From positions 1,524,733 through 1,588,732 of the forward strand of contig NZ_JAUFPK010000001.1 in the NCBI RefSeq assembly GCF_030409225.1: 64,000 nucleotides of DNA, written 5' to 3'. This DNA comes from Aquisalimonas lutea. Lineage in GTDB: Bacteria; Pseudomonadota; Gammaproteobacteria; Nitrococcales; Aquisalimonadaceae. Shown in pieces: positions 1-64,000 of the stretch (position 1 is its first letter; every line of letters begins with the position of its first letter). Position numbers and translations under genes: made by a program. The notes beneath the pieces are model-generated. The model was not told the origin of the DNA and did not search any database. It saw only the letters and a list, made by a program, of their open reading frames with translations.

Positions 1-644
1 AATACCGTCTTGTGGGCCAGATGCTGGGCGAAGAGGTCCTCAAGGTAGAAGGTGCCGGTGATCAGCGCCAGGGTCAGCAGGACAAAGCCCAGGCGGATCA
101 TCTGGAACAGCAGGTGCTCCATCTCCTGCAGCGGCGGCAGCGCACGGATGATGCCGCCCGGGTGCCGGTGGCGCAGCCGGCGATCCTGCCAGGCCAGCAC
201 CAGCGCCTGGACCACCGCGATGCTGAGCACGGCGAAGGCGATGATGGAGGTGATCACGTGAACCTCCAGGCCGCCCGGGAAGCGCGTGATCGGTGCCACC
301 CCCGTGCCCAGGAACTGGTTGATCAGCTCGATGACCGCCGCGACCGGCAGGATGAAGACCATGAGGTTCTCCACCGGGCGCTGCAGCGCCCCCAGGATGA
401 CGATCAGGGCCATGAGCGCCGCGACCAGCGAGGCGGCGTTGAAGAAACCCAGGTTGAGTCCTGCTCCCGTGTCCATCTGGCCCCACAGGACGGCCGTGTG
501 GACCACCACGCCGACTCCGCCGGTGGCGAGCAGGGCCGTACGCCAGGGGACATGCTCCGGACCGGCGGCCAGGCGCCAGGCGAACCCGGCTGCGGTCAGC
601 AGGTAGAGTGCGGTGGAGAGAAAGGTCGGAATCATCGGGTCCAT
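1..644 (-). CDS. CcsA/YpjD-like inner-membrane cytochrome c assembly family protein (C-terminus beyond window)
   Basis: Translating the minus strand from the ATG at 644 gives 214 residues with no stop before the window edge. The product is a polytopic membrane protein starting MDPMIPTFLSTALYLLTAAG, with about six hydrophobic segments. Its order and the closing LEDLFAQHLAHKTV stretch fit the YpjD/HemX branch of the CcsA family, which carries its Trp-rich haem motif further on, here outside the window. Members of this branch usually lie beside ffh, as here, where it is divergent from ffh. The role is inferred: haem handling or cytochrome c maturation. The start could also be the in-frame ATG at 635. 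Plus-strand reading frames over this stretch are shadows. Confidence 0.75.
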   Translation of the reverse strand, partial: MDPMIPTFLSTALYLLTAAGFAWRLAAGPEHVPWRTALLATGGVGVVVHTAVLWGQMDTGAGLNLGFFNAASLVAALMALIVILGALQRPVENLMVFILPVAAVIELINQFLGTGVAPITRFPGGLEVHVITSIIAFAVLSIAVVQALVLAWQDRRLRHRHPGGIIRALPPLQEMEHLLFQMIRLGFVLLTLALITGTFYLEDLFAQHLAHKTV

Positions 645-805
645 CATTCAGTGCCGGGGACGACGGCCGGGCAAAGCGCGACGGGCACGCCGCCGAAAGG
701 ATCATCGCACAGATGCCGGAGCCGGCAAAGCGGCGGCGGTTCCTTTCTGAACGTTGGCCGTCCCGGCATCCGGCGATTGATCGGAGAGGGGGCAGGCGTT
801 ACCTT

Positions 806-854
806 GGCGGGCTATCGGTTTCGCCCGCCGGTACGCATGGCAGCGCCTGCGTAC
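806..854 (+). promoter_or_regulatory. Two adjacent short hairpins in the ffh upstream region
   Basis: GGCGGGC at 806-812 pairs perfectly with GCCCGCC at 823-829 (10-nt loop). GTACGCA at 831-837 pairs with TGCGTAC at 848-854 (10-nt loop). They lie 65-113 nt before the ffh start in the 274-bp gap between the divergent ypjD-like gene and ffh. If transcription begins upstream of them, they would form a structured ffh leader. I could not find a convincing sigma-70 promoter in the gap. Confidence 0.35.
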
Positions 855-918
855 GGAGCGGCGGCAACGTTTCCCCGATGTCCGGATCCCGACTACTGCG
901 GAGGCGAGAGGCCACGGC

Positions 919-2277
919 ATGTTTGACAATCTGAGTGAGCGCCTCGATGGCGTCATGAAACGCCTGCGCGGGCAGGGACGGCTCACCGAGGACAACATCC
1001 AGGAGAGCCTGCGGGAGGTCCGCATGGCCCTGCTGGAAGCGGACGTGGCCCTGCCGGTGGTCAAGGACTTCATCCGCGACGTCAAGGAGCGCGCCCTGGG
1101 CGAGGAGGTCAAGCGCAGCCTGACCCCGGGGCAGACGTTCGTGAAGATCGTCAAGGACGAGCTCGTGCGCGTCATGGGCGAGGCCAACGACGCGCTCGAC
1201 CTCAGCGTCCGGCCGCCGGCGGTGGTCATGGTGGCCGGCCTCCAGGGCGCCGGCAAGACCACCAGTGTCGCCAAGCTCGCACGCTACCTGCGGGAGCGGG
1301 AGAAGAAGAAGGTCCTGGTGGTGAGCTGCGACGTCTACCGGCCCGCGGCCATCGACCAGCTGGAGACCCTGGCCCGGGAAGTGGAGGTGGACTTCTTCCC
1401 GTCGGATACCGGCCAGAAACCCGAGGCCATCGCCCGGGCGGCGGTGGATCACGCCCGCAAGCAGTTCCACGACGTGCTGCTGGTGGACACTGCCGGCCGG
1501 CTGCACGTCGACGAGGGCATGATGGCCGAGGTCGGCCAGCTCCACCAGGCGCTGGAGCCGGCGGAGACGCTGTTCGTGGTCGACAGCATGACCGGCCAGG
1601 ACGCGGTGAACACCGCCCACGCGTTCAACGACGCGCTGCCGCTCACGGGGGTCATTCTCACCAAGACCGACGGCGATGCCCGGGGCGGCGCCGCGCTGTC
1701 CATCCGGCAGATCACCGGCAAGCCCATCAAGTTCCTGGGTACCGGGGAGAAGACCGAGGCGCTGGAGCCGTTCCACCCGGACCGGGTCGCCTCGCGCATC
1801 CTCGGCATGGGCGACATGCTCAGCCTGGTGGAAGAGGTCGAGCGCGGCGTCGACCGCGAGGAGGCCGACCGGCTGACCCGCAAGCTCAAGAAGGGCAAGG
1901 GTTTCGACCTGGAGGACTTCCGCGACCAGATGAGCCAGCTCGGGAACATGGGCGGCATCGGCAGCATCATGGACAAGATGCCCGGCATGGGCGGCATGGC
2001 CGACAAGGTCAAGGGGCAGGTGGACGACAAGGATATCCGCCGGCTGGTGGCCATCATCAACTCCATGACCCCCGCGGAGCGCCGCCGCCCGGATGTCATC
2101 AACGGCTCCCGCAAGCGCCGCATCGCCACCGGTTCCGGCACCCAGGTGCAGGATGTCAACCGCCTGCTGAAGCAGTTCAAGCAGATGCAGAAGATGATGA
2201 AGCAGGTGAAGAAGAAGGGCGGCATGCAGCGGATGATGCGCCAGCTCGGCGGCCCGGGCGGTATGCCGCCAGGATAG
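919..2277 (+). CDS. ffh: Signal recognition particle protein Ffh
   Basis: This 452-residue GTPase binds 4.5S RNA and delivers nascent membrane proteins to FtsY at the inner membrane. The N domain covers about residues 1-85. The G domain shows the P-loop GLQGAGKT at 107-114, DTAGR at 190-194 and TKTD at 248-251. The Met-rich M domain runs from about 325 to the end, with the GSRKRRIATGSG RNA-binding core and many MxxM repeats. Length and order are standard. The ATG at 919 follows a GGAGG at 900-904. The gene is followed by a heptamer repeat region that separates it from the convergent DUF3422 gene. Confidence 0.98.
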   Translation: MFDNLSERLDGVMKRLRGQGRLTEDNIQESLREVRMALLEADVALPVVKDFIRDVKERALGEEVKRSLTPGQTFVKIVKDELVRVMGEANDALDLSVRPPAVVMVAGLQGAGKTTSVAKLARYLREREKKKVLVVSCDVYRPAAIDQLETLAREVEVDFFPSDTGQKPEAIARAAVDHARKQFHDVLLVDTAGRLHVDEGMMAEVGQLHQALEPAETLFVVDSMTGQDAVNTAHAFNDALPLTGVILTKTDGDARGGAALSIRQITGKPIKFLGTGEKTEALEPFHPDRVASRILGMGDMLSLVEEVERGVDREEADRLTRKLKKGKGFDLEDFRDQMSQLGNMGGIGSIMDKMPGMGGMADKVKGQVDDKDIRRLVAIINSMTPAERRRPDVINGSRKRRIATGSGTQVQDVNRLLKQFKQMQKMMKQVKKKGGMQRMMRQLGGPGGMPPG

Positions 2278-2280
2278 AAG

Positions 2281-2454
2281 TTTGCAGTTGTCAGTTTTCA
2301 GTGTTCAGCAGCGGGTCAGCAGCGGGCAAGGTGAGGGAGGACCCCGTTCGCGGTGGCCGCCACTTCCGGGCGGCGATGCGGTCTCCGAGGTATTTCTGAG
2401 CCGTTCTGAAAACTGAAAACTGAACACTGCAAACTGAACACTGCAAACTGAAAA
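2281..2454. repeat. Heptanucleotide tandem repeats in inverted orientation
   Basis: Four heptamers ending in CAG (TTTGCAG, TTGTCAG, TTTTCAG, TGTTCAG) fill 2281-2308. Seven heptamers beginning with CTG (CTGAAAA, CTGAAAA, CTGAACA, CTGCAAA, CTGAACA, CTGCAAA, CTGAAAA) fill 2406-2454. The second set is the reverse-complement type of the first, so the arms face each other across about 97 bp of ordinary GC-rich sequence. They start 4 nt after the ffh stop and end 6 nt before the DUF3422 stop. The arms are far more AT-rich than the surroundings. They may fold into a long stem that ends transcription from both sides, or may be a dispersed short tandem repeat family. Confidence 0.8.
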
Positions 2455-2459
2455 CTTCC

Positions 2460-3818
2460 TCAATGCGCCGCCTCCGTTCCCAGCACTTTCCTCCGGAGAT
2501 AGCGCAGCCCCAGGAACGCGCCGACGACCACCACCGGCACCGCGGCGCCCACGGCCAGGTCGACGTTGAAGTCCACGCCGGCGCTGTGGAGGCCGTGGAG
2601 CATGTAGGAGATCAGCCCGCTGCCGTAGTAGCTCATGACCAGGACCGACAGCCCCTCCACCGTCTGCTGGAGGCGCAGCTGCAGGTCCGTGCGGCGGTTC
2701 ATGGACGCCAGCAGGTCGCGGTTCTGGCCCTCCAGGGCGATATCCACCCGGGTGCGCAGCAGGTCCGCGGCCCGGGACAGGCGCCGGGCCAGGTTCTCCT
2801 GGCGCTCGGCGACGGTCTCGCAGGTGCGCATGGCCGGGCGGAACCGGCGCACCAGGAACTCGTCGATGGTCTGCAGCTCGCTCAGGCGCTGCTCGCGCAG
2901 GTTCTCGATGCGCCGCCGGACCAGGGCGTCGTAGGCCCGCGCGGCACTGAGCCGGTAGCTGGTGCGCGCCGTGGTCTGCTCCAGGTCGGCGGACAGGGCG
3001 GAGATCTCCGCCAGCAGGGCCTGCTCGTTCTCCAGGCTGGCGCTGCGCGTGATGCGCCGGGTGATGGCCTCCAGCCCTTCCTCCAGCGCCGTGAGATCCT
3101 TGCCCGCTTCGCGGGCCATGGGAAAGGCCAGCAGCGCCAGCAGCCGGTAGGTCTCGATCTCCAGCAGGCGCTGCACCAGGCGGCCCGCCCGGCGGGACGG
3201 CAGTCCGCAGTCCTGGATGAGAATGCGGCCGTAGCCGTCGTCGTGGAGCCGGAAGTCGGTGTAGACGCGTGCGGCGCCGTCGGCCACCTCGCTGCCGGCG
3301 ATGTTGGGCGTGCCGAACAGCTCGGTGAGTTCGTGGGGCGGATGATCCGGCGCGTCCTGGCTTTCCATGGTGACGTGCACCGCGGCGATGACCTGTCCGG
3401 GCAGGGTCTGCAGCCAGTCCCCGGGCACCGCCTCCAGCGCCGTCTCCGCGAACGGTACCCCGGGGGTTGGCGGCGCACCGGGGACGAAGAACGTGTACGT
3501 GGAGAACTCCGTATGCCGTTCCCAGCGCAGCCGGAACGCGCCCAGGTCGACGCTGTGGTGGGTGGCGTCGGCTGCCGGCGCCACCTGGTCCATGGCCTCG
3601 CACAGGGCGCGCACGCGCTGCTGGTCGCTATCGCCGTCGTCGCTGAGCACGGCCAGGTGGGTGGCGCGCAGCGGGCCGTTCAGCGTCTCGAAGGGGCGCG
3701 CATGGATTTCTCCGGCCACTCGCCGACGCTGGGGATGCTCTTCAAGGCCGTTCAGCGTGGGGGTCGGTGCCGATTCCGTCATGATGGTGCCCCGGGATGA
3801 TGGAACTTTTTCCGCCAT
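2460..3818 (-). CDS. DUF3422 family membrane-anchored protein
   Basis: The protein has about 452 residues and no established function. The N-terminal part has the family hallmark EIHARPFE. The middle (about 190-370) is helical and rich in Glu, Arg, Leu and Gln, consistent with a coiled coil. The C-terminus has two hydrophobic segments (around VLVMSYYGSGLISYML and VGAAVPVVVVGAFLGL), so the bulk is probably cytoplasmic with a membrane hairpin at the end. Start choice is uncertain: a TTG at 3845, ATG at 3818 (chosen, weak GCGGA ahead) and ATG at 3782 are all in frame. It lies 46 bp downstream of a TauE/SafE gene on the same strand, so the two may be co-transcribed. Confidence 0.8.
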   Translation of the reverse strand: MAEKVPSSRGTIMTESAPTPTLNGLEEHPQRRRVAGEIHARPFETLNGPLRATHLAVLSDDGDSDQQRVRALCEAMDQVAPAADATHHSVDLGAFRLRWERHTEFSTYTFFVPGAPPTPGVPFAETALEAVPGDWLQTLPGQVIAAVHVTMESQDAPDHPPHELTELFGTPNIAGSEVADGAARVYTDFRLHDDGYGRILIQDCGLPSRRAGRLVQRLLEIETYRLLALLAFPMAREAGKDLTALEEGLEAITRRITRSASLENEQALLAEISALSADLEQTTARTSYRLSAARAYDALVRRRIENLREQRLSELQTIDEFLVRRFRPAMRTCETVAERQENLARRLSRAADLLRTRVDIALEGQNRDLLASMNRRTDLQLRLQQTVEGLSVLVMSYYGSGLISYMLHGLHSAGVDFNVDLAVGAAVPVVVVGAFLGLRYLRRKVLGTEAAH

Positions 3819-3864
3819 GTTCCGCTTTGCCGTGTCCGCCGGCAACCCTTGGGTGTCCCCGGCC

Positions 3865-4635
3865 TCACCAGCCGGCCACGGCGGTGAGGCCGGTGTAGCA
3901 CAGCCGCAGGGCCAGAAGGGTGAGCAGGACGGTGAGGGCGCGGTGGAACCCCCGGTCGCTGAGGTGCTCCAGGGCCATGCGTCCGAGGTAGGTGCCGGCC
4001 AGGCCGGCGGTGATCATGCCGGCCAGGAAGGGCAGGTACGGACCGAAGGCGAATCCGAGGCCGCCGTAGACGACGAGCTTGAAGCCGTGCTGGATCACCA
4101 TGCAGGCGGAGAAGGTGCCCACGTGGCTGCGCCGGTCCAGGGCCAGGGACCGCAGCAGCGCGGCCACCAGCGGGCCGGTGGCGCCCACGAACAGGGTCGC
4201 CAGGCTGGTCGCAGCGCCGCCGAGCGCCAGGCGGCCCCGTGAGCCGCGCCGCAGGTCCGGGGTCGGTCCCCAGCACGACCAGAGGATGAACGCGCCCAGG
4301 GCGAGCTCCATCCAGCCGCCGGGCAGATCCACCAGGACGCGGGAACCCGCCGCCGCCCCGAGCACCCCGCCGGCGGAGAACAGCGCTACCACGGGCCAGC
4401 GGATGCCGCTCCACGTCAGCGCCGTGCGGCCGGCGTTGGACCCCGCCTGGATGACACCGTGCAGCGGAATGACCGCGGCCACCGGCAGGAACAGGGTCAT
4501 CACCGCGAGCAGCACGACCCCGCCGCCGGCGCCGAACGCGGCGGTCACGAACGAGGCCGCCAGGCTGGCAAGCAGCAGCAACCCGGCGCCCCAGGCCGGG
4601 AGATCCTGGGGAAGCAGAGAGGTCCAGATCTCCAT
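3865..4635 (-). CDS. TauE/SafE family anion exporter-like membrane protein
   Basis: This 256-residue inner-membrane protein has eight or so hydrophobic segments and the TauE/SafE repeat pattern: FGAGGGVVLLAVMTLFLP early, then FVGATGPLVAALL in the second half. Characterised relatives move small sulfur-containing anions such as sulfite, sulfoacetate or taurine derivatives. The substrate here cannot be read from the sequence. It is the first gene of a likely two-gene leftward unit with DUF3422. It is divergent from the Nudix gene, with 89 bp between the starts. Confidence 0.85.
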   Translation of the reverse strand: MEIWTSLLPQDLPAWGAGLLLLASLAASFVTAAFGAGGGVVLLAVMTLFLPVAAVIPLHGVIQAGSNAGRTALTWSGIRWPVVALFSAGGVLGAAAGSRVLVDLPGGWMELALGAFILWSCWGPTPDLRRGSRGRLALGGAATSLATLFVGATGPLVAALLRSLALDRRSHVGTFSACMVIQHGFKLVVYGGLGFAFGPYLPFLAGMITAGLAGTYLGRMALEHLSDRGFHRALTVLLTLLALRLCYTGLTAVAGW

Positions 4636-4724
4636 GACACTACGTCCGGGAAGATTCGTATCCTGTCTGTCCGCCGACGGCCGGCGCTTGTCCGCCCCCG
4701 CCCGGGCGCATAGACTCGCCAGGC

Positions 4725-5282
4725 ATGAGTACCACGAATCCCTACGACCCCGCGAACTTCACCCGCCGGGTACCGGACGGCGACGACCGCGAGCGCCTGG
4801 TCTGTGACGACTGCGGGTTCATCCAGTACGAGAATCCGAAGATCGTCGTCGGCACGGTGGCCTACTGGGAGGACCGCATCCTGCTGTGCCGGCGGGCCAT
4901 CGAGCCGCGCAGCGGCTACTGGACGCTGCCGGCCGGCTACCTGGAGCTGGGCGAGGACGCCGAGGCCGGGGCGCTGCGCGAGGCCTGGGAAGAGGCCCGG
5001 GCGCAGCTGGCCATCGAGCAGCTCCTGGCGGTGTATTCCATCCCCCGCATCAGCCAGGTGCAGCTGATCTACCGGGCGCGGCTGACCTCGCCCGAGGTGG
5101 CGGCAGGGCCGGAGTCCCGGGAGGTGGAGCTGTTCCCGGCCGATGCCGTGCCCGTCGAGGAGATCGCCTTCCCCAGCGTCCACTGGGCGCTGGGCCATTT
5201 CCGGGAGACCCGTGCGCAGCCGGTGTTCGCACCCCGGAGCAATCCGGACGGCGCCACGGGGAATCTGCCCGGCGGGCTGTGA
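4725..5282 (+). CDS. Nudix hydrolase with half zinc-ribbon N-terminus
   Basis: The protein has 185 residues. The Nudix box runs from G71 (GYLELGE) through R85-E86-A-W-E89-E90, giving the metal-binding REUxEE core. The Gly that normally follows EE is Arg92. The N-terminal part resembles the Zn-ribbon of the NADH pyrophosphatase-like Nudix group (VCDDCG at 26-31, then YENPK). Only one CxxC pair (C27, C30) is present. The first pair that usually opens the ribbon is absent, so zinc binding is doubtful. The substrate is unknown, probably a nucleoside diphosphate derivative. The next gene starts 32 bp downstream on the same strand. Confidence 0.88.
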
Positions 5283-5314
5283 TTCCGGATGGCCCGAGCA
5301 TGAAGGGAGAGCGC

Positions 5315-5911
5315 ATGTACTGTTCGCAGTGCGGGGCGGACAACCCCGCCGATGCCCGGTTCTGTGTCGCCTGCGGCGCACCCACGGATCCGCAGGAGAG
5401 GGAGCTGGTGGCCCGGGAGACCGGCGCCTTCGCGGGACATCCGCCCGGGATCGCGGGCTACGGCGGCTTCTGGCGCCGGCTCCTGGCCGTGGTCATCGAT
5501 GCCCTGGTGCTGTTGATCCCCCTGGCGCTGATCCAGTCGGTCATCGCGCCCGGGTCCATGGACGCGGGCATGTACGGCGGCAGCATGGGCAAGGGCCCCG
5601 GCATGCACTACGGGGTGGGGGCGTACTGGACCTGGTGGAACGGCGTCGAGCTGATCGCGGCCTGGCTGTACTGGGCCGGCCTGCACAGTTCCGTCCACCA
5701 GGCCACCGTGGGCAAGATGGCCGTGGGCCTGCGGGTGGCCGACCTCCAGGGCCGGCGGATCAGCTTTCTCCGGGCCACGGGCCGCTACCTGGCGACGTTC
5801 CTGTCGGCGCTGGTGTTCATGATCGGCTACCTGATGGTGGCGTTTCATCCGCGCAAGCAGGCGTTGCACGACCTGATCGCCGGGACCCTCGTGATCCGCC
5901 CGCGCGCTTGA
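5315..5911 (+). CDS. Zinc-ribbon plus RDD domain membrane protein
   Basis: The protein has 198 residues. A zinc-ribbon is at the N-terminus (C3, C6, C17, C20), followed by an RDD domain: FWRRLLAVVIDALVLLIPLAL, then GKMAVGLRV, then a last membrane segment with HPRKQALHDLIAGT. The first RDD helix holds the Arg and Asp that name the family. The loop between helices 1 and 2 is rich in Met and Gly (SMDAGMYGGSMGKGPGMHYG). Function is unknown; RDD proteins are proposed to be transporters or sensors. The ATG at 5315 is preferred because GGGAGA lies 5 nt ahead; an in-frame ATG at 5300 would add five residues. Confidence 0.85.
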   Translation: MYCSQCGADNPADARFCVACGAPTDPQERELVARETGAFAGHPPGIAGYGGFWRRLLAVVIDALVLLIPLALIQSVIAPGSMDAGMYGGSMGKGPGMHYGVGAYWTWWNGVELIAAWLYWAGLHSSVHQATVGKMAVGLRVADLQGRRISFLRATGRYLATFLSALVFMIGYLMVAFHPRKQALHDLIAGTLVIRPRA

Positions 5912-5961
5912 GCCGGTCCGGGGCCGATTGCATCCGGGAAGCCCTGCCGAGAGGTGAATCC

Positions 5962-7416
5962 ATGCCCGTGTCGCCGCACTACCGGCCGGATCCCCGCTAC
6001 CACGCCCTCGATGCCGAGCTCTACGACCCGGTGACCCCGGCGGCATTCCCGGAGCACCGGCTGCGATTCCGCAACCAGGCCTGGGCGGGGCGCGTCGGGC
6101 TGGACACGCTCACCGATGCCGAGTGGTGCCGGCATTTCGCCGGTTTCCAGCCGCTGCCGGACAACCTCGCCACGCCCCTGGCGCTGCGCTACCACGGCCA
6201 CCAGTTCCGCACCTACAATCCGGAGCTCGGCGACGGCCGCGGGTTCCTGTTCGCCCAGCTCCGCGACGTGGCGGACGGACGGCTGCTGGATCTCGGCACC
6301 AAGGGATCCGGGCGCACGCCCTGGTCGCGCGGCGCCGACGGGCGACTGACCCTCAAGGGCGGGGTGCGGGAGGTCCTGGCCTCGGAGATGCTGGAAGCCA
6401 TGGGCTGCTATACCTCCCGGAGCCTGAGCCTGATCGAGACCGGCGAGTCGCTGGTGCGCCAGGACGAGCCCTCGCCCGCGCGCTCGTCGGTGCTGGTCCG
6501 CCTGAGCCACAGCCACGTCCGCATCGGCACCTTCCAGCGCCTGGCCCTGCGCGGCGAACGGGACGTCATGAAGCGGCTCGTTGACTACGTCATCGAGCAG
6601 TACTGGCCGTCCGCCGCGGCGGATCCCGATCCCGTGGCGGGGCTGCTGTCGTGCGTGGTGCGTGCCGTCGCGCAGATGGGCGCGGAGTGGTGGGTGGCGG
6701 GCTTCGTCCACGGCGTGGTCAACAGCGACAACGTGGTGCTCACCGGGGAGAGCTTCGACTACGGGCCCTGGCGCTTCCTGCCCCGCCTGGACCCCGGTTT
6801 CACGGCCGCCTACTTCGACGACGCCGGGCTGTACGCGTTCGGTCGGCAGCCGGGCGCGCTGCTGTGGAACCTGGAGCAGCTGGCCCGCAGCCTGGCGCCT
6901 GTCAGCCGCGGCCCGGAGCTCCAGCGCCGTACGGGCGCCTTCCAGACAGAATTCGACCGCGCCGTCATCGCCCGCACGTTCGCCCGTCTCGGGCTGCAGG
7001 CACCCGGGGACGCGGGCCGGGCGCGCGCCCTGGTGGGCTCGTTCTACGACGCCATGCAGACCAGCGGCATCGCGTTCCAGCGGCCCTTTTTCGACCTCGT
7101 GGGCGGGGCCGGCGAACAGCGCCTGCAGGCCAGCCCGGCCAGCGGGACGTATGCTTCCGATGCCTGGCGGCCGGTGATCGACGGCCTGCGGGAATGTGAG
7201 CCGCTACCGGCGTGCACCACGCTGCGCACGGAGCCGTACTGGCAGGGGGACGGGCCGCTCGAGATGCTGGTCGACCACGTGGAGCCCGTCTGGCAGTCCA
7301 TCGTCGAAACGGACGACTGGACGCCGTTCCGGCAGGCCGTCGACGCCTTACGCGCCATGGGCCGCGCGCACCGTGCGCTGGGCTACAGCCCCGACACGCT
7401 GCGGCAAGGGCCGTGA
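5962..7416 (+). CDS. SelO/YdiU-like protein adenylyltransferase
   Basis: The protein has 484 residues. Pseudokinase-fold SelO enzymes transfer AMP from ATP to Ser, Thr or Tyr of target proteins. The family core is clear: LRYHGHQF near 76, GTKGSGRTPWSRGADGR at 112-128 with Lys114, and HGVVNSDN at 250-257 with Asp256, then FDYGP with Asp267 as metal-binding candidate. The family usually has NTDN in place of NSDN. The usual C-terminal NPxxVLRN element and terminal redox Cys/Sec were not found, and the last 150 residues look unlike the E. coli protein. The ATG at 5962 has GAGAGGTG upstream. The gene is convergent with the MFS gene. Confidence 0.85.
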   Translation: MPVSPHYRPDPRYHALDAELYDPVTPAAFPEHRLRFRNQAWAGRVGLDTLTDAEWCRHFAGFQPLPDNLATPLALRYHGHQFRTYNPELGDGRGFLFAQLRDVADGRLLDLGTKGSGRTPWSRGADGRLTLKGGVREVLASEMLEAMGCYTSRSLSLIETGESLVRQDEPSPARSSVLVRLSHSHVRIGTFQRLALRGERDVMKRLVDYVIEQYWPSAAADPDPVAGLLSCVVRAVAQMGAEWWVAGFVHGVVNSDNVVLTGESFDYGPWRFLPRLDPGFTAAYFDDAGLYAFGRQPGALLWNLEQLARSLAPVSRGPELQRRTGAFQTEFDRAVIARTFARLGLQAPGDAGRARALVGSFYDAMQTSGIAFQRPFFDLVGGAGEQRLQASPASGTYASDAWRPVIDGLRECEPLPACTTLRTEPYWQGDGPLEMLVDHVEPVWQSIVETDDWTPFRQAVDALRAMGRAHRALGYSPDTLRQGP

Positions 7417-7446
7417 AGGTGGTTGCGTGCCCGTCGCGCGACGGAT

Positions 7447-7467
7447 GGCGGCGACGCCGTCGCCGCC
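7447..7467. terminator. GC-rich palindrome between convergent selO-like and MFS genes
   Basis: GGCGGCGACG at 7447-7456 and CGTCGCCGCC at 7458-7467 are a perfect inverted repeat. A realistic hairpin has an 8-bp stem and a 5-nt loop. It sits in the 53-bp gap between two facing stop codons and could end transcription from both sides, although no T-run follows. Confidence 0.45.
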
Positions 7468-7469
7468 GT

Positions 7470-8663
7470 TCACTCCCGCGCAGCCGCGGCCGGGTCAGCC
7501 GGCGTTCCCGACCACAGCGGGCGTGCCGCCAGTACGCCCAGGATGGGACCCGGCAGCAGGGCGATGAGCAGCCAGGCCGGATCCATCCAGCGCTGCAGCC
7601 ATTCCAGCAGCGTCAGGCTGCCGATGCTCACGGAGAAGCCGATGCAGTTCGCCATGGTCAGGGCGGAGCCCACCAGCTTGCGGGGGGCGTAGCGGGCGTT
7701 CAGGGCCGAGAACTGCGGCGAGTCCCCGGCGACGGTGATGCCCCACAGGGCCATGAACAGCCCGAAGGCCAGCGGCGGCGCGGCGAACAGCAGCGGCGAC
7801 AGCAGGCAGCAGGCGCCGGAGATGCCCAGCTGGGTCGAGGCCACCCGGCCGCCTCCCCAGTGCCGGGCCAGGAAGCCGCCGCCGGCGCATCCCAGCGCGC
7901 CCAGGCCGATGGTGGCGAACGCCGCCAGGGACAGCTCGGCCCCCTGCAGGCCGTAGGCGGCGAGCCACACGGGGACGAACGCCCAGAACCCGTACAGCTC
8001 CCACATGTGCCCGAAGTACCCCATGGCCGAGGCGCGGAAGCGGCGCACGCGGAAGGCCCGGAGAACGCCGCCGAAGCGGATGCTGCCGCCGCGCTGGAGG
8101 TACGGCCCTTCCGGGACCAGGCGGGCGAGGACGCCGGCGGCCACGGCCAGGCAGGACGTGCCCGCCAGCACCGCCTGCCAGCTCCACTCCGCGCCCAGGG
8201 CGCGCAGCAGGTGGGGCGAGGCGGTGCCGAGCACCAGTGCGCCCACGAGGAAGCCCAGGGCCCAGCCCAGGCCGCCGCCGTACCAGCCGGCGGCCATCTT
8301 CATGCCCACCGGGTAGACGCCGGCGAGGCAGAAGCCGACGAGGAAGCGGGCCAGGAGCACCGGCGCGAAGAACTCGTGGAACAACAGGATGGAGGCATTG
8401 GCCGCGGCGCCGGTGACGGCGGAGGCAAGGAACACCGTGCCCGGATGGAAGCGGTCGGCGACGCCGAGCAGAGCGAAGCACAGGGTGCCGGTGATGAACC
8501 CCAGCTGCACCGCCGTGGTGACAATGCCCTCGCCGCCGCCCATGGACCAGTCCGCCTGCAGCGTGGCCAGAACGGCGTTGGGGGCGAACCACAGGCTGGT
8601 TGCCAGCAGCTGCGCGATGACGATGGCGGGGAGCAGCCAGCGCGGGGGCGGGGTGTCGGTCAT
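7470..8663 (-). CDS. Major facilitator superfamily transporter
   Basis: A 397-residue protein with twelve predicted membrane segments in two sixes and a longer central loop around residues 185-205. The pattern near the start (LLATSLWFAPNAVL) and the helix 4-5 stretch (ARFLVGFCLAGVYPVGMKMA) fit MFS_1 carriers of the small-molecule/anion type. The substrate cannot be told. It is divergent from the GNAT gene and convergent with the SelO-like gene, so it is probably a single-gene unit. Confidence 0.85.
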   Translation of the reverse strand: MTDTPPPRWLLPAIVIAQLLATSLWFAPNAVLATLQADWSMGGGEGIVTTAVQLGFITGTLCFALLGVADRFHPGTVFLASAVTGAAANASILLFHEFFAPVLLARFLVGFCLAGVYPVGMKMAAGWYGGGLGWALGFLVGALVLGTASPHLLRALGAEWSWQAVLAGTSCLAVAAGVLARLVPEGPYLQRGGSIRFGGVLRAFRVRRFRASAMGYFGHMWELYGFWAFVPVWLAAYGLQGAELSLAAFATIGLGALGCAGGGFLARHWGGGRVASTQLGISGACCLLSPLLFAAPPLAFGLFMALWGITVAGDSPQFSALNARYAPRKLVGSALTMANCIGFSVSIGSLTLLEWLQRWMDPAWLLIALLPGPILGVLAARPLWSGTPADPAAAARE

Positions 8664-8749
8664 GGCAGGTCCGTGCTCCGCTCGGAGGGCCGATGACGGT
8701 ATCCTACCGGATGTCCGGCGGGGAACGTGAACGGTTCACGGGAGGAGCG

Positions 8750-9169
8750 ATGCAGGACGTTGTCATCCGCGAAGAGGTCCCCGAGGTGGAGGATTTCCTC
8801 CGTCTCCGGGTGGCCGCCGGCATGACCGGGCGCTCGCGGCAGGCCGCCGAGCGCGGCCTGCCCAATTCCCTGTACGGGGTCGTCGCGGTGGTCGACGGCG
8901 TGACCGTCGGCATGGGCCGCGTCGTCGGTGACGGCGGCTGCAACTTCGAGATCGTGGACGTGGCCGTGGATCCTGCCTACCAGCGCCGGGGCATCGGGCG
9001 GCGTCTGGTGCAGTCCATCATGGGCTACCTGGATCGCGCCGCGCCCGCCGGGAGCTACATTTCGCTGATCGGCGACGTCCCGGAGCTCTACGAGCCGTTC
9101 GGCTTCCGCCGCACGGCGCCGCGGTCCGAGGGCATGCACAAGTGGCAGGGGGAAGCAGTGCGTGGCTGA
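8750..9169 (+). CDS. GNAT family N-acetyltransferase
   Basis: The protein has 139 residues, the usual size for a single GNAT domain. The acetyl-CoA pyrophosphate-binding loop is YQRRGIGRRLV, preceded by the strand EIVDVAVDP and followed by YEPFGFRR near the end. The ATG at 8750 is chosen because GGAGGAGC lies immediately upstream; a longer frame from 8693 would add 19 residues without family similarity. The substrate is unknown. Confidence 0.88.
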   Translation: MQDVVIREEVPEVEDFLRLRVAAGMTGRSRQAAERGLPNSLYGVVAVVDGVTVGMGRVVGDGGCNFEIVDVAVDPAYQRRGIGRRLVQSIMGYLDRAAPAGSYISLIGDVPELYEPFGFRRTAPRSEGMHKWQGEAVRG

Positions 9170-9206
9170 CGGCCCGGAGCCATTCCCTGACCGTCCCCGT
9201 GGCGGG

Positions 9207-9212
9207 TATGAT
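9207..9212 (+). promoter_or_regulatory. Candidate -10 element for the patatin-like gene
   Basis: TATGAT at 9207-9212 lies 45 nt before the GTG start in an 87-bp gap after the GNAT gene. No good -35 is seen at 16-18 bp, so the call rests on the hexamer alone. Confidence 0.3.
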
Positions 9213-9256
9213 TGATCCGCACCTGTTATTGCCTGCTTGCCAGGAAAGGATTGGCA

Positions 9257-10222
9257 GTGAATCAGTCCCGTTCCGACCGCCCCCGGATCGGCCTTGCCCT
9301 CGGGGCCGGGTCCGCCCGGGGCTGGGCGCATATCGGCGTGATCAAGGCCCTGGCGGAGATGGACATCCAGCCGGACCTGATCGCCGGCACGTCGGTGGGC
9401 GCCATCGTCGGCGCCATCCACGGGCTGGACGCCCTGGCCGGCTTCGAGGACTGGGTGCTGCACCTGACGCGCCGGGACATCATCGGCTACATGGACGTGG
9501 GCTTCTCCGCCGGCGGCTTCTTCGAGGGCAAGCGCCTGGTCCGGAGCTTTCGCGAGCACTTCGGCGACGTCCGCTTCGAGGATCTCCGGCTGCCGGTTGC
9601 CGCGGTGGCCACGGAGCTGGATACGGGACTGGAGATCTGGCTCCGCGAGGGGCCGGTGGCCGAGGCCGTGCGCGCCTCCATCTCCCTGCCCGGGATCTTC
9701 ACGCCGGTGCGCCTCGACGGCCGCTGGCTGGTGGACGGCGGGCTGGTGAATCCGGTGCCGGTCTCCCTGTGCCGCGCCATGGGGGCCGATCGGGTGATCG
9801 CCGTGAGCCTCAACGGCGATCTGCTGGGGCGGCACTTCCGGCGGGCCGGCGGCGCCGTGACCATGCCGCGGCCCAGCGAGCGGTCGGACCCGAACTGGAT
9901 GGACCGCCTCGCCGCGGGCATCCGGGAGCGGGCGCCGTGGCTGAAGATGCCGACCATGCCGCCGCTGGGCAGTACGGCGCAGAACGGCAGCGGCGAGACG
10001 AGCCCCGGGCTGCTGCAGGTAACGGCGAGCTCGGTGAACATCATGCAGGACCGCATTACCCGCAGCCGCATGGCCGGCGATCCGCCGGACATCCTGATCT
10101 CCCCGCGGCTCGCGCAGATGGGGTTGCTGGAGTTCGACCGCGCCCGCGAGGCCATCGCCGAGGGCGAGGCCAGCATCCGGCGCATGGCGCCGGCGCTGCG
10201 GGATCTGTTCGAGATGGACTAG
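9257..10222 (+). CDS. Patatin-like phospholipase/esterase, RssA-type
   Basis: The protein has 321 residues. The oxyanion loop GAGSARG is at 16-22, the nucleophile elbow GTSVG has Ser46, and the catalytic Asp is in DGG at 160-162. Together these make the Ser-Asp dyad of patatin-family acyl hydrolases. No signal peptide is seen, so it is probably cytoplasmic. The GTG at 9257 is preferred because AGGAAAGGA lies 6-14 nt upstream. Its natural lipid substrate is unknown. It is convergent with the 110-residue conserved protein, with 19 bp between the stops. Confidence 0.88.
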   Translation: MNQSRSDRPRIGLALGAGSARGWAHIGVIKALAEMDIQPDLIAGTSVGAIVGAIHGLDALAGFEDWVLHLTRRDIIGYMDVGFSAGGFFEGKRLVRSFREHFGDVRFEDLRLPVAAVATELDTGLEIWLREGPVAEAVRASISLPGIFTPVRLDGRWLVDGGLVNPVPVSLCRAMGADRVIAVSLNGDLLGRHFRRAGGAVTMPRPSERSDPNWMDRLAAGIRERAPWLKMPTMPPLGSTAQNGSGETSPGLLQVTASSVNIMQDRITRSRMAGDPPDILISPRLAQMGLLEFDRAREAIAEGEASIRRMAPALRDLFEMD

Positions 10223-10241
10223 GGGGCCCTAGGCCCTGCGG

Positions 10242-10574
10242 TCAGCCCTGCTGAAAGCGCTTCAGGTGCTTGCGCGTGAGCTCGTTGAACCGCGGGGTGT
10301 CGCCGATGTCCTCGTAGATCGGGTCGCCCTGCTCGTCCTCGGCGACGATCCGTGCTCCCTGCACGTACGGGAAGGCGGCCTCCAGCTCGTCCAGTGCTGC
10401 CGAGATCAGGTCGGTGATCAGGTCCTCCTCGGTACGGCCGGGGAACATCTCCCGCAGCGCGGCCAGCTTGGCCGCGTCATGCACGGGTAGCCGCACTTCG
10501 TAGGTATCCGCCGTGCGTGTCTCGCCGGCGGACCGCTGCCAGGCCTCGATCAGCTCCTTAACGCGCATGGACAT
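10242..10574 (-). CDS. Small conserved protein of unknown function
   Basis: A 110-residue soluble protein beginning MSMRVKELIEAWQRSAG. It then has a pattern (YEVRLPVHDAAKLAALREMF followed by TEEDLITDLISAALDELE) typical of a small gammaproteobacterial family that databases sometimes label pilin assembly or pili tip component. Nothing in this sequence supports a pilus role. It is the last gene of the leftward run after HPr (52-bp gap) and could be read from it. The ATG at 10574 has GGAGA 5 nt upstream. Confidence 0.75.
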   Translation of the reverse strand: MSMRVKELIEAWQRSAGETRTADTYEVRLPVHDAAKLAALREMFPGRTEEDLITDLISAALDELEAAFPYVQGARIVAEDEQGDPIYEDIGDTPRFNELTRKHLKRFQQG

Positions 10575-10626
10575 GGGTCTCCGTGTGTGGGCGGTGTTCG
10601 TTGTCCATATTCTGCCATGGCGGTCC

Positions 10627-10896
10627 TTATTCCGCCTCCTGGAAGCGTTCGTTCACCAGGCCTTCCAGGGCGTCCAGGGCATCGTCGGCATCGTCGCCCT
10701 CGGCGTCGAGCACGATGGTGGTCCCCCGCCCGGCGGCGAGCATCATCATGCCCATGATGCTCTTGCCGTTGACGGTCTTGCCTTCCCGGTGCACCTGGAC
10801 GACGCTGTCGAAGCGCCCGGCGAGGGCCACGAACTTCGCGGCGGCGCGGGCGTGGAGGCCGAGCTTGTTGATGATGGTCACCTCGCGTGTCGGCAC
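10627..10896 (-). CDS. HPr-type phosphocarrier protein
   Basis: The protein has 89 residues. The phosphorylatable His15 sits in GLHARAAAK, and the regulatory Ser46 sits in GKSIMGMMML, the site that HPr kinase modifies in families with HprK. Both sites are kept, which fits the hprK gene three positions upstream. It starts with GTG, 3 nt after the stop of the EIIA gene. The run ptsN-hprK-rapZ-EIIA-HPr makes it part of a regulatory phosphorelay rather than sugar uptake; no permease genes are near. In related genomes ptsI often follows, but it is absent here. Confidence 0.95.
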   Translation of the reverse strand: MPTREVTIINKLGLHARAAAKFVALAGRFDSVVQVHREGKTVNGKSIMGMMMLAAGRGTTIVLDAEGDDADDALDALEGLVNERFQEAE

Positions 10897-10899
10897 GCC

Positions 10900-11310
10900 T
10901 TACGACTCCCTTGAGGTTCGGAACATCTCGACGAGGATGACGCCGTCCCGGCCGCCGGATCGGGCCTTGTCGGCCAGCTCCGCGAGACCCAGGCCCGGGT
11001 AGTTGAAGATGCGCAGCAGCATGGGCAGGTTGACGCCGGCAATGACCATGATGCGCTGGTCCTGGGCCAGCCGGGCGGCGACATTGCTGGGCGTGGAGCC
11101 GTAGCAGTCGGTGAGTACCAGCACCCCGTCGCCGTCGTCCAGCAGCTCCACCAGGTCCAGGGCCCGGCGCGTGAGCTCCGCGGGCTCGGCGTCGGGCGTG
11201 ACCGCCAGGGTGCGGGTCTGCACCGGGCAGAACCCCAGGGTCTCCCGGGCCGTATCCAGGAGCTCGGCGCCGATCCGGTTGTGGGTAACCAGGAGAATCC
11301 CGACGCTCAT
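10900..11310 (-). CDS. PTS EIIA component, mannose/fructose type
   Basis: A 136-residue stand-alone EIIA of the Man family. The phospho-acceptor His10 lies in ILLVTHNRIG, and the second conserved element is VLVLTDCYGSTPSN. The domain is complete, with no EIIB fused or nearby, so it probably relays or senses phosphate from HPr. The start ATG overlaps the rapZ stop (ATGA), implying translational coupling. Longer reading frames upstream are only overlap with rapZ. Confidence 0.93.
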   Translation of the reverse strand: MSVGILLVTHNRIGAELLDTARETLGFCPVQTRTLAVTPDAEPAELTRRALDLVELLDDGDGVLVLTDCYGSTPSNVAARLAQDQRIMVIAGVNLPMLLRIFNYPGLGLAELADKARSGGRDGVILVEMFRTSRES

Positions 11311-12176
11311 GACAATTCCCGGTGGCGAACGCTGACATCCTGGGTGCCGTCGTCGAACGATGCCGCCAGACGGTCGCACAGGTACACCGAGCGGTGCTGG
11401 CCGCCGGTACAGCCGATGGCCACCGTCAGGTAGCTGCGGTTGTCGCGCTTGAACGACGGTATCCAGCGTGCCAGGAAGCCGCGGATGTCGGTGTACATGG
11501 TCTCCACATCCGGGTGCGCCGACAAGTAGTCCCGCACGGCCGAATCCTGCCCGGTGAGAACGCGCAGGTCGGGCTCCCAGTGGGGATTGGGCAGAACGCG
11601 GGCGTCGAAGACGAAATCGGCGTCGCTGGGAACGCCGTGCTTGAAGCCGAAGGACTGGAACAGCAGCGACAGCTGGCGCGCGTTCCGGGCCAGCCGCTCG
11701 CGCACCAGCTCGCGCAGCTGGTGGAGCGTCGTGGCGGTGGTGTCGATCACCAGGTCCGCCCGCGACTGGATGGGCACCAGCAGGGCGCGCTCGCGCGCGA
11801 TGGCGTCGGCCAGGGGGACCTCGCCGGTGCTCAGCGGGTGCCGGCGGCGCGTCTCGGAGAAGCGCTTGATCAGGGTGTCGTCGTCGGCGGTGAGGAAGAG
11901 GATCTCCGGGCGGATCCCCGTGACCCGTTCCAGCTCCGCGAGAATCTCCGGGAAGGCGTCCAGGTCGTCCATGCGGTTGCGCGCATCCACGCCGACGGCG
12001 TAGTGGCCGATGGCGCCGGGCCCGAGGCTGGTGACATGGTCGCCGAAGGCCGACAGCATGGTCACCGGCAGGTTGTCGATGCAGTAGCAGCCGCTGTCCT
12101 CCAGGGTATGCAGGGCCACGGTCTTGCCCGACCCGGACAGGCCGCTGACGATGATCAGCCGGGTGTCCTCATTCAT
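11307..12176 (-). CDS. rapZ: RNase adapter protein RapZ
   Basis: This 289-residue ATP/GTP-binding protein directs RNase E to small RNAs that control GlmS synthesis in enterobacteria. The Walker A GLSGSGKT is at 12-19. The conserved C-terminal domain holds SFGFKHGVP, DARVLPNPHW and the IGCTGGQHRSV motif. The length matches the family. Its start overlaps the end of hprK and its end overlaps the EIIA gene. In E. coli it also lies next to ptsN and NPr, so the neighbourhood agrees. Confidence 0.97.
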   Translation of the reverse strand: MNEDTRLIIVSGLSGSGKTVALHTLEDSGCYCIDNLPVTMLSAFGDHVTSLGPGAIGHYAVGVDARNRMDDLDAFPEILAELERVTGIRPEILFLTADDDTLIKRFSETRRRHPLSTGEVPLADAIARERALLVPIQSRADLVIDTTATTLHQLRELVRERLARNARQLSLLFQSFGFKHGVPSDADFVFDARVLPNPHWEPDLRVLTGQDSAVRDYLSAHPDVETMYTDIRGFLARWIPSFKRDNRSYLTVAIGCTGGQHRSVYLCDRLAASFDDGTQDVSVRHRELS

Positions 12177-12651
12177 GGCTCGCCTCCTGGGAAAGGGTTC
12201 CGGCCGCGTGCCGGCGCGCGATCACCTCCAGCAGCAGGGCCACCGGGCGGGCAGGGCTCACCGGCAGGCGCACGCGCGGCACGGCGACGCCCGCCATGGG
12301 TACCGTGTCGTGCAGGGGAGCCAGCCGGGGCCAGTTCGTCCAGTCCACATCGGTCTCCAGGGTGACGGCCAGGTCGACGACGGTGTCGGCCCGCAGCGCC
12401 TTCGGCCCGAACAGGCTGGCGACGGGACAGATGCCGACGCCGCGCACCTCCAGCAGCCCCTTCAGCCGTGCCGGCGCCCGGCCCCGCAGGCGGTCGCCGG
12501 TGCGGGAGACCTCCACCACGTCATCGGCGACCAGCTGATGGCCGCGCTCGAGCAGCGCCAGTGCCCCGTCGCTCTTGCCCGAGCCGCTGTCGCCGGTCAG
12601 CAGCAGGCCGACACCATGGACATGGAGCAGGACGCCCGGGGTCACTTCCAT
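12169..12651 (-). CDS. hprK: HPr kinase/phosphorylase, short form (catalytic domain only)
   Basis: About 160 residues, against about 310 for the classical enzyme. The Walker A GDSGSGKS is at 20-27, GHQLVADD follows, and the HprK signature LLEVRGVGI is at 66-74. The N-terminal domain of the long form is missing, and the ptsN stop 60 nt upstream leaves no room for it. The protein therefore resembles the minimal HprK known from alphaproteobacteria. The expected reaction is phosphorylation and dephosphorylation of HPr Ser46. The start is uncertain: ATG 12651 has GAGGA 11 nt ahead; the frame is open to 12723. Confidence 0.88.
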   Translation of the reverse strand: MEVTPGVLLHVHGVGLLLTGDSGSGKSDGALALLERGHQLVADDVVEVSRTGDRLRGRAPARLKGLLEVRGVGICPVASLFGPKALRADTVVDLAVTLETDVDWTNWPRLAPLHDTVPMAGVAVPRVRLPVSPARPVALLLEVIARRHAAGTLSQEASHE

Positions 12652-12710
12652 GGCAACGCTGTTCCTCGGAGTGTCAACAGGCCCTGGTGGCGGATGCCCG
12701 GAGCCGCCGG

Positions 12711-13169
12711 TCAGGCGTCCCACTCCGTCAGCAGCCGGAACAGGGTCTCGGCATCGGCTGCTTCCCGCAGCTGCTTGCAGAACGCCGCGTCACTGAACAT
12801 CTCCGCCAGCCGGGCCAGGATCTGCAAGTGCTCGTCGGTAAAGTGCTCCGGTACCACCAGTGCGAACAGGAGATCCACCGGCTCGCCATCGAAGGCGTCG
12901 AAGTCGATGGGCTCCCGGGTGCGCACGAATGCCGCGGTGGCGGCCTCGTTGCCGTCCATGCGCGCATGGGGCAGGGCAACCCCGTTGCCGAGCCCCGTGC
13001 TGCCGAGCTTTTCGCGGTTGATGAGCTTGTCGAAGATGGTCTTCGCCGGGAGCGCGGGGTCGGACGCAGCAATCAGCTCGCTGAGCTCCTCCAGTCCCCG
13101 CTTCTTGCTGGTGACGTCGATGTCACAGGCCGTCCGGCTCGGGGTGATCAGGTCGGCAATCTTGATCAT
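12711..13169 (-). CDS. ptsN: Nitrogen-regulatory PTS protein EIIA-Ntr
   Basis: The protein has 152 residues. His68 in GNGVALPHARM is the phosphorylation site. This is the terminal acceptor of the nitrogen PTS, with roles in potassium, nitrogen and envelope regulation in other gammaproteobacteria. The start ATG at 13169 opens MIKIADLITP, the normal family start; the upstream in-frame extension to 13232 runs through a hairpin and is rejected. It is separated from hpf by 77 bp containing a strong hairpin. Confidence 0.96.
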   Translation of the reverse strand: MIKIADLITPSRTACDIDVTSKKRGLEELSELIAASDPALPAKTIFDKLINREKLGSTGLGNGVALPHARMDGNEAATAAFVRTREPIDFDAFDGEPVDLLFALVVPEHFTDEHLQILARLAEMFSDAAFCKQLREAADAETLFRLLTEWDA

Positions 13170-13209
13170 GCTGTTCCACGCAGGGTCATGGCTGCGGCAT
13201 CCGCTGGGG

Positions 13210-13235
13210 CCGGTGGCGCCGTGCGGCGCCACCGG
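13210..13235 (-). promoter_or_regulatory. Strong 11-bp hairpin between hpf and ptsN
   Basis: CCGGTGGCGCC at 13210-13220 is perfectly complementary to GGCGCCACCGG at 13225-13235, with a 4-nt loop. No T-run follows on the minus strand. It may act as an RNA processing or stability element, or a weak attenuator separating rpoN-hpf expression from ptsN-hprK-rapZ. Confidence 0.55.
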
Positions 13236-13246
13236 GGCGTCCGGGC

Positions 13247-13585
13247 TCAGTCCTCTTCACCGTCACCGGCCGCCTTGGCCTGGGCGCCTTCCGTGCGCCG
13301 ATGATCCGTCGTCTTCTCCTTGTGCTTCTTGACCTGCCGATCGAGCTTGTCCACCAGACCGTCGATGGCCGCGTACATGTCCTCGGCACTGGCGTCGGCA
13401 TAGAGCTTGGCGCCGCTCAGCTTCATGGTCGCCTCCGCCTTCTGGCGCAGCTTCTCCACGGTGAGGATGACATGAACGTTGACGACATTGTCGAAATGGC
13501 GTTCCAGTTTGTCCATCTTGCCGTGCACGTAATCCCGCAGGGCGTCCGTAAGGTCGATATGGTGTCCCGTTACGTCGATCTGCAT
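13247..13585 (-). CDS. hpf: Ribosome hibernation promoting factor HPF (short form)
   Basis: The protein has 112 residues and binds the 30S subunit during stationary phase to keep ribosomes inactive. The conserved start MQIDVTGHHIDLTDALRDYV and the KLYADASAEDMYAAIDGLVDKLDRQVKKHK helix are intact. The charged tail is short, so this is the short (100S-forming) type rather than the long form. The ATG at 13585 follows GGAGG. It lies 57 bp downstream of rpoN, the standard order. Confidence 0.96.
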   Translation of the reverse strand: MQIDVTGHHIDLTDALRDYVHGKMDKLERHFDNVVNVHVILTVEKLRQKAEATMKLSGAKLYADASAEDMYAAIDGLVDKLDRQVKKHKEKTTDHRRTEGAQAKAAGDGEED

Positions 13586-13642
13586 AGGTCCTCCTACCAT
13601 GTAAGTGCCCTTGCGGGCATGCCTCCCGGCGCTCGTGCCCCC

Positions 13643-15226
13643 TCAGGCGATACGCTTTCTCTCGTTCGATGACGCGATGGACATGGATTCACGATACTTG
13701 GCCACGGTCCGTCGCGCCACATCGATTCCCTCGTCCCTGAGGATCTCGGCGAGCTTGCTGTCGCTCAGGGGCTTGCGCGGGTCCTCCTCGCCGATGAGGC
13801 GGCGGATGCGCGCGCGGATGGACGTCGCCGAGCATTCCTCGCCGTCGACGGTGTGCACGTGGCTGGAGAAGAAGTACTTGAACTCGAACGTGCCGCGCGG
13901 CGTGTACATGTACTTCTGGGTCGTGATCCGGGAGATGGTGGACTCGTGCATGTCCACCTCCTCGGCGACCTCGCGCAGGACCAGGGGCTTCATGGCCTCC
14001 TCGCCGTGCTCCAGGAACTCCTGCTGGTGGTTGACGATGCAGCTGGCGACCTTGAGCAGCGTCTCGTTGCGGCTCTTGAGGCTCTTGATGAACCAGCGCG
14101 CCTCCTGGAGGTGCTGGCGCATGGTGGTGTTGTCGCTGCTCTGGTCGCCGCGGCGCACCAGGCCCGCATAGTAGCTGTTGACGCGGATCCGCGGCGCCGC
14201 CTCGGGGTTGAGCTCCACCCGCCAGGCGCCGCGTTCCTTGCGCACGTAGACGTCGGGAACGACGTACTCGGCGGCGGGCGTGCCGATCTGCGAGCCGGGC
14301 CGGGGGTCCAGCGTGCGCACGAGATCGAGAACCCTGCCGAGCTCCTCCTGGCTGACCCGCAGCTTGCGGGTGAGCTGGTTCAGCTGGCGGTTGCTCAGCA
14401 GGTCCAGGTGGCGGTCCACCAGCAGCCGCGCCTCGGCCAGCCAGGGGGTGTCGGCGGGGTATTGTTCCAGCTGCACCAGCAGCGCCTCCCGCGGGTCCAG
14501 GGAGGCGACGCCCACCGGGTCGAAGCGCTGGATGAGGTGGCGCACCGCCTCGACCTCATCGATCTCCACCGCCTCGTCGCTGTCCACCGCGACGCAGATG
14601 TCCTCGAGACTGACCCCGAGATAGCCGTCGTCGCGGACACCGTCGATGATGGCCTCGGCGATGGCCAGATCCCGCGGAGTGAAATGGGACAGCCGCGCCT
14701 GCCAGAGGAGATGCTCGTGGAGCCCGCCGCCGCTCTCGGCGGTGCGGTTCTCCCAGGTCTCGCGCTGGTCGTCGTCGGGATCCGGGGCGCTGTAGGCGGT
14801 GCTGCCGTCGTAGATGTCGTCCCAGTCGGAATCCAGCGGCAGATCGTCGGGGATATCGTCCCGCGGGGTGTCCTGCGGGGCCTCCCCGGAGTCCCCGGCC
14901 TCTGCGCTGCCGTCGCCCTCGGCCGCGGAGGTCGCGCCGGCCGGCGCGGCGTCGTCACCGCTGTCGCCTTCGCCGCTGGATGCCCGGTCGTCGCCGTCCG
15001 TATCGGCTTTCGCAGGCTCGGGAGCGTCGATGTCGTTGCCCTCGTACTCCGCCTCGTCGTTCTCGTCCAGCTCCTCGGCCGGCTCCAGCATGAAGTTGGA
15101 GTCCAGCGCCTGCTGGATCTCGGTGCGCAGCTCCAGGGTGGACAGCTGCAGCAGCTTGATGGCCTGCTGCAGCTGGGGCGTCATGGTCAGCTGCTGTCCC
15201 AGGCGGAGCTGCAGCGACTGCTTCAT
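13643..15226 (-). CDS. rpoN: RNA polymerase sigma-54 factor RpoN
   Basis: The protein has 527 residues. Region I opens MKQSLQLRLGQQLTMTPQL, with Gln/Leu-rich helices that contact activators. Residues about 50-155 form a long acidic linker. The core-binding domain and helix-turn-helix follow, and the RpoN box ARRTVAKYRE at 504-513 reads the -24 promoter element. The true start is ATG 15226; a TTG two codons earlier is also in frame. The 215-bp gap upstream holds a TTGACA (minus strand, 15392-15387) without a good -10, so an own promoter is possible but unproven. Confidence 0.98.
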   Translation of the reverse strand: MKQSLQLRLGQQLTMTPQLQQAIKLLQLSTLELRTEIQQALDSNFMLEPAEELDENDEAEYEGNDIDAPEPAKADTDGDDRASSGEGDSGDDAAPAGATSAAEGDGSAEAGDSGEAPQDTPRDDIPDDLPLDSDWDDIYDGSTAYSAPDPDDDQRETWENRTAESGGGLHEHLLWQARLSHFTPRDLAIAEAIIDGVRDDGYLGVSLEDICVAVDSDEAVEIDEVEAVRHLIQRFDPVGVASLDPREALLVQLEQYPADTPWLAEARLLVDRHLDLLSNRQLNQLTRKLRVSQEELGRVLDLVRTLDPRPGSQIGTPAAEYVVPDVYVRKERGAWRVELNPEAAPRIRVNSYYAGLVRRGDQSSDNTTMRQHLQEARWFIKSLKSRNETLLKVASCIVNHQQEFLEHGEEAMKPLVLREVAEEVDMHESTISRITTQKYMYTPRGTFEFKYFFSSHVHTVDGEECSATSIRARIRRLIGEEDPRKPLSDSKLAEILRDEGIDVARRTVAKYRESMSIASSNERKRIA

Positions 15227-15441
15227 CGACAAAGCGGTTCTCCTGCATCCCGGCAGGGGATGCCACAGGGGTCCGACAATCGGTTCGCGTACGGTGGTTG
15301 CCCGTTCACGGCTCCTATCCTAACCGACAAGGCGCCGCGTTAGAACATTGGCCCGATCCTTGCCTTACCAACCTTTGCGGAGATCCTGTCAAGTCCCAGT
15401 GGTTTCCGGAGAGGTTGGCAACGGCGGCTGGCCGGGAGGCG

Positions 15442-16167
15442 CTAGAGGCGGAAGTGCTCCCCCAGGTAGACCTCGCGCACCCGCTGGTTGGCCAGTACCT
15501 CGTCGGACGTGCCCCGGGCGATGACCTCCCCCTGTGCGAGGATGTAGGCGCGCTGGCAGATGCCCAGGGTCTCGCGGACGTTGTGATCGGTGATCAGCAC
15601 GCCGATGTCCCGCTCCGCCAGGTGCCGGATGATGGCCTGGATGTCCAGGACCGAGATGGGGTCCACGCCCGCGAACGGCTCGTCCAGCAGGATGAAGCGC
15701 GGGTTGGCCGCCAGCGCCCGGGCGATTTCCACCCGCCGCCGCTCGCCGCCCGACAGGCTGATGCCGGTCTGGTCGTGGAGATGGGCCACGTTGAACTCCT
15801 CCAGCAGCTCGCGGGCCCGCTCCCGTCGCTGGTGGCGCTTGAGCTCCGGGCGCGTCTCCAGGATCGCCAGGAGATTGTCCATGACGGTGAGCTTGCGGAA
15901 GATCGAGGCCTCCTGGGGCAGATAGCCGATGCCGCGCCGGGCCCGCACGTGCATGGGCAGCTCGGTGATGTCGGCATCGTCGAGCTCGATGCGGCCCCCG
16001 TCGGCGGGAACGAGCCCGACGACCATGTAGAAGCAGGTGGTCTTGCCCGCGCCGTTGGGGCCTAGCAATCCCACGACCTCGCCGCTGGCCACCTCCAGGG
16101 ACGCTCCCTGGACGACGGCCTTGCGCCGGTAGATCTTGGTCAGATCCTCGGTGCGCAGCAGGCTCAC
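15442..16167 (-). CDS. lptB: LPS export ABC transporter ATP-binding protein LptB
   Basis: The protein has 241 residues. Walker A GPNGAGKT is at 36-43, with the ABC signature LSGGERRR and Walker [14 protein letters not shown]. It powers LPS extraction from the inner membrane with LptFG, which are not in the window. The GTG start at 16167 overlaps the lptA stop as GTGA. The family-specific end [21 protein letters not shown] is present. The gene precedes rpoN, as in most gammaproteobacteria. Confidence 0.97.
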
Positions 16168-16739
16168 TCGCTCTCTCCGTCGCCGTCGTCCTCGGGGAAC
16201 AGGGTGATCTGCACGCGCCGGTCGGAGTCCGGCTCGCTGCGCGCGTCGACGACGTCCGCGGTGACGTTGTACTCGATGCGCTCGCCGGTGAACGTGTTGC
16301 GCCCCTGGACGACCTTGCCGCCGTTCAGGAGGATGACCCGCTCCGGACCGCTGGCGTAGTACTCCATGCGCGGTGCTTCCGCCTCCACCGGGCGGCGCTC
16401 TTCCGTGCCCTGCTGGGTGTAGACGGCCGGCTCGCCTTCGACGACGACGTGATCCAGGGTCTGCTGGTCGCCGCTGCCGTCCAGGTACACCGTCATGCGC
16501 TCGCCGGTAATCCGGCGGCCGCCCCGGGTAAGCACCACGTCCCCCGTGTAGACGCTGACACCGGTGGCATTGTTGATCTCCGCCCGGTCGGCATCGAGAT
16601 TGATCCGCTCCGCGGCGGCCGCCGGCGTCACCGGGGCGGCCAGGGCCGCCAGGAGCAGGCCGCCGAGGCCCGCGGCGGCTCTTCCGCGCCGCGACGGCGG
16701 CGGAGCCGGGGTTGTCCATGGCCTATTCGGGAACGACAT
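16164..16739 (-). CDS. lptA: LPS transport periplasmic bridge protein LptA
   Basis: A 191-residue precursor. The signal peptide is long and Arg-rich, with the hydrophobic core around [14 protein letters not shown] and probable cleavage after TPAAAA. The mature OstA/LptA jellyroll begins [10 protein letters not shown], with repeats of the type [18 protein letters not shown]. It forms the bridge carrying LPS to LptD. It overlaps both neighbours (lptC by 17 nt, lptB by 4 nt). Confidence 0.94.
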
Positions 16740-17298
16740 AACGACCCTGCACCTCCGACAGCAGATCCAGCTCCTCGCGGTCCAGCCATGCCCGCAGGCC
16801 GACCCCCTCCATGCGTGCGCCGTCGCGCCAGTAGACCGCGTGCTCGTCCGTCTCCGCGTAGCGCTGTTCCGGCTTCAGGAACACCTCGCTGGTATCCACG
16901 TTGGCCGGCGGGTGCTCCGCGCCGGCGTCCCGACGTATGGTGACCTCGCCCTGGAGGTGGACGTCCTCGACACGGTTCCAGGCCCGGCCGCGCTCGGCGC
17001 GCAGCCGCCAGGGCTGGCCGGAGTCGGTGAAGTAGGTCACCCGCGGCCTGTCCACCAGCCATTCGTCGCGCCCGCGGAAGTGCTCCATGCGCGGCGACTC
17101 CAGCCGGTAGCGCCGCTCGCCGCCGTCGCCGGTGGCCGTCAGCGTGAACGCCTCCATGAAGTAGTCCGGCCGCTGCTCGCCTTCCTGCCGGTCCGCGGTC
17201 ACGGGCTCGTGGGTCTCCTCGTCCAGTACCCACCAGCCGACGGCCACCAGCAGCACGGCCGTGACGATGCGGAACGTCCAGCGCCTATCGGGCAGCAT
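16723..17298 (-). CDS. lptC: LPS export protein LptC
   Basis: A 191-residue protein with one N-terminal membrane anchor (RIVTAVLLVAVGWWVL) and a periplasmic OstA-like domain with YFMEAFTLTATG and YRLESPRMEHF. It links LptBFG to LptA. Sequence conservation in this family is low; the call rests on position between kdsC and lptA, size and topology. It overlaps kdsC by 14 nt and lptA by 17 nt. Confidence 0.93.
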   Translation of the reverse strand: MLPDRRWTFRIVTAVLLVAVGWWVLDEETHEPVTADRQEGEQRPDYFMEAFTLTATGDGGERRYRLESPRMEHFRGRDEWLVDRPRVTYFTDSGQPWRLRAERGRAWNRVEDVHLQGEVTIRRDAGAEHPPANVDTSEVFLKPEQRYAETDEHAVYWRDGARMEGVGLRAWLDREELDLLSEVQGRYVVPE

Positions 17299-17851
17299 GG
17301 TCCCGGATCAGCGGCTCGAGGGCGCCCCGGGAGGCGAGGAGCAGCTCGGCGACCTCGCGCACGGCGCCGTGGCCTCCGGAGCGCAGGGTGACATAGTGCG
17401 CTCGCTGCCGCACCGCCGGGTGGCCGTTGCATACCGCCACGGCGAGCCCGGCGCGGCGGAGCAGGCCGAGGTCGATGAGGTCGTCGCCGACGAAGGCGGC
17501 GGCCTCCGGCCCGGTACCCGTGTCCGCCAGGAGCTCGTCCCAGGCAGCCTCCTTGTCGTGGCGCCCGGTATAGACATGGTCGATGCCCAGGTCCTCGGCG
17601 CGCCGCAGCAGCGGCGGCGACGTCCGGGCGCTGATGATGGCCGTGGCGATCCCGGAGCGCGCGAGCAGCCGCAGCCCCAGGCCGTCCATGATGTTGAACG
17701 CCTTCAGGGTCTCGCCGTCGGCGCCGTAGTAGATGGTGCCGTCGGTGAGAACGCCGTCGACGTCCAGCACCAGCAGCGCCACGCCGGCCGCGCGCCGTCG
17801 CAGCTCCCCGGCGGGCACCGCAACAAGGCTGTCGTCGGCAGTCTCCGTCAT
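17285..17851 (-). CDS. kdsC: KDO-8-phosphate phosphatase KdsC
   Basis: A 188-residue HAD-superfamily enzyme that removes phosphate from 3-deoxy-manno-octulosonate 8-phosphate in LPS inner-core synthesis. The nucleophile motif DVDGVLTDG has Asp30 and Asp32, and later HAD motifs are IISARTSP and FVGDDLIDL. The ATG at 17851 shares one base with the kdsD stop (TAATG). Confidence 0.97.
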   Translation of the reverse strand: MTETADDSLVAVPAGELRRRAAGVALLVLDVDGVLTDGTIYYGADGETLKAFNIMDGLGLRLLARSGIATAIISARTSPPLLRRAEDLGIDHVYTGRHDKEAAWDELLADTGTGPEAAAFVGDDLIDLGLLRRAGLAVAVCNGHPAVRQRAHYVTLRSGGHGAVREVAELLLASRGALEPLIRDHAAR

Positions 17852-18855
17852 TACACCACTCCGGCACGCAGCAGGTCGTGCATGTTGAGGGCGCCGATCA
17901 CGCGCTCGTCGGCGTCCACCACGAGGATCGCGTTGATCTTGCATTCCTCCATGAGCTGCAGGGCCTCGGCGGCCAGGCTGCCCGCCGCCATGGTCTTGCC
18001 GCCGGGGGTCATGACGTCGCCGACGGCCGTGGCATGGAGGTCCACGCCCTGGTCCAGGCTGCGGCGCAGGTCGCCGTCGGTGAAGATCCCGGCCAGGCGT
18101 CCGTCATCGTCCATGATCGCCGTCATGCCCAGGCCTTTGCGGCTCATCTCCACCAGCGCGTCGCGCAGCGGTGCGTCCGGGCGCACCCGCGGCACGGCCT
18201 CGCCCCGGTGCATGATGTCGTCGATGAGCAGCAGCAGCCGGCGCCCGAGCTTGCCGCCGGGATGGGAGCGGGCGAAGTCCTCGCGGGTGAAGCCGCGGGC
18301 CTCCAGCAGGGAAACGGCCAGGGCGTCGCCCATGGCCAGGGCCGCGGTGGTGCTGGAGGTGGGTGCCAGATTCAGTGGACAGGCTTCCTGGGCCACGCCC
18401 ACGTCGATGTGCACGGAGGCGGAGCGGCTCAGCGTGGATTCGGGCTTGCCGGTCATGGCGATGAGCGGGACGTCCAGCCGCTTGATCAGCGGCAGGATGG
18501 TGATCAGCTCCTCGGTCTCGCCGGAGTTCGACAGCGCCAGTACCACGTCCCGCGGCGTGATCATGCCCAGGTCGCCGTGGCTGGCTTCGCCCGGGTGGAC
18601 GAAGAACGCCGGGGAGCCGGTGCTGGCCAGGGTGGCGGCGATCTTGCCGGCGATATGGCCGGATTTGCCCATGCCCAGGACGACGATCCGGCCTTCGCAG
18701 GCGAGCATGAACTTGCATGCCTGCACGAAGCTCTCGTCCACCCGCGGCAGCAGGGCGGTGATCGCTTCCGCCTCGGTCTCCAGCACGGCGCGGCCCAGGG
18801 AGCACAGGCGCTCGTCGGTGATGCGGCTGGTTGCGTTGCCTGATTGCGCGCTCAT
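17851..18855 (-). CDS. kdsD: Arabinose-5-phosphate isomerase KdsD
   Basis: The protein has 334 residues and makes arabinose 5-phosphate from ribulose 5-phosphate, the first step to KDO. The SIS domain (about 45-180) has VVLGMGKSGHIAGKIAATL and LALSNSGETEEL. Two CBS domains follow, with DIMHRGEAVPRV and GDVMTPGGKTM. The start ATG 18855 gives MSAQSGNATSR; the frame is open far upstream but that part is antisense to nothing conserved. It directly precedes kdsC. Confidence 0.97.
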   Translation of the reverse strand: MSAQSGNATSRITDERLCSLGRAVLETEAEAITALLPRVDESFVQACKFMLACEGRIVVLGMGKSGHIAGKIAATLASTGSPAFFVHPGEASHGDLGMITPRDVVLALSNSGETEELITILPLIKRLDVPLIAMTGKPESTLSRSASVHIDVGVAQEACPLNLAPTSSTTAALAMGDALAVSLLEARGFTREDFARSHPGGKLGRRLLLLIDDIMHRGEAVPRVRPDAPLRDALVEMSRKGLGMTAIMDDDGRLAGIFTDGDLRRSLDQGVDLHATAVGDVMTPGGKTMAAGSLAAEALQLMEECKINAILVVDADERVIGALNMHDLLRAGVV

Positions 18856-18929
18856 GCAGCAGGCCCTTCGTTGGGGGACATCGTAGTATGCCTGACACGC
18901 GTTCGCGTCGCAGCCACGCGCGCGGGCGA

Positions 18930-19871
18930 TCAGGACGACAGCAGCAGGCCCGCCTGGTAGGCGCCGTAGCCGAGGAGCAGGGCGGCGCCGAGGGGGCGGA
19001 CGCCGGCCAGGCGACCCAGGCCCAGCAGCAGCAGCGGCACCGTGAACGCGGCCATGGACAGGCCGTCGCGATACAGCACCAGCGGCGTGATCGTGACCGG
19101 GTAGATGATGGCCGCGATGCCCAGCACCGCCAGCAGGTTGAACAGGTTCGATCCCAGCAGGTTGCCGTACAGCAGCCCGTACTCGCGGCGCCGGGCGGAT
19201 GCCAGCACCGTGGCCAGCTCCGGCAGGCTGGTGCCCACGGCAACCACGCCCAGGCCGATGACGAGCTCGCTGACGCCGGCGGCCTCGGCCAGGGTGACGG
19301 CGGCCCACACCAGCGCCCGGGCGCTGGCCAGCACCACCGCCAGGCTGATGATCAGCTCCACGGTGCTCCGCAGCGGTCCCTGTTCCGCCGTGACCGGCTC
19401 TTCCGGCAGCGGCGGCGCGCCCCGGCGGCTCGCGTGCAGGATCAGCCCCAGGGTGACGCCCAGGCCGGCCATCAGCACGAGTCCCTCCGGGCGGTTGAGG
19501 TCGCCGTTGGCGATCAGCCCCAGGGTCAGCAGGGTCGCCAGGGTCAGCAGCAGCACCGTCAGCCGCTGCTCGGCGCCGTGGCGGGGGACCGGCGACAGCA
19601 GCAGCGTCAGCCCGAGGATCAGGCCCACGTTGGCGATGTTCGAGCCCAGGGCGTTGCCCAGGGCCAGCTCCGGGGCCTCGTCCAGCGCCGCCAGCGCCGA
19701 CACCAGCAGCTCCGGGGCCGAGGTGCCGAAGCCGACCACGAACACGCCCACCACCACCGGGGTCATCCCCAGGTGCAGGGCGACCGCGGATGCGGCGGCC
19801 ACCAGGCGGTCGGCACTCCATGCCAGCACCGCGAAACCGACAACGAGTACAGAGACAGCGAAAGCCAGCAA
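18930..19871 (-). CDS. Calcium/sodium antiporter (YrbG/CaxA-like)
   Basis: A 313-residue membrane protein made of two inverted five-helix repeats. The alpha-repeat motifs are GFGTSAPELLVSALAAL with GNALGSNIANVGLILGL, and later AVGTSLPELATVLA with GNLLGSNLFNLLAVLG. These Glu- and Ser-containing motifs form the ion site of the Ca2+:cation antiporter superfamily. The start appears to be TTG at 19871 behind a G-rich stretch, as no ATG occurs near. It heads the leftward LPS run and is divergent from mlaF, as yrbG is in E. coli. Confidence 0.92.
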   Translation of the reverse strand: MLAFAVSVLVVGFAVLAWSADRLVAAASAVALHLGMTPVVVGVFVVGFGTSAPELLVSALAALDEAPELALGNALGSNIANVGLILGLTLLLSPVPRHGAEQRLTVLLLTLATLLTLGLIANGDLNRPEGLVLMAGLGVTLGLILHASRRGAPPLPEEPVTAEQGPLRSTVELIISLAVVLASARALVWAAVTLAEAAGVSELVIGLGVVAVGTSLPELATVLASARRREYGLLYGNLLGSNLFNLLAVLGIAAIIYPVTITPLVLYRDGLSMAAFTVPLLLLGLGRLAGVRPLGAALLLGYGAYQAGLLLSS

Positions 19872-19935
19872 GGTAATCCCCCCGGGTGCGGAACGGCGGG
19901 TATGCTACCAGCCATCGCCGTCGCCCGTACGCTCA

Positions 19936-19970
19936 TTGACTCACCCCGGGGGTTGCCGGATACTCGTGCG
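19936..19970 (+). promoter_or_regulatory. Candidate sigma-70 promoter of the mla operon; copy A of a two-copy element
   Basis: TTGACT at 19936-19941, a 17-bp spacer, then GATACT at 19959-19964, placed 43 bp ahead of the mlaF ATG. A related sequence with the same spacing occurs at 29898-29932 upstream of petA; by hand 24 of 35 positions agree. Either both are promoters of the same type or both are copies of a short dispersed repeat. Confidence 0.5.
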
Positions 19971-20006
19971 GCTCGTCCCGGCCATGCCGCACGGTCCAGT
20001 GATCCG

Positions 20007-20846
20007 ATGTCCGCACCTACGCCCACCGCCGACGACGTCCTCGTAGAGATCCGGGATCTCCACTTCGCCCGGGGCGACAAGCCCATCTTCGCCGGCGTGG
20101 ACCTGCGCATCCGGCGCGGCGAGGTGACGGCCATCATGGGCCCCAGCGGCACCGGCAAGACCACGCTGCTCAAGCTCGTGGGCGGGCAGCTCCAGCCCGA
20201 CCGGGGCACCGTGCACGTGGACGGCGACAACGTCCACGCCCTGGGAATCACCGGCCTGTACCGGCTGCGGCGCCGCATGGGAATGCTGTTCCAGAGCGGC
20301 GCGCTGCTCACGGATCTGAGCGTCTTCGACAATGTCGCTTTCCCCCTGCGCGAGCACACGGACCTGCCGGAGCCCGTGCTGCGGGACCTGGTGCTGCTGA
20401 AGCTGCAGGCGGTGGGCCTGCGGGGCGCCCGCGACCTCATGCCGGCGGAGCTGTCCGGCGGCATGGCCCGCCGCGTCGCCCTGGCCCGGGCCATCGCCCT
20501 GGATCCCACCATGGTCATGTACGACGAGCCGTTCACGGGCCAGGACCCCATCTCCATGGGGGTGCTGGTGGATCTGATCCGGCGCCTCAACGACGTCCTC
20601 GGCCTGACCAGCATCATCGTCTCCCACGACGTCGCCGAGACGGCGCGCATCGCCGACCGCATCCACGTCCTGTCCGGCGGGCGCATCGTCGAGTCCGGCA
20701 CGCCGGAGGCCCTGTATGCCTCGGAGTCCGAGTGGGTGCGCCAGTTCATGCACGGGCTTCCGGATGGCCCGGTGCCGTTCCACTATCCGGCTAAGGCGGG
20801 CTTCGCGGAGGATCTCCTGGGCGCAGCGGGGAGCGGGCACGCCTGA
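20007..20846 (+). CDS. mlaF: Mla phospholipid transport ATP-binding protein MlaF
   Basis: A 279-residue ABC ATPase with Walker A GPSGTGKT, signature [14 protein letters not shown] and Walker [14 protein letters not shown]. MlaF with MlaE, MlaD and MlaB forms the inner-membrane complex that moves phospholipids between the outer and inner membranes. The ATG at 20007 is preceded by only a weak ribosome site. The stop overlaps the mlaE start by one base (TGATG). Confidence 0.96.
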
Positions 20847-21622
20847 TGCTGAACGGACTGCAGCGACTGGGTGCAACCTCCCTGGAGGTTTTCGCTCGCC
20901 TGGGACGGGGCTTCCTGTTCCTGCTGCGCGCCCTGGCGGGCATGCCGGCACTGGCGCTGCGCCCCGGGCTGGTGGTACAGCAGCTGTTCTCCGTGGGCGT
21001 GCTGTCGCTGGTGATCATCGTGGTCTCCGGGCTGTTCGTGGGCATGGTGCTGGGGCTGCAGGGCTACACGACCCTGGTCAACTTCGGCGCCGACCAGTCC
21101 CTGGGCGTGCTGGTGGCGCTGTCGGTGGTGCGCGAGCTCGGGCCCGTGGTCACGGCGCTGCTGTTCGGCGGCCGCGCCGGATCCGCCCTGGCCGCGGAAA
21201 TCGGCCTGATGAAGAGCACCGACCAGCTCTCGGGCATGGAGATGATGGCCGTCGACCCCATGCGGCGCGTCATTGCGCCGCGGCTGCTCGCGGGCTTCCT
21301 GGCCATGCCGCTGCTGGCGGCGATCTTCAGCTTCCTGGCGATCTTCGGCGCCTATCTCGTCGGCGTCGGCCTGCTCGGCGTCGATAGCGGCGCTTTCTGG
21401 GGACAGATGCAGGATGCCGTAGAATTCCGCGAGGATATTCTCAACGGTGTGATCAAGAGCCTGGCTTTCGGCTTCGTGGCGAGCTGGATCGCCGTGTTCG
21501 AGGGGTACGATGCCGAGCCCACCTCGGAAGGCGTCAGCCGCGCCACCACCCGCACGGTGGTGAATACGTCCCTGGCGGTGCTGGGGCTCGATTTCGTTCT
21601 GACCGCACTGATGTTTGGCTGA
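20846..21622 (+). CDS. mlaE: Mla phospholipid transport permease MlaE
   Basis: A 258-residue integral membrane permease of the MlaE/YrbE family with five or six membrane helices. Family landmarks are [21 protein letters not shown] near the start, [19 protein letters not shown] in the middle, and the C-terminal [13 protein letters not shown]. It forms a dimer at the core of the MlaFEDB complex. Confidence 0.96.
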
Positions 21623-21637
21623 TTCAAGAGAGGCGGC

Positions 21638-22108
21638 ATGCGCAACAGGCGAGTGGTCGAGATCTGGGTAGGGCTGTTCGTGGCCCTGGGGGCCGCGGCG
21701 CTGTTCGCTCTGGCCATCCAGGTGAGCAATATTCCGGTGTTCGAGAGCACGGACGGCTACGAGGTGGAGCTGCGCTTCGCCAACATCGGCGGCCTGCGGA
21801 CGCGGGCGCCGGTTACCGTGGGCGGCGTGCGGGTGGGGCGCGTCAGCGACATCCGCCTCGACCCGGACAGCTACCAGGCCGTGGTCTCGGCGCGCATCCA
21901 GTCCGACTACCGGCTTCCCGAGGATACCAGCGCCAGCATCTATACCTCGGGCCTGCTGGGCGAGCAGTACATCGCGCTGGACCCCGGGGGCATGGACATG
22001 TATCTGCGCGACGGCGACGAGATCACGCTGACCCAGTCCGCCCTGGTCCTGGAGCGTCTCATCGGGCAGTTCCTCTACCAGATGGGCGGGGATAACGAGG
22101 AGGAATGA
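21638..22108 (+). CDS. mlaD: Mla outer membrane lipid asymmetry protein MlaD (MCE domain)
   Basis: A 156-residue protein with a single N-terminal membrane anchor (EIWVGLFVALGAAALFALAIQ) and one periplasmic MCE domain from about residue 38. The conserved FANIGGLRTRAPVTVGGVRVG and YTSGLLGEQYIAL are present. Six copies form the hydrophobic channel ring. It is somewhat shorter than the E. coli protein at the C-terminus. Its stop lies within the mlaC start region. Confidence 0.95.
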   Translation: MRNRRVVEIWVGLFVALGAAALFALAIQVSNIPVFESTDGYEVELRFANIGGLRTRAPVTVGGVRVGRVSDIRLDPDSYQAVVSARIQSDYRLPEDTSASIYTSGLLGEQYIALDPGGMDMYLRDGDEITLTQSALVLERLIGQFLYQMGGDNEEE

Positions 22109-22110
22109 TC

Positions 22111-22731
22111 ATGCGCAACGTACGAGCGGCGGTGGCACTGGCCTGCCTGGTCCTGCTGCCTTTCGGGGCCGGCGCCGCGGACCGGGGGCCGGAGGAGATC
22201 GTGCGCGAGACCACGGAGCAGGTCCTGGACGAGCTGCGCAGCTACGAGGGCAACCTGGAGGACAACCCGGGGTTCGTCTATGACCTGGTCCGCCGCGAGG
22301 TGCTGCCGCAGATCAACATGGAGCTGGTCACGCGCCTGGCCCTCGGGCGCTACTGGAACGAGGCCTCGGAGGCCCAGCGCGAGCAGCTCACCGAGGAGCT
22401 CACGACGCTGCTGCTGCGCACCTATTCCCAGCCCCTGCTGGACTACGAGGACGAGGATGTGCGCTACCGTTCGGCCAACGTCGACGAGGAGCGCGGGCGC
22501 GCCTCCATGAGCGTCGAGGTGGACCAGCGGGACGGTCCGGCGATCCCGATCACCTACAAGTTCCGCAAGGGTGAGCGCAACGGCTGGCAGGTCTATGATG
22601 TCACGGTGGAGGGCGTCAGCCTGGTGACCAGCTACCGCGACAGCTTCGGCAGCGAGATCCGGCGCAGCGGCGTGGACGGCCTGCTGGAGAAGCTCGAGGA
22701 ACGCAACCGCGCGGGCGAGACGGAGCTGTGA
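22111..22731 (+). CDS. mlaC: Mla periplasmic phospholipid-binding protein MlaC
   Basis: A 206-residue precursor with signal peptide MRNVRAAVALACLVLLPFGAGA. The mature part is the MlaC/Ttg2D fold, with LALGRYWNEASEAQREQL and VDGLLEKLEERN. It shuttles lipid between MlaD and the outer membrane complex. ATG 22111 is chosen over the overlapping ATG 22105 because AGGAGG at 22098-22103 is 7 nt from the former and only 1 nt from the latter. Confidence 0.95.
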   Translation: MRNVRAAVALACLVLLPFGAGAADRGPEEIVRETTEQVLDELRSYEGNLEDNPGFVYDLVRREVLPQINMELVTRLALGRYWNEASEAQREQLTEELTTLLLRTYSQPLLDYEDEDVRYRSANVDEERGRASMSVEVDQRDGPAIPITYKFRKGERNGWQVYDVTVEGVSLVTSYRDSFGSEIRRSGVDGLLEKLEERNRAGETEL

Positions 22732-23036
22732 CCCCGGCGCGGCTGCAGGCAACGGACCAGCCGGGCCGGCTGCGCCTCGAGGGCGCCCTGGAGATCGCCA
22801 CCGTGCGCTCGTTGTGGCAGCAATCCGGCGAGCTGCTGCCGCGGCCGGAGGAGGTGGTCATCGACCTGGGCGGCGTAACCCGGGCCGACAGCGCCGGGGT
22901 TGCGCTGCTGATCCACTGGACCCGGGAGCAGCGTCATCACGGTGGCAGTGTCGAATTTGTTAACATACCGGACCAAATGCAGGCCATTGCCCGTGTGAGC
23001 GGCGTGGATACCATTCTCCCGCTGCAGCGGGCCTGA
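22728..23036 (+). CDS. mlaB: Mla STAS-domain protein MlaB
   Basis: A 102-residue STAS domain protein that binds MlaF and regulates the ATPase. The core strand and loop VIDLGGVTRADSAGVALLIHW match anti-anti-sigma-like folds, with Ser at the usual position. The GTG start overlaps the mlaC stop (GTGA). The operon mlaFEDCB is complete. Confidence 0.93.
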   Translation: MTPARLQATDQPGRLRLEGALEIATVRSLWQQSGELLPRPEEVVIDLGGVTRADSAGVALLIHWTREQRHHGGSVEFVNIPDQMQAIARVSGVDTILPLQRA

Positions 23037-23111
23037 GTACGTCGCCGTACGTGCCGGGCCCACGGACACGCCGCCGTTGCGGGCACAGCAATCAGGGAGC
23101 GCGGGCGCACC

Positions 23112-24696
<1,585 letters not shown>

Positions 24697-24721
24697 CCGC
24701 CGGCCGACGGGGAGCCATGCC

Positions 24722-25363
24722 ATGACCGAGACGCTGACCATTGCGCTGTCCAAGGGGCGCATCCTCGACGATACCCTGCCGCTGCTGGCGCATGCCGGGG
24801 TCGAGCCCCGGGATGATCCGGACAGCAGCCGCAAGCTGGTTCTGGATACCTCGGAACCCGGGGTGCAGCTGGTGATCCTGCGCGCCACCGACGTGCCCAC
24901 GTACGTGGAGTACGGCGCCGCCGACGTCGGCGTGGCGGGCAAGGATGTCCTCCTGGAGCACGGCGGTGCGGGGCTATACGAGCCCCTGGACCTGGGCATC
25001 GCCCGCTGCCGCATGATGGTGGCCGGCTACCCCGGCGCCAACGCCGGGCGGGGCAAGGTCCGGGTGGCGACGAAGTTCGTCAATATCGCCCGGCGCTACT
25101 TCGCCGAGCAGGGCCGGCAGGTGGAGACGGTGAAGCTGTACGGCTCCATGGAGCTCGCCCCCATCGCCGGGCTGGCGGATCTCATCGTGGATCTGGTGGA
25201 CACCGGCAACACCCTGCGCGCCAACGGCCTGGAGCCGCTGGAGCACGTGGCGGACATCAGCTCGCGGCTGATCGTCAACAAGGCCGCCATGAAGATGAAG
25301 CACCGCCGGATCAAGGCATTCACGGAACGGCTCGCCGATGCCGTCGGCGTGCAGGCGGCCTGA
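24722..25363 (+). CDS. hisG: ATP phosphoribosyltransferase HisG, short form
   Basis: This 213-residue enzyme condenses ATP and PRPP in the first step of histidine synthesis. The short length, without the C-terminal regulatory domain of the about 299-residue form, marks HisG-S. HisG-S requires the HisZ subunit for activity and feedback control; hisZ is not in the window. The PRPP loop is [12 protein letters not shown]. The ATG at 24722 lies 26 bp after the murA stop. Confidence 0.96.
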
Positions 25364-25379
25364 GCGCGGGAGAGATAGC

Positions 25380-26693
25380 ATGGTCGAGATTACGCGACTG
25401 AGTACCACGCAGCCGGATTTCTGGGAGAGCCTGGAGCGGCTCACCAGCGACGCCACGGACGACGATCTGGCCGTCGAGCGCGTGGTCACCGAGATCCTGG
25501 AGAGCGTACGGCGCGAGGGCGACGAGGCCGTGCTGCGCTATACCCGCGAGCTGGATCGCCTGCACGCGAGCCGCGTCGCCGACCTGCAGGTTCCGCCGGA
25601 GCGGCTGCAGGCTGCCTTCGAGGGGCTGGAGCCGGCGCAGCGGGAGGCGCTGACCCACGCCGCCGAGCGCATCCAGGCCTACGCCGAGCACCAGCGCATG
25701 GAGTCCTGGGAGTACACCGAGGACGACGGCACGCTGCTGGGCCAGAAGATCGCGCCCCTGGACCGGGTCGGCCTGTACGTGCCCGGCGGGCGGGCGGCCT
25801 ATCCGTCGTCGGTGCTCATGAATGCCATCCCCGCCAGCGTGGCCGGCGTCGGCGACATCGTCATGATGGTGCCGGCGCCGGACGGCGAGCTGGACCCGCT
25901 GGTGCTGGCGGCGGCGTACCTGGCCGGCGTCACCCGCGTGTACACCGTCGGCGGCGCCCAGGCGGTGGCCGCGCTGGCCTACGGCACGGCAACGATCCCG
26001 GCGGTGGACAAGATCGTCGGCCCGGGCAACGCCTACGTGGCCGCGGCCAAGCGGCGCGTGTTCGGGCGCGTGGGCATCGACATGGTCGCCGGCCCGTCGG
26101 AGATTCTGATCATCTGCGACGGCCAGACGGAGCCGGACTGGATCGCCATGGACCTGTTCTCCCAGGCGGAGCACGACGACATGGCGCGGGCCGTGCTGAT
26201 CTGCCCCGACGCCCGCTACCTGGACCAGGTGCAGCAGTCCATGGAACGGCTGCTGCCGGGTATGGAGCGCTCGGAGATCATTCGCGCGTCGCTGGCCAAT
26301 CGCGGCGCGCTCATCTGCGTGCGCGACCTGGTGGAGGCCGAGGAGGTCACCAACTACGTCGCCCCCGAGCACCTGGAACTGTCCGTGGCCCAGCCGCGCC
26401 GCATGGCCGAGCGCATCCGGCATGCCGGCGCCATCTTCCTGGGCCGCCACACGCCGGAAGTGCTGGGCGACTACTGCGCCGGGCCCAACCACGTGCTGCC
26501 CACCGGCCGCACGGCGCGCTTCGCCTCACCGCTGGGGGTGTACGATTTCCAGAAGCGCAGCAGCCTGATCCAGGCGACCCCGGAGGGCGCCGCCCGTCAC
26601 GGACGGATCGCGACCGTGCTGGCCGAGGCCGAGGGGCTGACGGCCCACGCCGAATCCGCGCGCTACCGGATCCGCGACCATGAGCAGGGCTGA
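25380..26693 (+). CDS. hisD: Histidinol dehydrogenase HisD
   Basis: A 437-residue zinc enzyme oxidising histidinol to histidine in two NAD-linked steps. The family signature covers [20 protein letters not shown] and [11 protein letters not shown], and the active-site His is in YVAPEHLEL. Zinc ligands lie in SQAEHDD and the later [16 protein letters not shown] region. The ATG at 25380 follows GGGAGAG. It overlaps hisC by 14 nt. Confidence 0.98.
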
Positions 26694-27780
26694 GGCGCCG
26701 GCCGAGCGCATCGCGCGCCTGGTGCGCCCGGCCGTGCAGGCCATGGAGGCCTATCACGTGCCGCCGGCCGCCGGCATGGTCAAGCTGGACGCCATGGAGA
26801 ATCCGTACCCCTGGCCGGGCGAGCTCCGCGACGCCTGGCTGCAGGCCCTGTCCGGGGTCAGCGTCAACCGCTATCCCGACCCCACGGCGGCGGCGGTCAA
26901 GGAGCGCCTGCGGCGCGAGGCAGCCGTTCCGGACGAAGCGGGGCTGCTGCTGGGCAACGGCTCGGACGAGCTCATCCAGCTCCTCGGCCTGGCACTGGGC
27001 GGCGAGGCGCGGACCGTGCTGACGCCGGCCCCGGGGTTCGCCATGTACCGCCTGATCGCCGGCTTCACCGGCATGGGCTATGCCGAGGTCCTGCTCGGCG
27101 AGAACGATTTCGCCCTGGATACCGAGGCCATGCTGGCGGCCATCGACCGCTACCGGCCGGCCATCGTCTATCTGGCGTATCCCAACAACCCCACGGGGAA
27201 TACGTTCGATGACGCCGGCATGGAGGCGGTGATCCGGGCCGTGCCGGGGATCGTGGTGGTGGACGAGGCCTACGAGCCGTTCTGCGGGCGTACGTGGATG
27301 TCCGCCCTGGCGCAGCACCCCCATCTGCTGGTCATGCGGACCGTATCCAAGATGGGGCTCGCCGGGCTGCGCCTGGGCTACCTGGCGGGGCATCCCGACT
27401 GGCTGGCCCAGCTCGAGAAGTGCCGGCTGCCCTACAACATCAACGCGCTGACCCAGGCCAGCGCCGCGTTCGCCCTGGATCATGCCGGGCACCTGCGGCA
27501 GCAGACCGAGGCGGTCCGCCGCGAGCGCGAGCGGCTCCATCAAGCCCTGGACCAGCGCCCGGAACTGGCAGTGTGGCCCAGCGAGGCGAACTTCATCCTG
27601 TTCCGCACCCCGCCCGGCGGGGCGGGCGCGATTCACGGCCGGCTGCGGGACGACGGCGTTCTCGTCAAGTGCCTGGACGGCGCCCATCGTCTCCTGGCGG
27701 ACTGCCTGCGGGTCACCGTGGGCACGCCGGAAGAGAACGACCGCTTCCTCCGGGCGCTGGATGCCGCCCTGCGGGCCTGA
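26680..27780 (+). CDS. hisC: Histidinol-phosphate aminotransferase HisC
   Basis: A 366-residue fold-type I PLP enzyme. The PLP Lys is in [14 protein letters not shown], with AYPNNPTGN and VDEAYEPF as the other cofactor motifs. The NGSDELIQ element suits the HisC branch. The remaining his genes (hisB, hisH, hisA, hisF, hisI, hisE) are not here, so the pathway is split in this genome. Confidence 0.96.
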
Positions 27781-27790
27781 CGGCCGGCGC

Positions 27791-27812
27791 CGCTAGTGTC
27801 CGGGGCAGGACA

Positions 27813-27818
<6 letters not shown>
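27791..27818. terminator. Perfect 11-bp inverted repeat between convergent hisC and the DegS-like gene
   Basis: CGCTAGTGTCC at 27791-27801 and GGACACTAGCG at 27808-27818 are exact complements with a 6-nt loop GGGGCA. The TAG stop of the protease gene (27815-27813) is inside the right arm. Without T-runs it is not a textbook intrinsic terminator, but its position between facing genes suggests bidirectional termination or 3' end protection. Confidence 0.55.
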
Positions 27819-29006
<1,188 letters not shown>

Positions 29007-29095
29007 GTCGGTTCCAGCCGCCTCGGTGTAGAATCGGACGCCATTGTAACCGCAGCGTTGCCGTGGGGAACCATGGTGATGGCAAGGGAGGACCG

Positions 29096-29851
29096 ATGGA
29101 GCCGCGACAGCTCGCCGACTACGTGGACGGACTGCTGGAAGCCCACGCATTCCGCGACTATGCCCCCAACGGCCTGCAGGTCGAGGGCACCCGGCCAGTG
29201 CGACGCCTGGTCTCCGGGGTGACCGCGTGCCAGGCCCTGCTGGATGCGGCCGTGGAGCGCGATGCCGATGCCGTGCTGGTCCACCACGGCTATTTCTGGA
29301 AGAACGAGGACGCCCGGGTGACCGGCATGAAGGCGCAACGGCTGCGCACCCTGCTCGGCCGCGGCATGAGCGTGCTCGCCTATCACCTGCCCCTGGACGC
29401 CCACCCGCGCCTGGGCAACAACGCCTGCCTGGCACGCGATCTCGGGCTGACCGTGACCGATACCTTCGATACCGGCACCGATCGGCCGCTGGGCATGGTG
29501 GGCGAGCCGTCGGAGCCGCTGGCGCTGTCCGCGTTCACCGACCGGGTGGCCGGGGCGCTGGGCCGGGAGCCCGTGACGGTGGCGGGCGGCAGCCACGCCA
29601 TCCGGCGGCTGGCCTGGTGCAGCGGCGGCGGCCAGGGGTTCATCGATCACGTCGCCACCCTGGGCGTGGACCTGTATCTCTCCGGCGAGATCTCGGAGCC
29701 CACGGTGCATACCGCGCGGGAGTGCGGGCTGCACTATGTCGCAGCGGGGCATCATGCCACCGAGCGCGGCGGTGCCCGTGCGCTGGGGGAGCACCTTGCG
29801 GAACGGTTTGATCTCGAGCACGTCTTCGTCGACATCGACAGCCCGGCGTAG
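29096..29851 (+). CDS. Nif3-like dinuclear metal centre protein (YbgI family)
   Basis: A 251-residue protein. Metal-binding His63-His64 are in VLVHHGYFWK, with AYHLPLDAHP in the middle and GHHATERGG near the end supplying further ligands. Nif3/YbgI proteins have a two-metal site but no agreed function; a GTP cyclohydrolase I type 2 label is common. The ATG at 29096 follows GGGAGG. It sits between the DegS-like gene and petABC. Confidence 0.93.
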   Translation: MEPRQLADYVDGLLEAHAFRDYAPNGLQVEGTRPVRRLVSGVTACQALLDAAVERDADAVLVHHGYFWKNEDARVTGMKAQRLRTLLGRGMSVLAYHLPLDAHPRLGNNACLARDLGLTVTDTFDTGTDRPLGMVGEPSEPLALSAFTDRVAGALGREPVTVAGGSHAIRRLAWCSGGGQGFIDHVATLGVDLYLSGEISEPTVHTARECGLHYVAAGHHATERGGARALGEHLAERFDLEHVFVDIDSPA

Positions 29852-29897
29852 ACCCGCCAGACGGGGTGTCCGGCGAAACGCGCAGGGCTCGCCCGGC

Positions 29898-29932
29898 TTG
29901 ACCTCCCGGGTCGGATGTCGGATCCTTGTGCG
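29898..29932 (+). promoter_or_regulatory. Promoter-like element upstream of petABC; copy B of the two-copy element
   Basis: TTGACC at 29898-29903, a 17-bp spacer and GATCCT at 29921-29926, then TGTGCG. The arrangement and much of the sequence match the element ahead of mlaF. It lies 47 bp after the Nif3 stop and about 195 bp ahead of petA, within a 274-bp gap where I see no gene. Confidence 0.4.
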
Positions 29933-30125
29933 CCGTGTCAGCCGGGCCACAGGGGGCTGCTGTGCCCTCGCGCCGGACCAGCGACCACGTCATTCGGGTG
30001 TGCCCCGTGGAACATGCTGGCGCCGTGCGGTGCCCGGGACGCGGCCGCCCGCCGCGAGTCGCCGGCCGTTCGCATTCGCACAAGTACTACCGAGTCCGTT
30101 GTTTCAACCCAGTTAGGGGGCATGA

Positions 30126-30722
30126 ATGAATCAGGAAGGCGCGGACAAGAGCAGGCGCCGCTTTCTGACTGCGGCGACATCCGTGGTCGGAGGGGTGGGC
30201 GCCGCGTTCCTGGCGGTACCCTTTATCGCCTACTGGCGCCCCAGCGCCCGGGCGCAGGCGGCCGGGGCGCCCGTGGAGGTGGATATCTCCGGGCTGGAGC
30301 CCGGGCAGCTGATCAACGTCAAGTGGCGGGGGAACCCGGTCTGGCTGTTCCGCCGGTCGGAGGAGCAGCTGGAGGAGCTGGACACGATCGAGGACGTGCT
30401 GCGGGATCCGGACTCCAGCCAGCCGCAGCAGCCGGAGTACGCGCAGAACCAGTATCGCTCCATCAAGCCGGAGATCATGGTGCTTGTGGGGATCTGCACC
30501 CATCTCGGGTGCTCGCCGCTGTATCGTCCCGAAGAGAAGCCCGAGGGCATCGATGACAAGTGGGTCGGCGGCTTTTTCTGCCCCTGCCACGGCTCGTACT
30601 TCGACCTGGCCGGCCGCGTCTACCAGGGCGTGCCCGCGCCGCTGAACCTCGAGGTGCCGCCCTACTACTTCATCGATGACAGCACGGTCCTCGTGGGCGA
30701 AGACGAAGAAGGAGCAGCCTGA
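30126..30722 (+). CDS. petA: Ubiquinol-cytochrome c reductase Rieske iron-sulfur subunit
   Basis: A 198-residue protein. A twin-arginine type N-terminus (SRRRFLTAATSVVGG) also serves as the membrane anchor. The Rieske 2Fe-2S ligands are Cys124 and His126 in CTHLGC (Cys129 for the disulfide) and Cys152 and His155 in CPCHGS (Cys154 for the disulfide). It accepts an electron from ubiquinol at the Qo site. AGGGGGC lies a few bases upstream. It overlaps petB by one base. Confidence 0.98.
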   Translation: MNQEGADKSRRRFLTAATSVVGGVGAAFLAVPFIAYWRPSARAQAAGAPVEVDISGLEPGQLINVKWRGNPVWLFRRSEEQLEELDTIEDVLRDPDSSQPQQPEYAQNQYRSIKPEIMVLVGICTHLGCSPLYRPEEKPEGIDDKWVGGFFCPCHGSYFDLAGRVYQGVPAPLNLEVPPYYFIDDSTVLVGEDEEGAA

Positions 30723-31957
30723 TGAGCGAGACCAGGACATCCGGCGGGCTGGTCGGCTGGATCGATGACCGTTTCCCCATGACCAAGATGTGGCGCGAGC
30801 ACGTCTCCGAGTACTACGCGCCCAAGAACTTCAACTTCTGGTACTACTTCGGGTCGCTGGCGCTGCTGACGCTGGTCATCCAGGTGGTGACCGGGATCTT
30901 CCTGACCATGAACTACGTCCCCTCCGATGCGCGCGCGTTCCAGTCCGTGGAATACATCATGCGCGACGTCCAGTGGGGCTGGCTCATCCGCTACATCCAT
31001 ACCACGGGGGCGTCGGCCTTCTTCATCGTGGTCTACCTGCACATGTTCCGGGCGCTGCTGTACGGCTCCCACCAGAAGCCCCGGGAGCTGCTGTGGCTGT
31101 TCGGCTGCCTGATCTTCCTGGCGCTGATGGCCGAGGCCTTCATGGGCTACATGCTGCCCTGGGGGCAGATGTCCTACTGGGGCGCGCAGGTAATCATCTC
31201 GCTGTTCGGCACGATTCCCTACATCGGGCCCGACCTGGCGCAGTGGATCCGCGGCGATTTCGTCGTCTCCGAGATCACGCTGAACCGCTTCTTTGCGCTG
31301 CACGTGGTCGCCGTGCCGCTGGTGATCATCTTCCTGGTAGTGGCCCATATCCTGGCGCTGCACGAGGTCGGGTCGAACAATCCCGACGGCGTGGACATCA
31401 AGAAGAACAAGGACGAAAACGGCGTACCGAAGGACGGCATCCCCTTCCACCCGTACTACACGGTGAAGGACCTGGTCGGCGTCGGGGTGTACTTCATCCT
31501 GTTCTCGGTGATCGTTTTCTATCTCCCCGAGTTCTTCGGCATGTTCATCGAGGCGCCGAACTTCGAGAAGGCCAACCCGCAGGTCACGCCGGACCACATT
31601 GCGCCCGTGTGGTATTTCGCGGCCTTCTACGCCATGCTCCGCGGCGTCCCCGACGCCTTCGGCGGTGTGGTGGTCATGGGCACGGCGGTGCTGATCCTGT
31701 TCGTGCTGCCCTGGCTGGACCGGGGCAAGGTCCGCTCGATCCGCTACCGGGGGCTGAGCTACAAGGTGGCCCTGACCCTGTTCGCCCTGTCGTTCGTGCT
31801 GCTGACCTACCTGGGCACGCAGCCGCCGACCACGGTGTACACGATGCTGGCCCGGCTGGGAACGGTGGTGTACTTCGGCTTCTTCGTCTTCCTGTTCATC
31901 TACACGGCCTTCGGCCTGGAAAAGACCAAGCCGGTTCCGGAAAGGGTGACGTCCTGA
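30722..31957 (+). CDS. petB: Ubiquinol-cytochrome c reductase cytochrome b subunit
   Basis: A 411-residue integral membrane protein with eight or more helices. It has the haem-ligand His pairs in helices B and D (the first in RYIHTTGASAFFIVVYLHMF) and the Qo-site PDHIAPVWYF (PEWY-type, here PVWY) sequence. It is a full-length bc1-type b subunit, not a split b6/subunit IV. Start and stop overlap petA and petC by single bases. Confidence 0.98.
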   Translation: MSETRTSGGLVGWIDDRFPMTKMWREHVSEYYAPKNFNFWYYFGSLALLTLVIQVVTGIFLTMNYVPSDARAFQSVEYIMRDVQWGWLIRYIHTTGASAFFIVVYLHMFRALLYGSHQKPRELLWLFGCLIFLALMAEAFMGYMLPWGQMSYWGAQVIISLFGTIPYIGPDLAQWIRGDFVVSEITLNRFFALHVVAVPLVIIFLVVAHILALHEVGSNNPDGVDIKKNKDENGVPKDGIPFHPYYTVKDLVGVGVYFILFSVIVFYLPEFFGMFIEAPNFEKANPQVTPDHIAPVWYFAAFYAMLRGVPDAFGGVVVMGTAVLILFVLPWLDRGKVRSIRYRGLSYKVALTLFALSFVLLTYLGTQPPTTVYTMLARLGTVVYFGFFVFLFIYTAFGLEKTKPVPERVTS

Positions 31958-32688
31958 TGAGAAAAATCCTGCTAATGCTGACGCTCGTCGTCCTTCCAGC
32001 CGTGGGCTGGACAGCGGGTGGCGGTGGTGATCGCCTGGATCCGGAAGTGGATCCGCACGACAAGGCCTCGCTGCAGCGGGGGGCCAAGCTGTTCGCGAAC
32101 TACTGCATGGCCTGTCATGAGGCGGAGCTGATCCGCTACAATCGCATCGCCAACGATCTGGGGCTGGACGAGGATCTGGTCGAGCAGTACCTGATGTTCA
32201 AGCCGGACACCCAGATCCACGACCCCATGACCAACGCCATGACCGAGGCGGACGCGGAGCAGTGGTTCGGGGTACCGGTGCCGGATCTGTCCCTGACGGC
32301 CCGGCGCCACGGGCCGGGCTACATCTATACGTTCCTCAACCGGTTCTACGTGGATGAGGAATCGCCCACCGGCTACAACAACACCGTCATCGAGGGAACG
32401 GCCATGCCGCACGTCCTGGAGACCCTCCAGGGGCGGCAGAAGCCGGTCTACGAAGAGGGCCACGAGGACGAGGCCCCGGTGGACTTCGAGGTGGAGGAAG
32501 GCACCGGCTCCATGAGCCAGGCCGAGTACCGGGCGGCGACCCGGGATATCACCAACTTCCTCGACTACGTCGCCGAGCCGGTCAAGGCCCAGCGGCAGAA
32601 TCTCGGTGTCTGGGTCCTGCTGTTCTTCGCCGTCTTCACGGTGCTGGCGTACTTCCTCAAGAAAGAGTTCTGGAAGGACGTCCATTGA
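31957..32688 (+). CDS. petC: Ubiquinol-cytochrome c reductase cytochrome c1 subunit
   Basis: A 243-residue precursor with a signal peptide (MRKILLMLTLVVLPAVGWTA), the haem site CMACH (Cys50, Cys53, His54), the axial Met region in EGTAMPHVL and a C-terminal membrane anchor VWVLLFFAVFTVLAYFL. It passes electrons to soluble cytochrome c. The three-gene operon is complete. c1 ends 52 bp before sspA, a common arrangement in gammaproteobacteria. Confidence 0.97.
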   Translation: MRKILLMLTLVVLPAVGWTAGGGGDRLDPEVDPHDKASLQRGAKLFANYCMACHEAELIRYNRIANDLGLDEDLVEQYLMFKPDTQIHDPMTNAMTEADAEQWFGVPVPDLSLTARRHGPGYIYTFLNRFYVDEESPTGYNNTVIEGTAMPHVLETLQGRQKPVYEEGHEDEAPVDFEVEEGTGSMSQAEYRAATRDITNFLDYVAEPVKAQRQNLGVWVLLFFAVFTVLAYFLKKEFWKDVH

Positions 32689-32740
32689 CCTGCGGGGTGC
32701 CGGTTCGTGCCCGGCATCCCGCCGTACGCGGGAGTGCCGA

Positions 32741-33364
32741 ATGGCCTCAGTGAACAAGCGTTCCATCATGACCCTGTTCTCCGGGGCGAGCTGCCCCTAC
32801 AGCCACCGGGTACGCTTTGTTCTGGCCGAGAAGGGAATCCAGGCCGAGATCCACAACGTGGACGCGGACGCCGTCCCCGAGGATCTCATGGAACTCAATC
32901 CCTACGGGGGCGTACCGACGCTGGTGGACAGGGACCTGTGTCTCTATGAACCGAAGATCATTGTCGAGTACCTGGACGAGCGCTTTCCGCATCCGCCCAT
33001 GATGCCGGTGGATCCGGTGTCGCGGGCCAAGGCGCGGCTCGCCCAGTACCGTATCGAGCGCGACTGGTACGGGCTGCTCGAGGATCTCGAGCACGGCGAC
33101 AAGGCGGCCCGGGAACGCGCCGCCCGGGCCCTGCGGGAAGAGCTGATTGCGGCGGACGAGCTGTTCGCCCAGGAAGAGTGGTTTCTCAGCGAGGAGCGTA
33201 CCGTCATGGACCTGGCGCTTGCGCCGCTGCTCTGGCGTCTGGCGCGGTACGGCGCCGACCCGGGGGACGACGCCCCGGCGCTGCGCGCCTACCGCGAGCG
33301 CCTGTTCGGCCTGGATGTCTTCCAGGCCAGCCTGACCGACGTCGAGCGCACCATGCGCGGGTGA
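32741..33364 (+). CDS. sspA: Stringent starvation protein A
   Basis: A 207-residue GST-fold protein that binds RNA polymerase and affects stationary-phase and acid tolerance genes in E. coli. The N-terminal thioredoxin-like domain is TLFSGASCPYSHRVRFVLAEKG, and the family motif YGGVPTLVDRDLCLYEP is present. The C-terminal helical domain is complete. The ATG at 32741 gives MASVNKRS. It is followed by sspB, 64 bp downstream. Confidence 0.95.
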   Translation: MASVNKRSIMTLFSGASCPYSHRVRFVLAEKGIQAEIHNVDADAVPEDLMELNPYGGVPTLVDRDLCLYEPKIIVEYLDERFPHPPMMPVDPVSRAKARLAQYRIERDWYGLLEDLEHGDKAARERAARALREELIAADELFAQEEWFLSEERTVMDLALAPLLWRLARYGADPGDDAPALRAYRERLFGLDVFQASLTDVERTMRG

Positions 33365-33428
33365 TGAGAAGGTCAGTACGTACAATTCGCAAGGAATACC
33401 GGGCCCGTGCCCGGGGAGTCTGCTCGTG

Positions 33429-33842
33429 ATGGATGTCCCGATGACCTCAAGTCGTCCCTACCTGATCCGCGCCCTCTACGACTGGATCGTGGACAACGGC
33501 CTCACCCCGTATCTGCTGGTGGACGTGACCAAGGAAGGCCTGTACGCGCCCATGGAATACGCCGACAACGGCCGGCTGGTGCTCAACATCTCCCAGCGGG
33601 CGGTGCGGGCGCTGGAGCTCGGCAACGACCTGATTGCCTTCAGCGGGCGGTTCGGCGGCAACGCCCTGGACGTGGAAGTCCCCGTGCGGGCGGTCATGGC
33701 CATCTATGCCCGGGAGAACGGGCAGGGCATGCTGTTCAATGACACCGATGACGACCCGCCGCCGTCGGGCAGCGACGGCGAGCAGTCCACGGACAACCAG
33801 GCGCAGACGTCCCGGCGGCCGAATCTCCGCGTCGTGAAATAG
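33429..33842 (+). CDS. sspB: ClpXP adaptor SspB
   Basis: A 137-residue adaptor that brings ssrA-tagged proteins to ClpXP. The substrate-binding domain starts RPYLIRALYDWIVDNGLTPYL. A disordered acidic linker (DTDDDPPPSGSDGEQ) leads to the ClpX-binding tail NLRVVK. GTG 33426 and ATG 33429 are both in frame after GGGGAG; ATG 33441 is another option. It is convergent with dolP, with 7 bp between them. Confidence 0.95.
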   Translation: MDVPMTSSRPYLIRALYDWIVDNGLTPYLLVDVTKEGLYAPMEYADNGRLVLNISQRAVRALELGNDLIAFSGRFGGNALDVEVPVRAVMAIYARENGQGMLFNDTDDDPPPSGSDGEQSTDNQAQTSRRPNLRVVK

Positions 33843-33849
33843 CCTCGCG

Positions 33850-34440
33850 TCAGTCGGGGTAGTCGAACAGCCGGACCACTTCGCGGACGCCGCTGATCCG
33901 CCGCACCGTGTCCACCACTGCGTCCGCCTCGTCCCGGGTCACCGGCCCCAGCAGGTACAGCCGCGCCCGCTCGGCCACAATGCGGATGCGGCCGGTGTCC
34001 AGGCTTTCCGGCTCGTCCAAGGTCGTGACCCGGGTGCGTGCGGCGGCCGCCAGCAGGCTGTCGCGGGTGCGCGCGAACACCGAGCTCAGGGGGGCGATGA
34101 CGAGCTCGTTGTAGACGGCGTCGGCGCCGCTTTTCTCCCGGGCCAGGCGCGCGATGCGCCGCCCCGTCTCGCGGTCCGGGACCTCGCCGGTGAGCAGGGC
34201 GGTAGCGTGGAAGACCGTGACGTTGATATGGGACTCGTACTGCAGGGTCTCGTCGCTGAAGATCTCCGCCATGATCCGCGAGCGGATCCGCTGGTCCGCG
34301 ATGCGGTCGCCCAGGGAACGCGCCTGCGGGGCGTCGCCCGGGGCGGCACCGCCACTGTCGGGCGCGCTCGCGCAGCCGGCGGCGGCAAGGGCCAGCACGG
34401 CGACGATGAGCCACGTTGCCCGGGTTCGCCAGTGCAGCAT
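33850..34440 (-). CDS. dolP: Division/outer-membrane stress-associated lipoprotein DolP (dual BON domain)
   Basis: A 196-residue lipoprotein. The lipobox AAAGC puts the acylated Cys at 23. Two BON domains follow: first LGDRIADQRIRSRIMAEIF to about 115, second LDTGRIRIVAERARLYLLG to about 190. DolP supports outer membrane integrity and is often under sigma-E. The order yraN-diaA-dolP on the same strand matches E. coli. It starts 4 nt after the diaA stop. Confidence 0.92.
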   Translation of the reverse strand: MLHWRTRATWLIVAVLALAAAGCASAPDSGGAAPGDAPQARSLGDRIADQRIRSRIMAEIFSDETLQYESHINVTVFHATALLTGEVPDRETGRRIARLAREKSGADAVYNELVIAPLSSVFARTRDSLLAAAARTRVTTLDEPESLDTGRIRIVAERARLYLLGPVTRDEADAVVDTVRRISGVREVVRLFDYPD

Positions 34441-34444
34441 GCGC

Positions 34445-35056
<612 letters not shown>

Positions 35057-35100
35057 TTAGCGGGACTCTACGAGTGTCCTGTGGCCCGAGTTCGCTGGAT

Positions 35101-35173
35101 CTTGCCTGACCTCCGGGCCGCCGAGGCAAGGCTTTCGGTCCGAGAGGCCGGCGCGCCCTGCGGCGCGGCCGGC
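35101..35173 (-). terminator. Two inverted repeats between yraN and diaA
   Basis: CTTGCCT at 35101-35107 pairs with AGGCAAG at 35124-35130. GCCGGCGCGCC at 35147-35157 pairs, with one bulged base, with GGCGCGGCCGGC at 35162-35173. They fill a 178-bp gap without a gene. They could end the lpoA-yraN transcript and leave diaA-dolP on a separate promoter. Confidence 0.4.
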
Positions 35174-35213
35174 AGCACCGCATCAGCGGCCCGGCGGCGG
35201 GCGCCGGCGCCGG

Positions 35214-35570
35214 TCACGCCCCGCTGTCGAACGCGTTCGCTACCCATTGCAGGTCATCCCCGGTGATCGCCACCACGTCGAAGCGGCACGGGCGGTCCAG
35301 CCGGTGCCGCTGGAGGTAGGCGTGTGCCGCGCGGATGAGCCGTTGCTGCTTGACCGGGCCTACCGATTCCAGGGGGCTTCCGTGTGCCGCCGCCCTGCGG
35401 AAGCGTACCTCGACGAAGACCAGCGTGGCGCCGTCCTCCATGACCAGGTCGATCTCGCCCCGGCGCGAGCGTGCGTTGCGTTCCCGCAGCCGCAGGCCCC
35501 GGGCCTGGAGATAGCGACAGGCCCGCTGCTCGGCCGATTGTCCGCGTTCCCTGCGGCTTGGTCCCTGCAT
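35214..35570 (-). CDS. UPF0102 family protein YraN
   Basis: A 118-residue protein with the nuclease-like core of the UPF0102 family: GRGAE-type start here SAEQRACRYLQARGL, then RRGEIDLVMEDGATLVFVEVRFR, the Glu/Asp-Glu-x-Lys-like arrangement of Holliday-junction resolvase folds. No activity is proven for most members. The neighbourhood with lpoA upstream and diaA downstream is conserved in gammaproteobacteria. Confidence 0.92.
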   Translation of the reverse strand: MQGPSRRERGQSAEQRACRYLQARGLRLRERNARSRRGEIDLVMEDGATLVFVEVRFRRAAAHGSPLESVGPVKQQRLIRAAHAYLQRHRLDRPCRFDVVAITGDDLQWVANAFDSGA

Positions 35571-35593
35571 GTGCGGCTACTTCGGGCAAAGGG

Positions 35594-37513
35594 TCAGTCT
35601 GCGGCGGCACCGTCGCCGCCGGCCGCGTCCAGCCCCGGGAGCTGCTCGCGTTCGCCTGATGGTTGCAGGCGTTCCACCTCGCCGTCGTGGAAGCGTGCCG
35701 GCAGCACCTCGCGGTGGACGTGGCCGCTGCCGTCAATGCGCAGCAGACCGGTCGCCCCTTCCAGGCGCTCGCCCTGGTTGTTGCGCAAGGTGGCCAGGTA
35801 CGGAATCAGGCGATAGGCATCGGTGCCCAGGGCGTACAGCGGCGCGTGCCGGTCGACGTCGTCCCAGATGCCTGCCAGCCGGGAGCGCGTCGGCTGGAGG
35901 GCGTCGCCCTCGCCAAGCATCCACGGCATGTCGAAAAAGACCACGCCGGCCATGTCCCGGGATTCGGCGACATCCTCGCGCCCCTCCCACGCGTGGGAAG
36001 TGGCCATCACGGGCAGGTCGAGGGCGTGGTGGAAGCGCAGCTGCGGGCGAATGAGGCGCGCCTGTCGGGGGAAGGCCGCCACGAACACCACATCGACATC
36101 CTGGCGGCGCCGCGGCTCGAACTCGATGGCGCGGTTGATGGTCCCGCGGAGCCGGCTGGCGCGTTCGCTGCTGGCCTCCAGGGCGAGCATGCGGCGGATC
36201 GGCAGGGAGAAATCGGTCTGGTCCTCGCGGTAGCGCTCCCGCGCAACCACGGTACCGCCTTCGGCGTCGTAGGCCTGCGCGAAGGCCTCGCCGATGCGCT
36301 CGCCCCAGTCGTTGGCCGGGTGGAGCACCGCGGCGCGGCGATGACCGCTGGCAAGGGCGTGGCTGGCGGCCTGCCGCGCCTCGTGCTCCGGCAGCAGGCC
36401 GAAGCGGAAGAGATTGCCCGGGAGCTCGTCCTCGCGGCTGGAGCGGTTCAGCGCCAGCATGGGCACGGGCAGCGTGCTGCTTTCCGCGAACACGTCCACG
36501 GCCGGGCGGGTGAGTGGCCCCACCACCAGATCGGTCCCCGACTGGACCGCCTGCATGTAGGCGGCCCAGGGGTCCTCTCCGTCCTCGCCGATGTCCCGGA
36601 TCCGGATCTCCGGGGCGCGGTCGTCGTCCACCAGGCGGGCCGCCAGGAAACCGTTGCGCACTGCTTGCGCCGCCGCCGCGCGGCCGCCGGACAGCGGCAG
36701 GAGCAGCGTGATCCGCTCCGGGTCCAGGACCTGGGTGCGGTACCTCGCCATGATGTCTTCGGCGATCCGCCCGGCCGCCGGATGATCGGGATAGCGCTCC
36801 CGCCACTGCGCCACGGCCTCTTCCATGCGCTGCGGGTCGAGCCGGTAGTTGCGCACGAGGAAGGTGAGCTCGATCCAGCCGCCGTAGACGTCGGGCGCCG
36901 GCGGCATCCGCTCGCGCAGCCGCTCCATGGGGACCTCGGCGAGGGTGTCCCGCAGCTGCTCCCGGTTGCGCTCGAGGCGCTCGCCGTCCGGCAGCAGTTT
37001 CTCCAGGCCGGCACGCGTCTCGGCGCTGGCCAGCAGCCGGCCCAGGCGGTATTCGGCGTCGGCCCGCGTCTCCAGCAGGTCGGCGGCCCGCCGGGTTTCG
37101 CTGGGCAGCCGCCGGTTCACGCGTTCCAGGGCGGTCTCGTAGTCGCCCCGTGCCAGGGCCACTCGCGCCAGGACCACGCTGCGGAAATCGACGATGGCGG
37201 CGGGGCTGTCCTCGTCTACGGCGATCCGCCGCGCCAGGCGCTCGCCGCGCTCCAGGCGGCCCGAGTCCACCAGGGTGGCCGCCGCGCGCAGGGTGTACTC
37301 CTGCTGCAGGGGCGGGTCTTCCGCCTCGGCGGCGTCCAGGAAGGCGGCCGCGGCCGCCTCCGGGTCACCATCGGCAAGGGCCTGCTCGGCCCGGTCCACG
37401 GCGGGGTGGCGCTGGCGCTCTTCCTGCAGCGGCGCGCAGGCCGCCAGCACCGCGACGAGCAGGAAAACGGCCAGGCGCGCCGGCCATCTGGGGAACTGGT
37501 CGTGCATCGACAT
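35594..37513 (-). CDS. lpoA: Penicillin-binding protein activator LpoA
   Basis: A 639-residue outer-membrane lipoprotein, lipobox LAAC with Cys26. The N-terminal part (about 30-250) is TPR-like, and the C-terminal part (from about 265) is a periplasmic-binding-protein fold of the YraM type, with ITLLLPLSGGRAAAAQAVRNG. It reaches through the peptidoglycan to activate PBP1a. ATGs at 37513 and 37507 are both possible starts. It is divergent from rsmI, the usual layout. Confidence 0.93.
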   Translation of the reverse strand: MSMHDQFPRWPARLAVFLLVAVLAACAPLQEERQRHPAVDRAEQALADGDPEAAAAAFLDAAEAEDPPLQQEYTLRAAATLVDSGRLERGERLARRIAVDEDSPAAIVDFRSVVLARVALARGDYETALERVNRRLPSETRRAADLLETRADAEYRLGRLLASAETRAGLEKLLPDGERLERNREQLRDTLAEVPMERLRERMPPAPDVYGGWIELTFLVRNYRLDPQRMEEAVAQWRERYPDHPAAGRIAEDIMARYRTQVLDPERITLLLPLSGGRAAAAQAVRNGFLAARLVDDDRAPEIRIRDIGEDGEDPWAAYMQAVQSGTDLVVGPLTRPAVDVFAESSTLPVPMLALNRSSREDELPGNLFRFGLLPEHEARQAASHALASGHRRAAVLHPANDWGERIGEAFAQAYDAEGGTVVARERYREDQTDFSLPIRRMLALEASSERASRLRGTINRAIEFEPRRRQDVDVVFVAAFPRQARLIRPQLRFHHALDLPVMATSHAWEGREDVAESRDMAGVVFFDMPWMLGEGDALQPTRSRLAGIWDDVDRHAPLYALGTDAYRLIPYLATLRNNQGERLEGATGLLRIDGSGHVHREVLPARFHDGEVERLQPSGEREQLPGLDAAGGDGAAAD

Positions 37514-37570
37514 GGCGGATCCGTCACTATGGCGGGCTTGAGTCTATCAGCAACCACGACAGGGGGGAAC

Positions 37571-38419
37571 GTGTCGCCGGGAGCAGGCATTCTGTACGTG
37601 GTGGCCACGCCCATCGGCAACCTCGGGGACATGACCCCGCGCGCCGTGGAGATCCTCCGCGGCTGCGACCTGGTGGCAGCGGAGGATACCCGGCACAGTG
37701 GCCGCCTGCTCGCGCACTTCGGCATCCGCGCCAGCCTGCGCAGCCTCCACGAGCACAACGAGAACGAGCGCACCGGGGAGCTGCTCGACCGCCTTGCGGC
37801 GGGAGCGAGCATCGCCCTGATCAGCGATGCCGGAACGCCGCTGGTCAGCGACCCCGGTTACCAGCTGGTGCGTGGTGCGCATCAGGCGGGTGTCCGGGTG
37901 ATTCCCGTGCCGGGCGCGTGCAGCCCGGTGGCAGCGCTGTCGGCGTCCGGCCTGCCCACGGACCGCTTCAGTTTCGAGGGCTTCCTGCCCGCACGCGCCG
38001 GTCCCCGCCAGCGGCGCCTTCAGGCCCTGGAGCAGGAGCAGCGGACCATGGTTTTCCTGGAGTCGTCCCACCGCATCGAGGCCTCGCTGGAAGCCATGGC
38101 CGCCGTGCTGGGCGAGGGGCGCGAAGCGGTCATGGCCCGCGAGATCACCAAGGCCCACGAGACCGTACGGGCGGCCACCCTGGCCGGGCTGCGGGACGAG
38201 GTCCGCAGCGATCCGGACCAGCGGCGCGGCGAGTTCGTGCTGGTGGTCGCCGGCGCGCCTGCGGCCAGCGCGAGCGACGCCGAGCAGGACCGGGTCCTGG
38301 GCCTGCTCCTCGCCGAGATGCCCGTGAAGCGGGCGGCGGCGCTGGCCGCCCGGATCCTGGACCGGCCGCGCAACGACTGCTATCGACGGGCCCTGGCGCT
38401 GCGTGACGACAGCGAGTGA
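37571..38419 (+). CDS. rsmI: 16S rRNA (cytidine-2'-O)-methyltransferase RsmI
   Basis: A 282-residue SAM-dependent enzyme methylating C1402 of 16S rRNA. Family motifs are VATPIGNLGDMTPRA, AEDTRHSGRLLAHFGI, ISDAGTPLVSDPG and FLESSHRIEASLE. The GTG at 37571 is chosen because AGGGGGG lies 4 nt upstream; an in-frame ATG at 37529 would add 14 residues. The gene ends 16 nt before rnpB. Confidence 0.95.
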   Translation: MSPGAGILYVVATPIGNLGDMTPRAVEILRGCDLVAAEDTRHSGRLLAHFGIRASLRSLHEHNENERTGELLDRLAAGASIALISDAGTPLVSDPGYQLVRGAHQAGVRVIPVPGACSPVAALSASGLPTDRFSFEGFLPARAGPRQRRLQALEQEQRTMVFLESSHRIEASLEAMAAVLGEGREAVMAREITKAHETVRAATLAGLRDEVRSDPDQRRGEFVLVVAGAPAASASDAEQDRVLGLLLAEMPVKRAAALAARILDRPRNDCYRRALALRDDSE

Positions 38420-38422
38420 TGA

Positions 38423-38428
38423 TAGAAT
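38423..38428 (+). promoter_or_regulatory. -10 element of the rnpB promoter
   Basis: TAGAAT at 38423-38428 ends 6 nt before the inferred 5' end of RNase P RNA and just after the rsmI stop. The -35 would lie inside rsmI; TGCGTG at the 17-bp position is a poor match. Confidence 0.5.
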
Positions 38429-38434
38429 CATTGC

Positions 38435-38783
38435 GGAGTCGGCCAGGCAATCGCTGCCGGTCCGCGACCGGCGGAGGAAAGTCCGGGCTCCACAGGGCAG
38501 GGTGCCAGGTAACACCTGGGAGGCGTGAGCCTACGGAAAGTGCCGCAGAAAACAGACCGCCGATGGCCCTGCGGGGCACAGGCAAGGGTGAAAAGGTGCG
38601 GTAAGAGCGCACCGCGCGGGTGGTAACACGCCGCGGCACGGTAAACCCCACCCGGAGCAAGACCAAATAGGGGAGCAGGGGTGTGGCCCGCACCGCTCCC
38701 GGGTAGGTCGCTTGAGGCGCACGGTGACGTGCGTCCCAGAGGAATGATTGCCCGAGACAGAACCCGGCTTATCGGCCGGCTCC
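38435..38783 (+). ncRNA. rnpB: RNase P RNA (bacterial type A)
   Basis: About 349 nt. The sequence shows the universal blocks of the catalytic RNA of RNase P: GAGGAAAGTCCGGGCTCC (P4 5' strand) near 38475, AACAGACCGCCGATGGCC, AAGGGTGAAAAGGTGCGGTA, AGAGCGCACCG, CACCCGGAGCAAGACCAAAT, and the 3' block GACAGAACCCGGCTTATCGG. The 5' end GGAGTCGGCC pairs with the 3' end GGCCGGCTCC (with G-U), forming helix P1 and setting both ends. Its place after rsmI is the usual one in gammaproteobacteria. Confidence 0.97.
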
Positions 38784-38798
38784 GTAGTTCTGCGTGCG

Positions 38799-38844
38799 CG
38801 CCCCGTGATGCTGTCGCCTTTCCGGTGGGCGGTGTCCCGGGGCG
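38799..38844 (+). terminator. Candidate rnpB terminator hairpin
   Basis: CGCCCCG at 38799-38805 pairs with CGGGGCG at 38838-38844, followed directly by TTTCTG. The 32-nt loop can fold further. It starts 15 nt after the RNase P RNA end. Confidence 0.45.
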
Positions 38845-39014
38845 TTTCTGATTCCTGTCCCCCGCTGTCGCTGCGCTCGTTGCGACCCCCTCGCGTGGCG
38901 ACCTCAACCCGCTGATTTCAATAACAATTCCACGCCCCTCCCGGCGTCGTTGTGCGACGACAGCCCGCGTTTCTTAAGTTCTTGTCACACAAGAAAGAAT
39001 TCGGTTCTCTTCGG

Positions 39015-39044
39015 TTGACAGGTGGGACACGGCCTACCTATAGT
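39015..39044 (+). promoter_or_regulatory. Sigma-70 promoter of the division/cell wall cluster (PmraZ)
   Basis: TTGACA at 39015-39020 is a perfect -35, followed by an 18-bp spacer and TATAGT at 39039-39044. It is the best promoter match in the window and sits 59 bp ahead of mraZ. It would drive a long run of genes through the cluster. Confidence 0.8.
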
Positions 39045-39053
39045 GTGACGAAG

Positions 39054-39078
39054 TGGGATAAAGTGGCACGAAATGGAA
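39054..39078 (+). promoter_or_regulatory. Probable MraZ operator (three TGG boxes, 10-bp period)
   Basis: TGGGA at 39054-39058, TGGCA at 39064-39068 and TGGAA at 39074-39078 are separated by exactly 5 bp each. MraZ in E. coli binds direct repeats TGGGN spaced by 5 nt just after its own promoter; here box 1 is canonical and boxes 2 and 3 keep only TGG. The position, starting 9 bp after the -10, would let MraZ repress the cluster. Confidence 0.7.
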
Positions 39079-39102
39079 TAACAGGGGGCGCCGGCGCATA
39101 CC

Positions 39103-39561
39103 GTGTTTCGAGTTCGGGGGGTTGCCAATCTCAGCCTGGATGACAAGGGGCGCATGAGCTTTCCGAGTCGCTTCCGCGACAAGCTCATGAGCTTCTGTGA
39201 GGGCGAGATCGTGGTGACCGCAGACCCGGAGCGTTGCCTGCTGGTCTATCCCGTCCCGGAATGGGAAGAGATCGAGGACAAGCTCATGGCTCTGCCGTCG
39301 CTGAACTCCTACGCCCGCTCGCTGCAGCGCGTCTATCTCGGCCATGCCACCGAGGCGCAGCTGGACGGCAGCGGGCGCGTGCTGCTGCCGCCGCCCCTGC
39401 GGGAGTTCGCCGGCCTGGACAAGCGGGTGGTGCTCGTGGGCCAGGGCAAGCGGTTCGAGCTGTGGGACGAGGGCACGTGGAACGAACGTTTCGACCACTG
39501 GTTGTCCGCGGCTGCGGACAAGGAGGGGATGCCGGAAGAGCTGCAGCAGCTCTCCCTGTGA
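39103..39561 (+). CDS. mraZ: Transcriptional regulator MraZ
   Basis: A 152-residue protein of two AbrB-like halves. The two DXXXR motifs are in [17 protein letters not shown] (about 12-28) and [17 protein letters not shown]. It represses its own promoter and the dcw cluster in E. coli. The start is GTG at 39103 ([10 protein letters not shown]). It is the first gene of the cluster and lies 13 bp before rsmH. Confidence 0.97.
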
Positions 39562-39574
39562 CCCGAGGGCAGCC

Positions 39575-40510
39575 ATGACCGCGGAAGACGAACACCGGCC
39601 GGTGCTGCTGGCCGAGGCAGTGGAGGCGCTCAACGTGCGACGCGATGGATGGTACGTCGACGGGACCTTCGGGCGCGGCGGCCATGCGACGGCCCTGCTG
39701 GACCGGCTCGGCCCCGACGGCCGGCTCTGGGTTCTCGATCGCGACCCGGATGCGATCGCGGCGGCGCACGAGCGCTTCGGCGCCGACAGCCGGGTTCGCA
39801 TTCGTCATGCGTCGTTCGCGGAGCTCACGGAGATCCTGCATGCCGACGGCGCCACCGGCGTGGACGGCATCCTGCTGGATCTCGGGGTTTCGTCGCCGCA
39901 GCTGGAGGCGGCCGGGCGCGGGTTCAGCTTTCGCCATGACGGTCCCCTGGACATGCGCATGGATTCCTCCTCCGGAGAGACCGCGTGGCAGTGGCTGGCG
40001 CGGGTGGATGAGCGAGAACTCGTCCGGGTGCTGCGGGTCTACGGCGAGGAGCGGTTCGCGCGCCGGATCGCGCGCGCCGTGGTGCGGGCCCGGGAGGCGG
40101 GGGAGCTGCCGGAGACCACCCTCGGCTTCGCCGATCTGGTGGCCGCCGCCGTGCCGTACCCGGATCGACACAAGCATCCGGCGACGCGCACGTTCCAGGC
40201 GCTGCGCATTGCCGTCAACGGCGAGCTCGACGCGCTGCGCTCCGGCCTGGACCAGGTCGTGGAGCTGCTGCGCACCGGCGGGCGTCTGGTGGTGATCAGC
40301 TTCCACTCGCTGGAGGACCGGATGGTCAAGCGGTTCATCCGCAGCGTCGGCGAGCAGCGGGACCTGCCCGCCGACATTCCGGTGATCCCGGAAGGGCTGC
40401 GCGCGCGGATGCAGCCCGTGGGCAAGGCGATGCGGCCGGGCGAAGGGGAAACCCGGGGCAACCCCCGGGCACGGAGTGCGGTGATGCGCGTTGCGGAGCG
40501 GGTGGCATGA
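39575..40510 (+). CDS. rsmH: 16S rRNA (cytosine-N4)-methyltransferase RsmH
   Basis: A 311-residue SAM enzyme acting on C1402 of 16S rRNA, the same nucleotide that RsmI modifies. Motifs are [45 protein letters not shown] and [16 protein letters not shown]. The ATG at 39575 and the family length agree. The stop overlaps ftsL as ATGA. Confidence 0.97.
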
Positions 40511-40794
40511 ATGCCCGGGTCACCGTCGCGCTCCTGCTGGCGGCGGCGATTGCCGTGTCGGCGGTGGCGGTGATCTACAGCGAGCACCGGAGCCGCGCGC
40601 TGTTCGCCGAGCTCCAGGAGCTCAATCGCGAGCGCGACGCGCTGGATGCGGAGTGGGGGCGCCTGCGGCTGGAACAGGGTGCGTGGGCGACCCACGGGCG
40701 GGTCGAGCGCCTGGCCCGCGAGGAGCTCAACATGATTATGCCGGGGCAGGAGGACGTGGTCGTCCTGCGCCGGACGGAGACGGCCGGTGACTGA
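40507..40794 (+). CDS. ftsL: Cell division protein FtsL
   Basis: A 95-residue bitopic protein with a short cytoplasmic tail, membrane segment [20 protein letters not shown] and a periplasmic coiled coil (about 28-62) rich in Glu, Arg and Leu, ending in [16 protein letters not shown]. It joins FtsB and FtsQ in the divisome. Recognised mainly by size, topology and place between rsmH and ftsI. Confidence 0.94.
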
Positions 40795-40821
40795 GCCGGG
40801 AAAGGCACGCGGGAGCCGCGA

Positions 40822-42552
40822 TTGAACCAGCGCAACGCCAGAGCTAAAGAGCAGCCGCCGTACTGGCGCTACGTCGCCGTGCTGGTGGCGTTCGCCCTGT
40901 TGACCGGGGCCCTCGCCTGGCGTGCCGTGGATCTCCAGGTGGTGCGCAACGACTTCCTGCAGCACCAGGGAGATGCCCGCCACCTGCGCGTGGTCAGCGA
41001 TCCGGCCCACCGCGGCATGATCACGGACCGCAACGGCGAGCCCCTGGCGATCAGCACGCCGGTTCACTCGGTCTGGGCCCATCCCGGCAATCTGCTGGAA
41101 GCGCACGAGCGCCTGCCGGAGCTGGCCCGTGTCCTGGATCTGGACGCACCGGCCCTGGCGGATCGACTGCGCCAGCGACGCGACCGCGAGTTCGTGTACC
41201 TGCGGCGCCACGTCCGCCCCGAGCGCGCCGATGCCGTGATGGCGCTGGGGCTTCCCGGTGTCGCCCTGCAGCGGGAGTACCAGCGGTTCTATCCCGCCGG
41301 TGAGGTCACCGCCCACCTGATCGGCTTCACTGATGTCGACGATATCGGCCTGGCGGGCATCGAGCTCGCCTACGACTCCTGGCTGCAGGGCGAATCCGGG
41401 CGCAAGCGGGTGGTACAGGACCGCCACGGCCGCATCATCGACGACGTGGAGCAGCTGCAGGAGCCGCGCCCCGGGCGGGATCTGACCCTGAGTATCGATC
41501 GCCGGCTGCAGTACCTCGCCTACCGCGAGCTCAAGGCCGCCGTGAACGCCCACGGCGCCCGGGGTGGGGCGCTGGTGCTCATGGATCCGGACACCGGCGA
41601 GATCCTGGCGCTGGCGAATCAGCCGGCGTTCAATCCCAACGACCGCTCCTCGCTGCACGCGGCCAACCGGCGCAACGCCGCGCTGGTGGATGCCTGGGAG
41701 CCGGGCTCCACCATCAAGCCGTTCACCGTGGCCGCGGCCCTGGAGGCCGGCATGGTCACGCCCGACACCATGATCGATACCGGGCCGGGGGTCCTGCGGG
41801 TAGGCGGCCACCGGGTTCGCGACGCGCATGACTACGGACGCATCGACGTATCCACGGTCATCAGCAAGTCGAGCAACGTGGGCGCCGCCAAGCTGGCGCT
41901 GGCCATGGACGAGGAGCGTCTGTGGCGGTTCCTCGGGCGCGCCGGCTTCGGCCAGCGCACCGGCGTCGGCTTTCCCGGCGAGGCGGGCGGCCGGCTCGCG
42001 GACATGCCGCCGGACAACGAGCTCGAGCGCGCGACCCTGGCGTTCGGCTACGGGCTCTCGGTCACGCCGCTGCAGCTGACCCGCGCGTATGCCGCCATTG
42101 CCGGCGACGGCACCATGCCCGCGCCGTCGCTGATCCGTACCGATGCCCCCGCGGAACGCGAGCGGATCATGAGCGAGGCCACGGCCGACGACGTTCTGGC
42201 CATGCTGGAGCAGGCGGCGTCACCGGGCGGCACCGCGGTGCGGGCGCAGGTGCCCGCGTACCGGATCGCCGGCAAGACCGGCACCGTGCACAAGTCGGTC
42301 AACGGCGGCTATGCCGAGGATCGTTACGTCGCCTGGTTCGCGGGCATGGCCCCGGCCAGCGATCCGGAGCTGGTCATGACGGTCATGCTGGACGAGCCCT
42401 CGGGGGATGCCTACTACGGCGGCCAGGTCGCGGCACCGGTTTTCTCCGAGGTCATGGGCGGGGCCCTGCGGCTTCTGAACGTCCCGCCGGACGGCCTGCA
42501 GCGCCCGTCGGGCCCGGAGCCGCTGACCGCCATGGGGGAGGGGCAGCCATGA
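40822..42552 (+). CDS. ftsI: Peptidoglycan D,D-transpeptidase FtsI (PBP3)
   Basis: A 576-residue septal transpeptidase with one N-terminal membrane segment (VAVLVAFALLTGALAW). The pedestal domain is followed by a penicillin-binding domain with Ser296 in STIK, SSN at 350-352 and KTG at 485-487. The start is TTG at 40822, supported by GGGAG six nt upstream; no ATG occurs before the membrane segment. The stop overlaps murE (ATGA). Confidence 0.97.
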   Translation: MNQRNARAKEQPPYWRYVAVLVAFALLTGALAWRAVDLQVVRNDFLQHQGDARHLRVVSDPAHRGMITDRNGEPLAISTPVHSVWAHPGNLLEAHERLPELARVLDLDAPALADRLRQRRDREFVYLRRHVRPERADAVMALGLPGVALQREYQRFYPAGEVTAHLIGFTDVDDIGLAGIELAYDSWLQGESGRKRVVQDRHGRIIDDVEQLQEPRPGRDLTLSIDRRLQYLAYRELKAAVNAHGARGGALVLMDPDTGEILALANQPAFNPNDRSSLHAANRRNAALVDAWEPGSTIKPFTVAAALEAGMVTPDTMIDTGPGVLRVGGHRVRDAHDYGRIDVSTVISKSSNVGAAKLALAMDEERLWRFLGRAGFGQRTGVGFPGEAGGRLADMPPDNELERATLAFGYGLSVTPLQLTRAYAAIAGDGTMPAPSLIRTDAPAERERIMSEATADDVLAMLEQAASPGGTAVRAQVPAYRIAGKTGTVHKSVNGGYAEDRYVAWFAGMAPASDPELVMTVMLDEPSGDAYYGGQVAAPVFSEVMGGALRLLNVPPDGLQRPSGPEPLTAMGEGQP

Positions 42553-44072
42553 GCGCGGCATTGCAGAAGGCCCGGGGCCGGCCCCTGCACGCGGTGCTCC
42601 AGGGGTTGCCGGTGGAGCCGCCCGCGGCCGACCCGGAGATCCGCGACGTCGTGGTGGACAGCCGGCGCGCCGGCCCCGGCCGCGCCTTCGCCGCGGTGGC
42701 GGGCAGCCGGTGCCACGGGCTCGATCACCTGCCGGCCGCGCTCGCCGCCGGGGCCTCCGCCGTGCTCTACGAGCCGGGCCCGGCCGCGGGCGTGGCGGAC
42801 GCCGAGCACGCCTGCCGGGACGCCGGCGTACCCCTGGTCGCGGTGCCCGATCTCGGCGCCTGCCTCGGGGAGCTGGCCGCCCGCGTCCACGGCGAGCCGG
42901 CCCGGGAGCTGCAGTGCCTCGGTGTCACCGGAACCGACGGCAAGACCTCGGTGACCCAGTTCCTCGCCGCCGCCCTGGACGAGCCGGGCCGGCGCTGCGC
43001 CGTGCTGGGCACCCTGGGGGCGGGCTTTCCCGGGGCCGTCAGCGATACCGGCATGACCACTCCGGACGCCGCCACCGTCCAGCGGCTGCTGCGCCGTTTC
43101 GTCGGCGAGGGCGCCGCTCGGGTGGCCATGGAGGTCTCCTCCCATGCGCTGGTGCAGCACCGGGTCGCCGCCGTGCCATTCGATACCGCCGTGCTGACGA
43201 ACCTGGGCCGTGACCACCTGGACTATCACGGCGGACCCGAGGCCTATGCCGAGGCCAAGGCGCGGCTGTTCCGCACCAGCGGCCTGCGCCTGGCGGTGCT
43301 CAACCGCGATGATCCCCTGGGCGCGCGGCTGCGCCGCGAGCTCCGCGACGCCGGCGTGCAGGTGATCGACTATTCGCTGGATTCCGATGCCGACGCGGAA
43401 GTGATCTGCACATCGCTGCACACGGGCGCGGAAGGGCTGCGGCTCAGCGCCATTACGCCGGCGGGTGTCGTCGACGTCGACGCACCGCTCCTGGGCCGCT
43501 TCAACGCCGCCAACCTGCTCGCGGTCATCGCCGTCCTGGTGGGGCAGGGGCTGCACGGCGAGGCGCTGCACGCGGCGCTGCAGCGCATCCGGCCGGTACC
43601 CGGGCGCATGGAGCCGTTCCCGGCACCCGGCCGGGCGCTGGCCGTGGTCGACTATGCCCACACGCCCGGGGCGCTGGAGGCGGCGCTGATGGCGCTGCGC
43701 GAGCACACGAAGGGCCGGCTGTGGTGCGTGTTCGGCTGCGGCGGCGAGCGCGACCCGGGCAAGCGTCCGTTGATGGCCGCCGCCGCCGAGGCCCGTGCCG
43801 ACTGCCTCGTTCTCACCGACGACAATCCCCGCGGCGAGGATCCCGACGCCATTCTGTCGGCCATGGGCAACGGTTTGCGTCGGCCGGGCCGCGCCCGCAT
43901 GATCCGCGACCGTGCCAGCGCCATTGCCGCCGCCCTGGCCGAGGCCGAGCCCGGTGACACCGTCCTGGTGGCCGGCAAGGGTCACGAGACCGAGCAGGTC
44001 ACCGCGGCGGGGTCCCGGCATTTCAGCGATCGCGAGACCGTCGCCGGCATCCAGTCCGGAGGTGCGACATGA
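42549..44072 (+). CDS. murE: UDP-MurNAc-tripeptide synthetase MurE
   Basis: A 507-residue ligase. The ATP loop GTDGKTS is at 128-134, the carbamylated-Lys region follows YAEAKARLFRT, and DNPR at 425-428 selects meso-diaminopimelate rather than lysine. The cell wall is therefore expected to be DAP-type, as in gram-negatives. Start and stop overlap both neighbours by 4 nt. Confidence 0.97.
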   Translation: MSAALQKARGRPLHAVLQGLPVEPPAADPEIRDVVVDSRRAGPGRAFAAVAGSRCHGLDHLPAALAAGASAVLYEPGPAAGVADAEHACRDAGVPLVAVPDLGACLGELAARVHGEPARELQCLGVTGTDGKTSVTQFLAAALDEPGRRCAVLGTLGAGFPGAVSDTGMTTPDAATVQRLLRRFVGEGAARVAMEVSSHALVQHRVAAVPFDTAVLTNLGRDHLDYHGGPEAYAEAKARLFRTSGLRLAVLNRDDPLGARLRRELRDAGVQVIDYSLDSDADAEVICTSLHTGAEGLRLSAITPAGVVDVDAPLLGRFNAANLLAVIAVLVGQGLHGEALHAALQRIRPVPGRMEPFPAPGRALAVVDYAHTPGALEAALMALREHTKGRLWCVFGCGGERDPGKRPLMAAAAEARADCLVLTDDNPRGEDPDAILSAMGNGLRRPGRARMIRDRASAIAAALAEAEPGDTVLVAGKGHETEQVTAAGSRHFSDRETVAGIQSGGAT

Positions 44073-45427
44073 TCCGCTACCGGCTGGACGAGCTGACGAC
44101 GCCCCTGACGGCGCGGCTGGAAGGAGCATCGGTAGAGTTCCACGGCATTACCACGGACAGCCGCCGGGTGGCGCCCGGCGAGCTGTTCGTGGCGTTGGCC
44201 GGCGAGCGCTTCGACGGCCACGCGTACGCTGCGGCGGCCCTGGAGCGGGGCGCCGCCGCCGTCATGGTCCACCACGAGCCCCCGCCGGGCCGGCCCGCGC
44301 TGGTCGTCGACGACACGCGGCGGGCCCTGGCCGACCTGGCGCGCCTGTGGCGGCGCCGGAGCCCGGCCCGGGTCATCGGCCTCACGGGCAGTAACGGCAA
44401 GACCACGGTGAAGCAGATGCTGGCCGCCATCCTGGAGCGCGCGGCCCCCACGCTGGCGACCCAGGGCAACCTGAACAACGATATCGGCGTGCCCCTGACC
44501 CTGGCGCGGCTGTCCGGCGAGCACCGCTACGCCGTGATCGAGATGGGCGCCAACCACCTGGGCGAGATCGCGGCCCTGACCGCCGTCGCCGAGCCGGAGG
44601 TGGGCCTGGTCACCAACGCCGGCCCCGCCCATCTCGAGGGCTTCGGCGGCCTGGACGCCGTCGCCCGGGGCAAGGGCGAGCTCTTCCGGGGGCTGGCCGC
44701 CGACGGCACTGCGGTGATCAACGCCGACGACGCCTATGCCGACCTCTGGCGCGGGCTGGCCGGCCAGCGCCGGATCGTGGACTTCGGCATCGACGCCCCG
44801 GCGCAGGTCCGGGCGCAGCCGTCCGCGACCGCGAACGGCCCCGTGACGCTGGATCTGCCCGACGGCCGCGTGGCCGTCGGGCTCCCGGTTCCGGGGCGGC
44901 ACAACCTCTACAACGCCCTGGCCGCGGCGGCAGGCGCGACGGCTCTCGGCATCGATGCGGCCACCATCGCCGACGGCCTGCAAGGGTTCACGCCCATGGG
45001 CGGCCGTCTCAGCCGCCAGAGCGGACCGGCGGGCAGCGTCCTGCTGGATGATACCTACAACGCCAATCCCGCCTCCCTGGCGGCGGGCCTGGAGGTGCTG
45101 ACGCAGTCGGACGGCGCCGCCTGGCTGGTGCTCGGCGACATGGGCGAGCTGGGTGACGAGGCCGCAGCGCTGCACGCCGACGCCGGCGAGCGGGCGCGCC
45201 GGGCCGGCATCCAGCGGCTGTTCACCCTGGGCGAGCTCAGCCGGGAGGCGGCACGCGCCTTCGGTGCCGGCGCGCAGCATTTCGACGACCGCGACGCCCT
45301 GCTGCAGGCATTGCGCCGCGAGCTCACCGCGGGCGTGACGGTGTTGGTGAAAGGCTCCCGCAGCATGGGCATGGAGCGCATCGTGCGCGGGCTGCAGGCC
45401 GCGGAGCCGGCCGGAGGGGAGGACTGA
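44069..45427 (+). CDS. murF: UDP-MurNAc-pentapeptide synthetase MurF
   Basis: A 452-residue ligase that adds D-Ala-D-Ala. The first domain carries [24 protein letters not shown]. The ATP loop GSNGKTT is at 107-113, with [10 protein letters not shown] and [11 protein letters not shown] as further Mur ligase motifs. Confidence 0.97.
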
Positions 45428-45428
45428 C

Positions 45429-46511
45429 ATGCTGTTCCATCTGGCCGCCTACCTCGAGGAGATCCACAGCGGCTTCCGGGTGTTCCAGTACATCACCCTC
45501 CGGGGCATCCTGGGCGTGCTCACGGCGCTGATGATCTCCTTCGTGGTCGGCCCCCTGGTGATCCGCCGCCTGGGCCAGTACCAGATCGGCCAGCAGGTGC
45601 GCGACGACGGGCCGCAGTCCCATCTGTCCAAGGCCGGCACGCCGACCATGGGCGGGGCCATGATCCTGGTGGCCATCGCCCTGGCGACAGTGCTGTGGTC
45701 GGACCTGAGCAACCGCTACGTGTGGATCGTGCTCCTGACCACGCTGGCCTTCGGCCTGATCGGCGGCGTGGACGACTACTTCAAGCTGCGCTACGGCAAC
45801 AGCCGCGGGCTGGCGGCGCGGCAGAAGTACTTCTGGCAGTCCGTGGCCGGCCTCGGTGCCGCGGTTGCGCTGTTCGCCACCGCGGAGAACTCCGTGGAGA
45901 CCACGCTCATCCTGCCGTTCCTCAAGGACGTCACCTGGCAGCTGGGCTGGCTGTTCATCCCGCTGGCCTACCTGGTGGTGGTGGGCGCGAGCAACGCGGT
46001 CAACCTCACCGACGGGCTGGACGGGCTGGCCATCAACCCGGCGGTGCTGGTGGGCGGGGCGCTGGGCGTATTCGCCTATGCCTCCGGCCACTTCCAGTTC
46101 GCGGACTACCTGGGCATCCCGTTCGTGCCCGGCGTCGGCGAAGTGGTGATCTTCTGCGGCGCCTTGGTGGGAGCCGGTCTCGGATTCCTCTGGTTCAACG
46201 CCTATCCCGCCCAGGTGTTCATGGGCGACGTCGGCGCCCTGGCCCTGGGCGCAGCGCTGGGCATCCTGGCCGTGGTGGTCCGCCAGGAGGTGGTGCTGTT
46301 CATCATGGCGGGCGTGTTCGTGGTGGAGACCGTGTCGGTGATGCTCCAGGTGACCTCGTACAAGCTCACCGGCCGGCGCATCTTCCGCATGGCGCCGCTC
46401 CACCACCATTTCGAGCTCAAGGGCTGGCCCGAGCCGCGGGTGATCGTCCGCTTCTGGATCATCACGGTGATCCTGGTGCTGGTCGGGCTGGCCTCGTTGA
46501 AGATCCGGTGA
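45429..46511 (+). CDS. mraY: Phospho-MurNAc-pentapeptide translocase MraY
   Basis: A 360-residue membrane enzyme with ten helices that makes lipid I on undecaprenyl phosphate. Landmarks are [13 protein letters not shown], the Asp-rich [43 protein letters not shown] and the C-terminal [15 protein letters not shown]. Equal in length to the E. coli enzyme. The stop shares one base with the murD start (TGATG). Confidence 0.98.
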
Positions 46512-47857
46512 TGCAGGAAGCCATGGCAACAAGGGCACGGACAACGGTGGTTGTAGGTCTGGGGCGGACCGGCGAGGCCTGCGTGCGCTTCCTGCACGGC
46601 CGCGGCCTGCCCGTGGCCGCCGTGGATACGCGTCGGCAGCCGCCGGCAGCCGATGCCGTCCGGGAACTGGATGCCGGCATTCCGCTCCACCTCGGCGAGC
46701 TGGACCCGGCCCTGCTGGCCGACGCCGGCGAGATCGTGGTCAGCCCGGGCGTGTCCCTGGACCAGCCGGCCGTGCGCCAGGCGCGCCTCTACGGCGTGCC
46801 CGTGATCAGCGAGATCGAGCTCTTCTCCCGCCATGCGCGGGCCCCGGTGGTGGCCATCACCGGTTCCAACGGCAAGAGCACCGTCACCACGCTGGTGGGA
46901 GAAATGGCCGCGGCCGCGGGCAAGAGGGCCGGCGTCGGCGGCAACCTGGGAACGCCGGCGCTGGACCTGCTCGGCGATCCCGAGCCGGATCTCTACGTGC
47001 TGGAGCTGTCCAGCTTCCAGCTGGAGACCACGTACAGCCTCCGGCCCGCCGCCGCGGCCGTGCTCAACGTCAGCGCCGATCACATGGACCGCCACGGCGA
47101 CGTGGACACCTATGCCGCCATCAAGGCGCGGGTCTACGACGGCGACGGCGTGATGATCATCAACCGGGACGATCCGCGGGTCGCCGCCATGGCCCGGCGG
47201 CGCCGGGCGGTACGGCCCTTCGGGCTCGGGGCGCCGTCCGCCGGGGGCTACGGCGTGGTTCACCACGACGGTGAGCCGTGGCTCGCCCGCGACCACGACC
47301 CGCTGCTGCCGGTCAGGCGGCTCGCCCTGCAGGGGCGCCACAATCAGCTCAACGCGCTGGCCGCGCTGGCCCTGGCCGAGTCGGTGGGCCTGCCCTCGGA
47401 GGAGTGCATCGCCGTGCTGCAGTCGTTCGCCGGGCTGCCCCACCGCATGCAATGGTTGGGCGATCGCGGCGGCGTGCGCTGGATCAACGACTCCAAGGCG
47501 ACCAACGTCGGCGCCGCCCTGGCGGCCGTGGCCGGTCTCGACGGGCCGCTGGTCCTCATCGCCGGCGGCCAGGGCAAGGGCGCGGACTTCGCGCCCCTGG
47601 CCGGGGCCCTTGCGGGCAAGGCGCGCGCCGTGGTGCTCCTGGGCGAGGACGCCGGGCAGCTGGCCCGCGCCCTCGAGGGCTGCGCCCCGGTGATCCGGGC
47701 CCGGGACATGGACGATGCCGTGGCCCGCGCCGACGGCGTGGCCGAGGCCGGCGACACCGTCCTGCTGTCGCCGGCCTGTGCCAGCTTCGACCAGTTCACC
47801 GGCTACGAGGCGCGAGGAGACGCCTTTGCCGAGGCCGTGGGGAGGCTGGGGTCATGA
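46511..47857 (+). CDS. murD: UDP-MurNAc-L-alanine:D-glutamate ligase MurD
   Basis: A 448-residue ligase. The N-terminal Rossmann part is VVVGLGRTGEACVRFL, the ATP loop GSNGKST is at 118-124, and LELSSFQLE and NDSKATN mark the central and C-terminal domains. A second ATG at 46523, with AGGAAG just ahead, could be the real start and would shorten it by four residues. The stop overlaps ftsW. Confidence 0.97.
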   Translation: MQEAMATRARTTVVVGLGRTGEACVRFLHGRGLPVAAVDTRRQPPAADAVRELDAGIPLHLGELDPALLADAGEIVVSPGVSLDQPAVRQARLYGVPVISEIELFSRHARAPVVAITGSNGKSTVTTLVGEMAAAAGKRAGVGGNLGTPALDLLGDPEPDLYVLELSSFQLETTYSLRPAAAAVLNVSADHMDRHGDVDTYAAIKARVYDGDGVMIINRDDPRVAAMARRRRAVRPFGLGAPSAGGYGVVHHDGEPWLARDHDPLLPVRRLALQGRHNQLNALAALALAESVGLPSEECIAVLQSFAGLPHRMQWLGDRGGVRWINDSKATNVGAALAAVAGLDGPLVLIAGGQGKGADFAPLAGALAGKARAVVLLGEDAGQLARALEGCAPVIRARDMDDAVARADGVAEAGDTVLLSPACASFDQFTGYEARGDAFAEAVGRLGS

Positions 47858-49044
47858 GCCTGCGTACGCTCGCCGCCGCCGCGGGGGAACCCCGTACCAC
47901 CACCACCCTGTGGTCGCACCTGGACTATCGCCTGCTGGCCGCCCTGGGCGCCGCCATGCTGCTGGGGCTGATCGTGATGACCTCGGCGTCCATGTCCCTG
48001 GCCGCGAACCAGTTCGGCGAGCCGTTCCACTACGCGGCCCGCCAGGCGGGATTCCTGGCGCTCACCCTGATCGCCGGGACGCTGGTCCTGCAGTTCCCCA
48101 CCGCGCTGTGGTACCGGGCCAGCGGCGTCTTCCTGGTGGCCGCCTTCGCGCTGCTGCTGGCGGTCCTCGTGCCGGGGCTCGGGCTCGAGGTCAACGGTGC
48201 CCGCCGCTGGATCCCGCTGGGCCCCGTGCACCTGCAGGTCTCCGAGATCGCGAAGTTCGGCGTGCTGTTCTACCTGGCGGCGTACATGGCCCGGCGCGGC
48301 GACATGGTCCGTCACAGCATGCAGGGATTCCTGATCCCCGTGGTTCTCCTGGGCGCAACAGGGATGCTGCTGCTCCTGCAGCCGGATTTCGGCGCCGCCA
48401 TGGTGCTCGCCGCCACCGGCCTGGGCCTGCTGTTCCTCGGCGGCGTGCCGCTGTGGCGCTTCGCCGTCCTGGTCGCCGGTGTGGGCGGCCTGGCCTGGGC
48501 GCTGATCGTGACCTCGCCGTACCGGGTGACGCGCCTGACCGCGTTCGTGGACCCCTGGGCCGACCCTTTCAATTCCGGCTTCCAGCTCACGCAGTCGCTG
48601 ATCGCCATCGGCCGCGGCGAATGGTTCGGCGTGGGGTTGGGCGCCAGCGTGCAGAAACTGTTCTACCTGCCGGAAGCGCACACGGACTTCGTCTTCGCCG
48701 TGCTCGCCGAGGAGCTCGGACTGGTCGGCGTACTGGCGGCGGTGGCCCTGTATGCCTGGATCGTCCGCCGGATCCTGGCCATCGGCATGGCCGCGCTGCG
48801 CGCCGGGCAGCCCTTCGGCGGCTATGTCGCCCTGGCGGTGGGGTTCTGGCTGGGCCTGCAGAGCTTCATCAACATCGGCGTAAGCATGGGGCTGCTGCCG
48901 ACCAAAGGGCTGACCCTGCCCCTGATGAGCTATGGCGGCAGCAGCCTGCTGACCACCGGCCTGGCGCTGGCGGTGGTACTGCGCGTGGACTACGAGCGCC
49001 GCATGGCCGGGCGTGCGGTATCGCGCCGGAGGGAGTCGTCATGA
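47854..49044 (+). CDS. ftsW: Septal peptidoglycan glycosyltransferase FtsW
   Basis: A 396-residue SEDS-family membrane protein with about ten helices. Family signatures are [46 protein letters not shown] and [17 protein letters not shown]. It polymerises lipid II with FtsI. Its position after murD is as in E. coli. Confidence 0.97.
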
Positions 49045-50126
49045 GTCGGGCGGCCAGCGAAGCCCCGGTGCTGATCATGGCCGGCGGGACCGGGGGGCAT
49101 GTCTTCCCGGCCCTGGCCGTGGCCGACGCCCTGCGCGCCCGGGGCGTGCCGGTGGTCTGGCTCGGCACCCGCGAGGGCCTGGAGGCCCGCGTGGTTCCCG
49201 AGGCCGGCCTGGCGCTGGAGTGGCTGAGCGCCCGCGCGCTGCGGGGCAAGGGCATGGCCGGGTGGCTGCTGGCGCCCTGGCGCATCCTGCGCGGGACGAT
49301 GCAGGCAGCCCGGGTGCTGCGCCGCCGGCGCCCGCGCTCGGTGCTCGGCGTGGGCGGCTATGCCGCCGGCCCCGGTGCCCTGGCGGCGTGGCTGCTGCGC
49401 TGCCCGCTGGTGATCCACGAGCAGAACGCCCGGGCGGGGCTGACCAACCGCGTCCTGTCGCGGCTCGCGCGCCGGGTCCTGGCCGGGTTCCCCGGGGCGT
49501 TCCCGGACGACCGGGCCGAAGTGACCGGCAACCCCGTGCGCGGCGACATCCTGCGTCTGCCTCCCCCCGAGAAGCGCCCGGCTCGTACCGGCTGCTGGCG
49601 GCTCCTCGTGGTGGGAGGCAGCCTGGGTGCCCGGGTCCTGAACGAGAGCGTGCCGGTGGCGCTGGGCCTGCTGCCGCCGGAAGCGCGCCCGGAGGTGCGC
49701 CACCAGAGCGGCCGCATTACCGAGGACCTGGCGCGGAGCTGCTATCGCGCGGCCGGGGTCGAGGCACGGATCGACGCCTTTGTCGACGACATGGCCGAGG
49801 CGTACGCATGGGCGGACGTGGTGGTCTGCCGGGCGGGCGCACTCACCGTGAGCGAGCTGGCCATCGCCGGCGTGCCCGCGGTGCTGGTGCCGCTGCCGCA
49901 TGCAGTGGACGACCACCAGACGGCCAATGCCCGCTATCTCAGCGACGTCGGCGCGGCGGTGCTGCTGCCGCAGGCGGAGCTCAACGCCGAGCGCCTGGCC
50001 GCGATCCTGCAGGGCCTGGGCGAGGACCGCGAGCGCCTGCGGGAGATGGCCCGTGCGGCGCGCGGGCGCGCACGTCCGGATGCGGCGGAGACGGTGGCGG
50101 AATACTGCCTGGAGGTGGCGCGATGA
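49041..50126 (+). CDS. murG: UDP-GlcNAc:lipid I N-acetylglucosaminyltransferase MurG
   Basis: A 361-residue GT-B enzyme that makes lipid II. N-terminal glycine-rich loop [16 protein letters not shown], lipid-site [10 protein letters not shown] and [12 protein letters not shown], and C-terminal donor site [12 protein letters not shown] are all intact. GGAGGGAG provides a strong ribosome site inside ftsW. Confidence 0.98.
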
Positions 50127-51570
50127 GCGGCGGAACCCCGCAAGCGCACTGGGACCACACCCGCCCGGGCACCATGGGCCGGGTGCGCAGCATCCATTTC
50201 GTCGGCATCGGCGGTGCCGGCATGGGCGGCATCGCCGAGGTGCTGCTGAATCTCGGCTACCGCATCTCGGGCAGCGACCTGCGCGGCAACCCGGTCACCC
50301 AGCGGCTGGAGAGCCTGGGGGCGAGCATCGCCATGGGCCATGCCCGCGAGCACGTTGCCGGGGCGGATGCCGTGGTGGTGTCCAGCGCCGTCGGCGAGGA
50401 CAACCCGGAAGTCCAGGCGGCGCGGGAGGGCCGCATCCCCGTGGTGCCGCGCGCCGAGATGCTGGCGGAGCTCATGCGCTTCCGCTACGGCGTGGCGGTG
50501 GCGGGCACCCACGGCAAGACCACCACCACCAGCCTGGTGGCGAGCGTGCTGGCGGAAGGCGGCCTCGATCCCACGTTCGTGATCGGCGGGAGGCTGACCA
50601 GCGCCGGGACCAACGCCCGGCTGGGCGAGAGCCAGTTCCTGGTGGCGGAGGCGGACGAGAGCGATGCCTCGTTCCTGTACCTGCAGCCGATGATCGCCGC
50701 GGTCACCAATATCGACGCCGATCACCTGGGCACCTACGGCGGTGACTTCCAGCGCCTGCGCAGCACCTTCCTGGAGTTCCTGCACCACATCCCGTTCTAC
50801 GGGCTGGCGGTGCTGTGCCTGGACGACCCGGAGGTGGCGGCGCTGGCGCCGGAGGTCACGCGGCCGGTGCGCACCTACGGCGTGGACTCCGCCGCGGACC
50901 TGCGGGCGTTCGACATCCGCCAGCAGGGCGCGCAGACCCACTTCCGCGTGCGCATGAACGGCGATGCGGACACCCTGGACGTGCGCCTCAACCTTCCGGG
51001 CCGGCACAACGTCCTCAATGCCCTGGCGGCCATCACCATCGCCGACGAGCTGGGCGTGGACCGGGACGCCATCGTGCGGGCGCTGGACGAGTTCCAGGGC
51101 ATCGGCCGGCGTTTCCAGAGCTACGGCGAGCTGCCCCTGCCCGGGGGCGGACACGCCCTGGTGGTGGACGACTACGGCCATCACCCCAGCGAGATCCGCG
51201 CCGTGCTGGAAGCGGTGCGCTCGGGCTGGCCGGACCGGCGCCTGGTGCTGGCGTTCCAGCCGCACCGCTACAGCCGCACGCGGGACCTGTTCGACGACTT
51301 TGCGCGGGTTCTGGGGGAGGCGGACGCACTGGTGGTCACGGAGGTCCACGCCGCCGGCGAGGAGCCGGTCGCCGGCGCCGACGGCCGCTCCCTGTGCGCG
51401 GCCATGCGCGCCCGCGGCGGCGTGCAGCCGGTGTTCGTGGAGACCATCGACGAGCTGGTCGCCACCCTGCCGGGGGTGCTCCGCGGTGGCGACATCCTGC
51501 TGACCCTGGGCGCCGGCAGCATCGGCGGCGCCGCGGGACAGCTCCAGGCCCACCTGGAAGGAGGTGCGGC

Positions 51571-51574
<4 letters not shown>
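50123..51574 (+). CDS. murC: UDP-MurNAc:L-alanine ligase MurC
   Basis: A 483-residue ligase. [20 protein letters not shown] at 27-46 begins the UDP-binding domain, GTHGKTT at 128-134 is the ATP loop, and the C-terminal domain has [10 protein letters not shown] and [17 protein letters not shown] 20-residue N-terminal extension precedes the usual start of the family; an internal ATG at codon 18 ([11 protein letters not shown]) might be used instead. Confidence 0.97.
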
Positions 51575-54219
<2,645 letters not shown>

Positions 54220-54233
54220 GAGAGGACGCGAGC

Positions 54234-55472
54234 ATGACGAAGAAAACGGAACAGAGTCTGCTGGTCGGCCTGGACATCGGCACGTCCAAGGTCGTCGCCA
54301 TCGTGGGCGAGGTCGGCGCCAGTGGCGAGGTGGAGATCAGCGGCATCGGCTCGCATCCGTCGCGCGGCCTGAAGAAGGGGGTGGTGGTCAACATCGAGTC
54401 CACGGTCCAGTCCATCCAGCGGGCCGTGGAAGAGGCCGAGCTCATGGCCGGCTGCCAGATCCATTCCGTGTACGTCGGCATCGCCGGCAGTCACGTCCGC
54501 AGCCTGAACTCCCACGGCATCGTGGCCATTCGCGACAAGGAGGTGGGCCAGGCGGACCTGGACCGGGTGATCGATGCCGCCCGGGCCGTGGCCATCCCGG
54601 CGGACCAGAAGATCCTCCACATCCTGCCCCAGGAATTCATCATCGACAGCCAGGAGGGCATCCGCGAGCCCATCGGCATGTCCGGCGTGCGCCTGGAAGC
54701 CAAGGTGCACATGGTCACCGGCGCGGTCAGTGCGGCGCAGAACATCGTCAAGTGCATCCGCCGCTGCGGCCTGGAAGTCGACGACGTCATCCTCGAGCAG
54801 CTGGCCTCCAGCCACGCCGTTCTCACCGAGGACGAGAAGGAGCTGGGCGTGTGCCTGGTGGACATCGGCGGCGGCACCACGGACATCGCCGTGTTCACCG
54901 ACGGCGCCATCCGCCATACGGCGGTCATTCCCATCGCCGGCGACCAGGTCACCAACGACATCGCCGTGGCGCTGCGCACGCCCACGCAGCACGCCGAGGA
55001 GATCAAGGTGAAGTACGCCTGCGCGCTGTCCCAGCTGGCCGGCGCCGACGAGACCATCGAGGTCCCGTCCGTGGGCGACCGGCCGGCCCGCAGGCTGTCG
55101 CGCCAGACCCTGGCCGAGGTGGTGGAGCCGCGCTACGAGGAACTCATGACGCTGGTGCAGCAGGAGCTGCGCCGCAGCGGCTTCGAGGACCTGATCGCCG
55201 CCGGCGTCGTCCTTACCGGCGGCAGCTCGAAGATGGAGGGCGCCATCGAGCTGGCCGAGGAAGTCTTTCACATGCCGGTGCGCATCGGCGTACCGCAGAA
55301 CGTCACCGGGCTCTCGGACGTGGTCCGCAACCCGGTGTACTCCACGGGCGTCGGGTTGCTGCACTTCGGTGCCGGTCGCCGGGGGCATCCCACGGCCGTG
55401 GACTATGACAGGAACGAGGGTGCCAGTGCCCTCTGGGAGCGCATGAAGAACTGGTTTCAGGGGAATTTCTAG
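54234..55472 (+). CDS. ftsA: Cell division protein FtsA
   Basis: A 412-residue actin-like ATPase. Phosphate loop GLDIGTSKVVAIVGE, a 1C subdomain with LPQEFIIDSQEGIREPIGMSG, phosphate 2 VDIGGGTTDIAVF, and the C-terminal amphipathic membrane-targeting helix ALWERMKNWFQGNF. It tethers FtsZ to the membrane. Ribosome site AGAGAGGA lies upstream of the ATG at 54234. Confidence 0.98.
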   Translation: MTKKTEQSLLVGLDIGTSKVVAIVGEVGASGEVEISGIGSHPSRGLKKGVVVNIESTVQSIQRAVEEAELMAGCQIHSVYVGIAGSHVRSLNSHGIVAIRDKEVGQADLDRVIDAARAVAIPADQKILHILPQEFIIDSQEGIREPIGMSGVRLEAKVHMVTGAVSAAQNIVKCIRRCGLEVDDVILEQLASSHAVLTEDEKELGVCLVDIGGGTTDIAVFTDGAIRHTAVIPIAGDQVTNDIAVALRTPTQHAEEIKVKYACALSQLAGADETIEVPSVGDRPARRLSRQTLAEVVEPRYEELMTLVQQELRRSGFEDLIAAGVVLTGGSSKMEGAIELAEEVFHMPVRIGVPQNVTGLSDVVRNPVYSTGVGLLHFGAGRRGHPTAVDYDRNEGASALWERMKNWFQGNF

Positions 55473-55557
55473 GGGTCCGGCGGATCCCTGTCGAGTTCGG
55501 GTCGGGTCCGTGACGGCAAAAGGTCGTCACGGCACACAGTGAGAAGGAGGCAGTGCC

Positions 55558-56697
55558 ATGTTTGAACTCATGGATTCGTTCAGCCAGAACGCGGTCATCA
55601 AGGTCATCGGTGTCGGTGGCGGCGGCGGCAACGCCGTGCAGCACATGGTCGCCGCGGACATCGAGGGCGTGGACTTCATCTGCGCCAACACCGACGCCCA
55701 GGCGTTGAAGAACACCTCGGCGAAGACCGTGCTGCAGCTGGGCAGCAACATCACCAAGGGCCTGGGTGCCGGCGCGCACCCGGACGTGGGCCGCAACGCC
55801 GCCGTGGAGGATCGCGAACGCATCGCCGAGTCCCTGGAAGGGGCGGACATGGTGTTCATCACCGCCGGCATGGGCGGCGGCACCGGCACCGGCGCGGCAC
55901 CGGTGGTGGCGGACATCGCCCGCGAGATGGGCATTCTCACCGTCGCCGTGGTGACCAAGCCGTTCCCCTTCGAGGGGGGCAAGCGCATGCGCGTCGCCCA
56001 GGAAGGCATCGAGGAGCTCAGCCGCACGGTGGACTCGCTGATCACCATTCCCAACGAGAAGCTGCTCAGCGAGCTGGGCCGCAACCTGACGCTCCTGGAT
56101 GCGTTCAAGGCGGCCAACGACGTCCTGCTGGGGGCGGTGCGCGGCATTGCCGAGCTCATCACCCGGCCGGGGCTCATCAACGTGGACTTCGCCGACGTCC
56201 GCACCGTGATGTCCGAGATGGGCATGGCGGTCATGGGCACCGGCGCCGCCTCGGGCGAGGGTCGTGCCCGCGAGGCGGCGGAGCGGGCCATTTCCAGTCC
56301 GCTGCTGGAGGACTTCAACCTGCACGGGGCCAACGGCATTCTCGTCAACGTCACCGCGGGCATGGACCTGGGGATCGGCGAGTTCGACGAGGTGGGCCAG
56401 GCCGTTCGTGAATTCGCCTCCGAGGATGCCACCGTGGTGGTCGGTACCGTGATCGATCCGGAACTCGAGAACGAGCTGCGGGTCACAGTGGTCGCGACCG
56501 GCCTGGGTCAGACGAAGTCCGACGACAACAAGACGCCGCAGCTGCGGACGGTGAAGAAGGCCTCCGGCGAGGTGGATTACGACGAGCTGGAGAAGCCGGC
56601 CGCCGCCCGCAAGAAGGCAGCGAACGACAAGTACGGGGAGTCCGGCGACATGGACTACCTGGACATTCCGGCGTTCCTGCGGCGTCAGGCCGACTGA
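55558..56697 (+). CDS. ftsZ: Cell division protein FtsZ
   Basis: A 379-residue tubulin-like GTPase. GGGGGNAV near 20-27, the tubulin signature GGGTGTGA at 106-113, the T7 loop NVDFADVRTVM, a linker from about 320, and the conserved C-terminal peptide DYLDIPAFLRRQAD that binds FtsA, ZipA and ZapD. AAGGAGG precedes the start. A zapD gene lies at the right edge of the window. Confidence 0.99.
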   Translation: MFELMDSFSQNAVIKVIGVGGGGGNAVQHMVAADIEGVDFICANTDAQALKNTSAKTVLQLGSNITKGLGAGAHPDVGRNAAVEDRERIAESLEGADMVFITAGMGGGTGTGAAPVVADIAREMGILTVAVVTKPFPFEGGKRMRVAQEGIEELSRTVDSLITIPNEKLLSELGRNLTLLDAFKAANDVLLGAVRGIAELITRPGLINVDFADVRTVMSEMGMAVMGTGAASGEGRAREAAERAISSPLLEDFNLHGANGILVNVTAGMDLGIGEFDEVGQAVREFASEDATVVVGTVIDPELENELRVTVVATGLGQTKSDDNKTPQLRTVKKASGEVDYDELEKPAAARKKAANDKYGESGDMDYLDIPAFLRRQAD

Positions 56698-56833
56698 GAT
56701 CCCGGCTGGCGCGCATGACGATTGTGTGAACCATTGCACGTGCGGCGGTGCCGCACCGCGCTACCATGCAGGCCGCAGCCGACCCGGCGGCCTGTTATGT
56801 TGCGCTGCAGTATGCAAAAGACACGCATTACAG

Positions 56834-56839
56834 TACAAT
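56834..56839 (+). promoter_or_regulatory. Candidate -10 element for lpxC
   Basis: TACAAT at 56834-56839, 90 bp ahead of lpxC in a 231-bp gap after ftsZ. TATGCA stands at the 17-bp position and is a weak -35. The gap is more AT-rich just here, which supports a promoter. Confidence 0.4.
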
Positions 56840-56928
56840 GACGCGCCATTCCGGGAAGGGTTGATCCGAGGTCCGGATCCGTGACAACGAGCCCGGTTTC
56901 CGGGCCGGGGAAGGAGTATATCGCTGCC

Positions 56929-57849
56929 ATGGTTCGCCAGCGTACATTGAAGAACGTCATTCGGGCGACCGGGGTTGGCCTGCACACGGGGGAGAAGGTC
57001 TACCTGACCCTGCTGCCGGCGCCCGCCAACTCAGGGATCGTGTTCCGGCGCACGGATCTGGACGAGTCGTGGGAGATCTCCGCCCACCCGGAGAATGTCG
57101 GGGATACGCTTTTATCCACCTGCCTGGTGCGGGACGGCGTGCGTGTCGCCACCGTCGAGCACCTGCTCTCGGCCCTGGCGGGGCTGGGCATCGACAACGT
57201 CATCGTCGAGCTCAGCAATGCCGAGGTCCCGATCATGGACGGCAGCGCCGGGCCCTTCGTGTTCCTGATCCAGTCCGCCGGTATCCAGGAGCAGGATGCG
57301 CCCAAGCGCTTCGTGCGGATCCGCAAGCCCATCATGGTAGAGGACGACGACAAGTGGGTCCGTTTCGAGCCGTTCGACGGCTTCAAGGTGGACTTCACCA
57401 TCGAGTTCGACCACCCGGTGTTCGACTCCGGCATGCAGCAGGCGTCCGTGGACTTCTCCGCCACGTCGTTCGTCAAGGAGATCTCGCGGGCCCGGACGTT
57501 CGGTTTCATGCGCGACATCGAGACGCTGCAGGCGAACCGCCTGGCCCTGGGGGGCAGCCTGGACAACGCCATCGTGGTCGACGACTACCGCATCCTCAAC
57601 GAGGACGGGTTGCGCTACCGGGACGAGTTCGTCAAGCACAAGATCCTGGACGCCATCGGCGATCTCTACCAGCTCGGCTACAGCGTCATCGGCTCGTTCA
57701 GCGGCTACAAGTCCGGCCACCACCTGAACAACATGCTGCTGCGGGCCCTGCTGGCGGACGCCACGGCCTGGGAGACGGTGACCTTCGAGGGTGAGGAGCC
57801 CGCACCGCTGTCCTTCGATCAGCCGCTGTCCGCGCCCGCGACGAGCTAA
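56929..57849 (+). CDS. lpxC: UDP-3-O-acyl-N-acetylglucosamine deacetylase LpxC
   Basis: A 306-residue zinc deacetylase, the committed step of lipid A synthesis. Zinc ligands are His78 (TVEHLLSAL), His237 and Asp241 ([11 protein letters not shown]); the catalytic base region and SGHHLNN with the later His are present. ATG 56929 starts with the family sequence MVRQRTLKN; an in-frame GTG at 56881 is rejected. Confidence 0.98.
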
Positions 57850-57853
57850 GGCG

Positions 57854-57928
57854 ACGCTGGACGCCTCCCGCGCGTTTCCGGCCGGCGACCGCTGCGGTGC
57901 GCCGAAGCACGCGGGAATGATCCAGCGT
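57854..57928. terminator. Nested inverted repeat between convergent lpxC and dciA
   Basis: ACGCTGGA at 57854-57861 pairs with TCCAGCGT at 57921-57928, and inside it CCCGCG at 57867-57872 pairs with CGCGGG at 57910-57915, with 5-nt unpaired stretches between the two stems on each side. It fills most of the 109-bp gap and is followed by TTCCTT on the plus strand. Probably a shared terminator. Confidence 0.45.
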
Positions 57929-57958
57929 TTCCTTACGAAACCTTTCAGGACGTAGCCG

Positions 57959-58423
57959 TCAGTCGTTGTCGGTGTCGTCGGACGGCGTGCGCGAGGCCAG
58001 CCGCTCCAGGGCGGCGGCCAGCCGCGGGTCCGGCATGTGGGCGGCCGCCGAGGCCAGCGTCCGGCCGGCCGCCGGCGACAGGGTGCGCGGCGGCGTCTGC
58101 CGGGTGCGTTCCGGCAGCTGACCGACGCGCACGGTCACCTGCCGCGGCCGGAAGCCCGCCTGCCGTTCCACCACATCCTGCAGCCGCGGCGCGAGGTAAC
58201 GCAGCCGGTGACGCCATTCGGGGCGGTCCGTCAGCAGGAGCATCTCGTCGTGATCCAGCCGGGCGAGACGTACGTGCTCCCTGGCCTCCCCGGGGAGCTC
58301 GCCGGCCAGCAGCTGCTCGCGCTCGCGCAACCGCCGTGCGTGCGCATACAGGTCGCCCACGGTGCCGCCGGCCTGTTTCAGCGTACCGCCGACGCGCCTC
58401 GGTCCGTTGCTGCCGTCGCCCAT
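57959..58423 (-). CDS. dciA: DUF721 protein, probable replicative helicase loader DciA
   Basis: A 154-residue basic protein. The DUF721 pattern is [23 protein letters not shown] at the front, then [16 protein letters not shown] and a KH-like RQVTVRVG. DciA loads DnaB in bacteria without DnaC, and the gene lies between lpxC and secA in Pseudomonas, as here. The C-terminal tail (from about 115) is Ala/Pro-rich and probably disordered. The start is ATG 58423. Confidence 0.85.
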
Positions 58424-58463
58424 GCGGTGTCCCCCTACGCCTGAAGTTTCCCGGGTAATCAGG

Positions 58464-58469
58464 TATGAT
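58464..58469 (+). promoter_or_regulatory. Candidate -10 element of the secA promoter
   Basis: TATGAT at 58464-58469 with CTGAAG at the 17-bp -35 position (58441-58446). It lies about 175 bp ahead of the secA ATG, giving a long leader. The gap to the divergent dciA is 220 bp. Confidence 0.45.
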
Positions 58470-58478
58470 ACGGCATTT

Positions 58479-58497
58479 CGACGGGCTACCCCCGTCG
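58479..58497 (+). promoter_or_regulatory. Hairpin at the start of the secA leader
   Basis: CGACGGG at 58479-58485 pairs with CCCGTCG at 58491-58497 around a 5-nt loop, about 10 nt after the candidate -10. A second small repeat, CCGGC / GCCGG, follows around 58514-58528. They would open the secA leader RNA. Confidence 0.4.
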
Positions 58498-58643
58498 TCG
58501 TGGATGTCATTCCGGCGTCATGCCGGCCGGTGAGCATGCCAGAGCTCGCCCGGGATGCCGACCCGTGGCACCGGAGATGCCGCGAAGTCGGGATACCGCC
58601 GGGGAACGCGTCCCGCGCCCACACTGTCATCGAGAAGGACCCT

Positions 58644-61400
58644 ATGCTAGGTGCAATCGCCAAGAAGGTTTTCGGTACGCGCAACGAGCGCCAGCTCCGC
58701 AAGCTGTGGAAGACGGTGGAGCGCATCAACGCGCTGGAGCCGGAAGTCCAGGCGCTGACGGACGAGCAGCTGCAGGCCCGCACCGACGAGTTCCGCGAGC
58801 GCCACGCCCAGGGGGAGAGTCTCGACGATCTGCTGCCGGAGGCCTTCGCCACCGTGCGCGAGACGGCGAACCGCGTGCTGGGCATGCGCCATTTCGACGT
58901 GCAGCTCATCGGCGGCATGGTGCTTCACTCCGGGCGCATCGCCGAGATGAAGACCGGCGAGGGCAAGACCCTGGTAGCCACCCTGGCGGCCTACCTGAAC
59001 ACGCTCGGCGGAAGCAGCGTGCACGTGGTCACCGTCAACGACTACCTGGCGCGGCGTGACGCCGAGTGGATGGGCCGGATCTACGGCTTCCTGGGGCTGG
59101 CCACCGGCGTCGTGGTCCCGGGCATGGCCCACGAGGACAAGCAGGCGGCCTATGCCTGCGACATCGTCTATGCGACCAACAACGAGCTGGGCTTCGACTA
59201 TCTCCGCGACAACATGGCGTTCCGGCTGGAAGACCGCATGCAGCGGGACCTGTCGTTCGCCATCGTCGACGAGGTCGACTCCATTCTCATCGACGAGGCG
59301 CGGACGCCGCTGATCATCTCCGGGCCCGCCGAGCAGAGCTCCCAGCTCTACGAGACCATCAATACGCTCATCCCGAGCCTGACGCGCCAGGAGGAGGAAG
59401 AGGGGCCGGGGGATTTCTGGCTGGACGAGAAATCCCGCCAGGCCTATCTCACCGAGGAGGGTCACGACCGCGTCGAGGAGCTGCTCACCGAGGCCGGATT
59501 GCTGCAGGAGGGCGACAGCCTCTACGACCCGCGGAACATCGGCCTGCTCCACCACGTCAACGCCGCGCTGCGCGCGCACCACCTCTACCATCGCAACGAC
59601 CAGTACCTGGTGCGTGACGACCAGGTGGTGATCGTCGACGAGTTCACCGGCCGCGCCATGCCCGGGCGCCGGTGGTCCGACGGGCTGCATCAGGCGGTGG
59701 AGGCCAAGGAAGGGGTATCGGTCCAGAAGGAAAACCAGACCGTCGCCTCCATCACGTTCCAGAACTTCTTCCGGCTGTACGACAAGCTCTCCGGCATGAC
59801 CGGCACGGCGGATACCGAGGCCTACGAGTTCCAGCACATCTACGGGCTGGAGGTGGCGGTCATCCCCACCCACAAGCCCATGATCCGCGAGGACTACCAC
59901 GATCTCGTCTACCTCTCCCAGGACGAGAAGATCAACGCCATCATCGAGGACATCCAGGTCAACCGCGACGCCGGCCGTCCCATCCTGGTGGGTACCGCGT
60001 CCATCGATGTCTCCGAGGTGATCTCCCAGCGGCTGCGCGAGGCGGGCATTGCCCACGAGGTGCTCAACGCCAAGCAGCACGAGCGCGAGGCGACCATCAT
60101 CGCCAAGGCGGGCGAGCCCGGCGCCGTGACCATCGCCACGAACATGGCCGGCCGCGGTACCGACATCGTCCTGGGCGGCAATCTGGATGCCGAGCTGGCG
60201 GAGCTCGGCGAGGACGCCACCGAGGCCGAGCGCGACAAGGTCCGCGCCGACTGGGAGGAGCGCCACCGCCGCGTGGTGGAGGCCGGCGGCCTGCACGTCA
60301 TCGGCAGCGAGCGCCATGAGTCCCGCCGGGTGGACAACCAGCTGCGCGGGCGCTCCGGCCGCCAGGGGGACCCGGGCTCGACCCGGTTCTACCTGTCCCT
60401 GGAGGACAGCCTGCTGCGGATCTTCGCCTCCGAGCGGGTGTCCAGCCTCATGCAGCGCATGGGCATGCAGGAGGGCGAGGCCATCGAGTCGGGCATGGTC
60501 TCGCGGGTGATCGAGAACGCCCAGCGCAAGGTGGAAGGGCACAACTTCGACATCCGCAAGCAGCTGCTGGAGTTCGACGACGTCGCCAACGACCAGCGGC
60601 GGGTGATCTACCGCCAGCGCCAGGAGCTCATGGCCGACGACGACCTCAGCGAGACCGTCCAGGTCATGCGACGGGACGTGCTCAACCGCGTCATCGACGA
60701 GTACATCCCCCCGGGCAGCATCGACGAGCAGTGGGATCCGGACGGCCTGGAGGCGCGGCTGGCCCGCGACTTCGCCCTGGAGCTGCCCATTCGCCAGTGG
60801 CTCGACAACGAGGACGACCTGCACGAGGAGCCGCTGCGCGAGCGCATCCTGGAGCGCGCCGAGGAGGCGTACCGGGAGAAGGAGGAGCAGGTTGGGGCCG
60901 ATGCCCTGCGGCGCTTCGAGAAGGTGGTCATGCTCCAGGTCCTGGACAGCCAGTGGAAGGAGCATCTGGCGGCCATGGACTACCTGCGCCAGGGCATCCA
61001 CCTGCGCGGGTATGCCCAGCGCAATCCCAAGCAGGAGTTCAAGAAGGACGCCTTCAACATGTTCTCGGCGATGCTGGAGAACATCCAGCGCGAGGTCGTC
61101 AGCGTGCTCCAGCGCGTGCGCGTGCGCGAGCCCGAGGATGTGGACCGGGCCGAGGCCGAGCAGCCGCGGCCCCAGGACCGGGCGGACGTGAGCGCCCAGC
61201 ACGCCGACAGTGAAAGCGCCCTGGCCCGGGCGGAGCAGGCCGAGGCCGCCCGGGCCGGCGGCGGCGCGGCCGCCGAGGGCGAGACTGCCGCGGCGACCGC
61301 CGACACCTTCGTGCGCGAGGGCCGCAAGGTGGGGCGCAACGAGCCGTGCCCGTGCGGCTCCGGCAAGAAGTACAAGCACTGCTGCGGCCAGCTGAGCTAG
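58644..61400 (+). CDS. secA: Preprotein translocase ATPase SecA
   Basis: A 918-residue motor of the Sec pathway. Walker A KTGEGKT at 103-109, DEVD motif in [17 protein letters not shown], helicase motif [15 protein letters not shown] and the SEC-C zinc site at the C-terminus (Cys902, Cys904, Cys913, Cys914 in [13 protein letters not shown]). The linker before the zinc site (about 840-885) is Ala/Glu-rich. The frame stays open upstream of the ATG, but AGAAGGA just before 58644 sets the start. Confidence 0.99.
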
Positions 61401-61410
61401 GGGCGCTACC

Positions 61411-62625
61411 ATGGCCATCGGTCTGCCCGCCCACCCGGAAATGCTGCCTGTCGCCGGGGTCCGCCTGGGGACGGCCGCTGCCGGGATCAAGAAGCCCGGC
61501 CAGCGGGACCTGGTCCTCATGGAGCTGGCCCCGGGCAGCACGCTGGCGGCGGTATTCACCCGCAACCGGTTCTGCGCCGCGCCGGTGCATGTCGCCCGCG
61601 AGCACATGGCGGCGGCGGGGAGCCGCTACCTGCTCGTCAACACCGGCAACGCCAATGCCGGCACCGGCCAGCGCGGCCTGGACGACGCCCGTTCCTGCTG
61701 CGCCGCCGTCGCCCGGCAAGCCGGCGTCCGTGCCGAGGAGGTGCTGCCGTTTTCCACCGGCGTCATCGGCGAGCCCCTGCCCGTCCAGCGCATCGTCGAT
61801 GCCGTCCCCGATGCCCTGGTGAACCTGGCCGGCAGCGGCTGGGATGCGGCGGCGCCGGCGATTCTCACCACCGACACAGTGCCCAAGGGGGCGTCGCGCC
61901 GGGTGGCATTGTCCGGCGGCACCGTGACGCTGACCGGCATGGCCAAGGGGGCCGGGATGATCCGGCCGGACATGGCGACCATGCTGGCCTTCGTCGCCAC
62001 CGACGCCGACATCGCCCGGGATCACCTGGAGGCGCTGCTGGCCCCGGCGGTGAACCGCAGCTTCAACCGCATCACCGTCGACGGCGACACCTCGACCAAC
62101 GATGCCTGCGTGCTGGCGGCCACCGGGGCGAGCGGCGTTGCCGTCCCGGCCGGCTCCGGGGACGCCGAGCGCTTCCGGGACGCCCTCGACAGCCTTTGCC
62201 GGGAGCTCGCCCAGGCCATCGTCCGGGACGGCGAAGGGGCCACGCGGTTCATCACCATTGCGGTCCACGAGGCGCGGGACGAGCGCGAGGCGGAGGCCGT
62301 CGCCTTTACCGTCGCCCAGTCGCCGCTGGTGAAGACCGCGTTCTTCGCCGGCGATCCCAACTGGGGGCGCATCCTCGCGGCCATCGGTCGCGCGGGGATC
62401 GACGACATGGACGTCGACCGGGTGGCCATCTGGCTGGACGACCTTTGCATCGCCCGGGACGGCGGCCGTGCGCCGGACTACCGCGAGGAGGCGGCGGCGG
62501 CGCGCATGGCCCGGGAGGAGGTGACCGTGACAGTGGAGCTGGGGCGCGGCGAGGCAGCGGCCACGGTGTGGACCTGCGATTTCTCCTACGAGTACGTCCG
62601 CATCAATGCGGAATACCGGACGTGA
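61411..62625 (+). CDS. argJ: Bifunctional ornithine acetyltransferase / N-acetylglutamate synthase ArgJ
   Basis: A 404-residue enzyme of the acetyl cycle of arginine synthesis. It is made as one chain and cleaves itself at Ala189-Thr190 in the motif KGAGMIRPDMATMLAF; Thr190 becomes the nucleophile. NTGNANAGTG, FSTGVIGE and DGDTSTND are the other family motifs. It lies 10 bp after secA, as in Pseudomonas. Confidence 0.98.
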   Translation: MAIGLPAHPEMLPVAGVRLGTAAAGIKKPGQRDLVLMELAPGSTLAAVFTRNRFCAAPVHVAREHMAAAGSRYLLVNTGNANAGTGQRGLDDARSCCAAVARQAGVRAEEVLPFSTGVIGEPLPVQRIVDAVPDALVNLAGSGWDAAAPAILTTDTVPKGASRRVALSGGTVTLTGMAKGAGMIRPDMATMLAFVATDADIARDHLEALLAPAVNRSFNRITVDGDTSTNDACVLAATGASGVAVPAGSGDAERFRDALDSLCRELAQAIVRDGEGATRFITIAVHEARDEREAEAVAFTVAQSPLVKTAFFAGDPNWGRILAAIGRAGIDDMDVDRVAIWLDDLCIARDGGRAPDYREEAAAARMAREEVTVTVELGRGEAAATVWTCDFSYEYVRINAEYRT

Positions 62626-62626
62626 C

Positions 62627-63595
62627 ATGACCGGCTGCGTGCACGTGGCCGTGGGGGTGATCCGTCAGCCCGACGGCCGGGTCCTCGTGGCCCGCCGCGC
62701 GGAGCACCGTCACCAGGGGGGGCGCTGGGAGTTTCCCGGCGGCAAGCTGGAGCCGGGCGAGGAGGTCCGGGCCGGGCTGGCCCGGGAGCTCGACGAGGAG
62801 CTCGGCATCCGCCCCCTGGAGATGCGCCCCCTGATCCGCATCCCCTGGCACTACCCGGACCAGACCGTGCTGCTGGATACCTGGGAGGTGCGCCGGTTCC
62901 AGGGCACGCCCCACGGGCGGGAGGACCAGCCCCTGCGCTGGGTGGACCCGCGGGACCTGCCCCGGTATCGCTTTCCCGATGCCAACGGTGCCATCGTCGC
63001 CGCGGCCATGCTTCCGGAAACCTACCTGGTTACTCCGGATACCACGGCGGAGCAGGCATCCGCCTTTCTGGACCATCTGCGGCAATGCATGGCGGCCGGT
63101 GCGCGCCTGGTCCAGCTGCGGGTGCCCGGTGTCTCCGAGCCGGTGCGGCGCCGCCTGGCGACGGACGCCGTCGCCCTGGCCCGGGAGTACGGCAGTCGCC
63201 TGCTGATCAACGGCGACGTAGCGCTCGCCAGGCAGCTGGGCGCGGGCGTGCACCTGCCGGCCGCCCATCTCGACGACCTGGGCGAGCGGCCGCTGCCCGC
63301 GGGCCATCTGGTCGCCGCCTCCTGCCATGACGAACGGGAGCTGGCGCGTGCCGTGGCCCTGGATGTGGACTTCGCCGTGCTCGGGCCGGTGCGGCCGACG
63401 CCCAGCCACCCGGAGCGCGCCCCGCTCGGCGATGACGGCTTCCGCCGGCTGATCGCCGACGTGCCCGTGCCGGTCTACGCCCTCGGCGGCCTGGGGCCGG
63501 AAGACCTGCCGCAGCTGCGCGAGTGCCGGGCCCAGGGCGTGGCAGCCATCCGCGGGCTGTGGCAGAGCCGGTCGGCCCGCCCGGACCCCGCCTAG
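62627..63595 (+). CDS. Nudix hydrolase (MutT-like) fused to a ThiE-like domain
   Basis: A 322-residue fusion. The Nudix part (about 1-130) has box G39-x5-E45-x7-R53-E54-x2-E57-E58-x-G60, and MutT-type GGRWEFPGGKLEPGE. The ThiE-like barrel (about 135-310) has LVQLRVPG, LLINGDVALARQLGAGVHLP, ASCHDERELARA and LGPVRPTPSHP. MutT removes 8-oxo-dGTP. The role of the second domain is unclear: it keeps the TenI/ThiE outline, and thiamin-phosphate synthase activity is unproven. ATG 62627 follows the argJ stop by one base. Confidence 0.93.
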   Translation: MTGCVHVAVGVIRQPDGRVLVARRAEHRHQGGRWEFPGGKLEPGEEVRAGLARELDEELGIRPLEMRPLIRIPWHYPDQTVLLDTWEVRRFQGTPHGREDQPLRWVDPRDLPRYRFPDANGAIVAAAMLPETYLVTPDTTAEQASAFLDHLRQCMAAGARLVQLRVPGVSEPVRRRLATDAVALAREYGSRLLINGDVALARQLGAGVHLPAAHLDDLGERPLPAGHLVAASCHDERELARAVALDVDFAVLGPVRPTPSHPERAPLGDDGFRRLIADVPVPVYALGGLGPEDLPQLRECRAQGVAAIRGLWQSRSARPDPA

Positions 63596-63646
63596 GGCGG
63601 GCCGCCCGCTCCGCCGCGTGCGACCCGTCCGGGCACAACGCCGGCG

Positions 63647-63856
63647 CTACTCGTTGGCGGACTCGTCCCCGGTATCCAGCTCGTCCAGGAACTCCTCGGG
63701 GACCTCCACGCCGGGAATGCGGTTCTCCTCCTGCAGCCAGCCGCCCAGGTCGATGGTCTGGCAGCGCTCGCTGCAGAACGGGCGCCAGTGGGCCTCCGGA
63801 GAGTCCCAGTTCACCAGGGTGCGGCAGACGGGGCAGGGAACGTTACGGTCGGTCAT
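63647..63856 (-). CDS. yacG: DNA gyrase inhibitor / zinc-binding protein YacG
   Basis: A 69-residue protein with a zinc site from Cys8, Cys11, Cys28 and Cys32 (CPVC then CSERC), [21 protein letters not shown] in the middle and an acidic tail. E. coli YacG binds GyrB and blocks DNA binding. The gene is convergent with the Nudix-ThiE gene and lies 18 bp after zapD, the E. coli order zapD-yacG. Confidence 0.95.
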
Positions 63857-63874
63857 GACAAACGGCCCGATGAC

Positions 63875-64000
63875 TCAGAGAACGCACAGCTGGAGGACGA
63901 AGTTGACGTCCTCATCCGCCTGGTGCGGGCGGTCGGCGGTGGTGACCTGCTCCATGAAACGCACGGTGATGAACATCTTGGTGCCGCTGATCTCCGGGAA
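63875..64000 (-). CDS. zapD: Cell division protein ZapD, C-terminal end (partial)
   Basis: The last 41 codons plus stop of a gene running in from the right edge. The reading FPEISGTKMFITVRFM, then DEDVNFVLQLCVL, matches the end of ZapD (YacF), which cross-links FtsZ filaments. yacG follows 18 bp later, supporting the call. Confidence 0.88.
   Translation of the reverse strand, partial: FPEISGTKMFITVRFMEQVTTADRPHQADEDVNFVLQLCVL

Follow-up and report, generated by a model that had tools for sequence, protein, structure and literature searches.

Small dispersed intergenic palindromes without a gene of their own are known as REP, BIME or REPIN sequences, and RAYT transposases are linked to them. 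Dispersed arrays of tandem heptamers have also been described. In Xanthomonas, arrays of the heptamer GGGAATC are dispersed and mostly intergenic, and the majority have four units (Rehm et al. 2015, PMC4692102). That report gives 70 and 75 cases of close array pairs on opposite strands and finds 83% of the repeats at the same place in the sister species; sense-strand arrays lie near stop codons, and antisense-strand arrays lie upstream of ORFs (PMC4692102). In Geobacter metallireducens, putative global regulator sites have been sorted into classes 1 to 3 (Aklujkar et al. 2009, PMC2700814). In Beggiatoaceae, arrays of two to six TAACTGA units lie flush with gene ends and are patchily distributed across phyla; in the largest class, the array stops 1 nt short of a start codon (MacGregor 2015, PMC4679880). 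BrickBuilt of Porphyromonas gingivalis is an intergenic MITE with a tandem repeat (Klein et al. 2015, PMC4596501). The earlier heptamer arrays have been treated in single-genome accounts and given separate roles as quadruplexes, regulator sites or translation signals. How does the ffh locus of Aquisalimonas lutea compare with these systems?

The array pair between ffh and the DUF3422 gene

The window is the whole stretch of A. lutea DNA that was analyzed, 64,000 nucleotides in length. In the window, the convergent genes ffh and DUF3422 are separated by 182 bp, and this gap is filled by a paired-array element. The features are as follows.

919..2277, plus strand: ffh gene, SRP54-type GTPase (ORF call; Pfam SRP54, SRP_SPB, SRP54_N)
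2281..2308, minus strand: left arm, four heptamers, CTGAACA CTGAAAA CTGACAA CTGCAAA on the minus strand (sequence)
2309..2405, no strand: GC-rich spacer, 97 bp (sequence)
2406..2454, plus strand: right arm, seven heptamers, then CTT (sequence, TRF, pattern match)
2460..3845, minus strand: DUF3422 gene (ORF call; Pfam PF11902, E 2.3e-166)

In plus-strand letters, the left block reads TTTGCAG TTGTCAG TTTTCAG TGTTCAG (4 units), and the right block has the 7 units CTGAAAA CTGAAAA CTGAACA CTGCAAA CTGAACA CTGCAAA CTGAAAA. The palindrome is prolonged by a few bases at its outer edges (AAGTTTGCAG ... CTGAAAACTT). A preliminary description of the locus had counted eleven units of the form CTG[A/C]A[A/C]A in inverted blocks of 4 and 7 around about 97 bp. 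The layout stands, while the formula fits 10 of the 11 units; TTGTCAG (CTGACAA) is off it. The same description held that the blocks fill the convergent gap almost exactly. This is borne out by the 3 nt between the ffh stop codon and the left array and by the DUF3422 stop codon (2460-2462, plus-strand numbering), which lies 5 nt past the right array.

The arrays stand out from their surroundings. A two-unit pattern with at most 2 mismatches has 9 matches in the 64-kb window, all of them within 2281-2454; when the window is shuffled 100 times, the mean is 1.57 and no shuffle exceeds 5. The TRF score of the forward block (74) is the top of the 65 rows for the window. An RNA stem-loop of -80 kcal/mol (z -4.03) is predicted for window positions 2276-2461.

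No second occurrence of the 97-bp spacer at 2309-2405 was found among the own genome and 13 relatives. In three other members of the genus (G001, G002 and G004), the ffh-DUF3422 gaps are about 45, 160 and 130 bp in length (by eye) and contain other hairpins or palindromes without such arrays. The similarity of the window spacer to these three gaps is at the shuffle level, its score being reached by 64, 275 and 294 of 500 shuffles, respectively. The idea that the spacer is leftover native DNA was therefore dropped. Integron attC-like cassettes were dropped as well, since the three genus members keep the ffh-DUF3422 neighbourhood without the element.

Copies in the genome, in relatives and in other phyla

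Across the own genome, a three-unit pattern with at most 3 mismatches matches 62 times and the reversed control pattern once, and I group the 62 matches into 18 sites. This supports the dispersed repeat family that the preliminary description had considered, possibly like the cyanobacterial STRR elements, and its refuting condition of a single locus with the units does not hold. Both arms were detected by the three-unit search at 6 of the 18 sites (contig C1, near 379.7k, 832.1k, 1463.3k, 1510k, 1527.1k and 1821.7k). The unit variants are CTGAAAA, CTGAACA, CTGCAAA and CTGCCAA, the last of which occurs in runs of eight. With gene ends taken from simple ORF callers, as throughout this study, the outer neighbour is a gene 3′ end for 19 of the 24 arrays; 16 of these 19 lie within 30 nt of the 3′ end and two are more than 300 nt off. 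The remaining arrays either adjoin a gene 5′ end (3 arrays) or have no called neighbour (2 arrays). There are also single-array sites (e.g. L064, L065, L066 and L067), and at L064 the array itself provides the stop codon of a ThiF-family gene. Two REP-like palindrome clusters (GTAGGAGCG...) lie at L055:1414-1837 and L055:2857-3288 (C1, about 1508.4k-1510.3k) and are 94.8% identical over 402 bp. Each of them finishes in eight CTGCCAA units, which extend into a gene on the minus strand at its 3′ end.

Two exact units were found in 22 of 95 relatives (the own genome being counted among the 95) and the reversed control pattern in 6 of the 95 by my count. The other genus members G001-G004 have 0, 0, 0 and 1 matches. 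Another genus of the same family, g4, has 68 matches in G007 (Methylonatrum kenyense AMT 1), 16 in G010, 6 in G012 and 34 in G013; G010 and G012 are other species of the Methylonatrum genus. The outer neighbour of the 29 arrays in G007 is a 3′ end in 22 cases (18 within 30 nt), a 5′ end in 6 and none in 1. At the htpX site, a GC hairpin of G002 stands in place of the array pair of the own genome (by eye); in this type of comparison (23 loci), only the loci displaying the gene 3′ end were used, as many others lay on the opposite strand or at the end of a contig. Around G246, the genus comparison gave no clean empty site, and at one junction the element-free species has overlapping genes or other DNA. 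A special role of the ACTG tetramer was dropped, because by my count the reversed control occurs in 36 of 369 genomes and ACTGNNN in 33. Four genomes (G085, G174, G177 and G383) are rich in the reversed control, as GTCANNN arrays, which points to other heptamer families being common in the class.

Named genomes contain the exact paired form in at least 119 stretches, although most of those listed are metagenome-assembled genomes (MAGs), many come from a few MAGs, 13 come from one Planctomycetota MAG, and contamination is possible. From the record titles, I place these stretches in eight phyla, which among the matches listed are Planctomycetota, Bacteroidota, Acidobacteriota, Verrucomicrobiota, Chloroflexota, Pseudomonadota, Myxococcota and Bacillota. 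Most frequently an arm has four or five units, on the left (40 and 37 of the 119 listed) as on the right (41 and 41 of the 119 listed). Outside the searched pairs, all 18 of 18 neighbouring array pairs less than 200 bp apart have the order reverse-then-forward. Counted per strand, an acidobacterial MAG has 386+386 matches (control 1+1), and four other genomes have 139+172, 100+126, 93+112 and 89+111; at the low end are the own genome (9+3) and Flavobacterium tructae (1+0, control 2+0).

Are the spacers alike within a genome? No pair is alike in nine groups, for example among 78 pairs in the Planctomycetota MAG and 45 in a Chloracidobacterium MAG. Alike spacers were found in 11 of 28 pairs of a Bacteroidales MAG (CACZNH), 9 of 105 in G007 and 2 of 6 in MNJR, and the only such pair of the own genome (1 of 28) is the duplicated REP cluster. 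Two features of the MITE type, terminal inverted repeats and high copy number, are present and are clearest in G428; the own genome has the 18 sites. At the G428 sites, in regions picked among the matches listed, no target-site duplication was seen by eye.

Two further arrangements were observed. In L313 (472-582 and 1189-1306) and L076 (2148-3525), a single gene has an element on each side with near-identical spacers, as if these were local copies or cassettes. In L169, L228 and L299, the TTTTCAG pair is enclosed by a further inverted pair, made of a second heptamer of the GTGACAA/GTGACGA/GTGATAA type.

Unit families at shared junctions and fit into gene gaps

The Methylonatrum genus has three unit families, CTGAAAA, CTAAAAC and CTCGAAC, and a single genome can have several of them. 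The CTAAAAC and CTCGAAC families are missing from G013 and from ten further members of the family; the control of the unit-family search gave 0 in all 14 genomes. The heptamers differ between species at 5 of 8 junction sets, which is not an unbiased share, as the loci were chosen for their CTAAAAC or CTCGAAC content. At one junction, Pfam assigns the two genes to Fe-S biosynthesis and semialdehyde dehydrogenase, and I read them as erpA and argC; there, G007 has a CTGAAAA pair, G010 has a CTAAAAC pair, and G012 has a single CTCGAAC run. The other differing junctions are L341/L347, L340/L351, L079/L343 and L083/L346, and the units agree at L352/L356, L353/L357 and L075/L087. At L352/L356 (G010/G007), the array length is unequal at the shared junction. 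At two additional junctions of G007, all three families are missing in G012 (by eye).

At the L341/L347 junction, 77 of 100 bases align between the spacers, which are orthologous, with a score of 86 against 15.4 ± 5.0, and at most 36, in 500 shuffles, and both arms differ in family between the two species. Thus, at this junction at least, the spacer persisted through a change of arms. The two arms of one pair are of the same family in 36 of 37 cases (G007 20/20, G010 13/13, G012 3/4); shuffling the arm families within genomes gives a mean of 25.0, and 0 of 200000 shuffles reach 36. The array order at 42 loci of the genus is reverse-forward in 37 and forward-reverse in 0, the others being same-strand (3 and 2). 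A short GGTWACTGA-like spacer motif is common to L343, L352, L353 and L356, across unit families and species (by eye).

It was possible to place 112 of the listed 119 elements: 77 at tandem, 29 at convergent and 6 at divergent junctions. The fit statistic covers the tandem junctions only; the convergent ones were left out because ORFs were called into the elements (median residual -48). At tandem junctions, the summed remainder of the two flanks is 20 nt or less in 70% of the 77 elements versus 39% of 317 control gaps, where per-base random insertion would give 1.8%, and the remainders differ from those of the control gaps (Mann-Whitney p 2.5e-6). In the acidobacterial MAG, the median remainder is 11 nt (39 placements) versus 74 nt (46 control gaps), and a start can read CTGTTCTT-ATG and a stop TAA-AG-CAG. 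Divergent gaps are under-represented (6 of 110 versus 77 of 324 control gaps).

Possible origins and known systems

The window contains a single copy of a palindromic, non-coding element that is dispersed, with a short spacer inside two inverted heptamer arrays, and it is seated near-flush between genes. I give a probability of about 0.5 to the reading that it belongs to a self-spreading population of intergenic sequences, of the REPIN/MITE type, whose arms turn over. The arms may grow and shrink by replication slippage, and copies or arms may spread via a copying process acting on the hairpin, which would be carried out by a single-strand transposase or by template switching from one copy to another. 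The gene gaps may be a tolerated or a targeted seat, and hairpin effects at transcript 3′ ends may be a by-product or a later use. The reading is preferred because of the dispersal, the fixed-order inverted pairing, the tight gap fit and the patchiness, and because of the same-family arms, the differing units at shared junctions and the orthologous spacer with different arms. Several observations count against it. The mostly unrelated spacers within a genome are unlike a typical MITE, and the sites of G428 and the genus comparison supply neither a target-site duplication nor a clean empty site. The L341/L347 pair also argues against the replacement of whole elements. Paired heptamer elements are not known to have a mobilizing enzyme.

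A selected function at the ends of transcripts is possible but rather unlikely. Here the elements would be bidirectional 3′-end hairpins whose arms pair in the RNA, so that both transcripts are terminated or protected, with selection maintaining the complementarity. The gene 3′ ends beside 19 of 24 own-genome arrays, the fold predicted at the locus (z -4.03), the 36 of 37 same-family pairs and the rarity of divergent placements (6 of 112, and 6 of 110 when set against the control gaps) are consistent with such hairpins, as is the GC hairpin that replaces the array pair at htpX in G002. However, 77 of the 112 placed elements lie between co-directional genes, one-array sites such as L064-L067 exist, and in 2200-2560 of the window no site resembling an intrinsic terminator (GC stem and T run) was found, with 0.5 expected. 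Moreover, arms of the same element pair no better (-30.32) than arms taken from different elements within a genome (-30.32 ± 0.31; 85 elements), a comparison with little power where the units are all alike. This comparison also gave no sign that single arms co-evolve within a unit family, an idea that was dropped. The preliminary description had proposed a large stem-loop that terminates both transcripts. The stem-loop agrees with the predicted fold, but a bidirectional terminator as the general role is not supported, in view of the absence of a terminator-like site in 2200-2560, the arm pairing and the 29 convergent against 77 co-directional placements. It is plausible that the element has a putative effect on transcript 3′ ends in the own genome.

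Passive slippage, in which chance seeds expand into heptamers and the gaps tolerate them without any movement, is improbable. It would suit the array-length change between species at L352/L356 and the presence of arrays of other heptamers in many genomes (36 of 369 for the reversed control, 33 for ACTGNNN). It leaves the fixed reverse-then-forward pairing unexplained, however, and accounts neither for one unit family at many sites per genome nor for the same unit in far phyla.

By analogy with G. metallireducens, the arrays might be paired binding sites for a chromosome-organizing or regulatory protein, but I consider this quite improbable: the common four- or five-unit arms and a paired layout as in the described Geobacter sites (PMC2700814) speak for it, while no such protein is known, and sister species that differ in unit at shared junctions, like several unit families coexisting per genome, are hard to square with one protein. 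Little weight is likewise given to active writing at gene junctions, in which a template-using polymerase or reverse transcriptase would add or rewrite a genome-set unit on the 3′ strand at both gap edges. On either side, the T-rich strand TTTTCAG points 3′-ward to the interior of the gap, as would be the case after telomere-like addition. With the unit fixed by the genome and not by the site, sister species would differ in the word around a conserved spacer.

The unit change at shared junctions offers a direct way to study the spread of such repeats and how their likeness is kept up, for which slippage alone is insufficient. The results suggest that some heptamer arrays represent one architecture found in multiple phyla, an inverted pair that becomes the intergenic spacer. 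The 17-mer string of the element was not found in open-licence PubMed Central, and of the 43 papers there with one of four shorter strings, the 20 listed have titles from unrelated fields. Among the papers listed there, I came across no description of the unit itself or of units that change at a shared junction, which is slight evidence that none exists. The stems of REP, BIME and REPIN sequences are tagged with GTAG/CGTC, whereas the arms here are tandem heptamers. BrickBuilt has a 23-nt unit, one direct array and short inverted ends, and lies 49-591 nt from the nearest genes (PMC4596501). The TAACTGA arrays of Beggiatoaceae are direct, with one inverted case among 170 sets, whereas the arrays here are inverted pairs (PMC4679880).

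The closest systems are those of Xanthomonas and Geobacter, in which the paired-array layout is already known. Dispersed tandem heptamers and close opposite-strand arrays are both present here, and the unit is neither GGGAATC nor MTYCTGA. The Xanthomonas unit is G-rich and folds as a quadruplex, a proposal that cannot explain the A-rich unit of this study (PMC4692102). While 83% of the Xanthomonas repeats keep their position, the unit differs at 5 of the 8 junction sets from Methylonatrum, which were selected for their array content. As in the described Geobacter sites, short tandem units (there 3-5 copies of seven or eight bases) occur as opposite-strand pairs at a variable distance (PMC2700814). 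The Geobacter units differ from the one found here, the class 3 unit being MTYCTGA, and the class 1 sites accompany insertion sequences at a fixed distance (PMC2700814).
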